Positions 1-64,000 of a stretch of DNA of 64,000 nt are shown piece by piece. Origin of the DNA: Verrucomicrobia bacterium IMCC26134 (GTDB lineage Bacteria > Verrucomicrobiota > Verrucomicrobiia > Opitutales > Opitutaceae); the NCBI GenBank assembly GCA_000972765.1, contig CP011265.1:372001-436000 (forward strand), read 5' to 3'. A program made the translations under genes and the position numbers. Under the pieces are notes generated by a model, which was given only the letters and a program-made list of their open reading frames with translations, was not told the DNA's origin and made no database searches. Within the stretch, counting starts at the first letter, position 1, and every line of letters starts with the position of its first letter.

Positions 1-353
1 TTTCTCGTGAGGAATTGGTGGATTGGATCAAGCGCAAGCAGCCTGATGCGCTGGTGTGCCCGTTCGCGCTTAAATTGGGTGATGCCCTCCCGCCTGAGTC
101 TCCCACCTTTCGTCGTCCCGTGATCATCAGTCTCCGGGCTTTGCGCGGGACCACCTTGTCCTATTGGGACGAGCGACCGGAGGAAATCGGTTCCGATGCC
201 GCCCTCTTACTCGCGGGTATGATCCAGCACAATGAAACCGGCGTGCCTGATTCGCCGCGAACGAGCCTTGTTCACGGTGTTTTTCACGATGCTACGATGC
301 CCCCCGAGAAGGCGAAGCCCGCCAAAAAGAAAAAGCCGGCGAAGAAGAAATAG
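1..353 (+). CDS. LacI/XylR-type transcriptional regulator, C-terminal end (partial)
   Basis: The frame is open to the left edge (S-R-E-E precede the TTG codon at 15), so only the last 117 or so residues are visible. The pattern fits the end of a periplasmic-binding-protein-like sensor domain of LacI-family regulators: a WIKRKQPDAL segment as in 'R.H.PDAVI', then a YWDERPEEIGSDAALLLAGMI helix, then SLVHGVFHDAT, which parallels the usual VPG.WV.G.S ending. The protein closes with a lysine/proline-rich tail (KPAKKKKPAKKK), which could be an extra nucleic-acid-binding or disordered tail. The DNA-binding head lies outside the window, so the family call rests on the C-terminal pattern alone. Confidence 0.5.
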   Translation, partial: SREELVDWIKRKQPDALVCPFALKLGDALPPESPTFRRPVIISLRALRGTTLSYWDERPEEIGSDAALLLAGMIQHNETGVPDSPRTSLVHGVFHDATMPPEKAKPAKKKKPAKKK

Positions 354-494
354 CCGGGGCTCGCGTTCACCAAGTTCACTAGAGACGCCATCAACATTGT
401 TGCCGGTCGTTTCGGGCAAGGATCTCACTCCCGGTATTTGCCCCGAGGATAATAGCTTGTCGAAGCCCCCGGTTTAGTCGCTGCCGTCCGAAAA

Positions 495-579
495 TGGTGC
501 CCGGGAACGGACTCGAACCGTTACACCTTTCGGCACAGGCTTCTGAGACCTGCGTGTCTACCAATTCCACCACCCGGGC
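495..579 (-). tRNA. tRNA-Leu (anticodon CAG)
   Basis: On the minus strand the sequence folds as a class II tRNA. The acceptor is GCCCGGG/CCCGGGC, with D-arm GTGGAATTGGTAGACAC, anticodon stem CAGGT/GCCTG around loop CTCAGAA, a long variable arm, and T-arm AACGG-TTCGAGT-CCGTT. The anticodon CAG lies at 543-545 and reads CUG leucine codons. The long variable arm and the conserved TGGTGGAATTGGTAGACACG head are typical of tRNA-Leu. The 3' CCA is encoded (495-497). Confidence 0.95.
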
Positions 580-677
580 TAAGAGGCGAGCGGTGACAGC
601 ACGCATCTTGCCCTGACCATGCAAGCTTGGATTTCACCTTCCGCACTTACAGGACAACCGGCAACCCTGCATCTCAT

Positions 678-956
678 TCAGCTCGTAAAGGCGGCCAAGT
701 CCTGCCTCGCGCCCGTCATCTCTGCCAAAATCACTGCGGTTCGTTGCAGAAGCTGGATTCCCGCCGGTGTAATCACAACACTACGCCCGACGCGCTCGAA
801 TAGCCTGCACCCCAAGTCCCGCTCCAACGCTTTGATGGCATGACTCACCGCCGATTGCGTCAGACCTAATTCTTTGGCGGCATGCGTGAAGCTAAGAACC
901 CGGGCCAAGGTGGAAAAGGCCAATAATTTACGACTGTCCAGGATGGTCGGTGGCAT
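678..956 (-). CDS. LysR-type HTH protein lacking the effector domain
   Basis: The 92-residue product is a clean LysR N-terminal winged HTH: LLAFSTLARVLSFTHAAKELGLTQSAVSHAIKALERDLG, then CRLFERVGRSVVITPAGIQLL. Full-length LysR regulators have about 300 residues. Here translation stops just after the linker helix, and the co-inducer-binding domain is absent. The next 98 bases on this strand lead directly to the tRNA-Leu gene, with no room for the rest. It is divergent from hrpA. It is either a truncated remnant or a stand-alone DNA-binding stub. The HTH is undamaged and the start (ATG at 956) is clear, so it may still be translated. Confidence 0.7.
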   Translation of the reverse strand: MPPTILDSRKLLAFSTLARVLSFTHAAKELGLTQSAVSHAIKALERDLGCRLFERVGRSVVITPAGIQLLQRTAVILAEMTGARQDLAAFTS

Positions 957-1091
957 AGGTTCGAATCTCGCTTGAAGTTATCTGGTATTAGCATGATTCA
1001 AGCCACCCTGCTTATTTACCGCCGTGATGAATCATTTTCATGGCATTGCCAGTTCGTCCCAGACCTTGTGCGTTCAGCCTCCGCACAACTC

Positions 1092-4000
1092 ATGGCAGAC
1101 GCCGCCACACCTTCCCCTGACTTTCCTTTTAGGATAAATTTCCCGCCCGAGCTGCCCATCAGCGAGCGTGCCGGGGAGATCGTGGACCTGCTCGGCAAAC
1201 ATCAGGTCATCATTCTCGCCGGTGAAACCGGTTCAGGCAAAACCACCCAAATTCCAAAGATGTGCCTCGCTGCCGGTGGCGGCACCCGCGGCCAGATCGC
1301 CTGCACCCAGCCACGCCGTGTTGCCGCCTTGTCCGTCTCTCGCCGTGTCGCCGAGGAGCTCGGCGTGCAATGGGGGCGCGAGGTCGGCTGCAAAATCCGT
1401 TTCGAGGACCGCACTTCCCGCAATACCGTCGTCAAGTTTATGACCGACGGCATGCTGCTCGCCGAGGTCCAGTCCGACCCTCTGCTGCGCGCCTACGATA
1501 CCGTCATCCTCGACGAGGCGCACGAGCGGTCCCTCAACATCGACTTCCTCCTCGGCCACCTGCGCAATCTCCGCTTCAAGCGCCCCGAGCTGCGCATCGT
1601 CATCACCTCCGCCACGATCGATACGGAGGTTTTTTCTAAAGCGTTCGACGACGCTCCCATCGTTCAGGTTTCCGGCCGCACCTACCCCGTCGAGGTCATC
1701 TACGCCCCGCTGGACTCCCTCGGCTCCGACGCCGCCGAGGGCGACGAACCCGCTTCGCGTCCCGAATCGCTTCACTACGTTGATGGCGCGGTCGAGGCGG
1801 TGGAGCGCATTCTTGCTGGCGATAAAAATAGCCCTTCCTCCGGCGGCGACATCCTCGTCTTCATGCCTGCCGAGCGCGATATCCGCGAGTGCTGCGAAAT
1901 CCTCGAGGGCCGCCACCGCTCCGCCGAGGTGATTCCTCTCTTCGGCCGCCTCTCCCAAGCCGAGCAACAGCGCATCTTCGCCGAGTCCCGCCGTCGCAAA
2001 ATCATCGTCGCGACCAACATCGCCGAGACTTCGCTCACCCTTCCCGGCATCCGCTTTGTCGTCGACACCGGACTCGCTCGTATCAGCCGCTACGTGCCCG
2101 CCGCCCGCACCCGCCGCCTGCCGATCGAGGAGGTCGCCCAGTCGAGCTGCGACCAGCGCAAAGGCCGCGCCGGCCGCGTTGCCGAAGGCGTTTGCATCCG
2201 TTTGTATTCCGAAGCGGACTACAACGAGCGCCCGCGCTTCGCCCAGCCCGAGATCCAGCGCGCCAACCTCGCCGACGTCATCCTGCGCATGAAGGCCTTC
2301 GGCCTCGGCGACATCGAGCGTTTCCCCTTCATTAACATGCCGGCGGTGAAGTCCATCCGCGCCGGCTACGGCCTGCTTGAGGAGCTGGGCGCGCTCGATC
2401 CGGCCTTCGAAGCCCCCGACCCCGACGCCGCATCCCGCCCGCTCACCCCGCTCGGCCGCGAGCTCGCCCGCCTCCCGGTTGATCCCACCGTCGGCCGCAT
2501 GATTCTCCAGGCACGGGAGGAAAAGGCGCTCCATGAGGTTCTTGTTATCGCCGCCGGACTTTCCATCCAGGACCCACGCGACCGGCCCATGGACGCTCGT
2601 GAAAAAGCCGACGCCGCCCACCGTCGCTTCGTCCATCCCGACTCCGATTTCCTCACGCTCCTCGCTATCTGGGAAACCTTCCACGACGAGCTCGAGCGCC
2701 TCTCGCAAGCCCGCTTGCGCCGTTTCTGCCGCGATCATTTCCTGAGCTACACCCGCATCCGCGAGTGGCGCGACATCTATGCCCAGCTGCTCGATGTGCT
2801 CGAGTCGCGCAAAGATTTTCAGATGAGCTCGGTCTTCGACGGCATCGCCCCCGCTGACCGCACGCCGGCCAAACTCGCCTCCGGTTCGCCCGGCTACCGC
2901 GCCATCCACCGCAGCATCGTCTCCGGGCTCCTCGGCAACATCGCCGCCCGCGACGAGGAAAACGGCGACTACAGGGCCAGCCACGACCGCCGCATCTCGC
3001 TTTTTCCAGGCTCCGCGCTCCACGTCCGCACCGACCAGAAAAAGAACCAGACCGCCCCGTCGCGCGGCGCAGACGCGCGCCAGAAAAAAGACTCGAAGAG
3101 TCCTCGTTGGCTCATGGCCGCCGAGATCATGGAGACCTCGCGCCTTTACGCGCGCACCGCCGCCCGCCTCGACCCCGCCTGGGCGCTCGATCTCGGCCGC
3201 CACCTGCTCAAGATTTCCCACAGCGAGCCTTTTTGGAATCAAGACGCCGGCCGGGTTATGGTGAAGCAACGCACCCGGCTGCACGGCCTCGAACTCGAAA
3301 ATCGCGCCGTTTCCTACGGCAAAATCGACCCCGCCCACGCCACCGAGATCTTTATCCGCGAGGCGCTGGTCAACGACGTCATCACCTGGCCGCTCGATTT
3401 TCTGGCGCACAACCGCGATGTGCTCGACGAACTCGAACACCTGCTCACCCGCGCCCGAGACACCGGTTTCCTCAACCTCTCCGAGGCGCTTTACCGGTTC
3501 TACGCCGATCGCCTGCAGCCCGGCCGCGCTTCCGACGCCCCGGATGATGGCGTATCTTCCGTGCAAGACCTCGTCGCCCTGGTTCGCGAGCGTCGCGGCA
3601 AATACCCGCGCTTCCTCATGCTCGCGCCCGAGGACTTGCGCGATCCCGCCAGCATCCCGGTGGACGAGCTCGCCTTCCCTGCCGCGCTTCCGCTCGGCCA
3701 GAGCGCCCTCCCGCTCACCTACACCTACCGCCCCGGCCAGTCCGACGACGGTGTCACCCTCGATATTTCCCCCGCCGACGCCGCGCGCCTCACGCCCATC
3801 GCCCTGGATTGGGCCGTGCCCGGCCACCTCGCGCTCAAGGTCGAACACTACCTCTCCGCGCTGCCCAAGGAAGCCCGCCGCCTTTTCGTTCCCCTCGCCG
3901 AGACAGTTAAGATCCTCGCCGCCGCGGTCGCCGCGCGCGACCGCCTCACCGGCCGTCGTGAATCCCTGCCCGACGCCCTCGCCTCCTGTATCACCGAACG

Positions 4001-5174
4001 CTTCCCGCTCCGGCTCGACGCTTCCGCCTGGTCCGCCAAACCCCTGCCCGAGCACCTTCTTGTCCGCATTCGCGTGATCGATGAGAAAGGCCGAGAACTC
4101 TTCGCCGCGCGCGACCTCGGCGAACTCTCCCGCCTCCTCGCCGAGCATCTCCGCACCGCCAGCGCCAAGGTCGCCCAGGACGCTCCCGCCGCCTGGACCC
4201 GCGCCCGCGAGAAGTGGGAAAAGCCCGACCAGATGACCTGGACCTTTGGCGAAAAAATTCCAGGTCCGGTCGAAGTCTGTATCCAAAATGGTCTCACCAT
4301 CTACGCCCACCCCGCTCTAAAAATAGGCAGCGGCGGCGTCGCCCTGCGCCTCGCCCGCAGCGCCGAGGAGGCCGCCGCGCAAACCCGCATCGGTCTCGGC
4401 CGCCTGCTCGAGCTCGAGCTGCGCCACGAGCTCGCGTTCCTGCACAAGGAAATGCGCGGCCTGCGCGAACTCGGCGCGCTCATCGCCACCTACGCCCCGC
4501 TCAACCAGCTCACCGAGGACGCCTCCGGCCTTTTCCAACGCTGGTTGTGCGACCCCGTGCGCGTGGCCGAGCCCACCCAGAAAGCATTCACCGCCGCCGT
4601 TGCGCAGGCGAAGCATGATCTTCGCAGCAGCGGGGCGAAGCTTTGCGCGACCTTGCGGGAGATTTTCAGTCTGCGCTCGTCGCTTGAAGTTCATCCCACG
4701 CCCTATCCGACGCTGGCCGGCGACCTCGCCCAGCTCCTGCCCAAGACTCTCCTGCGCGAGATTGATCACGCCCGGCTCGGGCACCTGCCGCGCTACTTGA
4801 AAGGTCTCAAACTCCGCGCTGACCGCTGGCGTCAAAGCCCGGCGAAGGAGGCGGAGCGCAGTCGCACCTTATCACCGTGGCTGGCCCGCCAGCGCGCGCT
4901 CCCGCGCAGCGACGTTCGCTACTGGTTGGTTGAGGAATACCGCGTCAGCCTCTTTGCCCAGGAGCTCGGCACCGCCGAGGCGGTGAGTCCTCAACGCCTC
5001 GAACGCGAGTTCGCCGCCCAACCCGGCATGACGGCGACGATGACCTCTGCGACCCAAAGCCCGGCGGCCGCGCCCAAGTCCGCCCCCACCCCGATCTCCG
5101 TCGTCGCACTCCCCGCGCACAAAGGCGCGCCCATGAAATCCCTCGGCGCGCTCGGTGATCTTTTTAGAAAATAG
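1092..5174 (+). CDS. hrpA: ATP-dependent RNA helicase HrpA (DEAH/RHA family)
   Basis: A 1360-residue DEAH-box RNA helicase, close to the usual length of HrpA (about 1300). Walker A GETGSGKTT lies near residue 45, DEAH (LDEAHERS) near 140, SAT (ITSATI) near 172 and motif VI QRKGRAGR near 354. These are followed by the HA2 winged-helix/ratchet region, the OB-fold segment and the long C-terminal domain (DUF3418) found in bacterial HrpA. The frame is open from 972, but I chose ATG 1092. The 40 extra residues before it are not helicase-like, and MADAATPSPDFPFRINFP leads directly into the conserved head. HrpA acts on RNA and in other bacteria helps rescue stalled ribosomes. It stands alone here, divergent from the LysR stub. 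Confidence 0.92.
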   Translation: MADAATPSPDFPFRINFPPELPISERAGEIVDLLGKHQVIILAGETGSGKTTQIPKMCLAAGGGTRGQIACTQPRRVAALSVSRRVAEELGVQWGREVGCKIRFEDRTSRNTVVKFMTDGMLLAEVQSDPLLRAYDTVILDEAHERSLNIDFLLGHLRNLRFKRPELRIVITSATIDTEVFSKAFDDAPIVQVSGRTYPVEVIYAPLDSLGSDAAEGDEPASRPESLHYVDGAVEAVERILAGDKNSPSSGGDILVFMPAERDIRECCEILEGRHRSAEVIPLFGRLSQAEQQRIFAESRRRKIIVATNIAETSLTLPGIRFVVDTGLARISRYVPAARTRRLPIEEVAQSSCDQRKGRAGRVAEGVCIRLYSEADYNERPRFAQPEIQRANLADVILRMKAFGLGDIERFPFINMPAVKSIRAGYGLLEELGALDPAFEAPDPDAASRPLTPLGRELARLPVDPTVGRMILQAREEKALHEVLVIAAGLSIQDPRDRPMDAREKADAAHRRFVHPDSDFLTLLAIWETFHDELERLSQARLRRFCRDHFLSYTRIREWRDIYAQLLDVLESRKDFQMSSVFDGIAPADRTPAKLASGSPGYRAIHRSIVSGLLGNIAARDEENGDYRASHDRRISLFPGSALHVRTDQKKNQTAPSRGADARQKKDSKSPRWLMAAEIMETSRLYARTAARLDPAWALDLGRHLLKISHSEPFWNQDAGRVMVKQRTRLHGLELENRAVSYGKIDPAHATEIFIREALVNDVITWPLDFLAHNRDVLDELEHLLTRARDTGFLNLSEALYRFYADRLQPGRASDAPDDGVSSVQDLVALVRERRGKYPRFLMLAPEDLRDPASIPVDELAFPAALPLGQSALPLTYTYRPGQSDDGVTLDISPADAARLTPIALDWAVPGHLALKVEHYLSALPKEARRLFVPLAETVKILAAAVAARDRLTGRRESLPDALASCITERFPLRLDASAWSAKPLPEHLLVRIRVIDEKGRELFAARDLGELSRLLAEHLRTASAKVAQDAPAAWTRAREKWEKPDQMTWTFGEKIPGPVEVCIQNGLTIYAHPALKIGSGGVALRLARSAEEAAAQTRIGLGRLLELELRHELAFLHKEMRGLRELGALIATYAPLNQLTEDASGLFQRWLCDPVRVAEPTQKAFTAAVAQAKHDLRSSGAKLCATLREIFSLRSSLEVHPTPYPTLAGDLAQLLPKTLLREIDHARLGHLPRYLKGLKLRADRWRQSPAKEAERSRTLSPWLARQRALPRSDVRYWLVEEYRVSLFAQELGTAEAVSPQRLEREFAAQPGMTATMTSATQSPAAAPKSAPTPISVVALPAHKGAPMKSLGALGDLFRK

Positions 5175-5238
5175 GCGAGGCCTCGCGATTCACGTCACCC
5201 CTGCGCCGTGCCCGGTTGTCACGCCCTTAATGACGGCA

Positions 5239-5274
5239 AAGAAAAGGCCCGACTTGCGCGGGGCGGGTCGGGCC
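5239..5274 (-). terminator. Probable rho-independent terminator of the transaldolase gene
   Basis: On the minus strand GGCCCGAC pairs with GTCGGGCC across a 13-nt GC-rich loop and is followed by TTTTC. It lies about 60 bases beyond the transaldolase stop codon. The stem is 8 perfect pairs; the U-tract is short. Confidence 0.6.
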
Positions 5275-5305
5275 GGTGGATTGATTTTTCGTATCGGTTG
5301 ACGGA

Positions 5306-5324
5306 CCCCGACCGGTGGTCGGGG
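5306..5324. repeat. Perfect 8-bp hairpin between hrpA and tal
   Basis: CCCCGACC-GGT-GGTCGGGG, a tight perfect palindrome just past the transaldolase stop, between two convergent genes. It has no T-run on either side, so it is not a canonical terminator. It may be a dispersed intergenic palindrome or an RNA 3'-end stabiliser. Confidence 0.6.
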
Positions 5325-5336
5325 CTACAGGCGGCC

Positions 5337-6284
5337 TTACTTGCGCTTGGCGGCGATGAGCTGTTCGAGTTTTACGATGTCGGCGCTGAAGAGGCGGATG
5401 CCTTCGGCGGTCTTTTCGGTGGCGAGGGCGTCTTCGTTCAGCGCGAAACGGAAGCTCTTCTCGTCGAAGCTGACCTTGGTGAGGTTCGCGGCGGCGGCGC
5501 ACTCGGGGTCGAGCTGGCGGACAACCGGTTCATTGCTGGCGGCGAGCTCGGCGAGGAGCGTCGGGGCGATGGTGAGCAGGTCGCAGCCGGCGAGTTCGAG
5601 GACCTCGCCTTTGTTGCGGAAGGAGGCGCCCATGACCTCGGTGGCGTAGCCGAACTTTTTGTAATAGGTGTAGATCTGGGTGACCGAAATCACGCCGGGG
5701 TCGGCGGCGCCGGCGAAGTTGGCGGCGGGGGTCTTGGCCTTGTGCCAGTCGAGGATGCGGCCGACGAAGGGCGAGATGAGGGTGATCTTGGCCTCGGCGC
5801 AGGCGACGGCCTGGGCGAAGCTGAAGAGTAGGGTCAAATTGCAGTGGATGCCCTCTTTTTCCAAAACCTCGGCGGCCTTGATGCCTTCCCACGTGGAGGC
5901 GATCTTGATGAGCACGCGGTCCTTGGAGATGCCGGCTTTTTCGTAGAGGGCGATGATCTCGCGGGCCTTGGCGAGGGTGCCGGCGGTGTCGAAGGAGAGG
6001 CGGGCGTCCACCTCGGAGGAGACGCGGCCGGGGACGATTTTGAGAATCTCGAGCCCGAAGACGACGAGCAGGCGGTCGATGACCTGGTCGAGGCGGGCGG
6101 AGGAGCCGGCGTCGGCGATGGCCTGGTCGAGCAGGGCCGCATACTCGGGCATGGCGGCGGCCTTGAGAATGAGGGAAGGGTTGGTCGTCGCATCGCGCGG
6201 GGCGAACGACTTCATGCTTTGGAAGTCGCCGGTGTCGGCAACGACGACGGTGAACTGCTTGAGCTGGTCGAGTTGGTTGGGCAT
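5337..6284 (-). CDS. tal: Transaldolase (TalB type)
   Basis: A 315-residue class I transaldolase (E. coli TalB has 317). It moves a dihydroxyacetone unit between sugar phosphates in the non-oxidative pentose phosphate pathway. The Schiff-base lysine is K127 in RVLIKIAS and the catalytic aspartate is D17 in [17 protein letters not shown] and the [17 protein letters not shown] region are also typical. The frame is open further upstream to 6377, but the natural start is ATG 6284 ([10 protein letters not shown]), which matches the TalB start and excludes a basic leader of 31 residues. It is a single-gene unit with a terminator hairpin downstream, and it converges on hrpA. Confidence 0.95.
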
Positions 6285-6400
6285 GGGAAAAAGGTTAAGA
6301 CTAAAGCTTAACTTAAAGGAAACTCTGCGGCGGGTGTCGAGGCGGGGAAGGGGAGTGAACAGCACGAAAACGACCATCCACGGGCGGGCGCGTGCGGGTG

Positions 6401-7828
6401 TCAGGCCGGCAAGGGCGGCGGGGGCGGCACGTTTTTACTCAACCAGATAAGGGCGGTTGCTTCATCGACGAAGGCACCGTCGAGCTGGGCTTCGAAGGCG
6501 GCGGCGAGCAGGGCCTTGAAGTCGGGGCCGGGGGCGAGGCCGGTGGCGATGAGGTGGCGGCCTTGCAGGATTGCGCGCGGTGCGGCGTCGCCGAGGGCGA
6601 GTTCGGTGGCGCGGGCGCGAAGGCGGTCGATCAAAGCAAGGGTCTCGGGGGAGTGCAGGGGAGGGCGGCCTTCGCTGTCGGCGCGCATCACGAGGGCGAG
6701 CTCGTCGATGGTGGCGGGGGCGAGGCGCCGGGCGAGGCGGCGGATGGCGTTGGGGCCGAGTCCATCGGGGCCGCCGTGGTGGTGGACCATGTGGTTGGCG
6801 ACCAGCGGGGTGATGGCGGGGGCGTGGTCGTGGGGCGCGCCGATGCTGCGGAGGAAGGCTTCGGAGAGGGCGACGCCGGCGGGTTCGTGGCCGGGGCTGA
6901 CCCAGCGGAGCGCGGGCGAGCCGGCCTTGGTTTCCTGACGGGTGACGGCGGGTTTGCCGACATCATGGAGGAGGACGGCGAACATCAACAGGCGGCGGCG
7001 ACGCGGGTCGGAGTTGATCCACTCGGGGTCGCGGGCGAGGGCGTCGCAACAGTGGCCGGTGTGGGTAAACACATCGCCCTCGGGGTGCCACTCCGGGTCT
7101 TGGGGGCAGCCGTCGAGGGCGGCGAGTTCGGGGAAGTGGGCCAGCCAGCCGGTGGCGGCGAGCACGCGCAGACCGGCGGAGGGACGGCCGCGCGGGGTGG
7201 CTGATTTCTCGGCCCATTTGGCCCATTCGTGCCAGATGCGTTCGACTGGGAGCTCGGCAAAGGTCGGGGCGATGCTGCGGCAAAGGTCGGCGGTCGCGGG
7301 GTCGAGGGTGAGATCGAAACGGGCGGCCAGTTGCATGGCGCGCAGGACACGAAGCGGGTCCTCGACGAAGGCGGGGCCGACGTGGCGGAGGCGGCGGGCG
7401 CGCAGATCGGCCTCTCCGCCGTGGGGGTCGATGAGGTGGCGGGCGGCGGGATCCCAGGCGATGGCGTTCAGGGTGAAGTCGCGGCGGGCGGCGGCCTCGG
7501 CTTCGCTGAGGGTCGGGTCGGGGGCTACGGCGAAGCCGCGGTGGCCGGCGCCGGTCTTGGACTCGCGGCGCGGCAGCGAGATATCGTATTCGGTGCCGGA
7601 GCGCAGGCGGAGTTTGATCACGCCGAAACTACGGCCGACGACATCGGTGGCACCGAGCGGGGCGAGCACGCGGTGGAGGGAATCAAAGGAGGCGCTTGCC
7701 ACCTCCAGGTCGAAATCCGTGGGAGCGATCCCCAGCAGCCAGTCGCGCACGCAGCCGCCGACGAGACGGGGACGCCCCACGGACTGAAGGGCGGCCAGAA
7801 CCGGAAGTAATTCAGCCGGGAGATGCAT
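6401..7828 (-). CDS. cca: CCA tRNA nucleotidyltransferase with HD domain
   Basis: A 475-residue member of the class II polymerase-beta nucleotidyltransferase superfamily. The head domain carries [12 protein letters not shown] (residues 22-33) and the metal-binding pair D38/D40 in [10 protein letters not shown]. These are followed by [12 protein letters not shown] and the ERIWHEW segment typical of CCA-adding and poly(A) enzymes. An HD-type domain follows ([11 protein letters not shown], then [14 protein letters not shown]), as in the phosphohydrolase-fused subgroup. The start is ATG 7828 ([11 protein letters not shown]); the longer reading of this frame runs antisense-like through the next gene and is rejected. 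DUF423 lies 23 bases upstream on the same strand, so the two are probably co-transcribed. Poly(A) polymerase activity cannot be excluded from sequence alone. Confidence 0.9.
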
Positions 7829-7851
7829 GGGCGGTGGCGGGCGGAGATGGC

Positions 7852-8277
7852 TCAGGACGTGGCGGAGGGTGTCGCCGGATTTGGTTTGATCGCGAGCACG
7901 ATCACGCCGATCCAACCGGCCATAAAGGCCAGTCCGCCCAAGGGGGTCACCGGCCCGAGGAGCCTGGGGCCGCCAAGGGCGAGGGCGTAGATGGAGCCGG
8001 AAAAAAGCAAGCCGCCGACGAGCCAGAGTGTGGCGATGCGTCGGGCGAGCTTGGCGCCCGCCGGTTGTTGTCGTGCAAAGAGCAGGACGGCGAGGGCGGC
8101 GATGGCGTGGGCGAGTTGGTAGTTGGCAGCGGTGTGCCAGGAATCGAGGGTGTTTCGGACGAGCAAGGTATCGCGCAGGGCGTGTGCGCCGAGTGCCCCC
8201 AGAGACACGGCGGCAAGCCCGGAGACACCGCACGCGGTAAGGAGCAGGGTCAAACTGCGTTGATTGGACGATGACAT
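7852..8277 (-). CDS. DUF423 family membrane protein (YgdD-like)
   Basis: A 141-residue protein with four predicted membrane segments: near LLLTACGVSGLAAVSLGALGAH, LAHAIAALAVLLFA, ATLWLVGGLLFSGSIYAL and GGLAFMAGWIGVIVLAI. GALGAHAL, LFSGSIYAL and the PxGG motif (VTPLGGLAFMAGW) are the DUF423 signature. The start is ATG 8277 (MSSSNQRS); upstream residues in the open frame are not conserved-looking. It sits in the inner membrane with unknown function and forms a two-gene unit with the downstream cca gene. Confidence 0.85.
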   Translation of the reverse strand: MSSSNQRSLTLLLTACGVSGLAAVSLGALGAHALRDTLLVRNTLDSWHTAANYQLAHAIAALAVLLFARQQPAGAKLARRIATLWLVGGLLFSGSIYALALGGPRLLGPVTPLGGLAFMAGWIGVIVLAIKPNPATPSATS

Positions 8278-8478
8278 GGCAGAAACCAGTAGGTCAGCCG
8301 AGCGGGGCCGACAAGGCGAGCTTGCGTCGTGAGCGTGTGATCCTGAAATAAGTTCGCTGGAGGGATAGGGCGTCGAATAAGGCGCAAAAGATGGAGCCGC
8401 TTGAGTCGGGTGAGGCGGGCTGCAGGCGACCAATAGATTGAGCGAGACGACCCGGTCCGTATTTCCTTACTGGAGCGG

Positions 8479-8505
8479 TTGAATTGTTCGACCGGGCTTT
8501 ATATT
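8479..8505 (+). promoter_or_regulatory. Candidate promoter for the TorF-like porin gene
   Basis: TTGAAT and TATATT are separated by 15 bases in an otherwise gene-free stretch of about 350 bases, leaving a leader of roughly 120 nt before the porin start. The spacing is shorter than ideal. This is a pattern match only. Confidence 0.3.
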
Positions 8506-8633
8506 GGCATGCGCCAAGCCTCGCACTGGCTTGAGGGAAAAAGGCTTATGAAACTAAACTTGCCTTTTAAGTGCGGTTTGCTCTGCTGTCATCCGTCGCA
8601 CTTTGCGACACAACCAAACAAACCAAACCTACC

Positions 8634-9350
8634 ATGATCAAGCAATCCATCCTTGCCCTCGCTGTTGTCAGCGCCGGCACTGCTGCCTATGCCGCCGAAG
8701 CCGCCAAGTCCAATGACGTGGCCTTCACCCTCGACGTCTCCTACGTCAGCGACTACGTCTTCCGTGGCGTTAAGGTCTCCGATTCCGCCCTCCAGCCCTC
8801 CCTCGAGGCTACCTACGCCGATTTCTATGCCGGCGCCTGGCACTCCAACGAGATCAGCGACAACGTTGGCGGCACTCAGGACGAGACCGACCTCTATGTC
8901 GGCCTCAAGCACAAGCTCGACGACACCTTCTCGGCTGATGTCGGCGTGACCCGCTACCTCTACAACGGTGGCAGCCAGATCGACAGCAGCGAAGTTTACG
9001 TTGGCATCAACGCCAATGTCCTCCTCAGCCCCAGCATCTACGCCTACTATGACTTCGACAACGAGGTTGCTACCTATATCGGCAGCGTTGGCTACAGCCT
9101 TCCCATTGAGGCCATCAAGAGCTCCCTCGACTTCTCTGCCTCCGTCGGCTTCGTCGACATCAACGGTGGTCAGGAGTATCTCTACGGCGTTGCCGGCGTT
9201 GCCATTCCTTACAAACTCAGCGACACCTCGACCTTGACCGTCGGCGTCGACTACATCGCCAACGACGACGATAATATCGCCGGTGTGCAGACCCTCGGTG
9301 GCGGTAACGACACCGTCGTCGCCAAGGTTGGTCTGACCGTCACTTTCTAA
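8634..9350 (+). CDS. TorF-family putative outer-membrane porin (TIGR02001-like)
   Basis: A 238-residue exported beta-barrel. The signal peptide is MIKQSILALAVVSAGTAAYA, cut before AE. The mature protein opens with FTLDVSYVSDYVFRGVKVSDSALQPSLEATY, the hallmark head of the TIGR02001/TorF family, then DFYAGAWHSNE and alternating amphipathic strands. It ends in an aromatic residue (VGLTVTF), as outer-membrane barrels do. The start is the ATG at 8634, immediately before the signal peptide; an upstream in-frame codon adds only unrelated sequence. The gene has its own leader and a strong terminator, so it is monocistronic. The family is thought to form small channels; the substrate is not known. Confidence 0.85.
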   Translation: MIKQSILALAVVSAGTAAYAAEAAKSNDVAFTLDVSYVSDYVFRGVKVSDSALQPSLEATYADFYAGAWHSNEISDNVGGTQDETDLYVGLKHKLDDTFSADVGVTRYLYNGGSQIDSSEVYVGINANVLLSPSIYAYYDFDNEVATYIGSVGYSLPIEAIKSSLDFSASVGFVDINGGQEYLYGVAGVAIPYKLSDTSTLTVGVDYIANDDDNIAGVQTLGGGNDTVVAKVGLTVTF

Positions 9351-9390
9351 TCGGATTTTTGCCGTTTAGATCGAGCTAAGTGATTCGTTT

Positions 9391-9427
9391 CAAGACCCGA
9401 CTTCGCCTCTGGCGGGGTCGGGTTTTT
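9391..9427 (+). terminator. Rho-independent terminator of the porin gene
   Basis: ACCCGAC (9395-9401) pairs with GTCGGGT (9417-9423) and TTTTT follows. It begins 41 bases past the porin stop and just before the rplM promoter. Confidence 0.8.
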
Positions 9428-9448
9428 CATTTCCCTGCAAATCGACAG

Positions 9449-9475
9449 TTGACACTCGGGTCCGTCTCTTATGCC
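9449..9475 (+). promoter_or_regulatory. Candidate promoter of rplM-rpsI
   Basis: A perfect TTGACA is followed 15 bases later by TATGCC. A transcript starting 6-8 bases downstream would leave only about 10 nt before the rplM ATG at 9492. That argues against the upstream in-frame ATG at 9471, which lies inside the -10 box. Confidence 0.4.
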
Positions 9476-9491
9476 TTCCACCTCTTTTCTC

Positions 9492-9923
9492 ATGAAAACG
9501 TATCTCGCCAAGAAAGAGACAGTGGACGCCAAGTGGCATCTTATCGATGCCGAAGGCGAAGTCCTCGGTCGTCTCGCCGTCAAAGCCGCCAACCTGATTC
9601 GCGGCCGTCACAAAGCTTCCTACACCCCCTCCGTTGATACCGGCGACTTCGTCGTGATCATCAATGCCGAGAAGGTTATCCTCACCGGTAAGAAAGAAGA
9701 CCAGAACAAGTATATGTTCTTCTCCGGCTTCGTTGGTGGCGAGAGCTACCGCACCATGCAGCAGCAGCGCGATCGCAACCCCGAGTTCATCATCGAGCAC
9801 GCGGTCAAGGGCATGCTGCCCAAGAATCGCATCGCCCGCACGATGCTCACCAAGCTGCGCGTTTTCGCCGGCCCCACCCATACGCACGAGGCTCAGAACC
9901 CCGTCAAAATCTCCGTCCGCTAA
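9492..9923 (+). CDS. rplM: 50S ribosomal protein L13
   Basis: A 143-residue L13 (E. coli 142). It begins MKTYLAKKETVDAKWHLIDA and shows EVLGRLAVKAANLIRGRHK, the D-x-GDFVVIINAEKV segment, AVKGMLPKNRIARTML and LRVFAGPTHTHEAQNP, all family-diagnostic. It binds 23S rRNA early in 50S assembly. I start at ATG 9492, not 9471, because the family begins M-K-T-Y and because a promoter -10 box overlaps 9471. It is followed after 9 bases by rpsI, the usual universal pair. Confidence 0.97.
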   Translation: MKTYLAKKETVDAKWHLIDAEGEVLGRLAVKAANLIRGRHKASYTPSVDTGDFVVIINAEKVILTGKKEDQNKYMFFSGFVGGESYRTMQQQRDRNPEFIIEHAVKGMLPKNRIARTMLTKLRVFAGPTHTHEAQNPVKISVR

Positions 9924-9932
9924 AAACCTCCC

Positions 9933-10331
9933 ATGAGCGTCGAAAAAACTGTTTTCATCGGCACTGGTCGTCGTAAGACCGCCACCGCCCGCGTCCGTAT
10001 CACCGAAGGCTCCGGCAAGCTCGTTGCCAACGGCCGTGACTTCGAGGCCTACTTCTCCCACGAGAATTTCGCCAAGCAGGCTTACCGCCCCCTTCTCACC
10101 GTCGAGCTCAAGGATAAGATCGACGTCGAGGTGAATGTCGCCGGCGGCGGCGTCACCGGTCAGGCCGGCGCGGTTGCCCACGGCATCGCTCGTGCCCTCC
10201 AGCGCATGAACCCCGAGCTGCGTCCCGCCCTCAAGAAGGCCGGCCACCTCATGCGCGACCCGCGCGAGAAAGAGCGCAAAAAGCCCGGCCAGCCAGGCGC
10301 TCGCAAGCGCTTCCAGTTCTCGAAGCGTTAA
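9933..10331 (+). CDS. rpsI: 30S ribosomal protein S9
   Basis: A 132-residue S9. It shows [21 protein letters not shown] at the start, [23 protein letters not shown] in the middle and the invariant C-terminal tail [17 protein letters not shown], whose last arginine reaches toward the P-site tRNA in known ribosomes. The gene follows rplM by 9 bases and is closed by a strong terminator at 10371-10403, so the transcript is the classic two-gene rplM-rpsI unit. Confidence 0.98.
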
Positions 10332-10370
10332 TTCGCAGGGGATCGGTTACACGACCCCTTCGACTCTCTC

Positions 10371-10403
10371 CAAAACCGCTCCTCATCCGGGAGCGGTTTT
10401 TTT
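10371..10403 (+). terminator. Rho-independent terminator of rplM-rpsI
   Basis: ACCGCTCC (10375-10382) pairs with GGAGCGGT (10390-10397), flanked by AAAA and TTTTTTT. A textbook intrinsic terminator 40 bases past the rpsI stop. Confidence 0.92.
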
Positions 10404-10487
10404 GCGGACCAAATCCCGGCACTACACATGCTCAATGCGCTCGTGGCGGGTGCTGGAACCGGCGGCATCCAATCTGGCCCGGTCTTT

Positions 10488-10931
10488 TTAGGCGTGGCTC
10501 TTGCGAGGTGCTTTAGGCTTGCCGTCCAACCGTTGTAATACCTTCCAGGCGCCGCTGACCGTCAGGCGCTTGCGGGTGCGCTTCGCGATCCACGCCTGCG
10601 CGTCCTTCGCACGACAAACTTTCCCTTGCTCCAGGGCCCGGCCTAACTCCTCCGCCACCACGCCCCGCACAGCCGGATTGCGCGCACCCGCCCAGCTCCG
10701 ACTCAAGAGCCCCTTCACTCCTTTGGTGATCAGCTTATCCCGGTAGTTGAACACGCTCGCCCGTGACACCCCAGCCGCCTTCGCTATACCCTTGGCATCC
10801 AACTGCTGGTGCGCGATCAAGCGCACCACCGTCAACCGTTTGCGCTGCCAACTGGCTAGATTTTTACGCCCCCACGCCCGCTCGACTTCAGCCGCCAGCT
10901 TCGGTCCCAGTGTTTCCAGCTTACGTGCCAT
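10488..10931 (-). CDS. HTH protein resembling the N-terminal part of IS630-type transposase
   Basis: A 147-residue, strongly basic protein. It shows WQRKRLTVVRLIAHQQLDAKGIAKAAGVSRASVFNYRDKLITKGVKGLLSR, a helix-turn-helix, then a second wing-like segment ending SGAWKVLQRLDGKPKAPRKSHA. IS630-family transposases carry this head and then continue after 'RLG.....PRP.H' into a DDE domain. Here the protein stops exactly at that point and only about 85 bases separate it from the rpsI terminator, so the catalytic part is missing. The stop is TAA in CCTAAAAAG, a sequence on which some IS630 members shift frame, but no DDE sequence follows in any frame. It is most likely a transposase remnant; a domesticated regulator is possible. 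Confidence 0.55.
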   Translation of the reverse strand: MARKLETLGPKLAAEVERAWGRKNLASWQRKRLTVVRLIAHQQLDAKGIAKAAGVSRASVFNYRDKLITKGVKGLLSRSWAGARNPAVRGVVAEELGRALEQGKVCRAKDAQAWIAKRTRKRLTVSGAWKVLQRLDGKPKAPRKSHA

Positions 10932-11750
10932 GGCGCTTATGTTGAGCCCCCCCCCCTCCGTTGCAAAGTCTAAAAGCTAAGGTGATTTATTATAAGACGA
11001 TGAATCCAGCTACAGCCACATCCACCGCCGCGATTCCCCACCGACTCCGAGGTCGGCGACGCAAGGCATGAGTTTATCAAGTTCGTCGGGCCTCATCTGC
11101 GACTTGCAAGGCTCCGCCAGTCTCGACCTAGCCAGAAGCGAGGCCCCCAATGCTTCATCTATGGCCCGGGCCGCAAACATCAAGTTGAGCGGACCCGCTT
11201 AAACCCAATCAAACAGGTGCAGTCCGCCGCCTCGTCGAAGCTTGCTGATCGGGCCCGGCTAGACCGCCGTCCCACCCCGCGCCCAACGGGGCTGATGCCG
11301 TTCGCGTTCAACGTAAAACCTGAGCAATCGCGGCCTCTTTTTCTCTGCGCTCCGCGCGCGCTGAACGGTCGCACCCGTGATCCATTTTTACCATGTGCAC
11401 GACGCTCCTTCTTGCCTCGTTCTTTATTCGCTTCCAACGGCTTCGGCTGATTCCCCCTGCTGCGAAGCACCCACCTCTACCGAGCGAGCTCCGCTTGCTC
11501 CTTGCGGCACCCGACGCCAACGACGCGAGGTCTTAGCTTGGATAGCCTCGCCGACGGTGCCTCTCTTCTTTTTTAATTTGAGTAAAAAATAGGCCAATAG
11601 ATAGCTGTATAAGGGGATGCGTTATTTGTGATATTTAGGTTAAAGGTTTCAATCTCTTTGCTTAGTATTGATTTGATTTTCGAAAACTAGTTTCCTTGGC
11701 ATACGGCATCTAAAATGCTCATATCTTAGCCCGTTTTCCTTTCCCATTAA
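10932..11750. other. 819-bp stretch with no convincing gene
   Basis: It holds a C-run (10950-10958) upstream of the HTH gene, several short unconserved ORFs and a final AT-rich 150 bases before the diguanylate cyclase, which probably hold its promoter. No tRNA, hairpin with T-run or recognisable protein remnant is visible. With the transposase fragment next door, it may be decayed mobile DNA. Confidence 0.5.
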
Positions 11751-12689
11751 ATGTCTCGCCGCATCCTATTCATAGATGATCAACGCATGGAATTTGCGCT
11801 CCTTCACAAGGTATTCGAAGGCTTCTCACAGGAAAAATTCACACTTGAATGGGCCCAGACGTATGAGGAAGGGCTAACCCTCTTGACCGGGTCCCGATAT
11901 GCGGCTTGCTTGTTGGATTATAATCTAGGCGATCAGAATGGCCTTTCATTGTTAAAAGCAGCAATAGCAGGTGGTTGCACAACTCCGATCATTTTTCTTA
12001 CCGCGGAGACCTCTTCCGATGTTGGAAATACCGCGATGGACGCGGGGGCTTTGGACTTTTGGGTTAAAAGCGAGCTCCGGCCTGAAACCGTTGAACGTTC
12101 CTTGCTTTTTGCGCTGCGCTTGGCGCAAACGATGGAGGAGCTCCGCCATCGCGCTACTCGCGATGATCTTACTCAACTCCTTAACAGAAGGGAGTTTGAT
12201 AGTATATTCAAGGAAGAGACGCAACGTGCCCTTCAATTTGGCAACTCCGTTTCGTTGGTGCTGATTGACTTGGATTTTTTCAAGCTGGTGAACGATAATT
12301 TCGGGCACCAGGTGGGAGACCGCGTATTACGTATTGTTGCTGATATTTTGGTCCATTGTGTTCGCGCAATTGATCGGGTGGCGCGGATCGGAGGCGAGGA
12401 ATTTGCCATTATCTTGATCGATACGGACCGTTTGGTGGCCCTTGAAGTGGCGAGACGCATCATCAATGCGGTGCAAACAGGCTTGGATATCAGTATCGAA
12501 GGACGTCCCCTTAAAGGCACTGCAAGCGGCGGAGTCGCATCCATACCTTATCACGGCAATACCGTCGCAAGTATCATGCAAGCTGCGGATCGGGCCCTTT
12601 ATCTTTCTAAGAATCGAGGTCGAAACCAGGCCACGTTAGCGCTTATTCAGGAGGCGACCCGCCCGCCTGCTCCTTCTCGAGACAGGTAG
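11751..12689 (+). CDS. Response regulator with GGDEF domain (diguanylate cyclase)
   Basis: 312 residues. The receiver domain (1-125) has ILFIDDQ at the head, phospho-acceptor D56 in CLLDYNLGD, a threonine in FLTAE and lysine K106 in WVKSE. The GGDEF domain follows: DDLTQLLNRREF, LIDLDFFKLVNDNFGHQVGD and active-site GGEEF at 214-218. GGEEF is a catalytically competent variant. An RxxD inhibitory I-site (R205-D208) sits exactly five residues before it. The protein should make c-di-GMP, controlled by phosphorylation and by product feedback. The probable output is nearby: the cellulose operon at 13-23 kb on the other strand has a PilZ-bearing BcsA. Its cognate kinase is not adjacent. Confidence 0.9.
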   Translation: MSRRILFIDDQRMEFALLHKVFEGFSQEKFTLEWAQTYEEGLTLLTGSRYAACLLDYNLGDQNGLSLLKAAIAGGCTTPIIFLTAETSSDVGNTAMDAGALDFWVKSELRPETVERSLLFALRLAQTMEELRHRATRDDLTQLLNRREFDSIFKEETQRALQFGNSVSLVLIDLDFFKLVNDNFGHQVGDRVLRIVADILVHCVRAIDRVARIGGEEFAIILIDTDRLVALEVARRIINAVQTGLDISIEGRPLKGTASGGVASIPYHGNTVASIMQAADRALYLSKNRGRNQATLALIQEATRPPAPSRDR

Positions 12690-13050
12690 CCGACCTGACT
12701 ACAGTCTCGTTGACGGGCAGGGGCGAAGCCAACTGCTAAGGGGACAGGTGCTTTGCCTGAAACATCGAGAGAGACTCGGTAAAATCGACTGAACGCATCC
12801 AACCCGATTCGGTTCCTTTGGATTAAGCCCGAAATCAGTTATTGGGCCGAAGAGATAGTGCAATAAGCTGGGGCAGAGTTTCTGTTGTGCGTCCACGATG
12901 TGCACCGAACAGTGTATCGAGCGGGTGAGCAAACGAGCAGATGGCCGTAAGGTTACTCCAAATCAACGACTCCAGCATCGGATTTCCGTTTAAAGTCTTC
13001 TACCCAAAGGTGATCGGGATTAAACGGAGGTGTTCACGGAGCCACTGGCT
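12690..13050. other. Intergenic region between convergent c-di-GMP genes
   Basis: No gene is supported. It contains an inverted repeat CCGTTTAA (12986-12993) / TTAAACGG (13020-13027) without a T-run, near the end of the minus-strand cellulose operon. A short minus-strand reading near 12850-12932 resembles an isochorismatase-like start, but it decays at once. Confidence 0.45.
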
Positions 13051-15117
13051 TCATTTAAGCTTCGGACGACCGATGTGGTATCCTTGGACATAATCCACCC
13101 CAACCAGTTGCAGCATTTCGAGGATATGTGCTGACTCCACGTTCTCCGCCACCGTGGTTTTGCCAAGAAGATGAGCAATGTCATTGATCGAGCGCAAAAG
13201 CACCAGATCCGCTTTGCTCTCCGTGATACGACTGATGAATCGTCCGTCTATTTTCACAATATCAACCGGTAGGTTCTTCAGATACATCAACGAGGAAAAG
13301 CCTGAGCCGAAGTCGTCCAGCGCGAAGCGGCATCCTATCTCGCGCAAGCCGGTCACCAATGCTTTGGCATTGGCCAAATTAGTTATACAGGAAGTTTCAG
13401 TGATTTCAAAAATTACCCGCGTGGGCGAGATGCCCGAAGTCGTCAATTCGTCTATAATATATTGTTTGATACTAGGATCGGCCACGGTCACACCGGCCAG
13501 ATTTATAGACGTGGATAGCTCCGGACGCATCTTCATGTCATTGAAGACCTTGTGAATCACCATCCGGTCAACCTCGGTCACGAGGTGGTAGCGTTCTGCG
13601 GCACCGATAAACTCAGGCGGAAAGTGGAGAATGCCATCCGGGGTGCGAATACGAAGCAGGGCTTCTTCGCAAAACAACTGTTCGCTCGCCAGGAATCGGA
13701 TGGGCTGATACCAGATTTCGAAGGCGTTAAGAGAATCGCGACAAGCCTCCTTAATCCGATTATACCATTGAGCGGAAATGCGTATTTTCTGCATCTCCTC
13801 GTTATCATCTTTATACAGGCGGACACGGGATAAATTCCCGGTGGTCCATCCACTTTTTGCGGCATAAAGCGCTGCTTCTGCCCGTGCACGGATTTCCTCC
13901 TGATCGAGGTTACTCTCGAGCAATGCAATGCCCGCCGATAGGCTGACCTTAAGTGGATTGCTGGATGAGCCAAGACTTTGGGCGCTGCAGATGTCGAGCA
14001 GGCGCAAGGTTTCAGCCAGCGCCAATTGCTCGTCCACATTACGAAGCAAAATACAAAATTCATCTCCCTCCAGGCGGCAAACCAGATGCCTCGAGGTCAG
14101 CCCTGAAGCCAATAAAGTAGCCAGACTGATCAAAATCTGGTCCCCCACCGCGACTCCCTGCGTATGGTTGATCAGTTTGAAGTTATCCAAATCTATATAA
14201 ATAACGGCGCCCGATTCGTTCCGCGCCAAACTGTTGGTCAGCTCATTAACGAAATGCTGGCGATTTCCCAAATCAGTGAGCGGGTCATGCAAAGCAAGAT
14301 GATCCAGTCGATCTTCGGTTTGCTTGAGTTGGGTGACGTCACGAGAGCAGAGCAGGAGGCGCCCCTTCGCATGCACGTTGCTGAAGCCGCTGCCGCTGGT
14401 GTCGAACCAGCGCCACTTGCCCTGGCTGTCGAGGAATCGATGCCTGACACGTCCGTTGGTGCAGGATTTATGGAGTTGCTCCAAGAGGGCTACTACCCGA
14501 TCCCGATCATCAGGATGGACAAACTCGGGCCAATAAGAGCCGGTCAACTGCGCGATGGGGTAATGCAGCATATCCCGATGGTTTGGGCTGCAGTAAGCGA
14601 TGAACAAGCCATCATCCAGTTCGGAGACTAGGTCGTATGAATTGTTAACCAAGACATCAAAGCGCTGTTCCGCCGCAGTGATTTTCCGGCTGGCGAATAC
14701 GGTTATTTCACGGGTCGCTCTGATTTGATCGATTTGCTCTTTTTTCTGTCGAAGATGAGATCTAACGCGAGCCCTCAGCTCATCATTGTCGAAGGGCTTG
14801 ACGATGATATCCACCGCTCCCTCATCGAAGGCACGCACCTTGTCGATAGGCGTGCTTGCTACCAGCATAAGAATGACAGGGATATTTTTTAAATGAGCTT
14901 GTTTTTGGATGCGGGCCAAAAACTGGAGCCCGTTAAAATCAGGCGAGGTGGTATCAAGCAGCACTAGATCCACGCGTTCCGAACTCAGCGAAGCCCAAGC
15001 CTGCTCTCCGCTTTCAGCGGCGAGCATGTGGTGCGTTTCATCACCCAGTTGGGAGATAATAAGATCCCGCTCCTTGGAGTCGGGATTTACTACTAATATT
15101 GAGAGAGTTGGGCTCAA
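13051..15117 (-). CDS. REC-PAS-GGDEF-EAL protein, probable c-di-GMP phosphodiesterase
   Basis: 688 residues. The receiver domain (1-125) has D55 and K107; a PAS domain spans about 150-265. The GGDEF domain (about 275-430) has a degenerate signature, LEGDEF at 349-354, where the first glycine is glutamate. The EAL domain (about 450-688) is intact: EAL 485-487, N539 in SINLAG, E571 in FEITET, DDFG 601-604, K622 in VKIDG, then AENVE and QGYHIG. The GGDEF part is probably a weak or regulatory GTP-binding module and the EAL part an active phosphodiesterase. The start is TTG 15117, because an in-frame TAA lies only 21 bases upstream. It begins 22 bases after bcsC on the same strand and looks like the last gene of the cellulose operon. 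Confidence 0.88.
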   Translation of the reverse strand: MSPTLSILVVNPDSKERDLIISQLGDETHHMLAAESGEQAWASLSSERVDLVLLDTTSPDFNGLQFLARIQKQAHLKNIPVILMLVASTPIDKVRAFDEGAVDIIVKPFDNDELRARVRSHLRQKKEQIDQIRATREITVFASRKITAAEQRFDVLVNNSYDLVSELDDGLFIAYCSPNHRDMLHYPIAQLTGSYWPEFVHPDDRDRVVALLEQLHKSCTNGRVRHRFLDSQGKWRWFDTSGSGFSNVHAKGRLLLCSRDVTQLKQTEDRLDHLALHDPLTDLGNRQHFVNELTNSLARNESGAVIYIDLDNFKLINHTQGVAVGDQILISLATLLASGLTSRHLVCRLEGDEFCILLRNVDEQLALAETLRLLDICSAQSLGSSSNPLKVSLSAGIALLESNLDQEEIRARAEAALYAAKSGWTTGNLSRVRLYKDDNEEMQKIRISAQWYNRIKEACRDSLNAFEIWYQPIRFLASEQLFCEEALLRIRTPDGILHFPPEFIGAAERYHLVTEVDRMVIHKVFNDMKMRPELSTSINLAGVTVADPSIKQYIIDELTTSGISPTRVIFEITETSCITNLANAKALVTGLREIGCRFALDDFGSGFSSLMYLKNLPVDIVKIDGRFISRITESKADLVLLRSINDIAHLLGKTTVAENVESAHILEMLQLVGVDYVQGYHIGRPKLK

Positions 15118-15139
15118 GCTACGGAATACGGGAATTTAA

Positions 15140-17977
15140 TTAAAAGCGCAGGAAATCAGACTCGAACAAGCCTGAGCGCTTATCAAAGAAGTATTGAACG
15201 TAGAATCCACCTTTATACTCGGTGTAGTCTGAGGAGTTGGAGGCGGAGAGTTTGGCCCCGAGGCCCCAACGGTTGCTCAAGAGCCAGAGCATGTCCACGT
15301 CGATACGACCGACGAAGGCGTTATGATCATAACCCTCGGTTTTACCCACCGCTGCTTCCATGGGGTAGAGCGGGCCCGAATCCACCGTGAACATTTCGTA
15401 GCCGAGAGAACCGCCGCCCTTCCAGAGAAGGGACGACCCCTCTTTGCTCATGAAGCGGGATTGGGCCGCGAGTTCGGTCAACATTTGCGGGCTGAAATAG
15501 CCGCCCTTTCCAAAGGTGAAGCCGGACAGATCCTTTTCGTATTGCTCGACATTCAAGACCGGGCCGACCGTGAAATACTGGAATCCGGGGACCTTAAGTT
15601 CACGACTGACGCCGGGACGGAACTTCAGATGGGTGTTATCCTCAACGTTCGTTCCGGAGAGCATGCCGGCGCTGGCTTCGCCCGCAAAGGTCCAGTTGGA
15701 GCTAATGGCGCGAAGCACGTAGCCGCGCACACCGGTCTCGGTGACGCCGCCCCATTTGGTGTGAGCACCATTGGGGTCGCTGAGGCCGACGGAACTGAGG
15801 ACAGATTCGTTGTTCGCCTCACGGTAAACGCTGGCTTGGAGCTTGCCACGGTCAGCGGCGATCTTGAGGCCTGCTTCACCGACTGGAGCGGCAGCGATGG
15901 CACCGCCGCTCGGGCTCATCCCCACTTCGACGAAGGGAGTGATATCGCCCTCATGGGAGTAACGAACCTTGAAGCTGGTGAGACCCTTGTAGCTGGTCTT
16001 CGGAGCGACGGGAGGAACGGGGGTTTCGGGCGTTGGCTCCGGGGGAATCGAACCGGGTATTGTGTCTGTTCCATCTAAATTCTCAGTTAACTGCTTTGAT
16101 CCCATCTTGGATGACATTTGAGCGACGCTCGGGGTGCCGGAGTCGAGGGAGGTCTGACTGACTTGGAACTCGAAGGAGTTGACGTCCTTCACGACGATGC
16201 GGCCGATTGCGCTCAGCTTGGATTCCTGAAGTTTATTCAGGCCCGTTTCGCCGCTCTTGGAGCGCGTCTCCATTGCCAGCGAAACGCTGGGGGTGGTGAT
16301 GTTTTCAAGCTGGGCAATAGCCTCGTCAGCGGGGATGGGCGGAGCGCCGGCGGCGAGGGCGGCATTGATATTCTGCTGATTGAGCGCGGCGGCCTTCAGG
16401 CGGAGTCCGCGGTCGTAGGCGGCACGGGCCAGATGCTGGCGCTGAAAATCGCCGAGGGGGCCGCCATAGTATTTAACCATGGCATCGAGGCGTTCCCAAT
16501 TATTGGTGCGGGCGCAGCTGGCATACAGGCCTTGGGCAGCGAAACTGTCAGGCTGAGCGGCGTAGAGGCTCTCAAACTCGCGCATCGCGGCGTCTTGGTC
16601 GCCGGCATTGAAGAGACTCCACGCATACAAGTTGGCCTCGTTGCGGCTGAGCGGACGGTAGCTGTTGGTCTCGTCGAGAAGCGCCATACAAGCAGCGTCT
16701 TGGCCTGCCTGATAAGCCGCGACGGCGCGAAGCGCCACCAGGTCACCCAAGATATTCCGCATATCGGGGTATTCACTGAGGCGCCAGCGGGCGAGCTCTT
16801 CGGCCTCTTTGTATTTCTTGGTGCGGAAGTAAGTCAGGGCGAGGCCGTAGGCCGCCTCGTAGTTGGTCTCTTTCCATTGCAGGGCGCGACCGAACCATTT
16901 TTCGGAAGCGTCATTTTGATTATCGTTATAGTAGCTCCACGCGATGGCTCCGGCCAATTTAGAGTCGCGCTGGCGCATTCCGAGCACCTCCAGCTCCGAA
17001 TAGCGCTTTGCGCGGAGGAGCATGAAGGCATCAGGCTCGGCATCAGGCTCGGGACTAACGATCAAGGGAGACGGCGCAGCCGGGACGGCATCGAGTCCGG
17101 CTTGGTTATCTTCAAATACAATTTGCCCCGAACTGGTCGGCTGCACCTTGGGGCGTTCGCGGCGGATCTCGGTGGCTGCCGGACGTTGATAGGCGGGTAT
17201 GGCGGCGGGAGCTGCGGCTGCGACGGGCTCAGCGGCGGGCTCAGCGGCAAAGCGTGAGGTCGGGGCCACATACGACGGGGCGGCGGGAGCTTGAGCCGCA
17301 TTGGAGGCAGCGGGAGAGCCGGCGTAGCGGGGGGCGGACGGAGCGGCATAGCTGCCCATCGGTGCTGTGCGCGTAGACGTAGCGGGTCTAGGCTGGTCGG
17401 AAAGCAGGGCTGGGGCAGCTTTGCGCGGCGCTGGAGCGTATTCGGCAGCGGGTTCGGGCGCGTAGGAAGTGGGTGCAGCGGGACGGCGTTCAGTGCGGAC
17501 GGGGGCTTGGGCAGCAGCCTTGCTAGGTGCAGGCGTTGCGCCGGGCTCGGCCGCGTAACGCGACGTTGGCGCAGGCGTGTAACGCGGAGTCGGCTCCGGC
17601 GTGTAACGCGGGCTGCGATCGACGGCATTTCGGGACGAAGCGGCAGGAGCGTAACTGGGCGCGGACTCCGTCGTGTAGCGCGAGGGGGCCTCCGTATTAT
17701 ACTGCGAAGCCTGCACGGGACGGGCGGTAGGACGAGGCGTCGGCACTTCGACTTGCATCATCATGCTCGGTTCGTTGGCCGGGTCTTGGGCTGCGTTACC
17801 GGTGTCGGTTGTGGGAAGGAATCTAGGCCGTGGGCCTGGTTCGCTCGCGTTGCTATAGGCGGCCGGCCCGGTCTGGGCACAAAGGCAGGTGCAAGCTTTC
17901 AGGACGAAAGCCAAGGCTGCTAATTTGCTGGCGCTGCGCTGGACGGCGTTCGTGCGACGAGGGGATGAGGTGCTCAT
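15140..17977 (-). CDS. bcsC: Cellulose synthase outer-membrane/TPR subunit (BcsC-like)
   Basis: 945 residues. An N-terminal hydrophobic stretch ending near CLCAQ suggests export. About 250 residues follow that are rich in Pro, Ala and Tyr with short repeats such as PRYTPEPTPRYTPAP. TPR-like helices span about 310-560 (AIAWSYYNDNQNDASEKWFGRAL, AYGLALTYFRTKKYKEAEELA). The C-terminal 280 residues are beta-rich, contain GGYFSPQ and end in phenylalanine (FESDFLRF), as in the BcsC outer-membrane barrel. It should pass the glucan through periplasm and outer membrane. It overlaps bcsZ by 4 bases (ATGA), so the two are translationally coupled. It is shorter than enterobacterial BcsC (about 1150) and identification rests partly on operon context. 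Confidence 0.82.
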   Translation of the reverse strand: MSTSSPRRTNAVQRSASKLAALAFVLKACTCLCAQTGPAAYSNASEPGPRPRFLPTTDTGNAAQDPANEPSMMMQVEVPTPRPTARPVQASQYNTEAPSRYTTESAPSYAPAASSRNAVDRSPRYTPEPTPRYTPAPTSRYAAEPGATPAPSKAAAQAPVRTERRPAAPTSYAPEPAAEYAPAPRKAAPALLSDQPRPATSTRTAPMGSYAAPSAPRYAGSPAASNAAQAPAAPSYVAPTSRFAAEPAAEPVAAAAPAAIPAYQRPAATEIRRERPKVQPTSSGQIVFEDNQAGLDAVPAAPSPLIVSPEPDAEPDAFMLLRAKRYSELEVLGMRQRDSKLAGAIAWSYYNDNQNDASEKWFGRALQWKETNYEAAYGLALTYFRTKKYKEAEELARWRLSEYPDMRNILGDLVALRAVAAYQAGQDAACMALLDETNSYRPLSRNEANLYAWSLFNAGDQDAAMREFESLYAAQPDSFAAQGLYASCARTNNWERLDAMVKYYGGPLGDFQRQHLARAAYDRGLRLKAAALNQQNINAALAAGAPPIPADEAIAQLENITTPSVSLAMETRSKSGETGLNKLQESKLSAIGRIVVKDVNSFEFQVSQTSLDSGTPSVAQMSSKMGSKQLTENLDGTDTIPGSIPPEPTPETPVPPVAPKTSYKGLTSFKVRYSHEGDITPFVEVGMSPSGGAIAAAPVGEAGLKIAADRGKLQASVYREANNESVLSSVGLSDPNGAHTKWGGVTETGVRGYVLRAISSNWTFAGEASAGMLSGTNVEDNTHLKFRPGVSRELKVPGFQYFTVGPVLNVEQYEKDLSGFTFGKGGYFSPQMLTELAAQSRFMSKEGSSLLWKGGGSLGYEMFTVDSGPLYPMEAAVGKTEGYDHNAFVGRIDVDMLWLLSNRWGLGAKLSASNSSDYTEYKGGFYVQYFFDKRSGLFESDFLRF

Positions 17978-19017
17978 GGATTGATAAAAGTCTTCTCTTG
18001 GGTGGTGGTGATACTTTGACTGGAATTTTTTGCTACCAAATTCACAAGTAAGGAAATACTGGCGGGGTAATAGGCCTCCGCCTCGTTCGGCAAGGGATTG
18101 GCTACGATGGGAAAGCGCAATGCATTTTGCATTCCCTGGGGCATCGGATCGGCCCCCGCGATCCCTGTGCTCAAGTCAATCGTGGCCGACAGCTTGCCTG
18201 TGCGACTGGCGTATTGGGAGTAGCGTTTAGCGGCCAATACACAGGGATGGGTGGTGTAGCCGGCCCAGTAGAGGTAAAATGGCACGCGGATGGCATTATA
18301 GCCGAAAACAGGCGCTACATCCGTGGGGAGCTCGAGCTCGGCATCGCGCACCCATATCCATTCGGGCGGAAGGTGCCAGCCACCGTAGCGCCCGTAATTG
18401 CAAATTCGATGGCCGGATCGTTCCAACTCCTCCCACACGGGCGAGGGATCAATTTCGTTTAATTCGCGAAACGCAGGGAAAACCCAATAGGACGGATTTA
18501 TCACAATCACGCCTTCTTTTTCGAAGCCTACAGCGCCTGGGAGCAGTAAAGGTCCGAAGGGGGAGGGGCGGACAAGCAGGGCGCGTATATTCGTGGCAAT
18601 CCGTCGCGCTTCTTCTCGGTAGGCGGCGACCTTCCACGTCTTTGCGGCACGGGCTAAGGCCCAGGCGACCAAGATATCACCATCGGTGGCATTATTGGTG
18701 TCGTCCACCTGACCGCGTCCGACGCTCGGATTCCAACGCCACGCCAAAAGGGCGTCGTTGCGAATTTGGAGATTTTGTATTGTCCACACCGCAAGCCGCT
18801 GAAAAGTTTCCCGGTCACCGTAGCCTTCGGCAAGCAATAGACCGTAACCTTGCCCCTCCGAATGGCTTACGTTGCCGTTAGCTGTATCGATTACTCGGCC
18901 TTCCGCCGTGATAAAGCGTTTGCGGTAGGCGCTCCACCCTTCCTGGCCTAGTTCTTCGGCCTGAACCAAACCCGTGAGCAGTATGCCTAGGGCGAGGAAT
19001 AGGTGTTTCCAGTTCAT
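17974..19017 (-). CDS. bcsZ: Periplasmic endoglucanase, GH8 (BcsZ)
   Basis: 347 residues with signal peptide MNWKHLFLALGILLTGLVQA. The GH8 catalytic acid is E54 in NVSHSEGQGYGLLLA. The aspartates in NNATDGDILVAWAL (D112, D114) and the WRWNP segment are also family features. VINPSYWVFPAFREL and FGYNAIRVPFYLYWAG match the cellulase D core. BcsZ cuts beta-1,4-glucan in the periplasm and is a standard member of bcs operons, where it is needed for correct cellulose assembly. It sits 21 bases after bcsB and its stop overlaps the bcsC start. Confidence 0.93.
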   Translation of the reverse strand: MNWKHLFLALGILLTGLVQAEELGQEGWSAYRKRFITAEGRVIDTANGNVSHSEGQGYGLLLAEGYGDRETFQRLAVWTIQNLQIRNDALLAWRWNPSVGRGQVDDTNNATDGDILVAWALARAAKTWKVAAYREEARRIATNIRALLVRPSPFGPLLLPGAVGFEKEGVIVINPSYWVFPAFRELNEIDPSPVWEELERSGHRICNYGRYGGWHLPPEWIWVRDAELELPTDVAPVFGYNAIRVPFYLYWAGYTTHPCVLAAKRYSQYASRTGKLSATIDLSTGIAGADPMPQGMQNALRFPIVANPLPNEAEAYYPASISLLVNLVAKNSSQSITTTQEKTFINP

Positions 19018-19038
19018 ACGAAGGGCCGAGTTTATATA

Positions 19039-20943
19039 TTAGCGAGAGATCAACCGAATCCTGCGGTCCACCAATTTGGCGGTGAGGTAAATAATAAGCA
19101 CCAGCGCGATTCCCGTAGCCCAGCCCCACTCTTTGACGGTCCAAGTGTCACCAAGGGCCATTTCTACCTGTTGGTTGGAGATAACCGCCTCGCTGATTTG
19201 GCTGGGGGTATGAATCTCAAGTGGAGAAGATCCATCGGCCAAGCGGACGATATCGCCTCCGATTTGTTTCCATTTGTCCGACTGGGTAATTTGATTGGTG
19301 CGGGTCTCCAGCAGCTCTGGCGTAAAAGCCGTCATCACCAAAGTCCAACGGTTGGGACTTTTAACCTGATTGACTGCGCTTAAGTAACCATATTCCTGAT
19401 AGGGAGTTGTGCTGGTGGGTGAAGCTTGTGTGGGTTCGGCTTTCGCGGCCACGATGGGGCGCCACTTCGGCATCTGCCGATCGATCCACCATTTTAGATT
19501 CTTGGGGGCATATAATTCCCGAGCATTCTTGGCTTTATCCAGCTCAGGGACGAGGCTTCGCATGGGAATTCTCTCCTGCAACTCTTCCGGTAGGGTAGCG
19601 AAGGGGCCAAAGGCAATGATATGTCGATCATTCACGGGAGCGCCGTAACTATAATCCGCAGCGTAAAGGACTGTTTGGGAGGACTGGGCGAGCTTGGCCA
19701 AGAGTGTCAGGGCGCTTTGGTTTGTTTGCCTATTGTTATCATACAAGGTGACTGCAATCTCACCGCCATCGGGACGTCCAATCAGGGGATAGAGCGTCCG
19801 AGAGGTTAAACCCAGGTCCACCGCAGGGGCCGGGGCTTGAAAAATGGGCATTTCGAGGGTCGAAGTGCCGTAGATTAATACTTCCTCCGCTGTGGCCGAG
19901 GGGGTGCTGCGATCCAAGGTAATTTCAAGAGGATTGGCTCCCGCCACAAAAGTAGCGAGCGGCAGGCTGACTCGGACTTCCTCGAAGCCCGCCCCTTGTC
20001 GGCGATCTGTTGCAGTCAGGGTGGTGCCATTGATTACAACCTTTAACTTGTCCTTCCCACGAAGGGGGCCCCCCTTGGCCTGAAAACGTATCACCAGGCT
20101 ACCTGAACCGGTGTCCTTGAGGCCGATGTAAGGAGGGTAGAACAAGGTCAGCCCTACCCCGCCATCCGACAGAGCGCGCAAAGGCATGCCACGTTTGACC
20201 AACTCACCGAAGCTATATTTCTTTCCGCTTTCAAGGGGCGGTTGGCGCGAAAACTCAGGGAGTTCCGGCATGATCACTTCTTTGATGAACGTGGTCCCGA
20301 TGCGAGGTAAGGCAGTGCGAACTAAAGCCAGACTCATCACCGCAGCGGTCAGATCCTCGGGAGTTTTACCGGCTACAATCAACATGAACCCTTCGTTGCT
20401 TCCGGGCGAACGACGGATGGCCAGCATGCAAGGGCTGGACTTATTGGCATCTAGCTCTGGGACAAAAGTTTGCAGTTCATCGTAGGTGCCTAGCACGATA
20501 TTTGCGTAGACTGGTGCCGGATCGGCCCCATAGGTCACCCGCAGGACTCCTTTGGTCGTGCGCAAAGCGATCGCCTGAGCCAAGATCGAAGCTTGCGCGA
20601 ATTCCAGGTCGCTCAGGGCATCGTCTTTACCAAAACTTAGATGGAGATCCAATCTATCACCCGCAGACGCCAGTAATTCATCGAGGTCAGCGAGTTCCAA
20701 TTCACGACCCTGAATACCATTTTGAGCCGAAACCGAGGTGTTCGGATTCGTGTCAGTCGTCTCCATGGCAGGCGTGGCCAACCCCTCGGTATCGCTACGT
20801 TTCTCAACTTTGGACGAGCGCATCTTCGATGAGAGGTCGGCGGCGGTGGCCGTTGCCACACAGCCATAGCAAGCCGCTGTGGTCAGCGCCAGTCGGAGAA
20901 AGCGAGAGCGGAACGAAAGGCGGTAAATACTGGGAAGGTGCAT
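19039..20943 (-). CDS. bcsB: Cellulose synthase regulatory subunit BcsB
   Basis: 634 residues. A signal peptide (ending TATAADLSS) precedes two carbohydrate-binding/flavodoxin-like repeats. The first includes YLGLKD-like YIGLKDTGSGSLVIRFQAKGGPLRGKDKLKVVIN and the second DGGEIAVTLYDNNRQTNQSALTLLA. A single C-terminal membrane anchor (WGWATGIALVLIIYLTAKLVD) is followed by basic residues. This is the BcsB layout: a periplasmic donut subunit that pairs with BcsA through its C-terminal helix and guides the nascent glucan. It lies 54 bases after bcsA. At 634 residues it is somewhat shorter than E. coli BcsB (779). Confidence 0.9.
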   Translation of the reverse strand: MHLPSIYRLSFRSRFLRLALTTAACYGCVATATAADLSSKMRSSKVEKRSDTEGLATPAMETTDTNPNTSVSAQNGIQGRELELADLDELLASAGDRLDLHLSFGKDDALSDLEFAQASILAQAIALRTTKGVLRVTYGADPAPVYANIVLGTYDELQTFVPELDANKSSPCMLAIRRSPGSNEGFMLIVAGKTPEDLTAAVMSLALVRTALPRIGTTFIKEVIMPELPEFSRQPPLESGKKYSFGELVKRGMPLRALSDGGVGLTLFYPPYIGLKDTGSGSLVIRFQAKGGPLRGKDKLKVVINGTTLTATDRRQGAGFEEVRVSLPLATFVAGANPLEITLDRSTPSATAEEVLIYGTSTLEMPIFQAPAPAVDLGLTSRTLYPLIGRPDGGEIAVTLYDNNRQTNQSALTLLAKLAQSSQTVLYAADYSYGAPVNDRHIIAFGPFATLPEELQERIPMRSLVPELDKAKNARELYAPKNLKWWIDRQMPKWRPIVAAKAEPTQASPTSTTPYQEYGYLSAVNQVKSPNRWTLVMTAFTPELLETRTNQITQSDKWKQIGGDIVRLADGSSPLEIHTPSQISEAVISNQQVEMALGDTWTVKEWGWATGIALVLIIYLTAKLVDRRIRLISR

Positions 20944-20997
20944 ACGAAGACTCCTAATTGAAAATATGATTATGAGCGGGGAGATAGACTACCTGCA

Positions 20998-23175
20998 TTA
21001 ACGAAACATGTGGGAAATGTGAGCCGCGGTATTCTTGAGGCCGAGGCCGACAAGATTAGTAAAGCTACCCAAGACGCCCATCTTACTGCCGCCGCGATCC
21101 TGAAAGCTCGCCCAGCGGACGCTGCTGCCGCCGGCCATACGCACCTTGATCCGGCGCTCCTCGCTTGTTTTGTGGCTGAATTCAGCGCCCACCTGGAGTT
21201 CGCCATGCCCCTCGCCCGTAGTTGCACTGCGCAGGAGAATATTCAAGGTAACCTCTGGCTGGTTTTTGATGGCCTTGAATCTCACTTGCGCGCGGTCAGT
21301 CCTGAGGATCTCAGACTGGTCAACGCCCCTGACCACCAAAGCGCAACCGCCCATTGATATGTCAACGCACCGGCAAGGATAAACGACGTCGCCAATCACA
21401 AGTTCGGCAGGTATCTGTGCAGGCATCCGAGGCGTAGCCCGGCGCTGCTTGCGCTCCATCAGAGCGCCCAAGGCACAGAGCAGAATCAATAAGTTAAAGA
21501 CCGACCAAAACATGGTTATACCCACGGGGTAACGGTCGGATGATAAGTCGCTGTGCCATAGCTTGTAGACACCGGCACCGATACAGAAAACGTTTATCAC
21601 CGTAAGAATATAAAAAGGCAAAACGAGAGGCGAGATGAAGTCCTTATCCAGCGTCTCACCCTTCGGCGTCACTTTGAAAGTAGGCGCGCGGGGCTTGAGC
21701 CAGACTGAAACGACCGCGGGGAGAATGTAAACCGACTGGAGCAATTCATAAAGCTCGGAGACGAAAGACCAACGCACCCGGCCATAAAGATAATTGGCCG
21801 TCGTAAGCACCGCTATGAGATAAGAGACTCCGTAGAGAAGGAAGTCCGGACCGTTGGCATTATATATCTTCAGCCCGAAAACCAGAAAGGCGACCGGAGC
21901 GAGCATGTAAACCAAACGGGCAAAGGGGAAGAACCAGAAAATACAGCTATTCAAGTAGCATAGCCGTTGGGGGAGCGACAGGCCCCGAAGTAAAAGGGGG
22001 TTTTTAAGCAAAAGAATCTGCATCATGCCTTGTGCCCAGCGGGAGCGCTGAACCACAAAAGTGCCGACTGTCTCGGGCGATAAGCCCGAAAGCATGGGAG
22101 TGGAAATGTAGGCGCTGTGAAACCCCTTCGAGTGGAGGGTCAACGCGGTTTCGGCATCTTCCGTGATTGTCTCACCGGCCAGACCGCCTGTGACTTCAAG
22201 GCAGCTTCTCCGCATAACCGCTCCCGAGCCACAGAAGTAGGCGGAACCCCAGAAATCGAGTCCCTTTTGAATCACACGATAGAACATTTCGCCTTCACTT
22301 GGCATCCGGCCAAAAGTATCCAAATTGCGTTCCACCGGATCAGGATTGATCATGAAATGCGGTGTTTGAACCAGGAACAGTTTGGGATCTTGGTTAAACA
22401 ACCCAACGGTTTTTTCCAAGAAATCGTTCGTAGGCACATGGTCCGCGTCGAAAATCACGACCAATTCGCCCTCGCTCTGATGAAAGGCAGAGTTGAGATT
22501 TCCGGCCTTGGCTCCTTCATTCCGCGCCCGGGTCATGTAGGTGATGCCAAGGTCCTGACACAGTTTTTGTAAGGTTAAACGGCGCTCCTTTGCGGCATTG
22601 GCGGACTCCTCGTTATCGCTTTCGCATTTTTGATCTGTTCCCCCGTCGTCACAGAGGTAAACCCGAAGTTTTTGCGCGGGATAACGCATTTCCAAAACAC
22701 CCATCAAGGTGGCCTCGAGGAGTTCGGGGCTTTCATTATAACTGGGGACCAAAATATCGACCGTGGGCAAGTTCTTCTCGGCAGGAAGGGGCACGGGCTT
22801 GCGCTCGTAATTAGACAAATTCACAAAGTTACCGAGCAAGCAAATCGACACGGCGTAGACTTCGGCTGCGTATAAGGTAAGTGCGAAAATGAAACTCGGC
22901 CAATCCGTGAACGCCAGGGTGTAAAGCGTGCGCCAAGTGAAGTAGCGCAGCACCATAAAGGTCGACAGCGTGATAAACGTCACCCGCATAATGCGGCTAT
23001 CCGGACTCTTGCTGGTGAGGAACATCACAAGCAGTAGACCGCCGGTGATGTAGAGGTTAAGGTAATGATCTAACCGTGCGGTGGCTAGATAACTGACCGC
23101 AGTTGCGAGGATCAGCCATAGCAAAAAACCGAGGCTTGAGCCTCCTTCTCGACTATTAGTTTGTTCGTTTTTCAT
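20998..23175 (-). CDS. bcsA: Cellulose synthase catalytic subunit BcsA with PilZ domain
   Basis: 725 residues. Membrane helices lie at about 17-55 and 65-118. The cytosolic GT2 domain has VPSYNES (144-150), DDG (176-178), DxD D243/D245 in IFDADHVP, TED 338-340 and QRSRW 376-380. More membrane helices follow, then a PilZ domain with RxxxR (R579-R583) and DxSxxG (DISMGG, 605-610), both intact. It polymerises UDP-glucose into beta-1,4-glucan while moving it across the inner membrane. By analogy with known BcsA, c-di-GMP binding to PilZ opens the gate. It is the first gene of the operon and is preceded by about 700 bases of AT-rich DNA. Confidence 0.96.
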   Translation of the reverse strand: MKNEQTNSREGGSSLGFLLWLILATAVSYLATARLDHYLNLYITGGLLLVMFLTSKSPDSRIMRVTFITLSTFMVLRYFTWRTLYTLAFTDWPSFIFALTLYAAEVYAVSICLLGNFVNLSNYERKPVPLPAEKNLPTVDILVPSYNESPELLEATLMGVLEMRYPAQKLRVYLCDDGGTDQKCESDNEESANAAKERRLTLQKLCQDLGITYMTRARNEGAKAGNLNSAFHQSEGELVVIFDADHVPTNDFLEKTVGLFNQDPKLFLVQTPHFMINPDPVERNLDTFGRMPSEGEMFYRVIQKGLDFWGSAYFCGSGAVMRRSCLEVTGGLAGETITEDAETALTLHSKGFHSAYISTPMLSGLSPETVGTFVVQRSRWAQGMMQILLLKNPLLLRGLSLPQRLCYLNSCIFWFFPFARLVYMLAPVAFLVFGLKIYNANGPDFLLYGVSYLIAVLTTANYLYGRVRWSFVSELYELLQSVYILPAVVSVWLKPRAPTFKVTPKGETLDKDFISPLVLPFYILTVINVFCIGAGVYKLWHSDLSSDRYPVGITMFWSVFNLLILLCALGALMERKQRRATPRMPAQIPAELVIGDVVYPCRCVDISMGGCALVVRGVDQSEILRTDRAQVRFKAIKNQPEVTLNILLRSATTGEGHGELQVGAEFSHKTSEERRIKVRMAGGSSVRWASFQDRGGSKMGVLGSFTNLVGLGLKNTAAHISHMFR

Positions 23176-23884
23176 TTTTTGCTGCGATATAAATTATGGA
23201 ATCAACCACGGCTAGCATGGTGTGGGCCAAATAAAGCTGCGGCACACACAACCGGGTGGAGTCGCATCCTTACAAGGGCTCAATTTGGCATCAGAGCAGA
23301 GATGTCGCCCCATAACCTCAAGGTTAAAAGTGTGTGGAAATCTAAAAAAAACCATAATTTACCTTCATTTAACCTTATCGTAGAATTAGTTAAATAAATG
23401 TGAAATGCCTTCATGCCGTCGTAAAAGCAAGGAAACCGTCTGAAAAAATAGATATTTCAACTTGTTTTAAAAATCATTGATTAACATTATTTTACAAAAC
23501 CTAATCACCGCAAAGGCACGCTCGATTGTCCATTTCCTCTTTTTTCATTTTTAACGCAATCAATGTTAGCGCTGTGATTGTTATAAAAATTTAAAGTTAA
23601 TTTTCATAAAAAATACGAAATGACGAATTTTATTTACTTAAGTAAATGGACAAAAATACTATACGTGTCTAATTGACGCAATCATTCTAGGGTAATGAAG
23701 ATGCATGCCACTTTCGCTGGTAGCGTTCAAGTAAACGCAATCTGAGAACCAAGCCATCACCCATCGCGACTTTGGATTGGGGCTTTTGGGTGAAGGGGGG
23801 CATAAACAGCTGCTCCACCAAACCGTTTGACCCACGGCAAGTGAACTGTCCCTTTAGGCGATCCCCACCCCGGACCTCGCCTGC
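23176..23884. other. AT-rich intergenic region between bcsA and the subtilase gene
   Basis: 709 bases with no supported gene. Roughly 23,330-23,690 is strikingly AT-rich (runs such as AACTTGTTTTAAAAATCATT) against GC-rich surroundings. It separates two divergent transcripts, so it probably carries the promoter of the cellulose operon and sites for regulators. No clear riboswitch or hairpin is visible. The last 200 bases show an open minus-strand frame with no recognisable family. Confidence 0.55.
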
Positions 23885-25660
23885 ATGAATTCCCCCCCCT
23901 TTTCTCATCTGGCTGTCATCGTAGCCGCTTTGGCTCAAGGGGTATATGCGGCAGAAACCTATCTGTTGGTCGGACCGCAATCGGCTCCGCAGTTCATCAA
24001 CAGCGTCGTGGGCACGGACACGCTCTGGGACTCCGGTTATTATGGCGAGGGTGTGGTCATTGCCAACGTCGAGGGGGGCCATGTGTGGTCGGGGCATGAG
24101 GTCTTCGACCGCAGCGTGTTGGACTTGCCCACCAATCCCGTGCGGTTCGTGAACGCGCCGGTGACGGTGGATGCGCCCGAACTGGGCGAGGTGGATTTTC
24201 ATGCGACGATGGTGGGGCATGTGCTGGTGGGGGCCGGACTCATCGTGAACCCCGACTCCAGCGTGCGCCTTAGCTCTCTCGGTGCGGGCATGGCTCCGCT
24301 GGCCACCCTGTGGTCGGGGGCGATTGCCACGCATTTCGACAAAACGGTGGCGGGAGCGGGCTCGTTCGACAGCAGCGCCGAATCATTTCGTGTGCCTTAC
24401 GTGGAGTTTTTCGCCGGGGGCAGCCAGGGTCGGGCGGACGTTATCAATAGCAGCTGGGGTTACGCAGACGGCAGCGCGAGCGTGACGGAGACGCGCATCA
24501 TCTCCGGACTGGCGGCGGCCAACCCGTCGGTGACGGCGGTGTTCAGTGCGGGCAACTCCGGTCCGGGCGCGGACAAAGTCGGCGGGCCCGGATCCTCGTT
24601 CAACGTGATCGCGGTCGGCTCGGTGGGCGGCGCGCAACAGCTCACACCCTCCTCGTTTTCATCGGGCGGCTGGTCATCGTTTTACGATCCGGTGAACGAT
24701 GTCGTGATACCCGGCGCGCGGGCGGCGGTGCATGTTTCTGCTCCAGGGGAAAATTTCGCGCTCGCGGCGTATTTGCAGCCCACGGGCGGATTGGAGCCGC
24801 TGCTGAACGAAGCGGGTGTCAACAATCCGGAAAATAATCTGTATTTCGTGTTTTCTCAGAGCGGCACCAGCTTTGCCTCGCCCATCGTGGCGGGCGGCGT
24901 GGGTCTGCTCAAAAACCTCGTGCGGTCCGGTCCCTACGGGCTTTCCCAGACTGAAGCGATGGACACGCGGGTGATGCGCTCGGTTGTAATGGCTTCTTCG
25001 ATACGCACCGAGGGCTGGAACAACGATCAGATCGCCGGGCCGGGTAGCGCACTGATCACGACGCAAGCACTGGACCTTTTCGCGGGCGCGGGCCGCTTCG
25101 ACGTTGGACGCGCGGCGGTGGTGCTGGTCGGCGGCACGGCCGATGTGCCCGGTCTGGTCGGCGGCACGGGGCTGGCTCCGACCGGTTGGGATTATGGAGC
25201 GGTGCAAGTCGGACAGGTAAACGACTACGTGCTCGATCTGGCTGGAGTAAGCGGGGTGCACGAGTTGACCGTGTCGTTGAACTGGCTCGTGGACGATCAT
25301 GTGGACGCCGCGACAGGTGCGGTCTCGTTTGGCAGCTTCGCTAACCTTGATCTGGAGCTCTGGTCGGTGAGCATCTCGGGCTCCTTTATCGAGATGCTCG
25401 GCGCCTCGCGCACGTCCTATAACAACACCGAGTTTATTCGTCTGGCCTTTACGCCCGACGGGCAGTTCGGGTTGCGGGTGCGGTTCGATGGTCTGGTCTA
25501 TGACTTCGACGGCGTGCAGGGCGGCAACGTGGGCTACGGACTGGCGTGGGCGGCGGAGGCGATTCCAGAGCCTGCGACCGTGGGGCTCTGGGCGGGCGCG
25601 TCGGGCGGGCTGGTGGTATTTCTTGGGCGCCGCCGTCGTTTGATGAAGCCGGCAGTCTAG
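23885..25660 (+). CDS. Secreted subtilisin-like (S8) protease with PEP-CTERM signal
   Basis: 591 residues. Signal peptide ends near GVYAAE. The S8 fold is recognisable: the first catalytic block reads VVIANVEGG (E63 where subtilisins have Asp), the His block is DFHATMVGHVLVG (H106), INSSWGY carries the oxyanion-region Asn and the Ser block is QSGTSFASPIVAGG (S329). A beta-rich region of about 180 residues follows. The C-terminus is a PEP-CTERM signal: IPEPATVGLWA, then a hydrophobic helix and RRRR. Such proteins are exported, sorted by an exosortase and linked to the cell surface or exopolysaccharide. The Asp-to-Glu change may lower or alter activity. It is monocistronic and divergent from bcsA; the exosortase is not in this window. 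Confidence 0.88.
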   Translation: MNSPPFSHLAVIVAALAQGVYAAETYLLVGPQSAPQFINSVVGTDTLWDSGYYGEGVVIANVEGGHVWSGHEVFDRSVLDLPTNPVRFVNAPVTVDAPELGEVDFHATMVGHVLVGAGLIVNPDSSVRLSSLGAGMAPLATLWSGAIATHFDKTVAGAGSFDSSAESFRVPYVEFFAGGSQGRADVINSSWGYADGSASVTETRIISGLAAANPSVTAVFSAGNSGPGADKVGGPGSSFNVIAVGSVGGAQQLTPSSFSSGGWSSFYDPVNDVVIPGARAAVHVSAPGENFALAAYLQPTGGLEPLLNEAGVNNPENNLYFVFSQSGTSFASPIVAGGVGLLKNLVRSGPYGLSQTEAMDTRVMRSVVMASSIRTEGWNNDQIAGPGSALITTQALDLFAGAGRFDVGRAAVVLVGGTADVPGLVGGTGLAPTGWDYGAVQVGQVNDYVLDLAGVSGVHELTVSLNWLVDDHVDAATGAVSFGSFANLDLELWSVSISGSFIEMLGASRTSYNNTEFIRLAFTPDGQFGLRVRFDGLVYDFDGVQGGNVGYGLAWAAEAIPEPATVGLWAGASGGLVVFLGRRRRLMKPAV

Positions 25661-25663
25661 GAC

Positions 25664-25837
25664 TTAGGCGGGAAGAAAAACGCATCCGAACCGGTCACGT
25701 TTTTCGGCGTCTTCCCGGCTTCGGAATACAGGTAATACGGCGCGCTGGGAGGAGGCGGACGTTGCAGACCGGAGCGATGGCATGGTCAACGCGGCGAGCG
25801 AGACGAGCAGGGCGAGACTGCGGGTGGTGGTTTTCAT
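25664..25837 (-). pseudogene. Small ORF with signal-peptide-like start, possible gene remnant
   Basis: 57 codons beginning MKTTTRSLALLVSLAALTMP, a convincing export signal. After about 25 residues the reading turns into low-quality sequence. In the +1 frame the same DNA reads SAPYYLYSEAGKTPKN followed by VTGSDAFFFPPKS and stop, which looks more protein-like. A frameshifted start of a secreted protein is one explanation. It may equally be chance, since the segment lies between two convergent genes. Confidence 0.3.
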
Positions 25838-25908
25838 GGGTGGTGGTGTTCAATAGACTAATTAGAACGACCCCATGTGCTGCAGACCAAGTCGGGAGGC
25901 GCTTCTGC

Positions 25909-27363
25909 TTACTTGATGGACTTGGACTTTTTTTCGCCCTTCGCCTTCCGCCCGCCGCCACCGCGAGGTTCCGTAGCGTTGGGGTCGTAGGCGGGGTTCG
26001 GTTGATCGGCTAAAAAGGCACCGGTATCCTGCTGCCACTTGAGCAGCTGGGTTTTTAACTCTTCGAGTTTGGCCGGTTCCTCTTTGGCGCGGTCGAGGGT
26101 CTCACCCGGATCGGCTTTAATGTTATAGAGTTCGTAGGTCGGACCGGCGAATTTCTCGATGAGTTTATAGTCGCCTGCGCGGACCAGACTCATCGGCTCG
26201 CCTTTGCCTATGTAACACGGAAAATGCCAAAAAACCGCAGGTCGGTTGAGTGGCTTGCCGCTACGCAGCTGGCTCATCAAGCTAACACCGTCAGTCGGTT
26301 GGTTGCTCGGCAGCGCCAGCCCCGCGGCATCGAGAATCGTAGGCATGAAATCCATGCTCAGCACCGGTTCATCGCAGGTTTTACCGGCGGGAATGACTCC
26401 GGGCCAGCGCACCGCGCCCGGGACGCGCAGGCCGCCTTCGTAGAGCAGCCCTTTGCTGCCTCGGAGCGGGTTGACGACATACGGCAACCCGCCGTTGTCG
26501 GATGTGAAGATGACGAGGGTGTTCGTATCGAGGCCGAAGCGTTGTAGCGCCGACATGATGCGACCGACACTTTGGTCGGCGGCCTCACAGGTGGCGGCAT
26601 ACTCCGGCGTGATGCCCTGATCTGTCCCCGTCGCGGTTTTGTGCTGATATTTGGCGAGTAGTTCCGGCTTCGGATCGAAGGGCTCGTGCACCGAGTGATC
26701 CGCATAATAAAGGAAGAATGGCTTCTCCTGGTTTTTCTCGATCCAGGCGACCGCATCCTCGGCCAGCGCATCCGAGAGATAACGTCCTTGGTCGTTGCGG
26801 TAGGCGTCCTTTTTAAAATCAAAGTCATCGGGACGATGATACACGTCAAATCCTTGGCCCGTGGGACTGCCTGGCATACCGCTGCGACCGCGACCTAGAT
26901 TCCACATCCCGATTAACGCGGTGGTATAACCCTCGTGCTTGAGCGCCTCGGCGAGTGTAACCGTGCGGTCGGGCAGCTCGTCGTTACCCTTGGTGCTGAG
27001 CACCTTCATGTGTGGCTGACCGGGATCATAACGCGGATCGACCACGGTATAGACCACGTGACGCGGCGGGTATTGACCGGTAAGCAAGCAGGCACGCGTC
27101 GGCGCGCAGTTGGGTGCGCTGGCATAGCACTGGGTAAACACCGCGCCCTGGCGGGCTAGAAGGTCGATGGCAGGTGTCTCGATGTAGTGGTTTCCGGCAA
27201 AGCCCGGATCGCGCCAGCCCATGTCGTCGATCAATATAAGCACGACGTTGGGCTTACGCGGACCGGATTGCACCGGCGACGCCCCGGTCGTGGGGATCGA
27301 AACCGTGCCGAGAAGCCCGGCACAAAGAACCCAAAAGGCCGTCGGTGAGAGATGCGCGCGCAT
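25909..27363 (-). CDS. Secreted sulfatase (alkaline-phosphatase superfamily, formylglycine type)
   Basis: 484 residues with N-terminal signal (WVLCAGLLGTVSIPTTGA). Metal-binding D46/D47 lie in LIDDMGW. The formylglycine motif is C86-A-P-T-R90 within NCAPTRACLLTGQYP. A second metal site is TSDNGG, and GSKGLLYEGGLRVP follows. The usual GKWHLG motif reads IGMWNLG here (M153 for Lys, N155 for His). These two residues normally contact the sulfate, so activity or substrate may be altered. The C-terminal tail is Gly/Lys-rich (GGGGRKAKGEKKSKSIK). It hydrolyses sulfate esters, probably of polysaccharides, after maturation by an FGE enzyme not seen here. It starts 3 bases after the metallophosphoesterase gene and is the last gene of that operon. 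Confidence 0.88.
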   Translation of the reverse strand: MRAHLSPTAFWVLCAGLLGTVSIPTTGASPVQSGPRKPNVVLILIDDMGWRDPGFAGNHYIETPAIDLLARQGAVFTQCYASAPNCAPTRACLLTGQYPPRHVVYTVVDPRYDPGQPHMKVLSTKGNDELPDRTVTLAEALKHEGYTTALIGMWNLGRGRSGMPGSPTGQGFDVYHRPDDFDFKKDAYRNDQGRYLSDALAEDAVAWIEKNQEKPFFLYYADHSVHEPFDPKPELLAKYQHKTATGTDQGITPEYAATCEAADQSVGRIMSALQRFGLDTNTLVIFTSDNGGLPYVVNPLRGSKGLLYEGGLRVPGAVRWPGVIPAGKTCDEPVLSMDFMPTILDAAGLALPSNQPTDGVSLMSQLRSGKPLNRPAVFWHFPCYIGKGEPMSLVRAGDYKLIEKFAGPTYELYNIKADPGETLDRAKEEPAKLEELKTQLLKWQQDTGAFLADQPNPAYDPNATEPRGGGGRKAKGEKKSKSIK

Positions 27364-27366
27364 GGG

Positions 27367-28989
27367 TCAGGCAACGCTTGGTTGCGGTTTAACGAGATAA
27401 GAATGGGCAACCATGCCGTGACGAGTATCCGAGGTTTCGTCTTTTGGCAGGAAGCAACGCACGTAGTCCACTTTCACATCGGCAGGCGTGACGGTGACAC
27501 GCAGATAGCCGGAGCTGGGAAGCTTTTTTCCGGAGGTGTAGCGGTCCTCGTTGTAAGCGACATAACCGTGGTCGGACGGCATCGGCACTTCCTGATAGAT
27601 GACGCCGTCCTTTTCCTGCTGGCAGTAGAGGTGGTCGTGGCCTTGGAAGAATATGCCCACTTTGTGCTTCACCATCAATGCATGGATCGGGAGTTCCCAC
27701 CCCGGGCGTTTTTGAGCGAACGTGGCCTCACCCTTTTTGCCCTGTCCGCCCCACTCGTAAAGGCTGGCCTCCTCGATGCCGCCGCGCCCGGAGCCTAGGA
27801 CGTGATGGGCAAACACGAATTTGTGCTTCGCGGTGCTGGTTTCGAGCGTGTGCTTCAGCCACTGATACTGGGCTTCACCGATCGTAATGCTCCACCAATC
27901 CCGGTTCTTCTTATCGTCTGAACCGCTGCTGGGACCACCCTTACCCTTGGCGCCGAAGCCGCTATCCACCAAGGCGGGTGAATGCCAGTAGTTGTCCATA
28001 ATTACAAAGAGCGCATCGCCCCACGTCCATGCGCAGTAATTTTTGAGCAGTCCGATATCTTTCAAGCTCTCGGGGTTGCCGCTATAGAAATGATCTGGCG
28101 CCACGGTGGGGTAGAGCCGGTTGCGTGCGCATTGGACGCCCACGGCGACCTCGCGGCGTTCATCGGTCTGCAGGTAATTAAAGAGCGAGGCCTGCTCATG
28201 GTTTCCGTTCATCAGGAAAACCGGAGCCGATTGGCCGACGAGCCCGAGAAAGGGACGTTGCAGCAGGTAGGGTCCGGCGAGAGAAGCGGGCGTCAGGGTG
28301 CGCACCTTCTCCACGCTAAAATCGTCGCCGATGCAGATATGGAAATCGGGGTGGTCGGCAGCGGCTGTGACCAAGGTGCGGGCGTAGAGCTCCGGATGGC
28401 TGCTTTGCGGACGCTCCGGATGCGAGTCGCCTTGCAGGGTGAAAACGAAGGAGTCCCCGCGGGCTCGTTGCGTGGCGAAGCGGCACTCGGCACGTTGCTT
28501 AAAAACGGCGGCGCCCGGCTTTCGATAGCTCAGGCGGTAGTAGTGCTGCGTGCCGGGTTTTAAGCCGTCAAAAACGACCTCCACAGGCTCGCCGCCCGGG
28601 AATGTTTCAGTCGCCGTTTTGCGTGCATAATGCCCTGAAGCGGTTCCGATCTCGAAGTAACCTTCCATGGTTTCCCTGGCCAGCGCGCTCGCGGTGATCG
28701 AATTATCCGTGGCGCGACCGAGCACCACGGAAAGCGCGGCAAACTCGGCCAGTGATTCCGGCAGGACATACGCGCCCTGGAAAACAGGACCACGCGCTTT
28801 GCTCTGATCCTCACCGCCTTGCCTGCCCTTGCCTCCTTTGGGTTTGGTCTCCTGCGCAAAGGCGGATGGTAAAAACGCCCAGCCAAACGTCGCGGCCATT
28901 AATCCGATAAACTCACGTCGGCCTGCGAAGTTCAGAATCGGTTGATAAAACGGGTTGGGTTTTTCGGCGGGTAGATTTGGGGGACGCAT
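27367..28989 (-). CDS. Tat-exported metallophosphoesterase with N-terminal Fn3-like domain
   Basis: 540 residues from ATG 28989 (MRPPNLPAEK). A twin-arginine motif G-R-R-E-F-I-G (residues 23-29) precedes a hydrophobic stretch ending PSAFAQ, so it is folded in the cytoplasm and exported by Tat. A fibronectin-like domain follows (YFEIGTASGHY to LKPGTQHYYRLSYRK), as in purple acid phosphatase and PhoD relatives. The calcineurin-type metal sites are LQGDSHPE, CIGDDFS, MNGNHEQ, FAHHVLG and FQGHDH. It probably removes phosphate from extracellular substrates. The frame stays open to 29121, but those residues overlap the upstream gene and break the Tat signal layout. It lies 103 bases after the YHYH gene and 3 bases before the sulfatase. 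Confidence 0.85.
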   Translation of the reverse strand: MRPPNLPAEKPNPFYQPILNFAGRREFIGLMAATFGWAFLPSAFAQETKPKGGKGRQGGEDQSKARGPVFQGAYVLPESLAEFAALSVVLGRATDNSITASALARETMEGYFEIGTASGHYARKTATETFPGGEPVEVVFDGLKPGTQHYYRLSYRKPGAAVFKQRAECRFATQRARGDSFVFTLQGDSHPERPQSSHPELYARTLVTAAADHPDFHICIGDDFSVEKVRTLTPASLAGPYLLQRPFLGLVGQSAPVFLMNGNHEQASLFNYLQTDERREVAVGVQCARNRLYPTVAPDHFYSGNPESLKDIGLLKNYCAWTWGDALFVIMDNYWHSPALVDSGFGAKGKGGPSSGSDDKKNRDWWSITIGEAQYQWLKHTLETSTAKHKFVFAHHVLGSGRGGIEEASLYEWGGQGKKGEATFAQKRPGWELPIHALMVKHKVGIFFQGHDHLYCQQEKDGVIYQEVPMPSDHGYVAYNEDRYTSGKKLPSSGYLRVTVTPADVKVDYVRCFLPKDETSDTRHGMVAHSYLVKPQPSVA

Positions 28990-29092
28990 AGGGTTCGGGC
29001 TAATATGATAGAGGGTGACTGGACACCCATTGACTAAATTATTTATTAGTTGGGCGTTGAGGTGCGCGGAAGAATGTGCGCACGCCAATGGG

Positions 29093-31378
29093 TTAACGTA
29101 ACGGAGCGCCGGATACGTCAAGGTTTGGCTGGGCGTTCCAGCGTGGTTTCCAGCCGCGTTTATCGACTCGCGTCCGAAAGATCACCGTGTTGTCGAGGTC
29201 CAGATCATCGCTCCAAATGAACTTTGCGCCGGCGAAATCATCCGCGTTGAAATTCCCATCCGGACGAATGCGTTCGTCGGGGTATTCCGTGGCGAGCGAC
29301 CAGGCACTGTCGTCAAAGCCAGCCGAGAACCAATCAGCAGGGATGTCCGATACTGCGACCAAAGGATGCTCCGTGTCGCGATTCAGCGGTCCCTTTGAAT
29401 AACACTTCACCTTCCACGTCGCGTTGCTGACGGTGCCATCGGCGAACTTGATGATAAAGCCGGCGTCGCCGATGTGCTGGCCATATTCCAAGCCGGTTTT
29501 GGGGTCGGCGTTGTCTTTGGCCATGACGGCAATGGTCATCGGGTATTCGGGAAGAATATCGATGCTGACTACGTTGTGCGGCAGGAATTCGACCGGATCG
29601 ACGGCCGTGAGTTTTCCGTTGATGTAGAGAATGAACCAGTTGTCTGCGTAAACGTTGACCTTTGCCGTATCCGTGGTGGCGGGCTTGACCATCCCGTCCT
29701 TGGCGGGACCCGCCACGCGGGGTCGATCCCCGGCCTTGGGTCGTGCGGGCGGAGCGGCGCGATCAGTGGATTGTGGTCGTTCGGATTGCGTGACGGCTCC
29801 ACTGCGGGTGTAGGTCACATTCAACTCCGAGCTGGCGATAACCTTGCCCTTAATCGCCTCCAGCAAGACCGCGCGATTCACTTCGGCTGGGGGGCATGTG
29901 AGTCGTATTGGCGAGGAAAGCGCATAAAGTGTCAGGGTGTAGGTTTTCGACCCGGGTCCCTGCGAATGAGGGGGCTCGTAACCGACCTTACCCCTGAATC
30001 CGGTGCCCACTTTCCCGATACCGCTGACGTTTTTAGGCAGGTTGTTAACCTCGGCAGGGATGTCGTAAAGCGTCCAATACCACTTCGCCACGCCCTCCGG
30101 ATCGATGTGGTGCATAATCAAGGCATAGGCCTGGGTGCCAGCAGGCGCACCACTCCAGGCAAGCGGAAGGGTGGAGCCACTGCCATCCCCCGTGTAGTCG
30201 CGCGGCAGGAGGCCGCCATTGCTCACCTCGGGGCTGGTAAGACTGAAGGTGCAATCCACCGGTTTGGGATTTTCCGGCGCTGGCGCTACGGATGCAGATG
30301 CGGGTCTGGAATTACGCGTAGTCACAAGGTTGCTTGCGCCTTTCATCGCGGCCTCAGTCCGTCCTTTGGGTGCCGGATTACCGGAGGACTTATCGCGGGC
30401 CGTGTAGGTTTCCTCCCTCTTCGAGCCCTTGGCATCTACAAATTGGAAGTTCCACCCGCCGCTGCCGTTCGTCGAGTAATTCACCTCCGCCGTTTGTCCA
30501 TTCACTGCATATTTGAGCGCAAAGGAATTCGCGTCTGGTGAGGCGGTGAACGCGGTGATCACGGCGCCATCGAGCGGCGGAAGCGAAGGGCGCACCGGTT
30601 GGGCCCGAGGCTGTGGGTCCACCTGACCGTCGCGCTCGACTACCTGCCCATGAAACCCGCCGTTGATGTAAGGATAGTGCGTTGATGCATGATAATGATA
30701 GCCCAGGGCAGCGTTGGTGTGGCCCCGGCAGGGGTCGAGATTGCCGGGCTTCGAACCATCCGGGTCGGCCAGGCCATAGATGGCATAACCATCGAGGGCG
30801 TAGGCGATGGGCAGCGTCTTGCCAACGACACTCTGCAGGTGCAACGGCGCGGCGTGATAATGGTAGTCGTCCGCCCTCCCGCAGTGCCCGCCCCATTGAT
30901 CGAGTTCGCCGATTTCCTGGGAGATTTCCCCGCGATTGTTTTGCGGATTGAAAATCGGGATGCCATTCGCAGCGACGGCAATGGCCCCGCGCAAGAAACG
31001 CCCCTTGATCATCTGGGGGGCGTCCGCCGGGACCGGATAAAGCGGAATCCGCCAGGCATTTGTGCCGAAATAACCCTGCGGGAGCGGCACCTGTTGTTGC
31101 CAGGCCGTGATGCCCACCATCATGCCGTGGGCTGGCAGGCCATTGCTTCCGACATAGAGAAAACTCGCGTCCCACCTCAATTGAACTTGCGGCTCGAAGA
31201 GCTGAAACGCGGCCGCTTGGGAAGGCGCGCGGGGCGGAACGGAATCAGGCTCAATGTGCGAAATGGGGCCGGCCTCCTCATGAGAGTTATGGGCGTTCGC
31301 TAAAACCGCGAACGAAACAAAACCAGCCAACCATAGGGAAAAGAGTGATACGTGGCGCATCAAGCGGGGGAATTTCAT
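29093..31378 (-). CDS. YHYH-domain / PEBP-like fusion protein, secreted
   Basis: 761 residues. The signal peptide ends near VLANAH. A YHYH domain (about 60-260) includes WGGHCGRADDYHYHAAP and GHTNAALGYHYHAS. A short beta-rich linker domain follows. A PEBP-like domain (about 370-525) has LPLAWSGAPAGTQAYALIMHH, DPEG..KWYWTLYDIP and GYEPPHSQGPGSKTYTLTLYAL. A Pro-rich hinge leads to a C-terminal galactose-binding-like domain (about 570-760) with NVYADNWFILYINGKL and DDSAWSLATEYPDE. The function of YHYH domains is unknown; their clustered His and Asp suggest metal binding. It heads an operon with the phosphoesterase and sulfatase and is divergent from a two-component system. Confidence 0.78.
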   Translation of the reverse strand: MKFPRLMRHVSLFSLWLAGFVSFAVLANAHNSHEEAGPISHIEPDSVPPRAPSQAAAFQLFEPQVQLRWDASFLYVGSNGLPAHGMMVGITAWQQQVPLPQGYFGTNAWRIPLYPVPADAPQMIKGRFLRGAIAVAANGIPIFNPQNNRGEISQEIGELDQWGGHCGRADDYHYHAAPLHLQSVVGKTLPIAYALDGYAIYGLADPDGSKPGNLDPCRGHTNAALGYHYHASTHYPYINGGFHGQVVERDGQVDPQPRAQPVRPSLPPLDGAVITAFTASPDANSFALKYAVNGQTAEVNYSTNGSGGWNFQFVDAKGSKREETYTARDKSSGNPAPKGRTEAAMKGASNLVTTRNSRPASASVAPAPENPKPVDCTFSLTSPEVSNGGLLPRDYTGDGSGSTLPLAWSGAPAGTQAYALIMHHIDPEGVAKWYWTLYDIPAEVNNLPKNVSGIGKVGTGFRGKVGYEPPHSQGPGSKTYTLTLYALSSPIRLTCPPAEVNRAVLLEAIKGKVIASSELNVTYTRSGAVTQSERPQSTDRAAPPARPKAGDRPRVAGPAKDGMVKPATTDTAKVNVYADNWFILYINGKLTAVDPVEFLPHNVVSIDILPEYPMTIAVMAKDNADPKTGLEYGQHIGDAGFIIKFADGTVSNATWKVKCYSKGPLNRDTEHPLVAVSDIPADWFSAGFDDSAWSLATEYPDERIRPDGNFNADDFAGAKFIWSDDLDLDNTVIFRTRVDKRGWKPRWNAQPNLDVSGAPLR

Positions 31379-31541
31379 ACGCCCAGCTTACACGGGTGAC
31401 CATTAAGATTTCATGAATCTGAGCGCACCCAGACAATTTTTTTAAAAATGGGCGCGCCTTCATCTCTCCTTAATCCAGACTCTGCTAAGCTAGGTTGCCC
31501 GCAAGCTCCAGTCCGCCTTCACCTAAAAACGACGATTAACC

Positions 31542-32192
31542 ATGAGACTCCTCGTAGTAGAAGATGAGCCGGATCTGCTGACAGGGTTGCTGCGGGCGCT
31601 GCGCAAGGACGGGTATGCCGTGGACTCCGCCGCCGATGGCGAGGAGGGCTTACACAAAGCCCTTTCGACGGACTACGATGCCATTGTGCTCGATGTGATG
31701 CTGCCGCTCCTCGACGGCTGGGAGTTGCTTGCCCGGCTGCGCAAAAAGAAATCGACGCCGGTGCTCATGCTCACCGCCCGTGATCGCAGCGCTGATCGCG
31801 TGCGTGGCCTCGATAGCGGGGCGGACGATTACCTCGTGAAACCTTTTGATCTTCCCGAACTGCGCGCCCGCTTGCGCGCCCTTATCCGTCGCAGCGCGCA
31901 GCAGGCGCGACCGGTGGTGCAAATCGGCGATGTGTGCATCGATACCGCCGCGCGCACCGTTACCCGCGCAGGCGCCCCGGTTTTTCTGACGGCCCGCGAG
32001 TTCGTCATGCTGGAGTATCTCGCCCGGCACCAAGGCGAGGTGGTCACTCGCACTGACCTTTACGAACACCTCTTCGACGAAAGCGAAGAGACGCAGTCCA
32101 ACCTCCTCGACGTTCATGTGTTCAACCTCCGAAAAAAACTCGGGACGGAGTTTATTGTGACCCGCCGCGGCCACGGCTATTGCATCGAATGA
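31542..32192 (+). CDS. OmpR/PhoB-family response regulator
   Basis: 216 residues. Receiver domain: VVEDEPDLL at the head, phospho-acceptor D51 in IVLDVMLP, LTARD, and lysine near 101 in DDYLVKPFDLPE. C-terminal winged helix of the OmpR type: PVFLTAREFVMLEYLARHQGEVVTRTDLYEHLF, then NLLDVHVFNLRKKLG and the RRGHGYCI wing. The stop overlaps the kinase start (ATGA at 32189-32192). It is divergent from the YHYH-phosphoesterase-sulfatase operon with 163 bases between, so that operon is a likely target (inference). Confidence 0.95.
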   Translation: MRLLVVEDEPDLLTGLLRALRKDGYAVDSAADGEEGLHKALSTDYDAIVLDVMLPLLDGWELLARLRKKKSTPVLMLTARDRSADRVRGLDSGADDYLVKPFDLPELRARLRALIRRSAQQARPVVQIGDVCIDTAARTVTRAGAPVFLTAREFVMLEYLARHQGEVVTRTDLYEHLFDESEETQSNLLDVHVFNLRKKLGTEFIVTRRGHGYCIE

Positions 32193-33571
32193 ACTTCCCT
32201 CGATCCATACGCTGGAAACTGCAACTTTGGTATGGCGGCTTGCTTCTGTTGCTCTTGGCCGGCTTCGGTTTCACGGCCTACCAGCTAGAAAGCGCCCGAC
32301 AGCTTCGTCACATCGACGAGGAACTGCAGCAGCGCCTGCCGATGCTCGTCGATTCGCAACGCCCGATTCCCGGCGACCGTGATCGGCGCCAGTTCCGGCT
32401 TTCGACTAGGGATGCACTGCTCTTTGACCAGACGGGAAACGAGTCCTTTTACTATGTCGTGTGGCTTAAGCACGGGGAACCCGTTACGCGTTCCACGACA
32501 GCACCGGAAGATGTTCCCCAGCCGAAGGCGGGTGATCCGCCGAATCGTTTGCGCGGTGACGTTCGTGAATCATTCCTCTTTCCCGGCCCCGGCGACTGCG
32601 TGCTGGTGGGGCGTTCGATCGCCCCTGATCTCGCGGGGTTGCGGCAGTTCGCATGGTGGTTGTGTGCGGTCGGCGTGACGGTGTTTGCGGCAGGGCTAGC
32701 GGGGGGGGGCTGGCTCATCATCAAGGCTTTGCGTCCGATCCAAACGATTAGCGCCGCCGCGCAATCAATCGCCACGGGTGATCTCTCGCAACGCATCCAA
32801 ACCCAGGATACAGAGAGCGAGCTCGGGCAACTCGCCACCGTGCTCAACACCACTTTCGCGCGGCTGGAAGCCTCCTTTTCACGGCAATCCCGCTTTACCG
32901 CCGACGCCGCCCACGAACTCCGCACTCCGCTCGCTGTTATCCTCCTGCAATCCCAAAACGGTCTCGCCGCTGATCACCTCACCGAGGAGCAGAGAGAAGC
33001 GTTTTTGGCCACCCAAAGAGCCGCCCAACGTATGCGCCGGCTCATCGAATCCCTCCTGACGCTCGCCCGCCTCGATTCCGGCGAACTCAGCGACAACAGG
33101 GCGCCGTGCGAACTCAATCGCGTGGCGGAGGAGACCGTCCGTCTCTTGCAACCGCTCGCCGCGGAACACGGTGCCAGCCTTACAACCGAACTGGCGCCCG
33201 CGCACTGTGTGGGGAACGCCGACGAACTCGCTCAAGTCGTCACCAATCTGGTCGGCAATGCCCTCGTGCACAACCGCTCCGGCGTATCGGTTCACGTAAA
33301 GGTGCTTATTGAAGATCAGCACGCGGTGCTGACGGTGCGTGATACCGGCCAGGGGATTGCTCCCGCCGATATTTCCCACCTGTTCGAACGTTTTTATCGG
33401 GTGGAAAAAGCCCGCACGACGGCGGGCGGTCATACCGGGTTGGGACTGGCCATCACGCAGGCCATCGTCACGGCGCACGGGGGCATGATTGTCGCGGAAA
33501 GCAGAGTCGGCGAAGGCACGGTGATGACGGTGCGCCTGCCGCTTGCGCTCCGGGGCGCTGACTCAACGTAA
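32189..33571 (+). CDS. Sensor histidine kinase paired with the OmpR-type regulator
   Basis: 460 residues from ATG 32189. TM1 lies near LLLLLAGFGFTAY, a periplasmic sensor of about 120 residues follows, and TM2 is near CAVGVTVFAAGLAGGGWLII. A HAMP region has LRPIQTISAAAQSIATGDLSQRI. H-box: FTADAAHELRTPLAV (phospho-acceptor His near 241). N-box: NLVGNALVHN. The G1, F and G2 boxes are DTGQGIAP, FERFYRV and GHTGLGLAI. This layout matches the CusS/QseC class. The start overlaps the stop of the regulator gene, so the two are translationally coupled. The signal sensed is not evident. Confidence 0.95.
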   Translation: MNFPRSIRWKLQLWYGGLLLLLLAGFGFTAYQLESARQLRHIDEELQQRLPMLVDSQRPIPGDRDRRQFRLSTRDALLFDQTGNESFYYVVWLKHGEPVTRSTTAPEDVPQPKAGDPPNRLRGDVRESFLFPGPGDCVLVGRSIAPDLAGLRQFAWWLCAVGVTVFAAGLAGGGWLIIKALRPIQTISAAAQSIATGDLSQRIQTQDTESELGQLATVLNTTFARLEASFSRQSRFTADAAHELRTPLAVILLQSQNGLAADHLTEEQREAFLATQRAAQRMRRLIESLLTLARLDSGELSDNRAPCELNRVAEETVRLLQPLAAEHGASLTTELAPAHCVGNADELAQVVTNLVGNALVHNRSGVSVHVKVLIEDQHAVLTVRDTGQGIAPADISHLFERFYRVEKARTTAGGHTGLGLAITQAIVTAHGGMIVAESRVGEGTVMTVRLPLALRGADST

Positions 33572-33622
33572 GGGCAGCCGCGTCATGACTATGACACTGG
33601 AGCGTGGGCCAGCTTCGCCCGG

Positions 33623-34762
33623 TTAGTCGAGGGTCTGGCGGTAGCGTTTCACGCCGACAGTCATGGCCACGACGACGAAAAGCAGGAGCGGCCACAGTTC
33701 TGGAGCGATCTCGGCCAGACCGTTTCCCTTCAGCAGAATCCCGCGCACGATGCGCAGGAAGTGGGTGTTGGGTAGGCAGGCACCCACGTTTTGAGCCCAA
33801 TGCGGCATGCCGCGAAACGGAAACATGAAGCCGGAGAGGAGAATCGAGGGCAGGAAGAAAAAGAACGCGAGCTGCACGGCCTGCAGCTGGTTTTGAGCAA
33901 GAGTGGAGAATGTGATGCCAACGGCCAAGTTGGCCGCGATAAAGAGGAGCGAGACGGCGTAGAGCAGCGGCAGACTGCCGAGCATCGGCACGTGGAAGAG
34001 GAAGTGCGCCGTTATCAGGATGAGGGTCACCTGGATGTAGCCGACGGCGATGTAGGGCAGGATTTTCCCCACCATGACCTCGAAGGGACGCACAGGCGTG
34101 GCGAGCAGGTTCTCCATCGTGCCGCGCTCGCGCTCGCGGGTGATGGCGAGCGCGGTGATGACTACCATGGTCATGGTGAGAACCACGCCCATCAGGCCGG
34201 GCACGACGTTGAATTGGGTGATGTTCTCGGGGTTGTAGTGGGCGTGGATGCGGAAATCGACCGGGCCGTCTTTGGCGTGGAGGCGGGCGAGCGGGCCGGC
34301 GAGGTCGCGGTTAAAAACGGTGTTGGCGAGTTTGCTGACGGCTGAGAGGGCGGGACCGGTGGCGGCGGGGTCGGAGGCGTCCGCTTCGATGAGCACGACC
34401 GGGCGCTCGCCGCGCAGGAGGCGGCGGCTGAAATCGACGGGGATGTTGACCACGAACTGAACGTCGCCGAGCTGGAGCAGACGTTGGGTGTCGGCCTCGC
34501 TTTCGGCCTCATGGACGACCTCGAAATAGTCGCTGGTTCGAAGAGCCTGGACGAGCGTGCGGCCGAAGGGGCCGGTGTCGGCGACGTGGACTGCGGTGGG
34601 CAAGTGGCGCGGGTCGGAGTTGATTGCGAATCCGAACATCATCAGCTGCATCAGCGGAATGCCGACCATCATGCCGAAGGTCACGCGGTCGCGTTTCATC
34701 TGGATGAATTCCTTGAGCACGATGGCCCAGAGACGGCGGAGGGAAAGACGCGGCGAACTCAT
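33623..34762 (-). CDS. ABC-2 type transporter permease (YbhR/YhhJ-like)
   Basis: 379 residues. One N-terminal membrane segment (FGMMVGIPLMQLMMFGFAI), a large outside domain (about 50-175) and five or six C-terminal helices (LMGVVLTMTMVVITALAI, IAVGYIQVTLILITAHFLF, LPLLYAVSLLFIAANLAVG, LAFFFFLPSILLSGFMFPF, LLLFVVVAMTVGV). RERERGTMENLLATPVRPFEVMVGK is the hallmark loop of ABC-2 permeases. The start overlaps the ATPase stop by 4 bases (ATGA). It forms the last gene of a HlyD-ATPase-permease exporter. The substrate is unknown; related systems export drugs or lipophilic compounds. Confidence 0.92.
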   Translation of the reverse strand: MSSPRLSLRRLWAIVLKEFIQMKRDRVTFGMMVGIPLMQLMMFGFAINSDPRHLPTAVHVADTGPFGRTLVQALRTSDYFEVVHEAESEADTQRLLQLGDVQFVVNIPVDFSRRLLRGERPVVLIEADASDPAATGPALSAVSKLANTVFNRDLAGPLARLHAKDGPVDFRIHAHYNPENITQFNVVPGLMGVVLTMTMVVITALAITRERERGTMENLLATPVRPFEVMVGKILPYIAVGYIQVTLILITAHFLFHVPMLGSLPLLYAVSLLFIAANLAVGITFSTLAQNQLQAVQLAFFFFLPSILLSGFMFPFRGMPHWAQNVGACLPNTHFLRIVRGILLKGNGLAEIAPELWPLLLFVVVAMTVGVKRYRQTLD

Positions 34763-35697
34763 GCGAAGTTATCCTTGGCCGAGTCCATGAGGCCGATGAA
34801 CGCATCCTCAAGGCCGGCGGGGATGCGTTGCCACGTGTGGCGCGCATCGCGCACGGAGGCGATGGCGGCTTCGAGCATCGCGGCGTCGTGGCCGCTGACG
34901 TGGAGGGTGTTGCCGAAGGCGGTGACTTGTTCGACGCCGGCACGTCCGCGCAGGGCGGTGGCGAGGGTGCGGAGGTCGGGGCCGGTGACTCTCCAGGTGA
35001 AGAGGGCGGCCGAGGCGAGGACCTCGGCGAGCGTGCCGCGCGCGAGGAGGTTGCCGTAGGCGAGGTAGGCGAGGCGGTGGCAGCGCTCGGCCTCGTCCAT
35101 GTAGTGCGTCGTGATGAGCACCGTGAGGCCGTCGGAGGCGAGCTGGTGGAGTTCGTCCCAGAATTCGCGGCGGGCCTTGGGGTCGACGCCGGCGGTGGGC
35201 TCGTCGAGGAGCAGGAGCTGCGGCGAGTGGATCAGGCAGGCGGCGAGGGCGAGGCGTTGTTTCCAGCCGCCGGAAAGCTGGCCGGCGAGCTGGTGGCTGC
35301 GATTGGCGAGGCCGAGGCGGACGAGGCTCCGTTCGACGGCGGCGCGGCGGTCGGGCACGGCATAGATGCGGGCGATGAAATCCAGGTTTTCGCGGATGCT
35401 GAGGTCTTCGTAGTAGCTGAATTTCTGCGTCATGTAGCCGACGTGGCGCTTGATGTCGGCCTGCTGGGTGCGGACATCGTAGCCGAGGCAGGTGCCGGTG
35501 CCGGCGTCGGGCGTGAGCAGGCCGCAGAGCATGCGGATAAAAGTGGTCTTGCCGGAGCCGTTGGGGCCGAGGAAACCGTAGATCTCGCCGCGTCTGACCT
35601 GGAGATCGATCGCGTTGACGACGATCTTTTCGTCGAAGCGTTTGGTGACGCCGGTGACGTCGATGGCGAACTCGGTCCCTTTCATGGACGTGGTCAC
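34759..35697 (-). CDS. ABC transporter ATP-binding protein (CcmA/YbhF-like)
   Basis: 312 residues. Walker A FLGPNGSGKTTFIR, Q-loop MTQKFSYYEDLSIREN, signature QLSGGWKQRL, Walker B LLLLDEPTAGVD and switch histidine in ITTHYMDEAE. The 90-residue C-terminal extension is common in the ABC-2 exporter ATPases. The start is GTG 35697, which overlaps the HlyD stop (GTGA); an internal ATG at 35685 is the alternative. It powers the exporter formed with the permease downstream and the membrane-fusion lipoprotein upstream. Confidence 0.94.
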   Translation of the reverse strand: MTTSMKGTEFAIDVTGVTKRFDEKIVVNAIDLQVRRGEIYGFLGPNGSGKTTFIRMLCGLLTPDAGTGTCLGYDVRTQQADIKRHVGYMTQKFSYYEDLSIRENLDFIARIYAVPDRRAAVERSLVRLGLANRSHQLAGQLSGGWKQRLALAACLIHSPQLLLLDEPTAGVDPKARREFWDELHQLASDGLTVLITTHYMDEAERCHRLAYLAYGNLLARGTLAEVLASAALFTWRVTGPDLRTLATALRGRAGVEQVTAFGNTLHVSGHDAAMLEAAIASVRDARHTWQRIPAGLEDAFIGLMDSAKDNFA

Positions 35698-36653
35698 GGA
35701 GCAGGAATGACGTCCACGGGTTGGCCGGGGTGGAGGTCGCGGGCGTCCTCGGGGCGGAAGACAGCCTCGATCAGGAACACGAGTTTGGCGCGGTTTTCGC
35801 GGTTGTAGAGCACGGGCGGAGTGTATTCGGCCTGTGGCGACACATAGCTGATTACGGCGTCGAGCGGAGCGTGGCCGTCGAGGTTGACGCGCAGACGGCC
35901 ACCGGGCTTGAGGGCGGCGAGCGCGGGCTCGGGGACGAAGAAGCGGACTTTGATATTTTCCGGCGGCAGGAGGGAAACGACGGGCTGGCCGGCGGGGACG
36001 AATTCGCCGGGACGAAAGAGGGTGTCGTAAACGAGGGCGGGGCTTGGGGTGAAGACGGATTTTTGCGCGACGGCCCAGACGGCCTGGGTTTGGGCGGCTA
36101 AATTGACCGCGACCTGGTGCTCGGCGGCGGCGAGGGCGTCGGGCCGGGCTCCGAGGTCGGCGGTGGCGAGCTGGGCCAGGAGATCGTCGATGGCCCGGAG
36201 GTTGCGCTCGTGGGTGACGCGGGCTCGGTCGTAGTCACTGACGGAAACGACCTTGTCGCGGAAAAGCGCAGATTGGCGTTCGGCGTCGAGGCCGGAAAGG
36301 TCGGCGGCGGATCGGGCGGCAGCGAGGCGGGCGTTGAGGGCGTCGAGCTCGGAAGTCCTTGCACCCTTGCGCAGGTCTGCGAGCTGGGCGCGGGAGCTTG
36401 CGAGACGGGCGGAGGCCTGCTCGACGGCGGCGGATTCGGCGGCGTGCTCGAGGGTGAAGAGCGGCGCGCCGACGGCGATGCGGGCGCCCTTGGCGACGGC
36501 GAGGGTGTCCAGCCGCCCGGCGAGCGGAGAGGCGACGTAAACGAACTCACCTTCGAGGTAACCCTGGAAGCCGGAGGCAGGCGGGCGGGAGCAGGCGCCG
36601 AGGGCAAGCAGGGCGAGACAGCCGAGGGATTTGAGGACAAATGCGATTTTCAT
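35694..36653 (-). CDS. HlyD-family membrane-fusion lipoprotein
   Basis: 319 residues from ATG 36653. The lipoprotein signal ends at lipobox LGAC (C21). It shows the membrane-fusion layout: a first biotinyl-lipoyl half (EFVYVASPLAGRLDTLAVAKGARI), a long alpha-helical hairpin (about 85-190, rich in Ala, Arg and Leu, with VSVSDYDRA), the second lipoyl half and a beta-barrel region (FVPEPALAALKPGGRLRVNLDG), ending HPGQPVDVIPAP. It resembles YbhG/YhiI. The open frame extends upstream to 36758, but only ATG 36653 places the signal at the N-terminus. It heads the three-gene exporter operon and bridges to an outer-membrane partner not present here. Confidence 0.92.
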   Translation of the reverse strand: MKIAFVLKSLGCLALLALGACSRPPASGFQGYLEGEFVYVASPLAGRLDTLAVAKGARIAVGAPLFTLEHAAESAAVEQASARLASSRAQLADLRKGARTSELDALNARLAAARSAADLSGLDAERQSALFRDKVVSVSDYDRARVTHERNLRAIDDLLAQLATADLGARPDALAAAEHQVAVNLAAQTQAVWAVAQKSVFTPSPALVYDTLFRPGEFVPAGQPVVSLLPPENIKVRFFVPEPALAALKPGGRLRVNLDGHAPLDAVISYVSPQAEYTPPVLYNRENRAKLVFLIEAVFRPEDARDLHPGQPVDVIPAP

Positions 36654-36720
36654 GCGAGGCCCCTTAATGGAGACTATCGGCGAGCTTGAGCAGATTCGGC
36701 AGGGCGGCAACGTGGTTTGC

Positions 36721-37533
36721 ATGACATTTGACCACGTCGGAATCCTGCCTGCCATCACCGCGCTCGCCCACGGGGCGGGGGAGATCGCACTGCGTCATTT
36801 CGCGGATCCAATCCCGACTACGAGCAAGACCAGCCGCATCGACATCGTGACGGCGGCGGACACGGAGGTGGAGGCCTACCTTGTGGCGGAGTTGAGCCGA
36901 CTCTTTCCGGAGCATCACATCGTCGGCGAGGAGGGCGGCGGGCAGGGTGCGGGAGCGGCCGGCGCGGCGTATCACTGGTTCGTGGACCCGATCGATGGCA
37001 CGGTCAATTTCGCGAGCAAACTGCCGCACTTCTGCACCAGCATCGCGCTGGCGACGGCGGACCGGCAGCCGTTACTCGGGGTGGTTTATGATCCCACGCG
37101 GCGCGAGTTGTTCACCGCGGTGCGCGGCGGAGGTGCGTGGTTGAACGGGCGGCCCATCCACGTCACGCAGACGACTGAGCTGGTGGATTCGGTGATCACG
37201 AGCGGCTTTCCCTACGACAAGCATACGAATCCGGATAACAACCTGCGGGAGTGGGGGGCCTTTTTGACAAAAATACGCGGTGAGCGCCGGCTCGGCAGCG
37301 CGGCCTTGGATCTTTGCTACGTGGCGGCGGGGCGGCTGGACGGATACTGGGAAAAAGACCTCAAAACCTACGACGTGATGGCCGGCATGCTAATCGTGCG
37401 CGAAGCGGGCGGCACGGTGACGGACTATGTGGGCGGACCCAATCCGCAGCACGAGGACCGGGGCCGCTACGTGGCGAGCAACGGCCGAGTGCACGAGGAG
37501 ATGCTGAGCGTGCTGGCGGGGGCCGGGGCCTGA
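36721..37533 (+). CDS. suhB: Inositol monophosphatase family protein (SuhB-like)
   Basis: 270 residues from ATG 36721. Metal-binding motifs: GEEGG near the end of the first third, then WFVDPIDGTVNFASKLPHFCTSIAL (the DPIDGT signature), and the C-terminal W..KDLKTYDVMAGMLIVREAGG, which stands for WDxAAG. Members hydrolyse inositol 1-phosphate or related sugar phosphates with Mg2+. In-frame starts at 36667 and 36631 would add up to 30 residues and run toward the divergent HlyD gene, so I chose the start that gives normal family length. It is a single gene, convergent with metH. In place of WD the motif has YD, a mild variation. Confidence 0.85.
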   Translation: MTFDHVGILPAITALAHGAGEIALRHFADPIPTTSKTSRIDIVTAADTEVEAYLVAELSRLFPEHHIVGEEGGGQGAGAAGAAYHWFVDPIDGTVNFASKLPHFCTSIALATADRQPLLGVVYDPTRRELFTAVRGGGAWLNGRPIHVTQTTELVDSVITSGFPYDKHTNPDNNLREWGAFLTKIRGERRLGSAALDLCYVAAGRLDGYWEKDLKTYDVMAGMLIVREAGGTVTDYVGGPNPQHEDRGRYVASNGRVHEEMLSVLAGAGA

Positions 37534-37591
37534 GCGGTTCGAGACGGCAGACATCCCCGCGGCGTGTCGTTTTCGCGTGATCGCGCCTCGG

Positions 37592-40282
<2,691 letters not shown>

Positions 40283-40329
40283 GGAGGGAGAGAGATTTTT
40301 TTAACCGCGAAGGACGCGAAGATCGGGGT

Positions 40330-41418
40330 TTAGGCGGTGAGGGGTTCGAGCCCGCTGAGGCGGAGCGCGGTCGGGATGAGGGAAGGCTGGCGGGGGGGCA
40401 GTCCGCGAACGGTGTCGGCGATGGCCTTGATGTGCGGAGGGGTGGAGCCGCAGCAGCCGCCGACCATGTTGACGAGGCCGGAGGTGGCGAACTCACGCTG
40501 GATGGCGGCCATGTCGGCGGGCGATTCGTCGTAACCGCCGAAGGCATTGGGCAGGCCGGCGTTCGGGTAACAGGTCACGTAACAGTCGGCGATGCGGGCC
40601 AGCTCCTCGATGTAGGGGCGCATGGCGCGACCGCCGAGGGCGCAATTGATGCCGACGGAGAAGGGCTTCGCGTGGCGGATGCTGTTGTAGAAGGCTTCGG
40701 TGGTCTGGCCGGAAAGGGTGCGACCGGAGGCGTCGGTGATGGTGACGCTGATCATGACGGGCAGGCGCTGACCGATTTCCTCAAATACGCCTTCGATGGC
40801 GAAGAGCGCGGCTTTTGCGTTGAGCGTATCGAAGATGGTTTCGACGAGCAGGGCGTCCACGCCGGCGGCGATGAGGGCTCGGATTTGCTGGGTATAGGCG
40901 GTGACGACCTGCTCCCATGTGACGGCGCGGAAGTCGGGGCGGTTGACGTCGGGCGACATGGAGAGGGTGCGGTTGAGCGGGCCGATGGCGCCGGCGACGA
41001 AGCAGCGACGGGCCGGCGTGGCGGCTTCGGCGGCGCGGGCGGCGCGGAGGGCGCAGGCGACGGCGGCGTGGTTGAGCTCGGTGACGATGTGCTCGAGGTG
41101 GTAGTCGGCCATGCCGATGGTGGTGGCGGAAAAAGAGTTGGTCTCGACGATGTCTGCGCCGGCGGCGAAGTAGGCGGCGTGTATCTCCTCAATGACGGAA
41201 GGCTTGGTGATGCAGAGAAGGTCGTTGTTGCCCTTCAGGTCATGCGGGAAGTCTTTGAACTGGGTGCCGCGAAAGTCCGCCTCGGTGAGCCCGTAAGTCT
41301 GGACCATTGAGCCCATGGCGCCGTCGAGCACGGCGATGCGGCGGGCGAAAAGCTCGCGCAGGGCGGCGAAGGACGGGTGCTCGGTGAGGGCGAAGGAGTG
41401 GGCGGCAGGGGCTGACAT
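40330..41418 (-). CDS. metH: Homocysteine S-methyltransferase domain of split methionine synthase
   Basis: 362 residues from ATG 41418 (MSAPAAHSF); an in-frame TTG lies 21 bases upstream. It shows IAVLDGAMGSMVQTYGL, the FSATTIGMADYHLEH segment, zinc cysteines in GINCALGG and GGCCGSTPPHI, and ends TALRLSGLEPLTA. In full-length MetH that last phrase runs directly into the pterin domain. Here a stop follows and the second ORF starts 47 bases later with the next domain, so the split lies precisely in the inter-domain linker. It binds and activates homocysteine with Zn. The two proteins must act in trans. It is divergent from the B12 riboswitch and btu operon. Confidence 0.93.
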   Translation of the reverse strand: MSAPAAHSFALTEHPSFAALRELFARRIAVLDGAMGSMVQTYGLTEADFRGTQFKDFPHDLKGNNDLLCITKPSVIEEIHAAYFAAGADIVETNSFSATTIGMADYHLEHIVTELNHAAVACALRAARAAEAATPARRCFVAGAIGPLNRTLSMSPDVNRPDFRAVTWEQVVTAYTQQIRALIAAGVDALLVETIFDTLNAKAALFAIEGVFEEIGQRLPVMISVTITDASGRTLSGQTTEAFYNSIRHAKPFSVGINCALGGRAMRPYIEELARIADCYVTCYPNAGLPNAFGGYDESPADMAAIQREFATSGLVNMVGGCCGSTPPHIKAIADTVRGLPPRQPSLIPTALRLSGLEPLTA

Positions 41419-41479
41419 GTGCGTAGAGAAGGAGGTCAAGGAAGCGGAAAGGAAGGAGATTCACCCTCTGTAGTCAAAA

Positions 41480-41511
41480 ACATATCTTTACATACGGATA
41501 TGTTGATATGT
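41480..41511. promoter_or_regulatory. Operator-like repeats upstream of metH
   Basis: ACATATC (41480-41486) and GATATGT (41497-41503) form a perfect 7-bp inverted repeat with a 10-bp spacer, and GATATGT recurs at 41505-41511. The cluster is AT-rich in GC-rich surroundings and lies about 60-95 bases upstream of the metH start. It looks like a dimeric regulator site; the regulator is unknown. Confidence 0.45.
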
Positions 41512-41639
41512 CTATGTGGCACGCTCATGTGCCGACCTTGCCTTTGCCTAGTCTAGGCGCGCGTTTTCTTTTGCAAAAGCTGCGCAGGGATGGGCGTTGT
41601 CAGGGGGAGGCCGAGGGGATGCAGTGGAGTGAAGTTTAC

Positions 41640-41860
41640 CGTTCTTTGTCATTTTTTCGGGACCAGGGGAAGGCCGTGAGAATCGGCCACAGTTGCGCTG
41701 CGGTATCGCATCAGACCAGACCCACACCACGCCGGTGAACGCGTGGGCAAAGCCAATCGGAGTCGCATCCGGTGAAGGCGAGGGGCGAGGCGGGTGTTTT
41801 CCATCACGGGAAGCACCGACACATGCGGAGTCCGAACATCCTGCCCGGAGAACTCACGCG
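41640..41860 (+). ncRNA. Cobalamin riboswitch (adenosylcobalamin-type aptamer)
   Basis: The order of conserved pieces matches the cobalamin aptamer. First comes GGGGAAGGCCGTGAGAATCGGCC (41666-41688), which equals the GGGAA..GGUG.AAUUCC core. It is followed at once by ACAGTTGCGCTGCGGTAT, in the place of the 'CGC-aCUGU' strand. GGGAAG follows at 41808-41813, then the B12 box AGTCCG-AACAT-CCTGCC at 41829-41845. A terminator hairpin follows and then a TonB receptor/B12 ABC transporter operon. P6-side elements are less clear. End points are approximate. Confidence 0.85.
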
Positions 41861-41899
41861 TCTGGCGCGAAACTTTTGCGCGCGCCGGAACGTTTTTCT
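41861..41899 (+). terminator. Expression-platform terminator of the cobalamin riboswitch
   Basis: TCTGGCGCG (41861-41869) pairs with CGCGCCGGA (41881-41889), with one G-T wobble, and is followed by TTTTT at 41893-41897. It lies directly after the B12 box and 95 bases before the btuB start, as expected for B12-induced transcription termination. Confidence 0.75.
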
Positions 41900-41993
41900 T
41901 CATCGCAAATATGAAGCGTGAGGGTGGCCGTTTTCGCCGTTCGACCGGCGGGGAAGGTCTGCTCTTGCCGTTTAGTCAGGAAGACAGATCTCA

Positions 41994-43874
41994 ATGAATA
42001 TACTCCCTTTGCTGTTCCGCCTCGCGGGCCAGGCTCTTCTCGTCTGCACGCTCGGAGCCGCTGCGTCCGGTCTGCAGGCGCAATCCGGTGCCACGCCGCC
42101 TCCAGCCGCTGAGGCTTCGCCGCTGCAACTCGAGCCCTACGTGGTCACGGCCACCCGGGTCGCCACTCCGATCGAAAAAACCGCCGCGTCCATCACGGTG
42201 CTCACCCGCTCTGACTTCGAGAAGGCGGGCTTTGTCACGGCGGACGATGCGCTGCGCCAGCTCCCGGGGGTGACGCTGGCCGGCAACGGCCCCGGCCAGA
42301 CCGTGGGTGTCTTCACCCGAGGCTCGGAGAGCCGGCATACCAGCATTCTCGTGGACGGACGCCGTCTGCCCACCGCGATGAACCGCTACTTCGATCTCGC
42401 CTACCTTCCGCTCCACGCCTTCGACCGCGTCGAGGTGGCTCGCGGTCCGCTGAGCTCCGCGCAAGGCGGCAGTGCGCTGGGCGGGGCGATTAATTTTCTC
42501 ACGCCGCGTTGCGTGATGCCCGGTAGTCTGGAGGGCTCGTTCAACGCCGAATTCGGATCGTTTGAGCACAAGCGCGCGGAGTTCGTTTTATCCACCGCCG
42601 GAAAAAACGGCTACGCCAATATCGCGGCGAGCGTGACTTCGGATGAAAACGACCGGCCGAATAACGCGTTCGAAGGGCGCAGTTCTTTTAACTCCTTCGG
42701 CTGGTCGATCACGCCGGCGCTGCAATTCGATGTGCTGGCGGGCTATCTGGAATATGATGGCGGCACCCCTGGTAGTGTGCCGTTCGCCAGCCTCACGCAA
42801 CAGCTCGACCGGAAACTCGGTTTCCTCATGCCCAGCCTGACTTTCCGGCCCTCGGAAAACTGGACCCACACCTTCACCGCCGGTCTGGCCAAGCAGACCG
42901 ACGAGCAGCGCCGCACCGACTATACCTATGACGATGACAAGAATGTGGACTCTCAAAACATAGGCTACCAGGTGGATTTCAGGCCTCTGCCGCAGCTCGC
43001 CCTGCAGGCGGGCGTGGAGAAGAACTGGCAGGATGTGGAGGTCACCCCCGCACCCGGGCCCGCTGGTGTGTTTGGGCTTAACTACTCGCGATACGAGGTC
43101 AGCGAAGCGGCTTTTGCGGGTGCAAGCTACGACCTGACCGATGCGCTCACCCTCCTCGGCTCCGTCCGTCGCGATGTTTATCAGCAATTCTACGGTTCGT
43201 CCAACACCTGGCGCTACGGCGCCTGCTACCGCTTCGCGGGCACTGGCACCCGGGTGCACGCCTCCGAAGGCACCGCCTTCGCTGCGCCCGAGGTCCAGAA
43301 CTTCGCTTACAGCTTCCCGTCCATGACTTCGCTCGAACCCGAGCGTTCGCGCGGCCAGGAGATCGGCGTCGTGCAGGCTTGGAGTAAAAACCTGAGCACT
43401 GGGGTGACCGCCTTTCACAACGAGGTGGAGAACCTGGTCCAGTTCGTGGGCGGCGCAGCACAGAACGCCGGACGCGCAGACATCCGCGGGATTGAGAGCA
43501 CCATCGACTGTCGTCCGATTGATAAGGTCGACCTGAGTTTAAACTACACCTACCTCGACGCCGAAAACGGCCTCACCCACCGTCCGCTCGTTCGCCGGCC
43601 GCGGCATGCGTTCAACGCCCAGGCGACGTGGCAGGCGACCCCGGTCTGGCTGGCCGGTGCCGGACTGCGCGTGCAAGTGCGGCGCTATGACGGTGCACCT
43701 TATTCACAGGTCGAGGATTTCGCCACCCTGCGGGTTTTCAGCAGCTATGAGCTCCGGAAAAATCTGCTGCTGAAACTGCGGATCGAAAACGTCTTCGATG
43801 AACGCTATGCCGAGGTGAAGGATTATCCGGCTTTGCCCTTTGGTGCCTACGGAGGCGTGGAGTGCAAATTCTGA
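41994..43874 (+). CDS. btuB: TonB-dependent outer-membrane receptor, BtuB-like
   Basis: 626 residues. The signal peptide ends near SGLQAQ. A TonB-box region EPYVVTATR is followed by the plug domain (SITVLTRSDFEKAGFVTADDALRQLPGV, FTRGSESRHTSILVDGRRL, VEVARGPLSSAQGGSALGGAINF). A 22-strand-type barrel then ends IENVFDERYAEVKDYPALPFGAYGGVECKF, closing in Phe. The length equals BtuB (about 610). The cobalamin riboswitch directly upstream and the B12-type ABC transporter genes directly downstream make corrinoid uptake the strong reading. ATG 41994 is the first start after the terminator. Confidence 0.9.
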   Translation: MNILPLLFRLAGQALLVCTLGAAASGLQAQSGATPPPAAEASPLQLEPYVVTATRVATPIEKTAASITVLTRSDFEKAGFVTADDALRQLPGVTLAGNGPGQTVGVFTRGSESRHTSILVDGRRLPTAMNRYFDLAYLPLHAFDRVEVARGPLSSAQGGSALGGAINFLTPRCVMPGSLEGSFNAEFGSFEHKRAEFVLSTAGKNGYANIAASVTSDENDRPNNAFEGRSSFNSFGWSITPALQFDVLAGYLEYDGGTPGSVPFASLTQQLDRKLGFLMPSLTFRPSENWTHTFTAGLAKQTDEQRRTDYTYDDDKNVDSQNIGYQVDFRPLPQLALQAGVEKNWQDVEVTPAPGPAGVFGLNYSRYEVSEAAFAGASYDLTDALTLLGSVRRDVYQQFYGSSNTWRYGACYRFAGTGTRVHASEGTAFAAPEVQNFAYSFPSMTSLEPERSRGQEIGVVQAWSKNLSTGVTAFHNEVENLVQFVGGAAQNAGRADIRGIESTIDCRPIDKVDLSLNYTYLDAENGLTHRPLVRRPRHAFNAQATWQATPVWLAGAGLRVQVRRYDGAPYSQVEDFATLRVFSSYELRKNLLLKLRIENVFDERYAEVKDYPALPFGAYGGVECKF

Positions 43875-43913
43875 TAGGCATCGACGCCGACCGTGCTCAT
43901 CGTTTTACCAAAA

Positions 43914-44813
43914 ATGCCGCTGCGACTCCGCATTATCCTCAGTCTGATTCTCGTGGGCATCGCTGCGTCCCCGGTTGCTCGCGCTGCGGAGTTGGTGGTG
44001 CGCGTGGTCTCGCAGACCGTAGGCACCGACGAGCTGCTCCTCGCCCTGGCGGAGCCGGAGCAGGTCGCGGCGCTCAGTCACCTCGCGACCGCGGCCGAAT
44101 ACTCCGTGGTCGCCAGCGAAGCGGCGGCCTATCCCCGCATCACAACCGGCGACAGCGAAGCGATCCTTCGGCACCGTCCCACACTGGTTTTGTTTGCGGA
44201 TTACAGCCGGGCTGAACTCGTCGCCCAGGTGCGGCGGGCGGGAGTTTCAGTGCTGGTCTTCGATCACTACGCCACGCTGGCCGACGTGTATGCCAACCTG
44301 CGCACGCTTGGCCGGGCGCTCGGCGGCGGCGCACCGCAGCGGGCAGAGACGCTCATCCGCCGCTGCGGAATACGCATGAACGCACTGCGCGAAAAGCTGC
44401 GTGGTGTGCGGCCGGTGAAAGTCGTGAGCGGCACGACCTACGGGCTCGTGTCCGGCGAGGGCACCACCTTTCAGGATCTCTGCGACCACGCAGGGGCGGA
44501 GAACCTCGCGACCACCCTGGGCGGGCTGAGCGGTCATGTGCCGGAGCCGACCGAAAAAATGCTCGGCTGGCCGGTGGAGCAGCTGGTCGTAGGGCTCGAT
44601 GCGGACTCGCCGGGCACGGCGGACAACGGGCCGGAGGCGCGCGAGCGGGCGTTGGAGCCTTTGCGTAAAATCCCGCCCTATATGTTTATGGCGGCGGTGA
44701 AAGAAGGCCGCGCGGTCGTCCTGCCGGCGGCGTATCTCGGCTGTGTTTCGCACTGCCGCATCGACGCCTATGAGGCGCTGGCTAAGGCGCTGCACCCGGA
44801 GGCGATGAAATGA
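43914..44813 (+). CDS. btuF: Periplasmic corrinoid-binding protein (BtuF-like)
   Basis: 299 residues from ATG 43914; a GTG at 43893 adds seven non-signal residues. The signal peptide (LRIILSLILVGIAASPVARA) is followed by a class III solute-binding fold: VSQTVGTDELLLALAEPEQVAALSHLAT, a rigid middle helix (LADVYANLRTLGRALGGG) and VKVVSGTTYGLVSGEGTTFQDLCDHAGAENLAT. It delivers B12 to BtuCD. It starts 39 bases after btuB and its stop overlaps the btuC start (ATGA). The riboswitch upstream favours cobalamin over iron-siderophore as ligand. Confidence 0.85.
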   Translation: MPLRLRIILSLILVGIAASPVARAAELVVRVVSQTVGTDELLLALAEPEQVAALSHLATAAEYSVVASEAAAYPRITTGDSEAILRHRPTLVLFADYSRAELVAQVRRAGVSVLVFDHYATLADVYANLRTLGRALGGGAPQRAETLIRRCGIRMNALREKLRGVRPVKVVSGTTYGLVSGEGTTFQDLCDHAGAENLATTLGGLSGHVPEPTEKMLGWPVEQLVVGLDADSPGTADNGPEARERALEPLRKIPPYMFMAAVKEGRAVVLPAAYLGCVSHCRIDAYEALAKALHPEAMK

Positions 44814-45805
44814 CGGCGATGCCCTTCATCAAACACGACGCAGCCCGCGACTGGTTTTTGCCTGCCATGGTCCTGCTGTTGTTCGTGCTGGCAGTCGCTT
44901 CGCTGGCGAGCGGAGAAGTCGGTATGACGCCGGCGCGGCTTTGGGCGGGATTAACCGGGGCGGATGAAGTCGCCTCGACGATCATCTGGCAGCTACGGCT
45001 ACCGCGCGTGATCACTGCTCTGCTGGTGGGCTCGGCACTCTCCACCGGCGGACTGGTGATGCAGGCCTATTTCCGCAACAGCCTCGCGAGTCCGGACCTG
45101 CTTGGGGTGAGCAGCGGATCGGCGGCGGGAGCGGTTGTTGCCATTTCCGCCGGTTGGACGGCGATCGGGCTCTGGGTGCTGCCGATAACCGCAGTCGTGG
45201 GCGCTGCGGTGGCGACCTTTGGCGTGCTGGCGCTGGCCAAACGCGGGGCGAGCAGCGAACGCCTGTTGCTCGCGGGCGTGGCGCTGAACGCATTGCTCGG
45301 TGCAGTGACGAGCTACGTGCTCTCGACCGGCGTCGTGCTCTACGAACGAAACGCGCAACTTTTATTCTGGCTGCTGGGCGGGTTGGAAGATCGCACCTGG
45401 CTGCACGTATGGGCGGCGCTGCCAGTCGTGGCTGCGGTCGTGTTAGTCTGGCCGCTGGGCCGGCAGATGGATCTGCTCAGCCTGGGTGAACGCGAGGCCC
45501 AGAGTCTGGGAGTCGAAGTGCGCGGACTGCGCCGCCGGATGCTGGTGCTGGCGACTGTTCTCGCGGCGACGGCGACCGCCGTGGCGGGGATTGTCGGCTT
45601 CGTTGGTCTGGTGGTGCCGCACGCCTTTCGCCTCGCAGTGGGGCCGGAGCACCGCCGACTGGTGCCGCTCTGCGTGGTCGGCGGGGCGACCTTTGTGCTG
45701 GCCTGCGATCTGGCGGGGCGGATGGCGGGCGGACTGCGGCTCGGCATCGTGACGGCGCTGGTGGGCGGACCGTTTTTCCTGTGGTTGCTGAGGAGGCGAG
45801 CATGA
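44810..45805 (+). CDS. btuC: FecCD-type permease of the B12 ABC transporter (BtuC-like)
   Basis: 331 residues with about ten membrane helices. Family motifs: ASGEVGMTPARLWAGL, IIWQLRLPRVITALLVGSALSTGGLVMQAYFRNSLASPDLLGVSSGSAAGA, LLLAGVALNALLGAVTSY, FWLLGGLEDRTW, and the coupling region VEVRGLRRRMLVLATVLAATATAVAGIVGFVGLVVPHAFR. The start at 44810 overlaps the btuF stop and its own stop overlaps the btuD start, so the whole B12 cassette is translationally coupled. Confidence 0.93.
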   Translation: MTAMPFIKHDAARDWFLPAMVLLLFVLAVASLASGEVGMTPARLWAGLTGADEVASTIIWQLRLPRVITALLVGSALSTGGLVMQAYFRNSLASPDLLGVSSGSAAGAVVAISAGWTAIGLWVLPITAVVGAAVATFGVLALAKRGASSERLLLAGVALNALLGAVTSYVLSTGVVLYERNAQLLFWLLGGLEDRTWLHVWAALPVVAAVVLVWPLGRQMDLLSLGEREAQSLGVEVRGLRRRMLVLATVLAATATAVAGIVGFVGLVVPHAFRLAVGPEHRRLVPLCVVGGATFVLACDLAGRMAGGLRLGIVTALVGGPFFLWLLRRRA

Positions 45806-46539
45806 TCACGGACGCTACAAAACCAGTGAGTGCGGTGAGTTTGCGGAATGCTTCGGTGCCGGGGCGGTTACACGATGTGTCGCTTGAACTCGGGCCGGGC
45901 CGCTTGATCGGTCTGTTGGGGCCGAACGGCTCGGGCAAGTCCACCTTGCTGCAAGTGGCGGCGGGCTTGCTGGCGACGAGCGGCGAGGTGCGTTGGTCGG
46001 GTCGTGACGTGGAAGAAATCGCAGCTCCGGAGCGGGCTCGGCAGGTGGCTTGGGTGCCGCAGGAGGCGCGATTTGAGTTTGGGTTTCCCGTGCGCGGGGT
46101 GGTGCAGCAAGGCCGCTACGCGCATGGCGACGACGAGGTCGGAGTCGATGCGGCGCTAGCGAGGTTAGATCTTGAGGCTCTGGCGCGGCGGCCGGTGAAC
46201 GCGCTTTCGGGGGGCGAACGTCAACGCGTTTTGCTGGCGCGTGCCTTGGTGACGGCGGCTCCGGTTCAGCTCTGGGATGAGCCTCTCGCGCCTCTTGATC
46301 CACGGCACGGTCTGGAGGTGTTGATGCTCGCGAAAGAACTCACGAAGGCCGGAGGCACCGTGGTGATATCTCTGCACGACCTGCGGATGGCGCATTGTCT
46401 CGACGAAGTGCTGGTCCTGGCCGGCGGCGAGTTGAAGGCGGCGGGGCGGCCGGACGACGTGTTGACGGCGGAGTTGTTGCGCGACGTTTTTGGCGTGAAG
46501 GCGCGCATGGGCGAGACGCTCATCCTGGAGCTTCCATGA
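45802..46539 (+). CDS. btuD: ATP-binding protein of the B12 ABC transporter (BtuD-like)
   Basis: 245 residues from ATG 45802, which overlaps the btuC stop (ATGA). Walker A LLGPNGSGKSTLL, Q-loop WVPQEARFEF, signature ALSGGERQRV, Walker B VQLWDEPLAPLDP (Trp replaces the usual hydrophobic before Asp) and switch His in VISLHDLRMA. It hydrolyses ATP to drive BtuC. A further short ORF begins within its last codons. Confidence 0.92.
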   Translation: MITDATKPVSAVSLRNASVPGRLHDVSLELGPGRLIGLLGPNGSGKSTLLQVAAGLLATSGEVRWSGRDVEEIAAPERARQVAWVPQEARFEFGFPVRGVVQQGRYAHGDDEVGVDAALARLDLEALARRPVNALSGGERQRVLLARALVTAAPVQLWDEPLAPLDPRHGLEVLMLAKELTKAGGTVVISLHDLRMAHCLDEVLVLAGGELKAAGRPDDVLTAELLRDVFGVKARMGETLILELP

Positions 46540-46634
46540 AACCAGAAATCAGCCGGGTGCGGTGTGAGCCGCTGGGCACGATCATCGCGCTCTCGCGTAA
46601 ACCGAAGCGAATCGTGTTATACACTGATAATTGA
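46536..46634 (+). pseudogene. 32-codon stub ORF coupled to btuD
   Basis: It starts with ATGA overlapping the btuD stop, just as btuC and btuD do, so it appears to have been the next gene of the B12 operon. It reads MKPEISRVRCEPLGTIIALS, then RKPKRIVLYTDN and stop. The end resembles the strand leading to the P-loop of corrinoid adenosyltransferases (VLYTGDGKGKTT), but the P-loop itself is missing. The direct-repeat copy bracketing the GH67 gene begins 10 bases later, so truncation by an insertion event is plausible. The CobO/BtuR identity is tentative. Confidence 0.35.
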
Positions 46635-46643
46635 TGGGAGACT

Positions 46644-46706
46644 GTGTTTCGCCGGAGATCGGGCCGGAAGGAGTTAATGTTTCGCTGCCTGACCCCATTG
46701 ATCAGC
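46644..46706. repeat. Left copy of imperfect direct repeat flanking the GH67 gene
   Basis: It shares TTTCGCCG, GATCGGGCCGG, GTTAAT, TTTC, CCTGACCC and TGATCAGC in the same order with 49011-49077. By eye about 50 of some 64 aligned columns agree, with two small gaps. Confidence 0.7.
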
Positions 46707-46791
46707 CAAGGTCGCTGGATCACACATTGGCCCCGGCTGATCGAATGGAGGATTGTCCGCGCCGATAAAAAAGAATATCAGTGATCACCTG

Positions 46792-48912
46792 ATGTCGATG
46801 CCCCGGTCCGCCTGCCTCCGCCTTCTGATCGTAAGCTTTCTGCTCTGCGCGCCCCGTGCGCTCGCCTCCGAGGGCTACCAGCTCTGGATGCGCTACGACA
46901 AGATCGCGGACGATAAACTCCGCGTCGACTACACTGCCGCGACGACCAGCATCGTTTTGGCGACGCCCACTGGCGCCGAATCGCCGACCATAGCAGCCGC
47001 CCGCGATGAACTCACCACCGCTTTTCGCGGCCTGCTCGGCATCGATGCTAATATCCATCTCACGATTGCTCAGAGCGAAAAACCGCTCGGCTCCGAGGAG
47101 TTCACGCTCGTGAGCGGCAAAGGCACCGTGATTATCACCGGTGGCAGCGATGTCTCCGTCCTCTACGGTTCATTCGACCTATTACGACGCCTCCAGCTCG
47201 CCCAGCCGATCGACGGTCTCGCACTCCGCGAAGCCCCGAAAATCTCCCGCCGTATGCTTAACCATTGGGATAACCTCAACGGCACGATCGAGCGCGGCTA
47301 CGCTGGCCGGTCGCTTTGGAAATGGGATGAACTGCCTGAAAAACTCGATCCGCGTTATCGCGATTACGCGCGCGCTCTGGCTTCGCTCGGCCTCAACGGC
47401 ACCGTGCCGGTCAACGTCAACGCTAACATCCAGTTCCTTACGCCCGAATACCTTAAGAAAATCGCTGCGCTCGCGAACGTGTTTCGCCCCTACGGTATCC
47501 GCGTCTATCTCACCGCGCGCTACAGCTCGCCGATGGAACTCGGCAAACTGCCCAACGCCGACCCGCTTGATGCCGCCGTGATCAAATGGTGGCACGACAA
47601 GGCCGATGAAATCTACGCGTTAGTCCCCGATTTCGGCGGCTTTCTCATCAAGGCCAACTCCGAGGGCCAGCCTGGTCCACAGTCTTACCAACGCACGCAC
47701 GCCGACGGCGCGAATCTCCTCGCCGACGCCGTCGCGCCACACGGCGGAATCGTGATCTGGCGCGCGTTTGTCTACGACGCCAAGGTCGCCGACGATCGGG
47801 CCAAACAGGCCTACAACGAATTCGTTCCGCTTGACGGCAAGTTCCGCGAGAATGTCGTGGTTCAGGTAAAGAACGGTCCGATCGATTTCATGCCGCGCGA
47901 GCCGTTTCACCCGCTCTTTGGCGCGATGCCGAAGACGTCCCTGGCGCTCGAGGTGCAGATCACGCAGGAGTATCTTGGCGGCTCCACCGAGCTCTGTTAC
48001 CTCGCCCCGATGTGGAAGGACGTGCTCGACGCCGACACCTTTCGCCCGAGGCCCGGTTCGACTGTCGCGCACGTGATCGACGGCACTATCGATCATCACG
48101 CGCTCACCGTCATCGCCGGCGTCGCTAATACCGGCTCCGATCGCAACTGGAGCGGCAACCAGCTGGCGCCCGCCAACTGGTATGCTTTCGGCCGCCTCGC
48201 GTGGGACCCCGCGCTCACCTCCGCGCAAATCGCCGAGGAGTGGACACGCCAGACATTTTCCAACGACAGCCGTGCCGTTTCCACCCTCGTGCCGATACTC
48301 ATGGCGTCGCGCGAGGCCGTCGTGAACTACTCAATGCCGCTCGGCCTGCACCACATCATGGCGCGCGGCCACCACCAAGGACCTGGCCCTTGGGTCAACG
48401 TCGGCCGCGCCGATCAGACGTCGGTTTATTTCCACAAGGTCGACGAACAAGGTGTCGGCTTCGACCGCACCGCCACCGGATCCAACGCCACCGGTCAATA
48501 CGCGTCCGAAGCCGGATCGCAATGGGCCGACCTCGCGACGTGCCCCGACGAATATCTCCTCTGGTTCCACCGTCTTCCGTGGGACTACAAAATGCGGTCC
48601 GGGAAAACGCTCTGGACTGAAATCGCGCTCCACTACCAGCACGGCATTGACACCGTCCGCGGCTGGAAAAAATCATGGGAGAACTTGCGTGGCGTGATCG
48701 ACGATGAACGCTTCACCGCCACGCAGAAATTACTCGATCGCCAGGAACACGAAGCCCGCATCTGGCGCGACGTCTGCACGCAGTATTTCGCGACGTTCTC
48801 CAAACTCCCGCTCCCGTCAGAATACGAGTCACCCGAGCACCCGCTGGATTACTATCGGAAACTGCCGGCGCCGTTCACCGCGACGAACGCGCCAGTGACC
48901 GCCACGAATTGA
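46792..48912 (+). CDS. aguA: Alpha-glucuronidase, GH67, secreted
   Basis: 706 residues from ATG 46792 (MSMPRSACLRLLIVSF); an upstream TTG at 46753 would spoil the signal peptide, which ends near RALAS. The layout is standard GH67: an N-terminal GH20b-like domain (TIAAARDELTTAFRGLLGI), a TIM barrel and an all-helical C-terminal domain. Catalytic residues are the acid E291 in IKANSEGQPGP, with D365 in GPIDFMPREP and E387 in LEVQITQEYLGG. APMWKDVLDADTF and PLGLHHIMARGHHQGPGPW are also diagnostic. It removes 4-O-methyl-glucuronic acid from xylan oligosaccharides. It stands alone with its own terminator between two direct repeats, with no xylanase near, which suggests it arrived as a unit. Confidence 0.94.
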   Translation: MSMPRSACLRLLIVSFLLCAPRALASEGYQLWMRYDKIADDKLRVDYTAATTSIVLATPTGAESPTIAAARDELTTAFRGLLGIDANIHLTIAQSEKPLGSEEFTLVSGKGTVIITGGSDVSVLYGSFDLLRRLQLAQPIDGLALREAPKISRRMLNHWDNLNGTIERGYAGRSLWKWDELPEKLDPRYRDYARALASLGLNGTVPVNVNANIQFLTPEYLKKIAALANVFRPYGIRVYLTARYSSPMELGKLPNADPLDAAVIKWWHDKADEIYALVPDFGGFLIKANSEGQPGPQSYQRTHADGANLLADAVAPHGGIVIWRAFVYDAKVADDRAKQAYNEFVPLDGKFRENVVVQVKNGPIDFMPREPFHPLFGAMPKTSLALEVQITQEYLGGSTELCYLAPMWKDVLDADTFRPRPGSTVAHVIDGTIDHHALTVIAGVANTGSDRNWSGNQLAPANWYAFGRLAWDPALTSAQIAEEWTRQTFSNDSRAVSTLVPILMASREAVVNYSMPLGLHHIMARGHHQGPGPWVNVGRADQTSVYFHKVDEQGVGFDRTATGSNATGQYASEAGSQWADLATCPDEYLLWFHRLPWDYKMRSGKTLWTEIALHYQHGIDTVRGWKKSWENLRGVIDDERFTATQKLLDRQEHEARIWRDVCTQYFATFSKLPLPSEYESPEHPLDYYRKLPAPFTATNAPVTATN

Positions 48913-48937
48913 GACTAATGCTGTCGCTTATCAGACT

Positions 48938-48966
48938 TGCCGCGCCCTTTTTTTGGCGCGGTTTTA
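48938..48966 (+). terminator. Rho-independent terminator of the GH67 gene
   Basis: CCGCGCC (48940-48946) pairs with GGCGCGG (48955-48961) across a T-rich loop and is followed by TTTT. It lies 28 bases past the stop. Confidence 0.8.
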
Positions 48967-49010
48967 GTCGCGATTCAGCGCGGTTAGGCTTTACGCATAC
49001 CCGACTGGAA

Positions 49011-49077
49011 ATTGGTTTTCGCCGTGGATCGGGCCGGGGCGGGCGTTAATTTTTCTCACCTGACCCGAATGATCAGC
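49011..49077. repeat. Right copy of imperfect direct repeat flanking the GH67 gene
   Basis: Partner of the copy at 46644-46706. It ends in TGATCAGC, which runs into the stop codon of the minus-strand GNAT-like gene (49073-49075). Confidence 0.7.
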
Positions 49078-50179
49078 GCCCCGTTGGCAACGCTTCGGAC
49101 GTGAACCACGGTTGCAGGTCGCGCGGAACCGCGGGGTCGCTTGTGCTAAGGGAGGGATCGGGGTGGTCGAGCAGCCGATACCACGCGGAGAGCGAGGCCA
49201 GCGCGGGGGCATAGGTGCGGTCGGTGCGTGGCGGCTTGGCGCTGTAGGCGACGAAACGTCCGCCGGGCGCGCTGGCGATGAGAGTGTGGGTTTGCAGGAA
49301 ACGCCGGGTGTGCGGGTGGGCGGGATCAAGATGCAAAACGACCATGTTTAAGATCGTTTGTGCGTGGTCGAGTCGTGCGCCCCATTTGGCTTTGTAGGCA
49401 AAAACGCCGTCTTCGAGGTAGGGAATCGTGCCACCGAGTATGCAGGTGCGTCGGCCGAGTTCGAACGCTCGGCGCAGGCTGGCCTGGTAAACGGCGGCAG
49501 TGACGCCTTTTCGCAGGAGGTCGGGGTCGCCTTGCAGCCAGCCCATACCATGCATTCGGTAGGCTCCCGCAGTGGCGCGGTTGAGGACGCCCGCCACCCA
49601 ACGTTCGCCGAGGAAGATTTGGACCAGCTCCGTCTGCTCGTCGGCCAGCAAACGATGAAGGTCGGCCAGGCTGGCTGGTATCGCCTCGCTGCCGTAGCGG
49701 GAGGTAATGGTGGGATAATATAGGCGTTGATAAAACTCGTCGACGCAGGCCGGGTCGCGGGTGATGCGAACTTGAAAGCCTTGGTTGCGCACGCGACGCA
49801 GGTCGTCGAGGGCGGACGGGCCGAGCGTCCGGTTGAACGCCTCCCAAGTCGCGGGCAGGTCAATAGTCAGGCATACAAAGTGCGGCAGGAGCAGGGCGCC
49901 CTCGTGTGCGGCTGGAGGAAGGTTGGCGGCGACTCCGACCGCGAGGCCGTGACGACGGGCGAGTCGGCGCAAGGCGGGGCCTGCCTCACGGAGGTGCAGG
50001 CCGCGGCGCAGCACGGGCAGCACGTCTTCGCCAAGAAAGGTTCGGGAAAAGTGTGCCTCGAGATACGTGGATCCGAAGACGGCTACGGCGGAGCCGTCGG
50101 GTGCGTGCGCGACGACATGAAGGCAGGCAGTGCGAAGCCGGCCCAGGCGCCTTTTGATGCGAACAAGCAGCCATTTCAT
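49073..50179 (-). CDS. GNAT/FemAB-like acyltransferase domain protein
   Basis: 368 residues, cytosolic, basic N-terminus (MKWLLVRIKRRLGRLR). The centre resembles the acetyltransferase fold used by FemAB and polysaccharide-associated GNAT proteins: TWEAFNRTLGPSALDDLRRVRNQGFQVRI, VDEFYQRLYYPTITSRYG, LVQIFLGERWVAGVLNRATAGAYRMHGMGWLQGD, and AVYQASLRRAFELGRRTCILGGTIPYLEDGVFAYKAKWGARL. Such proteins transfer acyl or aminoacyl groups. No substrate can be inferred. It follows recQ by 38 bases on the same strand and may share its transcript. Catalytic residues are not assignable by eye. Confidence 0.65.
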   Translation of the reverse strand: MKWLLVRIKRRLGRLRTACLHVVAHAPDGSAVAVFGSTYLEAHFSRTFLGEDVLPVLRRGLHLREAGPALRRLARRHGLAVGVAANLPPAAHEGALLLPHFVCLTIDLPATWEAFNRTLGPSALDDLRRVRNQGFQVRITRDPACVDEFYQRLYYPTITSRYGSEAIPASLADLHRLLADEQTELVQIFLGERWVAGVLNRATAGAYRMHGMGWLQGDPDLLRKGVTAAVYQASLRRAFELGRRTCILGGTIPYLEDGVFAYKAKWGARLDHAQTILNMVVLHLDPAHPHTRRFLQTHTLIASAPGGRFVAYSAKPPRTDRTYAPALASLSAWYRLLDHPDPSLSTSDPAVPRDLQPWFTSEALPTGR

Positions 50180-50217
50180 GAACGAGTGAGAACAAAGCCG
50201 GGGAACAGCGGCGCGGT

Positions 50218-52062
50218 CTAGTCGTTGAACTGCTGGCGGGGGTTGTTTTCGAGGAAGTCGGAGATGAACTTGGCGAAGGTGGAGCCGAACTCCTCGCGCT
50301 TCTTTTCGCCCATGCCGAAAATGCCGTGCATGTCCTTCTCACGGACTGGATAGTCGCGGGCCATCTGGCGGAGGGTTTTGTCGCCAAAAATCACATACGC
50401 CGGCACCTCGCGCTCGTCGGCGAGGCGCTTGCGGAGCTTCTTGAGTTCGGCGAGCAGAAACTCGTCGCAGGCGACGTCGCCTTCGCGGCGGATCGGGGAG
50501 CGTTTGGCTTTCGGGGTGAACTCGGAAGGCTTGGTGAGGGTGACGTGCTGGCGGGATTTGAGGATGGCGAGGCCCTCGGCGCTGATTTCGAGCGTGGGGT
50601 ATTCGCCGTCGCCCTGGACGATGTAGCCCAGGCGCTGGAGCTCGCGGCCGACGGAGGCCCAATGGTGACGCGGCAGGTCGCCGCCGATGCCGTAGGTGGT
50701 GAGGCGGTCGTGGCCCCACTTGAGGATTTTTTCGGTCTTCGCGCCGACGAGGACCTCGACGACGTGGTTGAGTCCCACGCCGAAGCGGGAGGCCTGACGG
50801 CAGCGGAAAACGCAGGAGAGAAACTTTTGCGCGTGGACCGTGCCATCGTAGGTGTCGCGCGGTTCATTGCAGTTGTCGCAGGCGGCGCAGTTATCGAGCG
50901 GGAAGGTCTCGCCGAAGTAGGCGAGCAGTTCGCGGCGGCGGCAGCCGGTGCTTTCTCCGTAGCGGGCCATGAGTTTGAGCTGCTGGCGGGCGCGGGCCTG
51001 CTCGGCGGCGTCGGTCATCTCGTCGAGGAAGTGGGTCTGCTTGGCGATGTCGCCGCCGCTGAAAAGGAGCAGGCAATCGCCGGGCAGGCCGTCGCGACCG
51101 GCGCGGCCCGTTTCCTGGTAGTAGCCCTCGATGTTTTTGGGCAGGTCGTAGTGGATGACCCAGCGGACGTTGGGCTTGTTGATGCCCATGCCGAAGGCGA
51201 TGGTGGCGCAGATGATCTTGGTCTCGTCGCGGAGAAACAGCTCCTGATTGCGGGCGCGTTCGGCGGCGTCGAGGCCGGCGTGGTAGGGCTTGGCGGAGTA
51301 GCCCCGGCCGGCGAGGGATTCGGCCACGCGCTCGGCGCTGGCGCGTGATGCGCAGTAAACGATGCCGGACTCGTCCTCGCGGCGCTTCACCCAGTCGATG
51401 ATCTGTTTGAGCGGTTCGTCCTTCGGGAGGACCTTGTAGGTGAGGTTGGGGCGGTTGAAAGAGGCGACGAAGACGGCGGGGGTGCGCAGGCGCAGGTGTT
51501 TGACGATGTCCTCGCGCACGCGCTCGGTGGCGGTGGCGGTGAGGGCGATGATGGGAATCTCCGGCAGGAGGTCGCGGAGCTGGGCGATCTGGCGAAACTC
51601 GGGCCGGAAATCGTGGCCCCATTCGGAGACGCAGTGGGCCTCGTCGATGGCGAGGCACTGGACGTTCCAGGCCCGGAGGTTCTCCTTCCAGTTGTCGAGC
51701 ATCAGGCGCTCGGGAGCGACGTAGAGGAGGCGGAACTCGCCGCGATGCAGTCCGGCGAGGCGCGAGCGGGCGGTGGCGGAGTCGAGGGAGGAGTTGAGGA
51801 ACGTGGCGGCGACGCCGGCGGCCTGCATCTGGTCCACCTGGTCCTTCATCAACGCGATGAGCGGCGAGACGACGACGGTGAGGCCGGTGCGATGGAGGGC
51901 GGGGAGCTGGAAGCACATGGACTTGCCGCCGCCGGTGGGGAGCAGGGCGAAGACATCGCGGCCGGCCAGGGAAGTCTCGATGATCTCACGCTGGAGCGGG
52001 CGGAACTCGTCGTAGCCAAACGTGGTGCTGAGGGTGTGGAGAAGTTCTTCGAGAGTCGGCAC
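50218..52062 (-). CDS. recQ: ATP-dependent DNA helicase RecQ
   Basis: 614 residues (E. coli 609). Motif 0 FGYDEFRPLQREII, Walker A LLPTGGGKSMCFQLPAL, motif II AIDEAHCVSEWGHDFRPEF, ALTATAT, motif VI YYQETGRAGRDG. The zinc site is C-R-R-R-E-L-L-A-Y-F-G-E with DNCAACDNC. A winged-helix RQC domain follows and then an HRDC domain (REVPAYVIFGDKTLRQMARDYP). RecQ unwinds DNA for recombination repair and replication-fork processing. The start is GTG 52062 (MPTLEELLHTL); no better ATG exists. A palindromic mini-element lies upstream. Confidence 0.96.
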   Translation of the reverse strand: MPTLEELLHTLSTTFGYDEFRPLQREIIETSLAGRDVFALLPTGGGKSMCFQLPALHRTGLTVVVSPLIALMKDQVDQMQAAGVAATFLNSSLDSATARSRLAGLHRGEFRLLYVAPERLMLDNWKENLRAWNVQCLAIDEAHCVSEWGHDFRPEFRQIAQLRDLLPEIPIIALTATATERVREDIVKHLRLRTPAVFVASFNRPNLTYKVLPKDEPLKQIIDWVKRREDESGIVYCASRASAERVAESLAGRGYSAKPYHAGLDAAERARNQELFLRDETKIICATIAFGMGINKPNVRWVIHYDLPKNIEGYYQETGRAGRDGLPGDCLLLFSGGDIAKQTHFLDEMTDAAEQARARQQLKLMARYGESTGCRRRELLAYFGETFPLDNCAACDNCNEPRDTYDGTVHAQKFLSCVFRCRQASRFGVGLNHVVEVLVGAKTEKILKWGHDRLTTYGIGGDLPRHHWASVGRELQRLGYIVQGDGEYPTLEISAEGLAILKSRQHVTLTKPSEFTPKAKRSPIRREGDVACDEFLLAELKKLRKRLADEREVPAYVIFGDKTLRQMARDYPVREKDMHGIFGMGEKKREEFGSTFAKFISDFLENNPRQQFND

Positions 52063-52143
52063 GGTGCGGGTGCGGACATCGAAGGGGCGGCGGGCGAACA
52101 GCCAATCCTGAAGTTGTCGGAAAAAAGACCAATAGTCCGTGAC

Positions 52144-52225
52144 TTTCAGGTTTGAACCCGAAAACCGCGATCCGGCGCCTCAGCCTCGGCTGCAATCGCG
52201 GTTTCGGGTTCAAACCGGTTTCAGG
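52144..52225. repeat. Palindromic mini-element with 7-bp direct repeats
   Basis: GGTTTGAACCCG... (52149-52171) and its inverse (52195-52216) form a 23-bp inverted repeat with one base missing on the right. They enclose a 23-nt loop that is itself partly self-complementary (GCCTCAGCCTCGGC). TTTCAGG occurs at 52144-52150 and again at 52219-52225, like a target duplication. It lies 80 bases upstream of recQ. Confidence 0.7.
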
Positions 52226-52456
52226 TCTTTTGCGCCCTGGATCTGGGCGACTTTGCGTTGGAACGGTCTATTTAAAGGGGTTTTGGGGTAAGCTGATTTG
52301 GCCGCGTGCCGGAGCTCATCAGGACGCGTCTGGCGTCAGACCAATCCCTGATAGCATTTAGACTTACGGCCCCGCTGGGCCCGCCGTGCTCATGAACTGG
52401 GAATAGCACCCGAATCGGCGTGCCCGGCGGTCACGCCCTCGCTCTGAGCCAGAGTC
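52226..52456. other. Intergenic DNA with no gene seen
   Basis: About 230 bases between the mini-element and the cyclophilin terminator. Short ORFs here lack any recognisable family and no hairpin or promoter stands out. Confidence 0.5.
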
Positions 52457-52490
52457 TAAAAAAACGGCGCGCCGGGGAGGCGCGCCGTTT
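52457..52490 (-). terminator. Rho-independent terminator of the cyclophilin gene
   Basis: On the minus strand AAACGGCGCGCC pairs with GGCGCGCCGTTT across a 5-nt loop and is followed by a run of T. A 12-bp perfect stem 30 bases past the stop codon. Confidence 0.93.
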
Positions 52491-52520
52491 GGCTTCGATG
52501 CGTTGCTGCGGTAGTTTGAA

Positions 52521-53150
52521 TTACTTCTTCAGCACGGCGTTCCACTTCGCGAGGTTTTCGGACTGGGCGGCGAAGAGGGCGGTGGTGGAATCGAGGATCT
52601 CGATCTTTACGATTTTGTCGCCCTTGGAGATGGTGTTGACGACGTCCATGCCCTTGGTGACCTCGCCGAAGACGCTGTGCTTTCCGTCCAGCCAGATCGT
52701 AGGGCCGTGGGTGATGAAGAACTGGCTGCCATTGGTGCCGGGGCCTGAGTTGGCCATGGAGAAGATGCCGGGTTTGGTGTGGCGAAGGGACGGGTCAAAC
52801 TCGTCGCCGAATTTGTAGCCCGGGCCGCCGCGACCGGTGCCCTCGGGGTCGCCGCCCTGGATCATGAAATCGGGGATGACGCGGTGAAAGGTGAGGCCGT
52901 CGTAGAAACCCTTGGTGGCGAGGTTGAGGTAATTGGCGGCGGTCATCGGCACCTTGGAGGCGAAGAGAGTGGCCTCGATGTCACCCTTGGAGGTTTTGAG
53001 GACGATGCGAATATCCACCACGGCAGCAGGGGCCGGAGCAGCGGGGGTGGCCGGAGCGGCTGGCGCGGGGTCTTCGGCCATGAGCGCGAAGGGCGCTACG
53101 GCCAGGCAGAGCAGGGTGGTGAGGGAACGGAGGAAGGAGGAGGTTTTCAT
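52521..53150 (-). CDS. Exported cyclophilin-type peptidyl-prolyl isomerase
   Basis: 209 residues from ATG 53150. The signal peptide ([22 protein letters not shown]) is followed by an Ala/Pro hinge ([17 protein letters not shown]), then a full cyclophilin domain: [54 protein letters not shown] with the catalytic Arg, [35 protein letters not shown]. It speeds proline isomerisation in periplasmic protein folding. The 13 residues upstream of this ATG are not signal-like, so the later start was chosen. Monocistronic with a strong terminator. Confidence 0.95.
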
Positions 53151-53226
53151 ACGGGTATGGGAGACACTGAAACTGCGCGGAGGTGCCATCGGACGGCAAG
53201 TCGGCAGTGGGTGAAGGCGCTGCGAC

Positions 53227-54327
53227 TCAGTGGAAGGGGGCTGCGGAGGCTCGGGTGCAGGGCAGATCGAGGGTGGCGTGCAGGCCGCGCCCGCCGGGGC
53301 CGGGCTGGATGCTGAACTTGCCGCCGATGACCTCGGCGGCGGAGCGGGCGATGGCGAGGCCGAGGCCGAGGCCCTGCTGGTTGTGGCGCTTGCGGCCGAA
53401 TTGGTTGAAGGCGGCCACCGAGGCGCACTCTTCGTGTGTCATGCCGACGCCGCAATCAATGACCTCGATCAGGTAGCGACCGTTGTAGTGCTTGCCGGTC
53501 ACCGTGACGGACTGGCCGGCGGCGGTGAAAAAGAAGGCGTTTGCCACCAATTCGGTGAGGGCGGATTTAAGGAGGGAGCCGTCGACGACGAGGATGCTCG
53601 GTTCGGTGCGCACGGTCAGGTCTTCGACACGTTTGCTCTTCCGGGCGATCTCTCCGGCGACGCTGACGATGTGGTCCACGGCGTTGCAGAAGCCGTTCTG
53701 GTTGACCGGCCGGTTTTTGAGGCGTTCCAGTTCGTAGTAGCGCACGAGCTTGGAGGAAAGGGCGAGCTGGCGCTCGGCCCCGATGCGCACGATGCCGAGG
53801 AGTTCGCGCAGGGATTCGGGTTTTATCGTATCGGCCTCCGCCTCGATGAGGGCGAGGCCGCCGAGGACGCCGTTGAGCGGGGTCATCAACTCGTGGGACC
53901 AGTCGGCGCCGACCTCGCGGGTATGCTGGGAGACCAGTTGCTCGACCCGGTCGCGCAGGGGTTGCCGGCGGCGGGAGATGGCGGTGATGACGTTGGTGAT
54001 TTCGCTTTCAGTGAAAGGCTTGGTGATGAAGTCGGAGGCGCCCTGCTCCATGCCGCGGCGGAGCGAGCTGCGATCGGCGACGGCGGTGAGGAAGACGAAG
54101 GGGATTTCGCGTAACTCGGGCTTTTTCTGGATTTCCTCGAGCATCTGGTAGCCGTTCATGAGCGGCATATTAATATCGCAGAGGACCAGTTCGGGAGGGG
54201 CGGCGTTGGCGGCGGCGAGTCCCTCGACGCCGTTGGCGGCGAGGGTGACGGTGTGGCCGTTCATCTCCAGGATTTCCTTGAGGACGTAACGGATGGATTC
54301 TTCGTCTTCGACGATCAGGATTTTCAT
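53227..54327 (-). CDS. Receiver-first hybrid histidine kinase (REC-HisKA-HATPase)
   Basis: 366 residues. The N-terminal receiver domain has D51 in [13 protein letters not shown] and K103 in FITKPF. A coiled linker leads to a HisKA-like box, [17 protein letters not shown] (H145). The HATPase domain has [15 protein letters not shown] (N-box), DCGVGM (G1) and [20 protein letters not shown] (G2). No DNA-binding or membrane part is visible. Its receiver is probably phosphorylated by the large kinase encoded 31 bases upstream, and it then passes the signal through its own kinase domain. Response-regulator-first kinases occur in multi-step relays. The final effector is not in the window. Confidence 0.85.
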
Positions 54328-54358
54328 GGCGTGGAAAAGGGGGAGCGGTGTTGAGCGC

Positions 54359-57300
54359 TCATGGGGATGCGGTCACGGGCGGGAGCTGGGAGCGGGGCAG
54401 GGTGAGGACGAAACGGCTGCCGCCTTCGGGCGGGGATTCGAGGGCGATGTTGCCGTGGAGCAGGTCGGTCATGCGTTTGACGATGTTGAGGCCGAGGCCG
54501 GTGCCCTTGATGGTGCCGATGTTGGAGCCGCGTTCGAACGATTCGAAGATGCGCGAGCGGTCCGCCTCGGGCACGCCGATACCGTGGTCGGTCACGCTTA
54601 TACGCGCCTGATCGGGGCCGACATCGAGGCCCAGGGCGATGACGGTGCCGAGGGGGGAGTAACGCACGGCGTTGCTCAAGAGATTACCGAGGATGTGGTG
54701 GAGCAGGTTGGTATCAGCCGGGAAGCGGTTGGCGAGGCCGGTGGCATCGAGGGTGAAGCGGTGGGCGTCGCGATCGCCGAGGCGGATTTCCTCGATGACG
54801 TTGTAGGCGAAGTCCCTGAGGTCCACCGGGGTGAGATTCACCTCGACGCGCTTGGCCTCGATGAGGTTGAGGAGCAGCACTTCGTCGAGTATCTGGGTCA
54901 TGCGCTGGAGGGATACGACGATGCGGTTGGAGAGCTCCTCGCGTTTGCCGGGGGCGAGTTTATCGTGGTGATTGCGGAGCAGGTCGGCCGAGGCCATGGC
55001 GGCGGCCATGGGGGTGCGGAATTCGTGCGAAGTGACGGAGATGAAGCGGCTCTTCATCTCTGAGACCTGACGCTCCTTTTCGAGCATCGCGACCATGGCG
55101 GCCTCGGTTTTTTTGCGCTCGGTGATGTCGCGGGCAAAGACCACAAATTCGCCGGCGCCGACGGGGGCGACGCGGAGTTCGGTGGTGACGGGGGTCTGGT
55201 CGATCACCAGCTCGACCTCGGCGGCGATGGTGGTGTTTTCCTTGAGGGCGCGACGGCCGAGCGGGAGGACGGCTTGCTGCACGACGGAGAGGGCGGGTGC
55301 CGGCGGGTTCTCGCCCTCGGGACGGGCGATGGCGGACAGCGGGCAGGCTCCCTTGGCGGGCTTCAGGTCGAGCAGGGTGGCGTCGGTGCGCAGGCGCATG
55401 ACGAGGTCGGGGATGGATTGGAGGACTGCCTGCGACTCGCGGTTGCGTCGGTCGATCTCCTCGGTGCGCCGGGCGACGGTTGCCTCCAGTTCGGCGTTGA
55501 AGTGCTCGAGTCGCTCCCGGGCTTTTACTTGTTCGGTGATGTCGCGCAAAATAGAGAGCACGTGGTGTCTGCCCTCCAGTTCAAGGGGGCTTGCGCTCAC
55601 TTCGACCGGAAAGGAGGTGCCGTCTTTACGTCGGTGGAAGGTTTTGAAGGTGGTGCCCTCCGGGGCCATGGCTTTCGAGAAATCCAGGCTTGTCCGACCG
55701 GCGTCGATCTCGGTGCTGAGATCGCGGGCGGTGAGCTGCTGCATCTCCGGCAGGGTGCGGCCTTAGAGGGCGATGGCGGTGTCGTTGGCCTCTACGATAT
55801 GCAGGGTGTCGTCGAAGAGGAGAATGGCGTCGTTGGCGTGGCGCATCACGAGGGAGAGGCGTTTGCTGGCGGCGTGGGCGCTACGTTCGGCGGCGAGCTG
55901 GCGTTGGGTGCTTCGCTGCTGGGTTTGATGCCACCAACTGCGCACGAATACCCCGACGAGGATGAGGATGAGGGCCAAGGCGATGAGGATTTGCCGGCTC
56001 TTCTCGGCTGCCGGGACGAAGGCTTCCGCGCGCTCGATCTCTGCGATGATGGTCCACGCGGTGCCGCGGATCGGGATGGCATACCCGAGGGCCGGCGCGC
56101 CACGGTAGTTGTTACCTTCGTAAACCCCTTCGATTTTTTTTGTCAGCGCTTTTGCCGATAGCAGGTTCGGGGATGAGAGCGGTAAACGTAACGGTAAATC
56201 GCTGTCACCGTCTTGGTGGAGGTGGTTGACGAAGATCACGGCGTCGCCATCCCGCTGGACGAGCAGCGTCTTGCCCGTGGTGCCGCTGGCCGGCCATTTT
56301 TCCAGAAAGGGCAAGAGGAGCTTGTTCATATCGACTCGCAGCAGAATCGCGCCCTCGAAGTTTCCGTCCCTTTGGTTTCGCAGGGGGGAGATCAGATCGA
56401 GGTGGAGGTCTGCGCCCCGCCCGTGGTGCAGCTCCATTGTGATCGGCTCGGTGGCTTGGCTTATTTCAGTCTGCGCGCCGACTGGCAGGGAGTGGTCCCA
56501 AAAAGTGCCGAAGGGAAAGGTGGCAACGACTTCGAGTTTACGGTTTATCAGCACAATCTGCCGGTAGTCGTAGGTTGCCCGCAGGGTCTCCAGATAATTA
56601 TTCAGGCTCACCCAGCGGGGGGACTGCGATTCGGATGCAGGGTCGGGTTGGGCGAGGAACTCGGCGAGATTCGGCGCCGTCGCGGCGACGGCGGCATCCG
56701 CGAGTCGTTCGTGTTGCCAGGCGGCGATCTGCTCTACCTTCAGGGAGGCGATGGCGTGCAAGCGCTCGTCAATCCCTTCGCGGAACTCGGTCTGGACGTT
56801 GCGCAGATAGTAGATGCCAGCGCCGCCGATCGCGATCACCAGTCCGGTCAGGGCGAGGATAGTGCTTGGCGTGAAAAACCGTGTAAGCTGCCCGGGGACG
56901 TCCTGCGACCTTTCATCGTGCTGCCATAGGCGCCGCAACTGATTGCCATGATCGATCAGGATGAGGCTGGTGAATAGGGCGGTTAAGGCCAGCGCGGCCG
57001 GCAATGTGAGCAACATGTCCCCTGATTGGTATCCGAGGGGAGTGCCCGTGGCGTGAGCCAGCACGCCGACCGCTCCGATCAGCAGTCCGGCTGCTGTGGC
57101 CAGCGCTCCGACCTGGCGCAGCGGTAGAAAGCGAGCGAACCAAGTGCCCTGCGTCCAGAGTGACAGCACGGCAAGCAGCAGGACGACCGAGGTGAACGGG
57201 TTCATGCGGCCTAGGAATGCCACGGCAAATTCGCTGGTTAAGCCGAAGTGCCAGCTGTCCCAATGCAAACGCACGGCCCATTGGGATCGCAGCAGTTCGG

Positions 57301-57568
57301 CTAACGTGAGGCAGGTTGTCAGCGACAGGGCGGTGCATTTCCCCAAGTTAATCAGACGGCTGGCCGGCCAAAGCAGGCGGGCGACGAGCACCCCGCTCAA
57401 GGTGATCAACAGGAGGCCGTGGATCGGGGCCATGAAGAGGGAATTTTCGCCGAGGGGTGCGAGTTTCCATCGACCAAGTATCCATGCGACCAAGGTGAAC
57501 GCACCAACGCCGCTGCTGATGAGGGCTGCGACGAGGGCTGAAATGCGAATGGATAAACGCATTTTCAT
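54359..57568 (-). pseudogene. Large membrane sensor histidine kinase interrupted by an in-frame TAA
   Basis: Read from ATG 57568, 601 codons run to a TAA at 55765-55763. The same frame then continues without further break for 467 codons to 54359. Before the stop lie seven or eight membrane helices (to about residue 265), a periplasmic sensor region (about 270-510), another helix (LIALALILILVGVFV) and the first half of a PAS domain (LSLVMRHANDAILLFDDTLHIVEANDTAIAL). After the stop come GRTLPEMQQLTARDLSTEI, the rest of that PAS, a PAC motif, a second PAS, HisKA (SRFISVTSHEFRTPMAA) and HATPase (NLLSNAVRYSPLG, DHGIGVP, GTGLGLNIV). PAS domains usually have Tyr at the stop position (ALYG), so a one-base change TAC or TAT to TAA explains it. 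An ATG at 55744 could restart the kinase half. Confidence 0.85.
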
Positions 57569-57601
57569 CGGGAGACGGAAGAGGAGCGTCGGGTGAGGCA
57601 C

Positions 57602-57917
57602 GGCACGCAGATGTTACCGATAAGAATCTTCGGACGTATGACGGATGGGGTAGAGGCTTGCGGGGTCATTGGTAAAATACCGGCCTTTCCCGTGTTAGCA
57701 CTCACCACTCGAGCGGTAAAGCCGATATCCTAGTATCCTGTAACACCAAAAACGTCGGGGAAGTTCACTCTTTTGCTGAATGACTGTTTTGTCACAGAGA
57801 ACACCGAGGTCCTGCACCGAGCGCACAGAGGCCTGCCAAGTCACCAAAGGGCCGCCGCGTTTCCTCTGTGATCTCGGTGTCTCCAAGGGATGAAGAGGTG
57901 GCGCAAGGGAGCGCAGG
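57602..57917. repeat. Intergenic region with inverted repeat
   Basis: 316 bases without a supported gene, between the kinase start and the end of the allophanate hydrolase gene. CACCGAGCGCACAGAGG (57815-57831) and CCTCTGTGATCTCGGTG (57863-57879) are inverted, with two mismatches and a 31-nt spacer. A related unit, CACAGAGAACACCGAGG, lies at 57793-57809. It looks like a dispersed intergenic repeat and may also end the upstream transcript. Confidence 0.5.
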
Positions 57918-59585
57918 TCAGCGCGAGGCGAGATAGGCGATCCATCCGCCCAGAGCTGTGATGTCGGTGGCGCCGGCCAGGGCGGCGGGTTCGCAGAGGA
58001 AGCTTTTGGTCGAGGTGCCGTCGGCCAAGGTCGCGGTGCCGATGACCATGGGGGCGGGCACGGCGGCGACGAAGCGGCCAAAGGCTTCGGGCGTGAGGGC
58101 ATAGGTTTCGACGATGATGGGGGCTCCGGCCTCACCGGGGGCGACGCGAACCAGGCCGGGCTTGGGCGGGGTCGTGTTGGCCAGCGCGTAGAGCCGGTAG
58201 TCGGGCGAGGTCGTGGTCGAGGCGAGGAAGCGTGCGCCGAGGGCGGTGAGCTGACCGTGGAGGGGTTGGCCGCGCAGGTGGGCGCCGCAGACGGCGAGGC
58301 GGATGTCGTCTGCCGGCGCGGAGGCGGGCGCGGGTTCGCCGAGGTAGCGGGCACCGAGGGCGAGCAGGGCGCCGTCTTGCCAGGCTGGGGCGATGAAGGT
58401 GATGCCGAAGCCGGGGCCGAAGCTGTAACGACCGGCGGGCACGGTGAGGCCGCAGAGGTCGAGCAGGTTCATGAAGTTGTTGTAGCGGCCGAGATTCGAG
58501 TTGAGGCGGACCGGATCGGCGGCGAGCTCGGCGACGGTGTAGGTCGTGCCGGCGGTGGGCGCGACGAGGGCGTCCACGGTGGCGAGGATGGTGTCGGCTG
58601 CGCGGCGGAGTTCCGCGAGGCGGTAGGTGGCGCGGAAACAGTCGGCGGCGGAGGGGGCTTTGCCGCCGAGGATGATTTTGGCTACGGTGGGGTCGAGCCC
58701 GGCGGCGCGGGCGGCCTCGGGTGTGGCGGAGTGCTTTTCGATGAACTCGCCGACGGCGGCGTAGCGTTCGGCCGTCCACGGGCCCTCGTAGAGCAGGCGG
58801 GCAGCGTCGAAGAAGGCGGAGAAATCGACTTCGATGATTTCGGCACCGAGGGCGCGCAGACGATTGATCGCGGAAGCGAAGAGGGCGGGGGACTCGGTGT
58901 TACCAAACCATTCGAGCTGGTCCGTGCGGGGAATGCCGAGTTTGGGTAAAGACGACGCAAAGTAACCTATTAGGTTACTTTGCGGTTTGGGGCGGGAGAA
59001 GGGGTCGGCGGGGTCGTAACTCTGGGCGGCGGTGAGGACGCGGGCGGCGGTGGCGATATCGCGGGCGAAGATCGAGACGCAGTCGAGGCTGCGACAGGCG
59101 GGGACGACGCCGCGGGTGCTGAGGCGGCCTTTGGTGGGTTTCAGGCCGATGATGCCGTTGAAGGCGGCGGGGATGCGGCCGGAACCGGCGGTGTCGGTGC
59201 CGAGGGAGAAATCAACGAGGCCGGCGGCGACGGCGACGGCAGAGCCGCTCGAAGAGCCGCCGGAGATGTAGTCGGGGTTAAAGACGTTGCGCGGCGCACC
59301 ATGGGGCGAGCGGGTGCCGACGAGGCCGGTGGCAAACTGGTCGAGGTTGGTCTTGCCTGCGGGCAGGGCGCCGGCGGCAAGCAGGCGGGACACAACATGG
59401 GCGGACTCGGCCGGCGTATAGGCGAAGCCGGGGCAGGCGGCGGTGGTGGGGATGCCGGCGAGGTCGATGTTGTCCTTGATCGCGAAGGTGAGGCCGGAAA
59501 GGGGGCCGGTGGCGGCGGTCGTGGAGAAGCGCGTTTTTTCGGTTTCTGTAAGCGGATGAATCCAGATTGCGGTATCGGTGCGCAT
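57918..59585 (-). CDS. atzF: Allophanate hydrolase (AtzF-like, amidase signature family)
   Basis: 555 residues. The amidase core has K37 in FAIKDNIDLAG, the Gly/Ser-rich motif YISGGSSSGSAVAVAAG and nucleophile region GTDTAGSGRIPAAFNGIIGLKP (S135). The C-terminal 120 residues (LAVCGAHLRGQPLHGQLTALGARFL to the end) form the AtzF C-terminal domain. It hydrolyses allophanate to CO2 and ammonia, the second step after the biotin carboxylase encoded 6 bases upstream. An unusual feature is a palindromic element inside the gene that adds about 12 residues (RPKPQSNLIGYFA, 198-210), in a surface-like loop between DPADPFS and KLGIPR. The frame remains open and catalytic motifs are intact. Confidence 0.93.
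   Translation of the reverse strand: MRTDTAIWIHPLTETEKTRFSTTAATGPLSGLTFAIKDNIDLAGIPTTAACPGFAYTPAESAHVVSRLLAAGALPAGKTNLDQFATGLVGTRSPHGAPRNVFNPDYISGGSSSGSAVAVAAGLVDFSLGTDTAGSGRIPAAFNGIIGLKPTKGRLSTRGVVPACRSLDCVSIFARDIATAARVLTAAQSYDPADPFSRPKPQSNLIGYFASSLPKLGIPRTDQLEWFGNTESPALFASAINRLRALGAEIIEVDFSAFFDAARLLYEGPWTAERYAAVGEFIEKHSATPEAARAAGLDPTVAKIILGGKAPSAADCFRATYRLAELRRAADTILATVDALVAPTAGTTYTVAELAADPVRLNSNLGRYNNFMNLLDLCGLTVPAGRYSFGPGFGITFIAPAWQDGALLALGARYLGEPAPASAPADDIRLAVCGAHLRGQPLHGQLTALGARFLASTTTSPDYRLYALANTTPPKPGLVRVAPGEAGAPIIVETYALTPEAFGRFVAAVPAPMVIGTATLADGTSTKSFLCEPAALAGATDITALGGWIAYLASR
58957..58996. repeat. Protein-coding palindromic element, copy 1
   Basis: GCAAAGTAACCTA-T-TAGGTTACTTTGC is a perfect palindrome of 27 bases (58957-58983). 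It is followed by CGGTTTGGGGCGGG-type sequence shared with copy 2. It lies in frame within atzF and encodes PQSNLIGYFA on the minus strand, using the only reading frame of the palindrome that has no stop. Confidence 0.9.
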
Positions 59586-59591
59586 GGTGAT

Positions 59592-62500
59592 TCAGCCTTC
59601 GAGGACGATGAGGGTTTCGCCGGCGGCGACCGGGCGGCCTTCGGCGCAGCGGACCTCGCGGATCTGGCCGGCGCGGGTGGCGGAGACGGTGACTTCCATT
59701 TTCATGGATTCGAGGATCACAAGGGGCTGGCCTTCGGTGACGGTGTCGGTGGGCGAAACGAGGATTTTCCACACGTTGCCGGGGATGTGGGATGGAAGGG
59801 CGATGCAGCCTGCAGGAATGGCGGTCTCGTCGGCGGAGGAGGAGGTCTCGTCGGAGGCGGAGAAGTTGAGTTGGCCGCTGTCGACCCAGCGCTGGCGCTC
59901 GGCTTCGAAGGCGGCTTGCTGGTGGGTCTTGAAGGCGGAGATCGAGTCGGAGTTTTCGGCGAGGAAGGCTTGGTAGTCGCGGAGCTTGAAGGTGGTTTCC
60001 TCGATGCGGAGTTTTACGCGGCCTTGCGGAAAGTCTTCACGGAACTTGGTCAGCTCGGCGTTGGAGACGGGGTAGAATTTGATCTGGTCGAAGAAGCGGA
60101 GGAGCCAGGGTTTTCCGTCCACGAAGTCGGCGGTTTGTTTGTGACGGTTCCACATCTGGCAGGTGCGGCCGATGAATTGGTAGCCGCCGGGGCCTTCCAT
60201 GCCGTAAATGCAGAGGTAGGCGCCGCCGATGCCGACGGCGTTTTCGGGCGTCCAGGTGCGGGCGGGATTGTATTTCGTGGTGACGAGGCGGTGGCGCGGA
60301 TCGACGGGCGTGGCGACGGGAGCGCCGAGGTAAACGTCGCCGAGAGCGAGGACGAGGTAGCTGGCGTCGAAACAGATGCGGTAAACCTCTTCGAGATTCG
60401 GGAGATCGTTGATGCGACGGATGAATTCGAGGTTGGACGGGCACCAGGGGGCGTCCTTGCGGACGATCTGCATGTATTTGCGGATGGCGAGCAGGGTGGA
60501 CTCGTCTTCCCACGAGAGCGGGAGGTGGACGATGCGTGAGGGGACCTCGATATCGTCGATGGCGGGGAGTTCGCTTTCGGCGCGGAGGAGAATTTCGAGC
60601 AGGCGCTCCGTCGGCAGCAGTCGGTAGTCGAAGTGGACCTGGAGCGAGCGGATGCCGGGGGTGAGGTCGATGAGGCCCGGGACCTTGTGGCGTTCGAGCC
60701 AGGTTTGAAGCGCGTGAACGCGCATGCGCATGGCGATGTCGAGTTGGAGTGGGCCGTATTCGATGAGTAGGTTGGCGTCGCCTTGGCGGCGATAGACGAC
60801 GGCGGGGGCGGTGGGGCGGGAAGGAAGTGTGTGGAGGATGGCGGGCTCCGGAGCAAAGTAACCTAATAGGTTACTTTGTGTTTGGGGCGGGCGGGGTGAT
60901 TTTTTGAGGGTTTCGATTTCGGATTCCTGGGCAAAGGCGAGTTCGCGGGCGTGCTGGGCGGTGAGGGCGGTGAAGCGGACTTTGTCGCCGGGCTTGAGCT
61001 GGCCCATTTTCCAGAGCTCGGCCTGCACAATGGTGAACGGGCAGACAAAGCCGCCGCAGCTCGGGCCGTCGGGGCCGAGGATGATGGGCATGTCGCCGGT
61101 GAAATCGACCGCGCCGATGGCGTAGGCGTTGTCGTGGATGTTCGACGGATGCAGGCCGGCCTCGCCGCCGTCGCGGCGGGCCCACTCGGGTTTCGGACCG
61201 ATGAGTCGCACGCCGGTGCGGGCGGAGTTGTAGTGGACTTCGTAGGACGTGGTGAGGAGCGTCGTGATGTCCTGCTCGGTGAAGAAGTCGGGCGCGCCGT
61301 GGGGGCCGTAGAGGACGCCGATCTGCCATTCTCTGGTGAGGGGCGGCTGGATGGCGACGGGGGCGCGCAGGAGCGGGGCGTCGGTGGTGACGCCGGCGGG
61401 GGTGGAGGTGTGGACGCGGAGGACGTCGCCGGTGCGGAGGGCGCGGCCGGAGTGTCCGCCGAAGAGGCCGAGGGTGAAGGTGGACTTGCTGCCGAGGTAG
61501 TCGGGCACGTCGAAGCCGTGGCGGATGGCGAGATAGGCGCGGAGGCCGGGGCCGTCGATGGAGGCGATGCGGAGAGTCTGGCCGGTGCGGATGCGGAACG
61601 CGCGGTGTTGGGCGACGGGTTTGCCGTCGAGGGTGGCCGGCATGTGCGCGCCGGTGAGGGCGACGACGGCGGGCGTGTTGAAGCGTAGGGTGGGGCCGTT
61701 GACGGTGATCTCGAGGGCTGCGGCGGTGTCGGGGTTGCCGACGAGGCGGTTGGCGAGGCGGAAAGACAGGTTGTCCATCGGGCCGGAGGGAGGGACGCCG
61801 ACGTCCCAGTAGCCGATGCGGCCGGGGTAATCCTGCACGGTGGTTTGCGTGCCGCCCTCGAGGATCTCGAGGGTGGACGGGACGAAGGGAAGGGTGGAGA
61901 GATACTTGGTGGTGACGGAACCGTTGTGGAAACCCTCGCTGGCGATGATCTGGCGGAGGTAGGGAAGGTTGTTTTCGAGACCGTGAACGCGGGTGTCGGC
62001 GAGGGCGGAGTCGAGGCGGGCGAGGGCGTCGGCGCGGTCGGCGCCGTGGACGATGATCTTGGCGATCATGGGATCGTAGAAGGCAGAGACCTCGCTGCCG
62101 GTCTCGACCCAGGTTTCGATGCGGGCGGTTTTGGGGAAGTGGACGTCGGTGAGGGTGCCGGCGGCGGGTTGGAAGTTTTTGCCAGCGTCCTCGGCGTAGA
62201 GGCGGACCTGGATGGAAGCGCCGGTGGAGACCGGGATGTAGGAAGCGAGGTCGAGGGTGCCGGCGGCGGCGCGGATCATCCAGTCGACGAGATCGATGCC
62301 GGTGACTTCCTCGGTGACGCCGTGCTCGACCTGAAGGCGGGTGTTGACCTCGAGGAAGTAGAAGTGGCCGCTGGCGTTGTCGTAAACGAACTCGACGGTG
62401 CCGGCGTTGGTGTAGCCGGCGGCGGTGCCGAGGCGGGCGGCGCAGGCGAGCAGATCGGCGCGTTGGGCGGCGGTGAGACCCGGGGCGGGGGTTTCCTCGA

Positions 62501-63212
62501 CGACCTTTTGGTTGCGGCGCTGGACGGAGCAGTCGCGTTCGCCGAGGGCGACGACGTGGCCGTGGGAGTCGCCGAGGATCTGGACCTCGATGTGGCGGGC
62601 GTGCTCGACAAACTTTTCCAGGAAGACGCCGCCGTCCTTGAAATTGTTTTTCGCGAGACGCACGACGGACTCGAAGGCGGGGGCGAGCTCGGCGGGTTTG
62701 CGGATGAGAGACATGCCGATGCCGCCGCCGCCGCCAGTGCTCTTGAGCATGACGGGGTAGCCGATGCGGGAGGCCTCGCGTTGGGCGGTGGCGAGGTCGG
62801 GGAGGAGGTCGGTGCCGGGCAGGAGCGGGACGCCGTGGGCTTTGGCGAGGGCGCGGGCGGAGTGCTTGGGGCCGAGCTGGCGCATTTGCGCGGCGCGGGG
62901 GCCGATGAAGGCGATGCCGGCGGCTTCGCAGGCTTCGACGAAGGCCGCGTTTTCAGAGAGGAACCCGTAGCCGGGGTGGATGGCCTGGGCGCCGGTGGCT
63001 TTGGCGGCGGCGAGGATTTTTTCGGCGTCGAGATAGGATTGGGCGGCCGGGCTGGCGCCGAGGTGGACGGACTCGTCGGCCTGCGAGACGTGGAGACTGT
63101 GGCGATCGGCGTCGGAATAAACGGCGACGGAGGCGATGCCCATGTGGCGGAGCGTGCGGATGATGCGGCAGGCGATGGCGCCGCGGTTGGCGATGAGGAC
63201 TTTGGTGAACAT
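59592..63212 (-). CDS. Biotin-dependent urea/guanidine carboxylase
   Basis: 1206 residues. Domains in order: biotin carboxylase (about 1-450, MFTKVLIANRGAIACRIIRTLRHMG, the ATP-grasp loop KSTGGGGGIGMS and FLEVNTRLQVEHGVTEEV); AHS2/KipA-like carboxyltransferase half (about 460-765); AHS1/KipI-like half (about 795-1050); and a biotinyl domain with ESMKME, biotin lysine K1171. It carboxylates urea, or guanidine in relatives paired with DUF1989 proteins, to feed allophanate hydrolase. A palindromic element encodes QTQSNLLGYFAPEP near residues 777-790, exactly in the linker between the two carboxyltransferase halves. It lies 106 bases after the DUF1989 gene. KipA/KipI homology alone would mean 5-oxoprolinase, but the fusion and neighbours exclude that. 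Confidence 0.93.
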   Translation of the reverse strand: MFTKVLIANRGAIACRIIRTLRHMGIASVAVYSDADRHSLHVSQADESVHLGASPAAQSYLDAEKILAAAKATGAQAIHPGYGFLSENAAFVEACEAAGIAFIGPRAAQMRQLGPKHSARALAKAHGVPLLPGTDLLPDLATAQREASRIGYPVMLKSTGGGGGIGMSLIRKPAELAPAFESVVRLAKNNFKDGGVFLEKFVEHARHIEVQILGDSHGHVVALGERDCSVQRRNQKVVEETPAPGLTAAQRADLLACAARLGTAAGYTNAGTVEFVYDNASGHFYFLEVNTRLQVEHGVTEEVTGIDLVDWMIRAAAGTLDLASYIPVSTGASIQVRLYAEDAGKNFQPAAGTLTDVHFPKTARIETWVETGSEVSAFYDPMIAKIIVHGADRADALARLDSALADTRVHGLENNLPYLRQIIASEGFHNGSVTTKYLSTLPFVPSTLEILEGGTQTTVQDYPGRIGYWDVGVPPSGPMDNLSFRLANRLVGNPDTAAALEITVNGPTLRFNTPAVVALTGAHMPATLDGKPVAQHRAFRIRTGQTLRIASIDGPGLRAYLAIRHGFDVPDYLGSKSTFTLGLFGGHSGRALRTGDVLRVHTSTPAGVTTDAPLLRAPVAIQPPLTREWQIGVLYGPHGAPDFFTEQDITTLLTTSYEVHYNSARTGVRLIGPKPEWARRDGGEAGLHPSNIHDNAYAIGAVDFTGDMPIILGPDGPSCGGFVCPFTIVQAELWKMGQLKPGDKVRFTALTAQHARELAFAQESEIETLKKSPRPPQTQSNLLGYFAPEPAILHTLPSRPTAPAVVYRRQGDANLLIEYGPLQLDIAMRMRVHALQTWLERHKVPGLIDLTPGIRSLQVHFDYRLLPTERLLEILLRAESELPAIDDIEVPSRIVHLPLSWEDESTLLAIRKYMQIVRKDAPWCPSNLEFIRRINDLPNLEEVYRICFDASYLVLALGDVYLGAPVATPVDPRHRLVTTKYNPARTWTPENAVGIGGAYLCIYGMEGPGGYQFIGRTCQMWNRHKQTADFVDGKPWLLRFFDQIKFYPVSNAELTKFREDFPQGRVKLRIEETTFKLRDYQAFLAENSDSISAFKTHQQAAFEAERQRWVDSGQLNFSASDETSSSADETAIPAGCIALPSHIPGNVWKILVSPTDTVTEGQPLVILESMKMEVTVSATRAGQIREVRCAEGRPVAAGETLIVLEG
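60853..60891. repeat. Protein-coding palindromic element, copy 2
   Basis: CAAAGTAACCTA-A-TAGGTTACTTTG is a perfect 25-base palindrome (60854-60878), followed by TGTTTGGGGCGGG as in copy 1 with one base fewer. It lies in frame within the carboxylase gene and encodes QSNLLGYFA. Confidence 0.9.
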
Positions 63213-63318
63213 GGGAAGTAAGGTGTCGCGCGAAAGGCGCTAACGACGCGAGGTTCGGAAAAGGGTTGGGAGGATTGGGCCTTCGCGCCCTTTGCATCCT
63301 TCGCGGGATAATGGTTGG

Positions 63319-63975
63319 TCAGTTCCAGATGAGGACCTCGACGGGGGTGGGGTTCCAGCCGTTGCAGGGGTTGTTAAGCTGGGGGCAGTTGCTGATGAGG
63401 CAGACGATGTCCATGCGGGCGACCATCTCGACGTATTTGCCGGGGGAAGACACGCCGTCTGCGAATTGAAGGCCGCCCTCGGGAGTCACGGGCACGTTCA
63501 TGAAGAAGTTAATGTTGGCCGGGATGTCGCGCTTGTTGAGATCAAAGGTGGAGCCTGGCCAGGTCATGAGGCCGAGGAGAAAACTCTGGCGGCAGGAGTG
63601 CATGTGGCGCGTGCCGTGACCGTAGCGGAGCGTGTTGGCCTCGCAGGAACAGGCGCCGCCGAGGGTGTCGTGGCGACCACAGGTGTCGGCGGTGATCTCG
63701 GCGAGGACGCGGAGTTCGTTGGAGTAGAGCCTGGTGCCGGTGGTGAGGTAGATGCCGCCGTTTTCGCGGATAGTATCCTGCGCGCTGTAGCGTTCGCGGA
63801 AGTCGGTGGCCCGATAGAAGAGGGTGTCGGCGGCCTGGTTGCCCTCGAGGTCGAGGATGCGCAGCGTCTGGCCGGCTTTGATCTCGTGCATCCAGAAGTC
63901 GCCGGCGGGGATGACGCGGCGGTAGGCGGCGTCGGCCGGGGCTAGGGGAGATTCGGTGTAAATGAGGACGGACAT
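63319..63975 (-). CDS. DUF1989 urea-carboxylase-associated protein (UAAP2 / carboxyguanidine deiminase subunit-like)
   Basis: 218 residues, cytosolic. It reads [38 protein letters not shown], then [20 protein letters not shown], the cysteine-rich [29 protein letters not shown] and [23 protein letters not shown]. The ordered Cys and His fit a metal-dependent enzyme of the DUF1989 family. Such proteins usually come as a pair (UAAP1 and UAAP2). The partner is expected just upstream, beyond the right edge. In characterised systems the pair deiminates carboxyguanidine made by the carboxylase, giving allophanate. That points to guanidine rather than urea as nitrogen source here. It is upstream of, and probably co-transcribed with, the carboxylase gene. 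Confidence 0.88.
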
Positions 63976-64000
63976 GGCAGGGGCGGAGGATTTTTTTCGC

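Follow-up and report, generated by a model that had tools for sequence, protein, structure and literature searches.

Genes and repeats around the GH67 gene

The DNA analysed here, referred to as the window, is a 64-kb stretch corresponding to positions 372001-436000 of a genome that forms a single contig of 4.0 Mb (hereafter the host genome). In this window a GH67 alpha-glucuronidase gene is bracketed by two imperfect repeats in direct orientation. The features of the locus are the following (window coordinates):

45781-46539, plus strand: BtuD-like ABC ATPase (Pfam ABC_tran), last intact gene of a TonB receptor/BtuF/BtuC/BtuD operon; FecCD and Peripla_BP_2 in the preceding genes
46536-46634, plus strand: N-terminal fragment (32 codons) of a second BtuF-like substrate-binding protein (btuF2); homology ends at 46616
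46623-46674, plus strand: left copy part A, probable truncated IS91-family ori (right) end, outer terminus 46623-46627; blastn to the G108 element E 8e-6, alignment to reference positions 3-47
46671-46707, plus strand: left copy part B, RAYT-linked dispersed motif; 19.4 bits with a leave-out position matrix, the next best site of the window reaching 4.9
46735-46784, plus strand: 3′ stump (LIEWRIVRADKKEYQ-stop) of a small gene that is intact directly before GH67 in G023; DNA and protein alignment to L056
46792-48912, plus strand: GH67 alpha-glucuronidase; Glyco_hydro_67M/C/N, PDB 1gqi E 2.6e-212
48940-48965, plus strand: terminator-like G+C hairpin behind GH67, 7-bp stem and T tract, recognised by eye
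49004-49047, plus strand: right copy part A, probable truncated IS91-family ori end; blastn to the G108 element over 49007-49038, E 1e-4, alignment to reference positions 8-40
49044-49077, plus strand: right copy part B, which extends into the stop codon of the FemAB-like gene; homologue of left part B, although taken alone it does not score as B (3.0 bits with a gap)
49073-50179, minus strand: FemAB/GNAT-like protein with its stop codon inside the right copy; PF13480 E 4e-5, 73% identical relative in L088
50218-52062, minus strand: RecQ helicase, landmark of the right flank; Pfam RQC, DEAD and HRDC, 91% DNA identity in L088

A preliminary description of this DNA had reported same-orientation imperfect repeats on either side of a GH67 alpha-glucuronidase gene. 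Both points are borne out, the gene by its three Pfam domains and the repeats by 55 identical columns out of 73 in the alignment of 46637-46707 with 49007-49077. When the segment 46560-46800 was compared with the 4.0-Mb host genome by blastn, the right copy was the only match at E ≤ 0.001 besides the segment itself (E 3e-6, 79%). Extended to the transposon terminus, the left copy spans 46623-46707 and the right copy 49004-49077, with 75-79% identity over about 70 bp. Three patterns derived from the copies themselves were searched in the window. The first, TTAATNTTTCNCNNCCTGACCC, allowing ≤3 mismatches, gave one match, in the left copy, the right copy being gapped there (0 in 100 shuffles). The second, TTTCGCCGNNGATCGGGCCGG, gave two matches, both exact, compared with a shuffle mean of 0.15 at ≤3 mismatches (2 of 100 shuffles reached 2). 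Finally, CCTGACCCNANTGATCAGC is exact in both copies and occurs at one unrelated site with 3 mismatches (shuffle mean 0.13). The listed GH67 open reading frame, 46753-48912, begins at TTG 46753; the ATG at 46792 was chosen as the likelier start. The terminator attributed to the gene corresponds to the hairpin and T tract seen by eye, a structure absent from the list of the terminator scan. No Rfam family matched 46300-49400, and the promoter scan returned one site against a shuffle mean of 0.7.

On the left, the truncated ORF described before the repeat (46536-46634) has its stop codon within the left copy. Homology to btuF2 extends as far as 46616, which leaves six bases up to the terminus of the left copy, and the ori end lies about 7 bp from the break. 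The intact homologue of L116, a Peripla_BP_2 protein, aligns by tblastn with 66.7% identity over 46554-46616; the remainder of btuF2 was not found by tblastn anywhere in the 64-kb window. In 5 of 29 relatives' loci (L095, L101, L102, L110 and L116) the gene after BtuD is an intact BtuF-like homologue of 276-290 aa; in G105 and G109 other genes come next. The best NCBIfam match of the BtuD-like protein itself is a corrinoid ABC ATPase model, with a score of 210 against a cut-off of 537. The slot behind BtuD (window:45781-46634; loci L090-L118) varies among relatives, being occupied by a second BtuF-like gene, by a ~197-208-aa ORF with a P-loop-like start, or by others.

On the right, the repeat does run into the end of the next gene, whose stop codon (49073-49075, minus strand) lies within the right copy. 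In L088 (G105:C4 by its coordinates) the RecQ and FemAB-like genes are conserved, the next genes are different and GH67 is not beside them. Since the neighbouring genes differ in L088, G105 and G109, both flanks are breakpoints relative to these relatives. None of the few relatives' loci examined contained a FemAB/btuF2 junction, whether GH67 was present or not.

Two separately distributed halves

Each repeat copy is composite: judged from sequence comparison, the first ~45 bp (part A) is very probably the right, or "ori", end of an IS91-family element, and the last ~35 bp (part B) resembles a RAYT-linked dispersed motif. The idea that the whole repeat is a single REP-like motif was dropped, the halves being distributed separately. 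A third complete A-B composite was found in the host genome neither by blastn at E ≤ 0.001 nor among the model matches listed.

The identity of part A came from G108, where contig C10 encodes a 536-aa protein that passes the NCBIfam model for IS91-family transposases (NF033538, 149.2 for a cut-off of 125). The protein has Zn_Tnp_IS91 (PF14319) and Y2_Tnp (PF04986) domains and carries HPHVHV and YYGYY sequences, which we take to be the Y2/HUH motifs. The DNA behind its gene ends in the part A terminus. Because part A lies downstream of the transposase gene, it is assigned to the right, or ori, end of IS91-family elements as set out in PMC3189936. Among 15 genomes of the genus, G108:C10, which is located beside part A copies, is the only full Y2 transposase match; one partial match occurs in G110. 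The host genome has no PF04986 match and retains a 27-residue remnant of the transposase C-terminus at 1038.7 kb. Remnants of this kind are joined to the part A end in G108:C371 and G100:C25, and shorter ones in G104, G110 and host-genome loci. Blastn from the G108 element recovered 741 bp in G108:C371, ~627 bp in G100:C25, 424 bp in the host genome (1038.7 kb), 251 bp in G104:C308 and 129 bp in G110:C25, together with many matches of 33-75 bp; matches to the first terminus end within q4073-4085. Loci L189 and L195 gave no match to the element (blastn, E ≤ 0.001). Taken together, the ends of the repeats are very probably ori ends of IS91-family rolling-circle (HUH, Y2) transposons.

Many part A copies end in ACTG (CAGT on the other strand), a tetranucleotide that may belong to the target or to the element. 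A 4-bp CCGG/CCGG stem at the ori is paired in 90.3% of cells over 18 sequences, with covariation not above that of shuffles (215/500). Single-strand folds of the window copies show no excess of stability (z 1.98 and 0.69), although the copy at 640156 reached z -2.67. The copies at 3436640 and 2859586 gave z -1.03 and 0.72.

Part A was then counted across the genus. A simple pattern with ≤3 mismatches yielded no excess in the host genome (9 matches vs 10 in the control), three of the matches sharing further bases outside the pattern. With a cut-off of E ≤ 0.01, the profile model located no fewer than 34 part A copies, the reference included, spread over 8 of the 15 genus genomes: G104 has 8, G108 7, the host genome (G000) 6, G105 and G100 4 each, G110 and G109 2 each, and G098 1. 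These counts are lower bounds, as 150 first-look candidates were scored per genome, and the E-values are per genome and rough. The models R1 and R2 were built from five and 17 sequences, each including both window copies, which therefore match by construction; five of the 34 copies, the two of the window among them, trained the search model. At E ≤ 1, R1 matches all 15 genomes, and only E ≤ 0.01 was counted. The 34-copy alignment leaves out three copies at E 0.01-0.05, including one of the host genome (21940).

Beyond the window, the host genome has at least four part A copies at E ≤ 0.01 (640156, 1038723, 2859586 and 3436640). One lies 13 bp behind a stop codon, one in the end of a GGDEF-EAL gene and two between ORFs, nearer gene starts. 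The preliminary description, which had suggested a dispersed 3′-end repeat, was thus largely right for the 5′ half and too narrow as to its position; it had not recognised this half as an IS91-family ori end. The outcome that it named as a refutation, many unrelated copies behind genes in other places, is partly realised where the half-repeat is concerned but does not apply to the complete repeat. The GGDEF-EAL gene (L214:251-2200; G000:C1:638.2-640.2 kb) takes its last codons and stop from an IS91-type ori end, which itself ends at the stop of the convergent neighbour.

The two ends of part A behave differently. The outer end is nearly fixed, falling at element position ≤3 for 23 of the 34 aligned copies and at ≤8 for 29. 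The inner end varies between 32 and 1109, the latter being the reference copy and the limit of the compared stretch; 26 of the 34 end at 71 or less, and most copies are shorter than 75 bp. In diverged copies the inner end can be placed only to within several bases, and three copies that are stacked or close to others were compared over a shortened stretch. In G108 the terminus is directly followed by further fragments that differ in length and share an identical terminus (stacked ends). Moreover, an ACTGATA-like terminus (1 mismatch) is present ≤45 bp outside 8 of the 34 copies, including the window left copy and three in one G108 contig; 500 shuffles that preserve base composition only gave 1.5 on average and at most 6. 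All 7 pairs of part A neighbours lying ≤5 kb apart are in direct orientation, as are all 5 that remain when two stacked pairs are left out; the contigs of most genomes are short, so that distant pairs were missed. At L191:1526-2319 (G100:C25), two A ends in direct orientation and at a distance of 745 bp enclose one Hcp-family ORF (PF05638, E 6e-27), an arrangement similar to that around GH67.

Part B has a distribution of its own. A pattern from the 3′ half of the repeat gave 17 matches in the host genome, including the left copy, vs 3 for the reversed control, and the dispersed motif B, GTTTCTCGGCCWGACCCCNTTGGNTTG, gave 14 vs 0. Motif B adjoins three tandem PF01797 (Y1) genes, the only PF01797 genes found in the host genome, and its RAYT-type gene scores 72 for a cut-off of 80 with the NCBIfam model of REP-associated transposases. 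Among 27 B loci searched, RAYT homologues that are 73-79% identical occur at B loci of G044, G075 and G105, and short pieces in G100. With a matrix of 12 B copies, window copies excluded, the left copy scores 19.4 bits and the next window site 4.9; the maximum over 20 simulated 64-kb strands was 14.8. The right copy scores 3.0 with one gap; what links it to B is solely its resemblance to the left copy. On its minus strand the left copy has GGGGTCAG, which fits GGGGWSAS, whereas most B copies of the host genome read GGGGTCTG, which does not. When a single B copy was folded as DNA, in view of the palindromic hairpins of GTAG REPs, it showed no hairpin excess (z 0.49). Among 167 B matches in the loci examined, the A core was found upstream only in copies of the window left site.

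Several further arrangements were noted near B copies. At L197:740-900 (G044:C22) the order of the window composite is reversed, B coming first and the inner part of A immediately after it. At L025:3148-5803 (G000:C1:723.1-725.8 kb), three RAYT-type transposase genes are repeated in tandem every 836 bp; the 3′ sides of two of them are joined to the B motif, with ends unlike that of the longer left gene copy, as if produced by tandem duplication via the motif. Finally, TATGATCCGGACCTAGGTTACA and variants adjoin or lie near several B copies (L023, L025; G000:C1:3283.3, 3286.0, 3287.4 and 726.5 kb) and are possibly the end of another insertion sequence.

Origin of the bracketed gene

GH67 matches at E ≤ 1e-80 are present in 32 of 100 family genomes, the host genome included, and absent from the three other genus members of the family sample (3 of the 14 other genus genomes were searched). 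In G025 and G043 the gene adjoins an MFS_2 sugar transporter gene; in G043 this is followed by a LacI-type regulator (PF00356), and G025 shows the same regulator start. The GH67 gene of the window is solitary. The DNA upstream of the window GH67 is shared with one of 29 distinct relatives' GH67 loci, L056 of G023. There, the shared DNA forms the 3′ part of an intact short ORF ending immediately upstream of GH67, and the window retains about the 16 last codons of this ORF (46736-46782; 81% DNA identity, E 1.5e-6; protein alignment E 3e-4). The parent ORF in G023 belongs to no Pfam family, its sole match, PF08793, being insignificant. A second weak upstream match, in L071 (E 0.003), lies away from the GH67 gene of that locus. 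Downstream of GH67 no match at E ≤ 0.1 was found among the 29 loci, and a search for the part A end near relatives' GH67 loci returned none, the best E being 0.08. The negative G-C skew of GH67 was discarded as a sign of inversion, as the coding strands of two orthologues share it (-0.134 vs -0.104 and -0.137).

Since the stump lies between the left copy and GH67, the gene arrived with a broken piece of another gene order. By the alignments, the piece was broken off 0-28 bp inside the inner end of the left copy. The stump shows relocation and does not distinguish capture from recombination.

In IS91-type elements, copying begins at ori and is expected to finish at the opposite end; an early stop leaves a truncated copy, and a run past the end carries neighbouring DNA along. 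We lean towards the view that, as a whole, both repeats are relics of one mini-element, the second copy of which brought GH67. The mini-element would consist of an IS91-family ori end cut to ~45 bp and fused to the RAYT-linked motif. Its first position would have been the end of the FemAB-like gene. Another copy, read from its ori end through its inner side into GH67, would then have transposed and landed at the ori end of the first, giving the order FemAB gene, copy, GH67, copy, broken btuF2. Capture itself and this order of events are what we infer; the sequences themselves show the kind and polarity of the ends, outer ends that hardly vary beside inner ends that do, the stacking in a relative, the stump, and the position of GH67 on the side of the left copy where captured DNA would lie. 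Rolling-circle capture of GH67, stacked on an older copy, is the reading that we favour, tentatively and at nearly even chances; because a gene stump was found before GH67, it was raised slightly from a more hesitant estimate.

One-ended rolling-circle transposition explains the constant ori end with truncation, the direct orientation of neighbours, the stacking and the capture on the inner side; GH67 lies on that side of the left copy, as capture requires. With no additional A-B composite detected in the genome, the likeliest origin of the two copies is one from the other, or both from a single parent. As they are only 75-79% identical, the event is old and its steps are blurred. Against capture stand the presence of the stump gene before GH67 in only one of 29 relatives' loci, the lack of a part A end near those loci, the lack of a FemAB/btuF2 junction in the few loci examined, the right part B, unmatched when taken alone, and a host genome without a Y2_Tnp match. 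The left break, too, is left unexplained by a plain insertion, as the remainder of btuF2 was not found in the window.

The two repeats could instead be plain dispersed repeats, two mini-elements inserted independently near a GH67 gene already in place and bracketing it by coincidence. Part A is indeed dispersed, with at least 6 host-genome copies at E ≤ 0.01 (window copies included), as is part B. However, the 4.0 Mb yielded no third composite and both known ones adjoin GH67; two of six random copies would fall within 2.4 kb with a probability of 0.018. Close part A neighbours in the genus are uniformly direct, and the left copy lies within ~30 bp of the break in the stump. Coincidence appears doubtful, though it is a serious rival of capture.

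Homologous recombination between a circle or segment carrying GH67 with one copy and a resident copy, after which the repeats joined the btu operon to the FemAB/RecQ region, seems less probable again and is judged unlikely, though it too is a serious rival. It would agree with the rearrangement of both flanks relative to the closest relatives (RecQ-FemAB next to different genes in L088, differing BtuD neighbours in G105 and G109), and most natural IS801 fragments are attributed to reorganisations in PMC3189936. However, copies of ~80 bp at 75-79% identity are poor recombination substrates now, although they may once have been identical.

The footprint of a cassette insertion, as first suggested, does not hold in the form of a target-site duplication, which implies short identical direct repeats and is ruled out by copies of ~70 bp at 75-79% identity; it could hold in another form, the full repeat being found only twice, both times beside GH67. 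A target-site duplication or an integron-type gene cassette can hardly be upheld: direct repeats do flank a single gene with its own terminator-like hairpin, but they are too long and divergent for a duplication, and they match one end of an identified element that has further copies in other places.

The capture reading might be extended to the genus. IS91-family ori ends would then be preferred landing sites, at which fragments and captured host genes pile up directly between ori ends, a proposal that we regard as rather improbable. If true, preferred landing at ori ends would amount to cassette-like gene stacking free of an integrase, GH67 being one captured gene.

Comparison with known transposons

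The arrangement suggests, and does not prove, that a transposon carried a plant-fibre-digesting GH67 gene to its present site. It may represent a route by which a single xylan-degradation gene is moved away from its usual partners. In the cited literature, gene capture of the IS91 type concerns resistance and virulence genes; the cargo proposed here is metabolic. Searches of a limited literature collection found nothing on IS91 in Opitutaceae or on stacked IS91 ori ends.

TIRtrons and RAYT-like transposases with GGGGWSAS terminal repeats, as presented in PMC3733652, are resembled by part B, which adjoins RAYT-type genes and fits the motif in the left copy. Unlike them, most B copies of the host genome depart from GGGGWSAS, and part B is known here as a dispersed motif, not as an inverted terminal repeat. 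The ISCR elements share an HUH transposase, oriIS and terIS, and the suspected mobilisation of adjacent genes (PMC13393415). However, the G108 transposase fails the ISCR clade Ia model NF052416, the sole ISCR model listed (117.3 vs 925), and the cargo here is metabolic.

The closest features are those of IS801, an IS91-family element of Pseudomonas syringae. According to PMC3189936 and PMC6354349, IS801 has a constant right (ori) end, variable left ends and miniature fragments, recruits adjacent DNA, leaves deletions bordered on one side by the ori and shows one-ended transposition in the laboratory; right-end fragments of 229-679 nt are described in the former. Unlike these, the copies studied here are old relics in an Opitutaceae genus, mostly <75 bp, some stacked end on end, and they flank a glycoside hydrolase gene. 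The ladder of end fragments in this genus would be a record, read from sequence only, of one-ended rolling-circle transposition in environmental bacteria, and by analogy the pair around GH67 would be a further case of behaviour already known for IS801.
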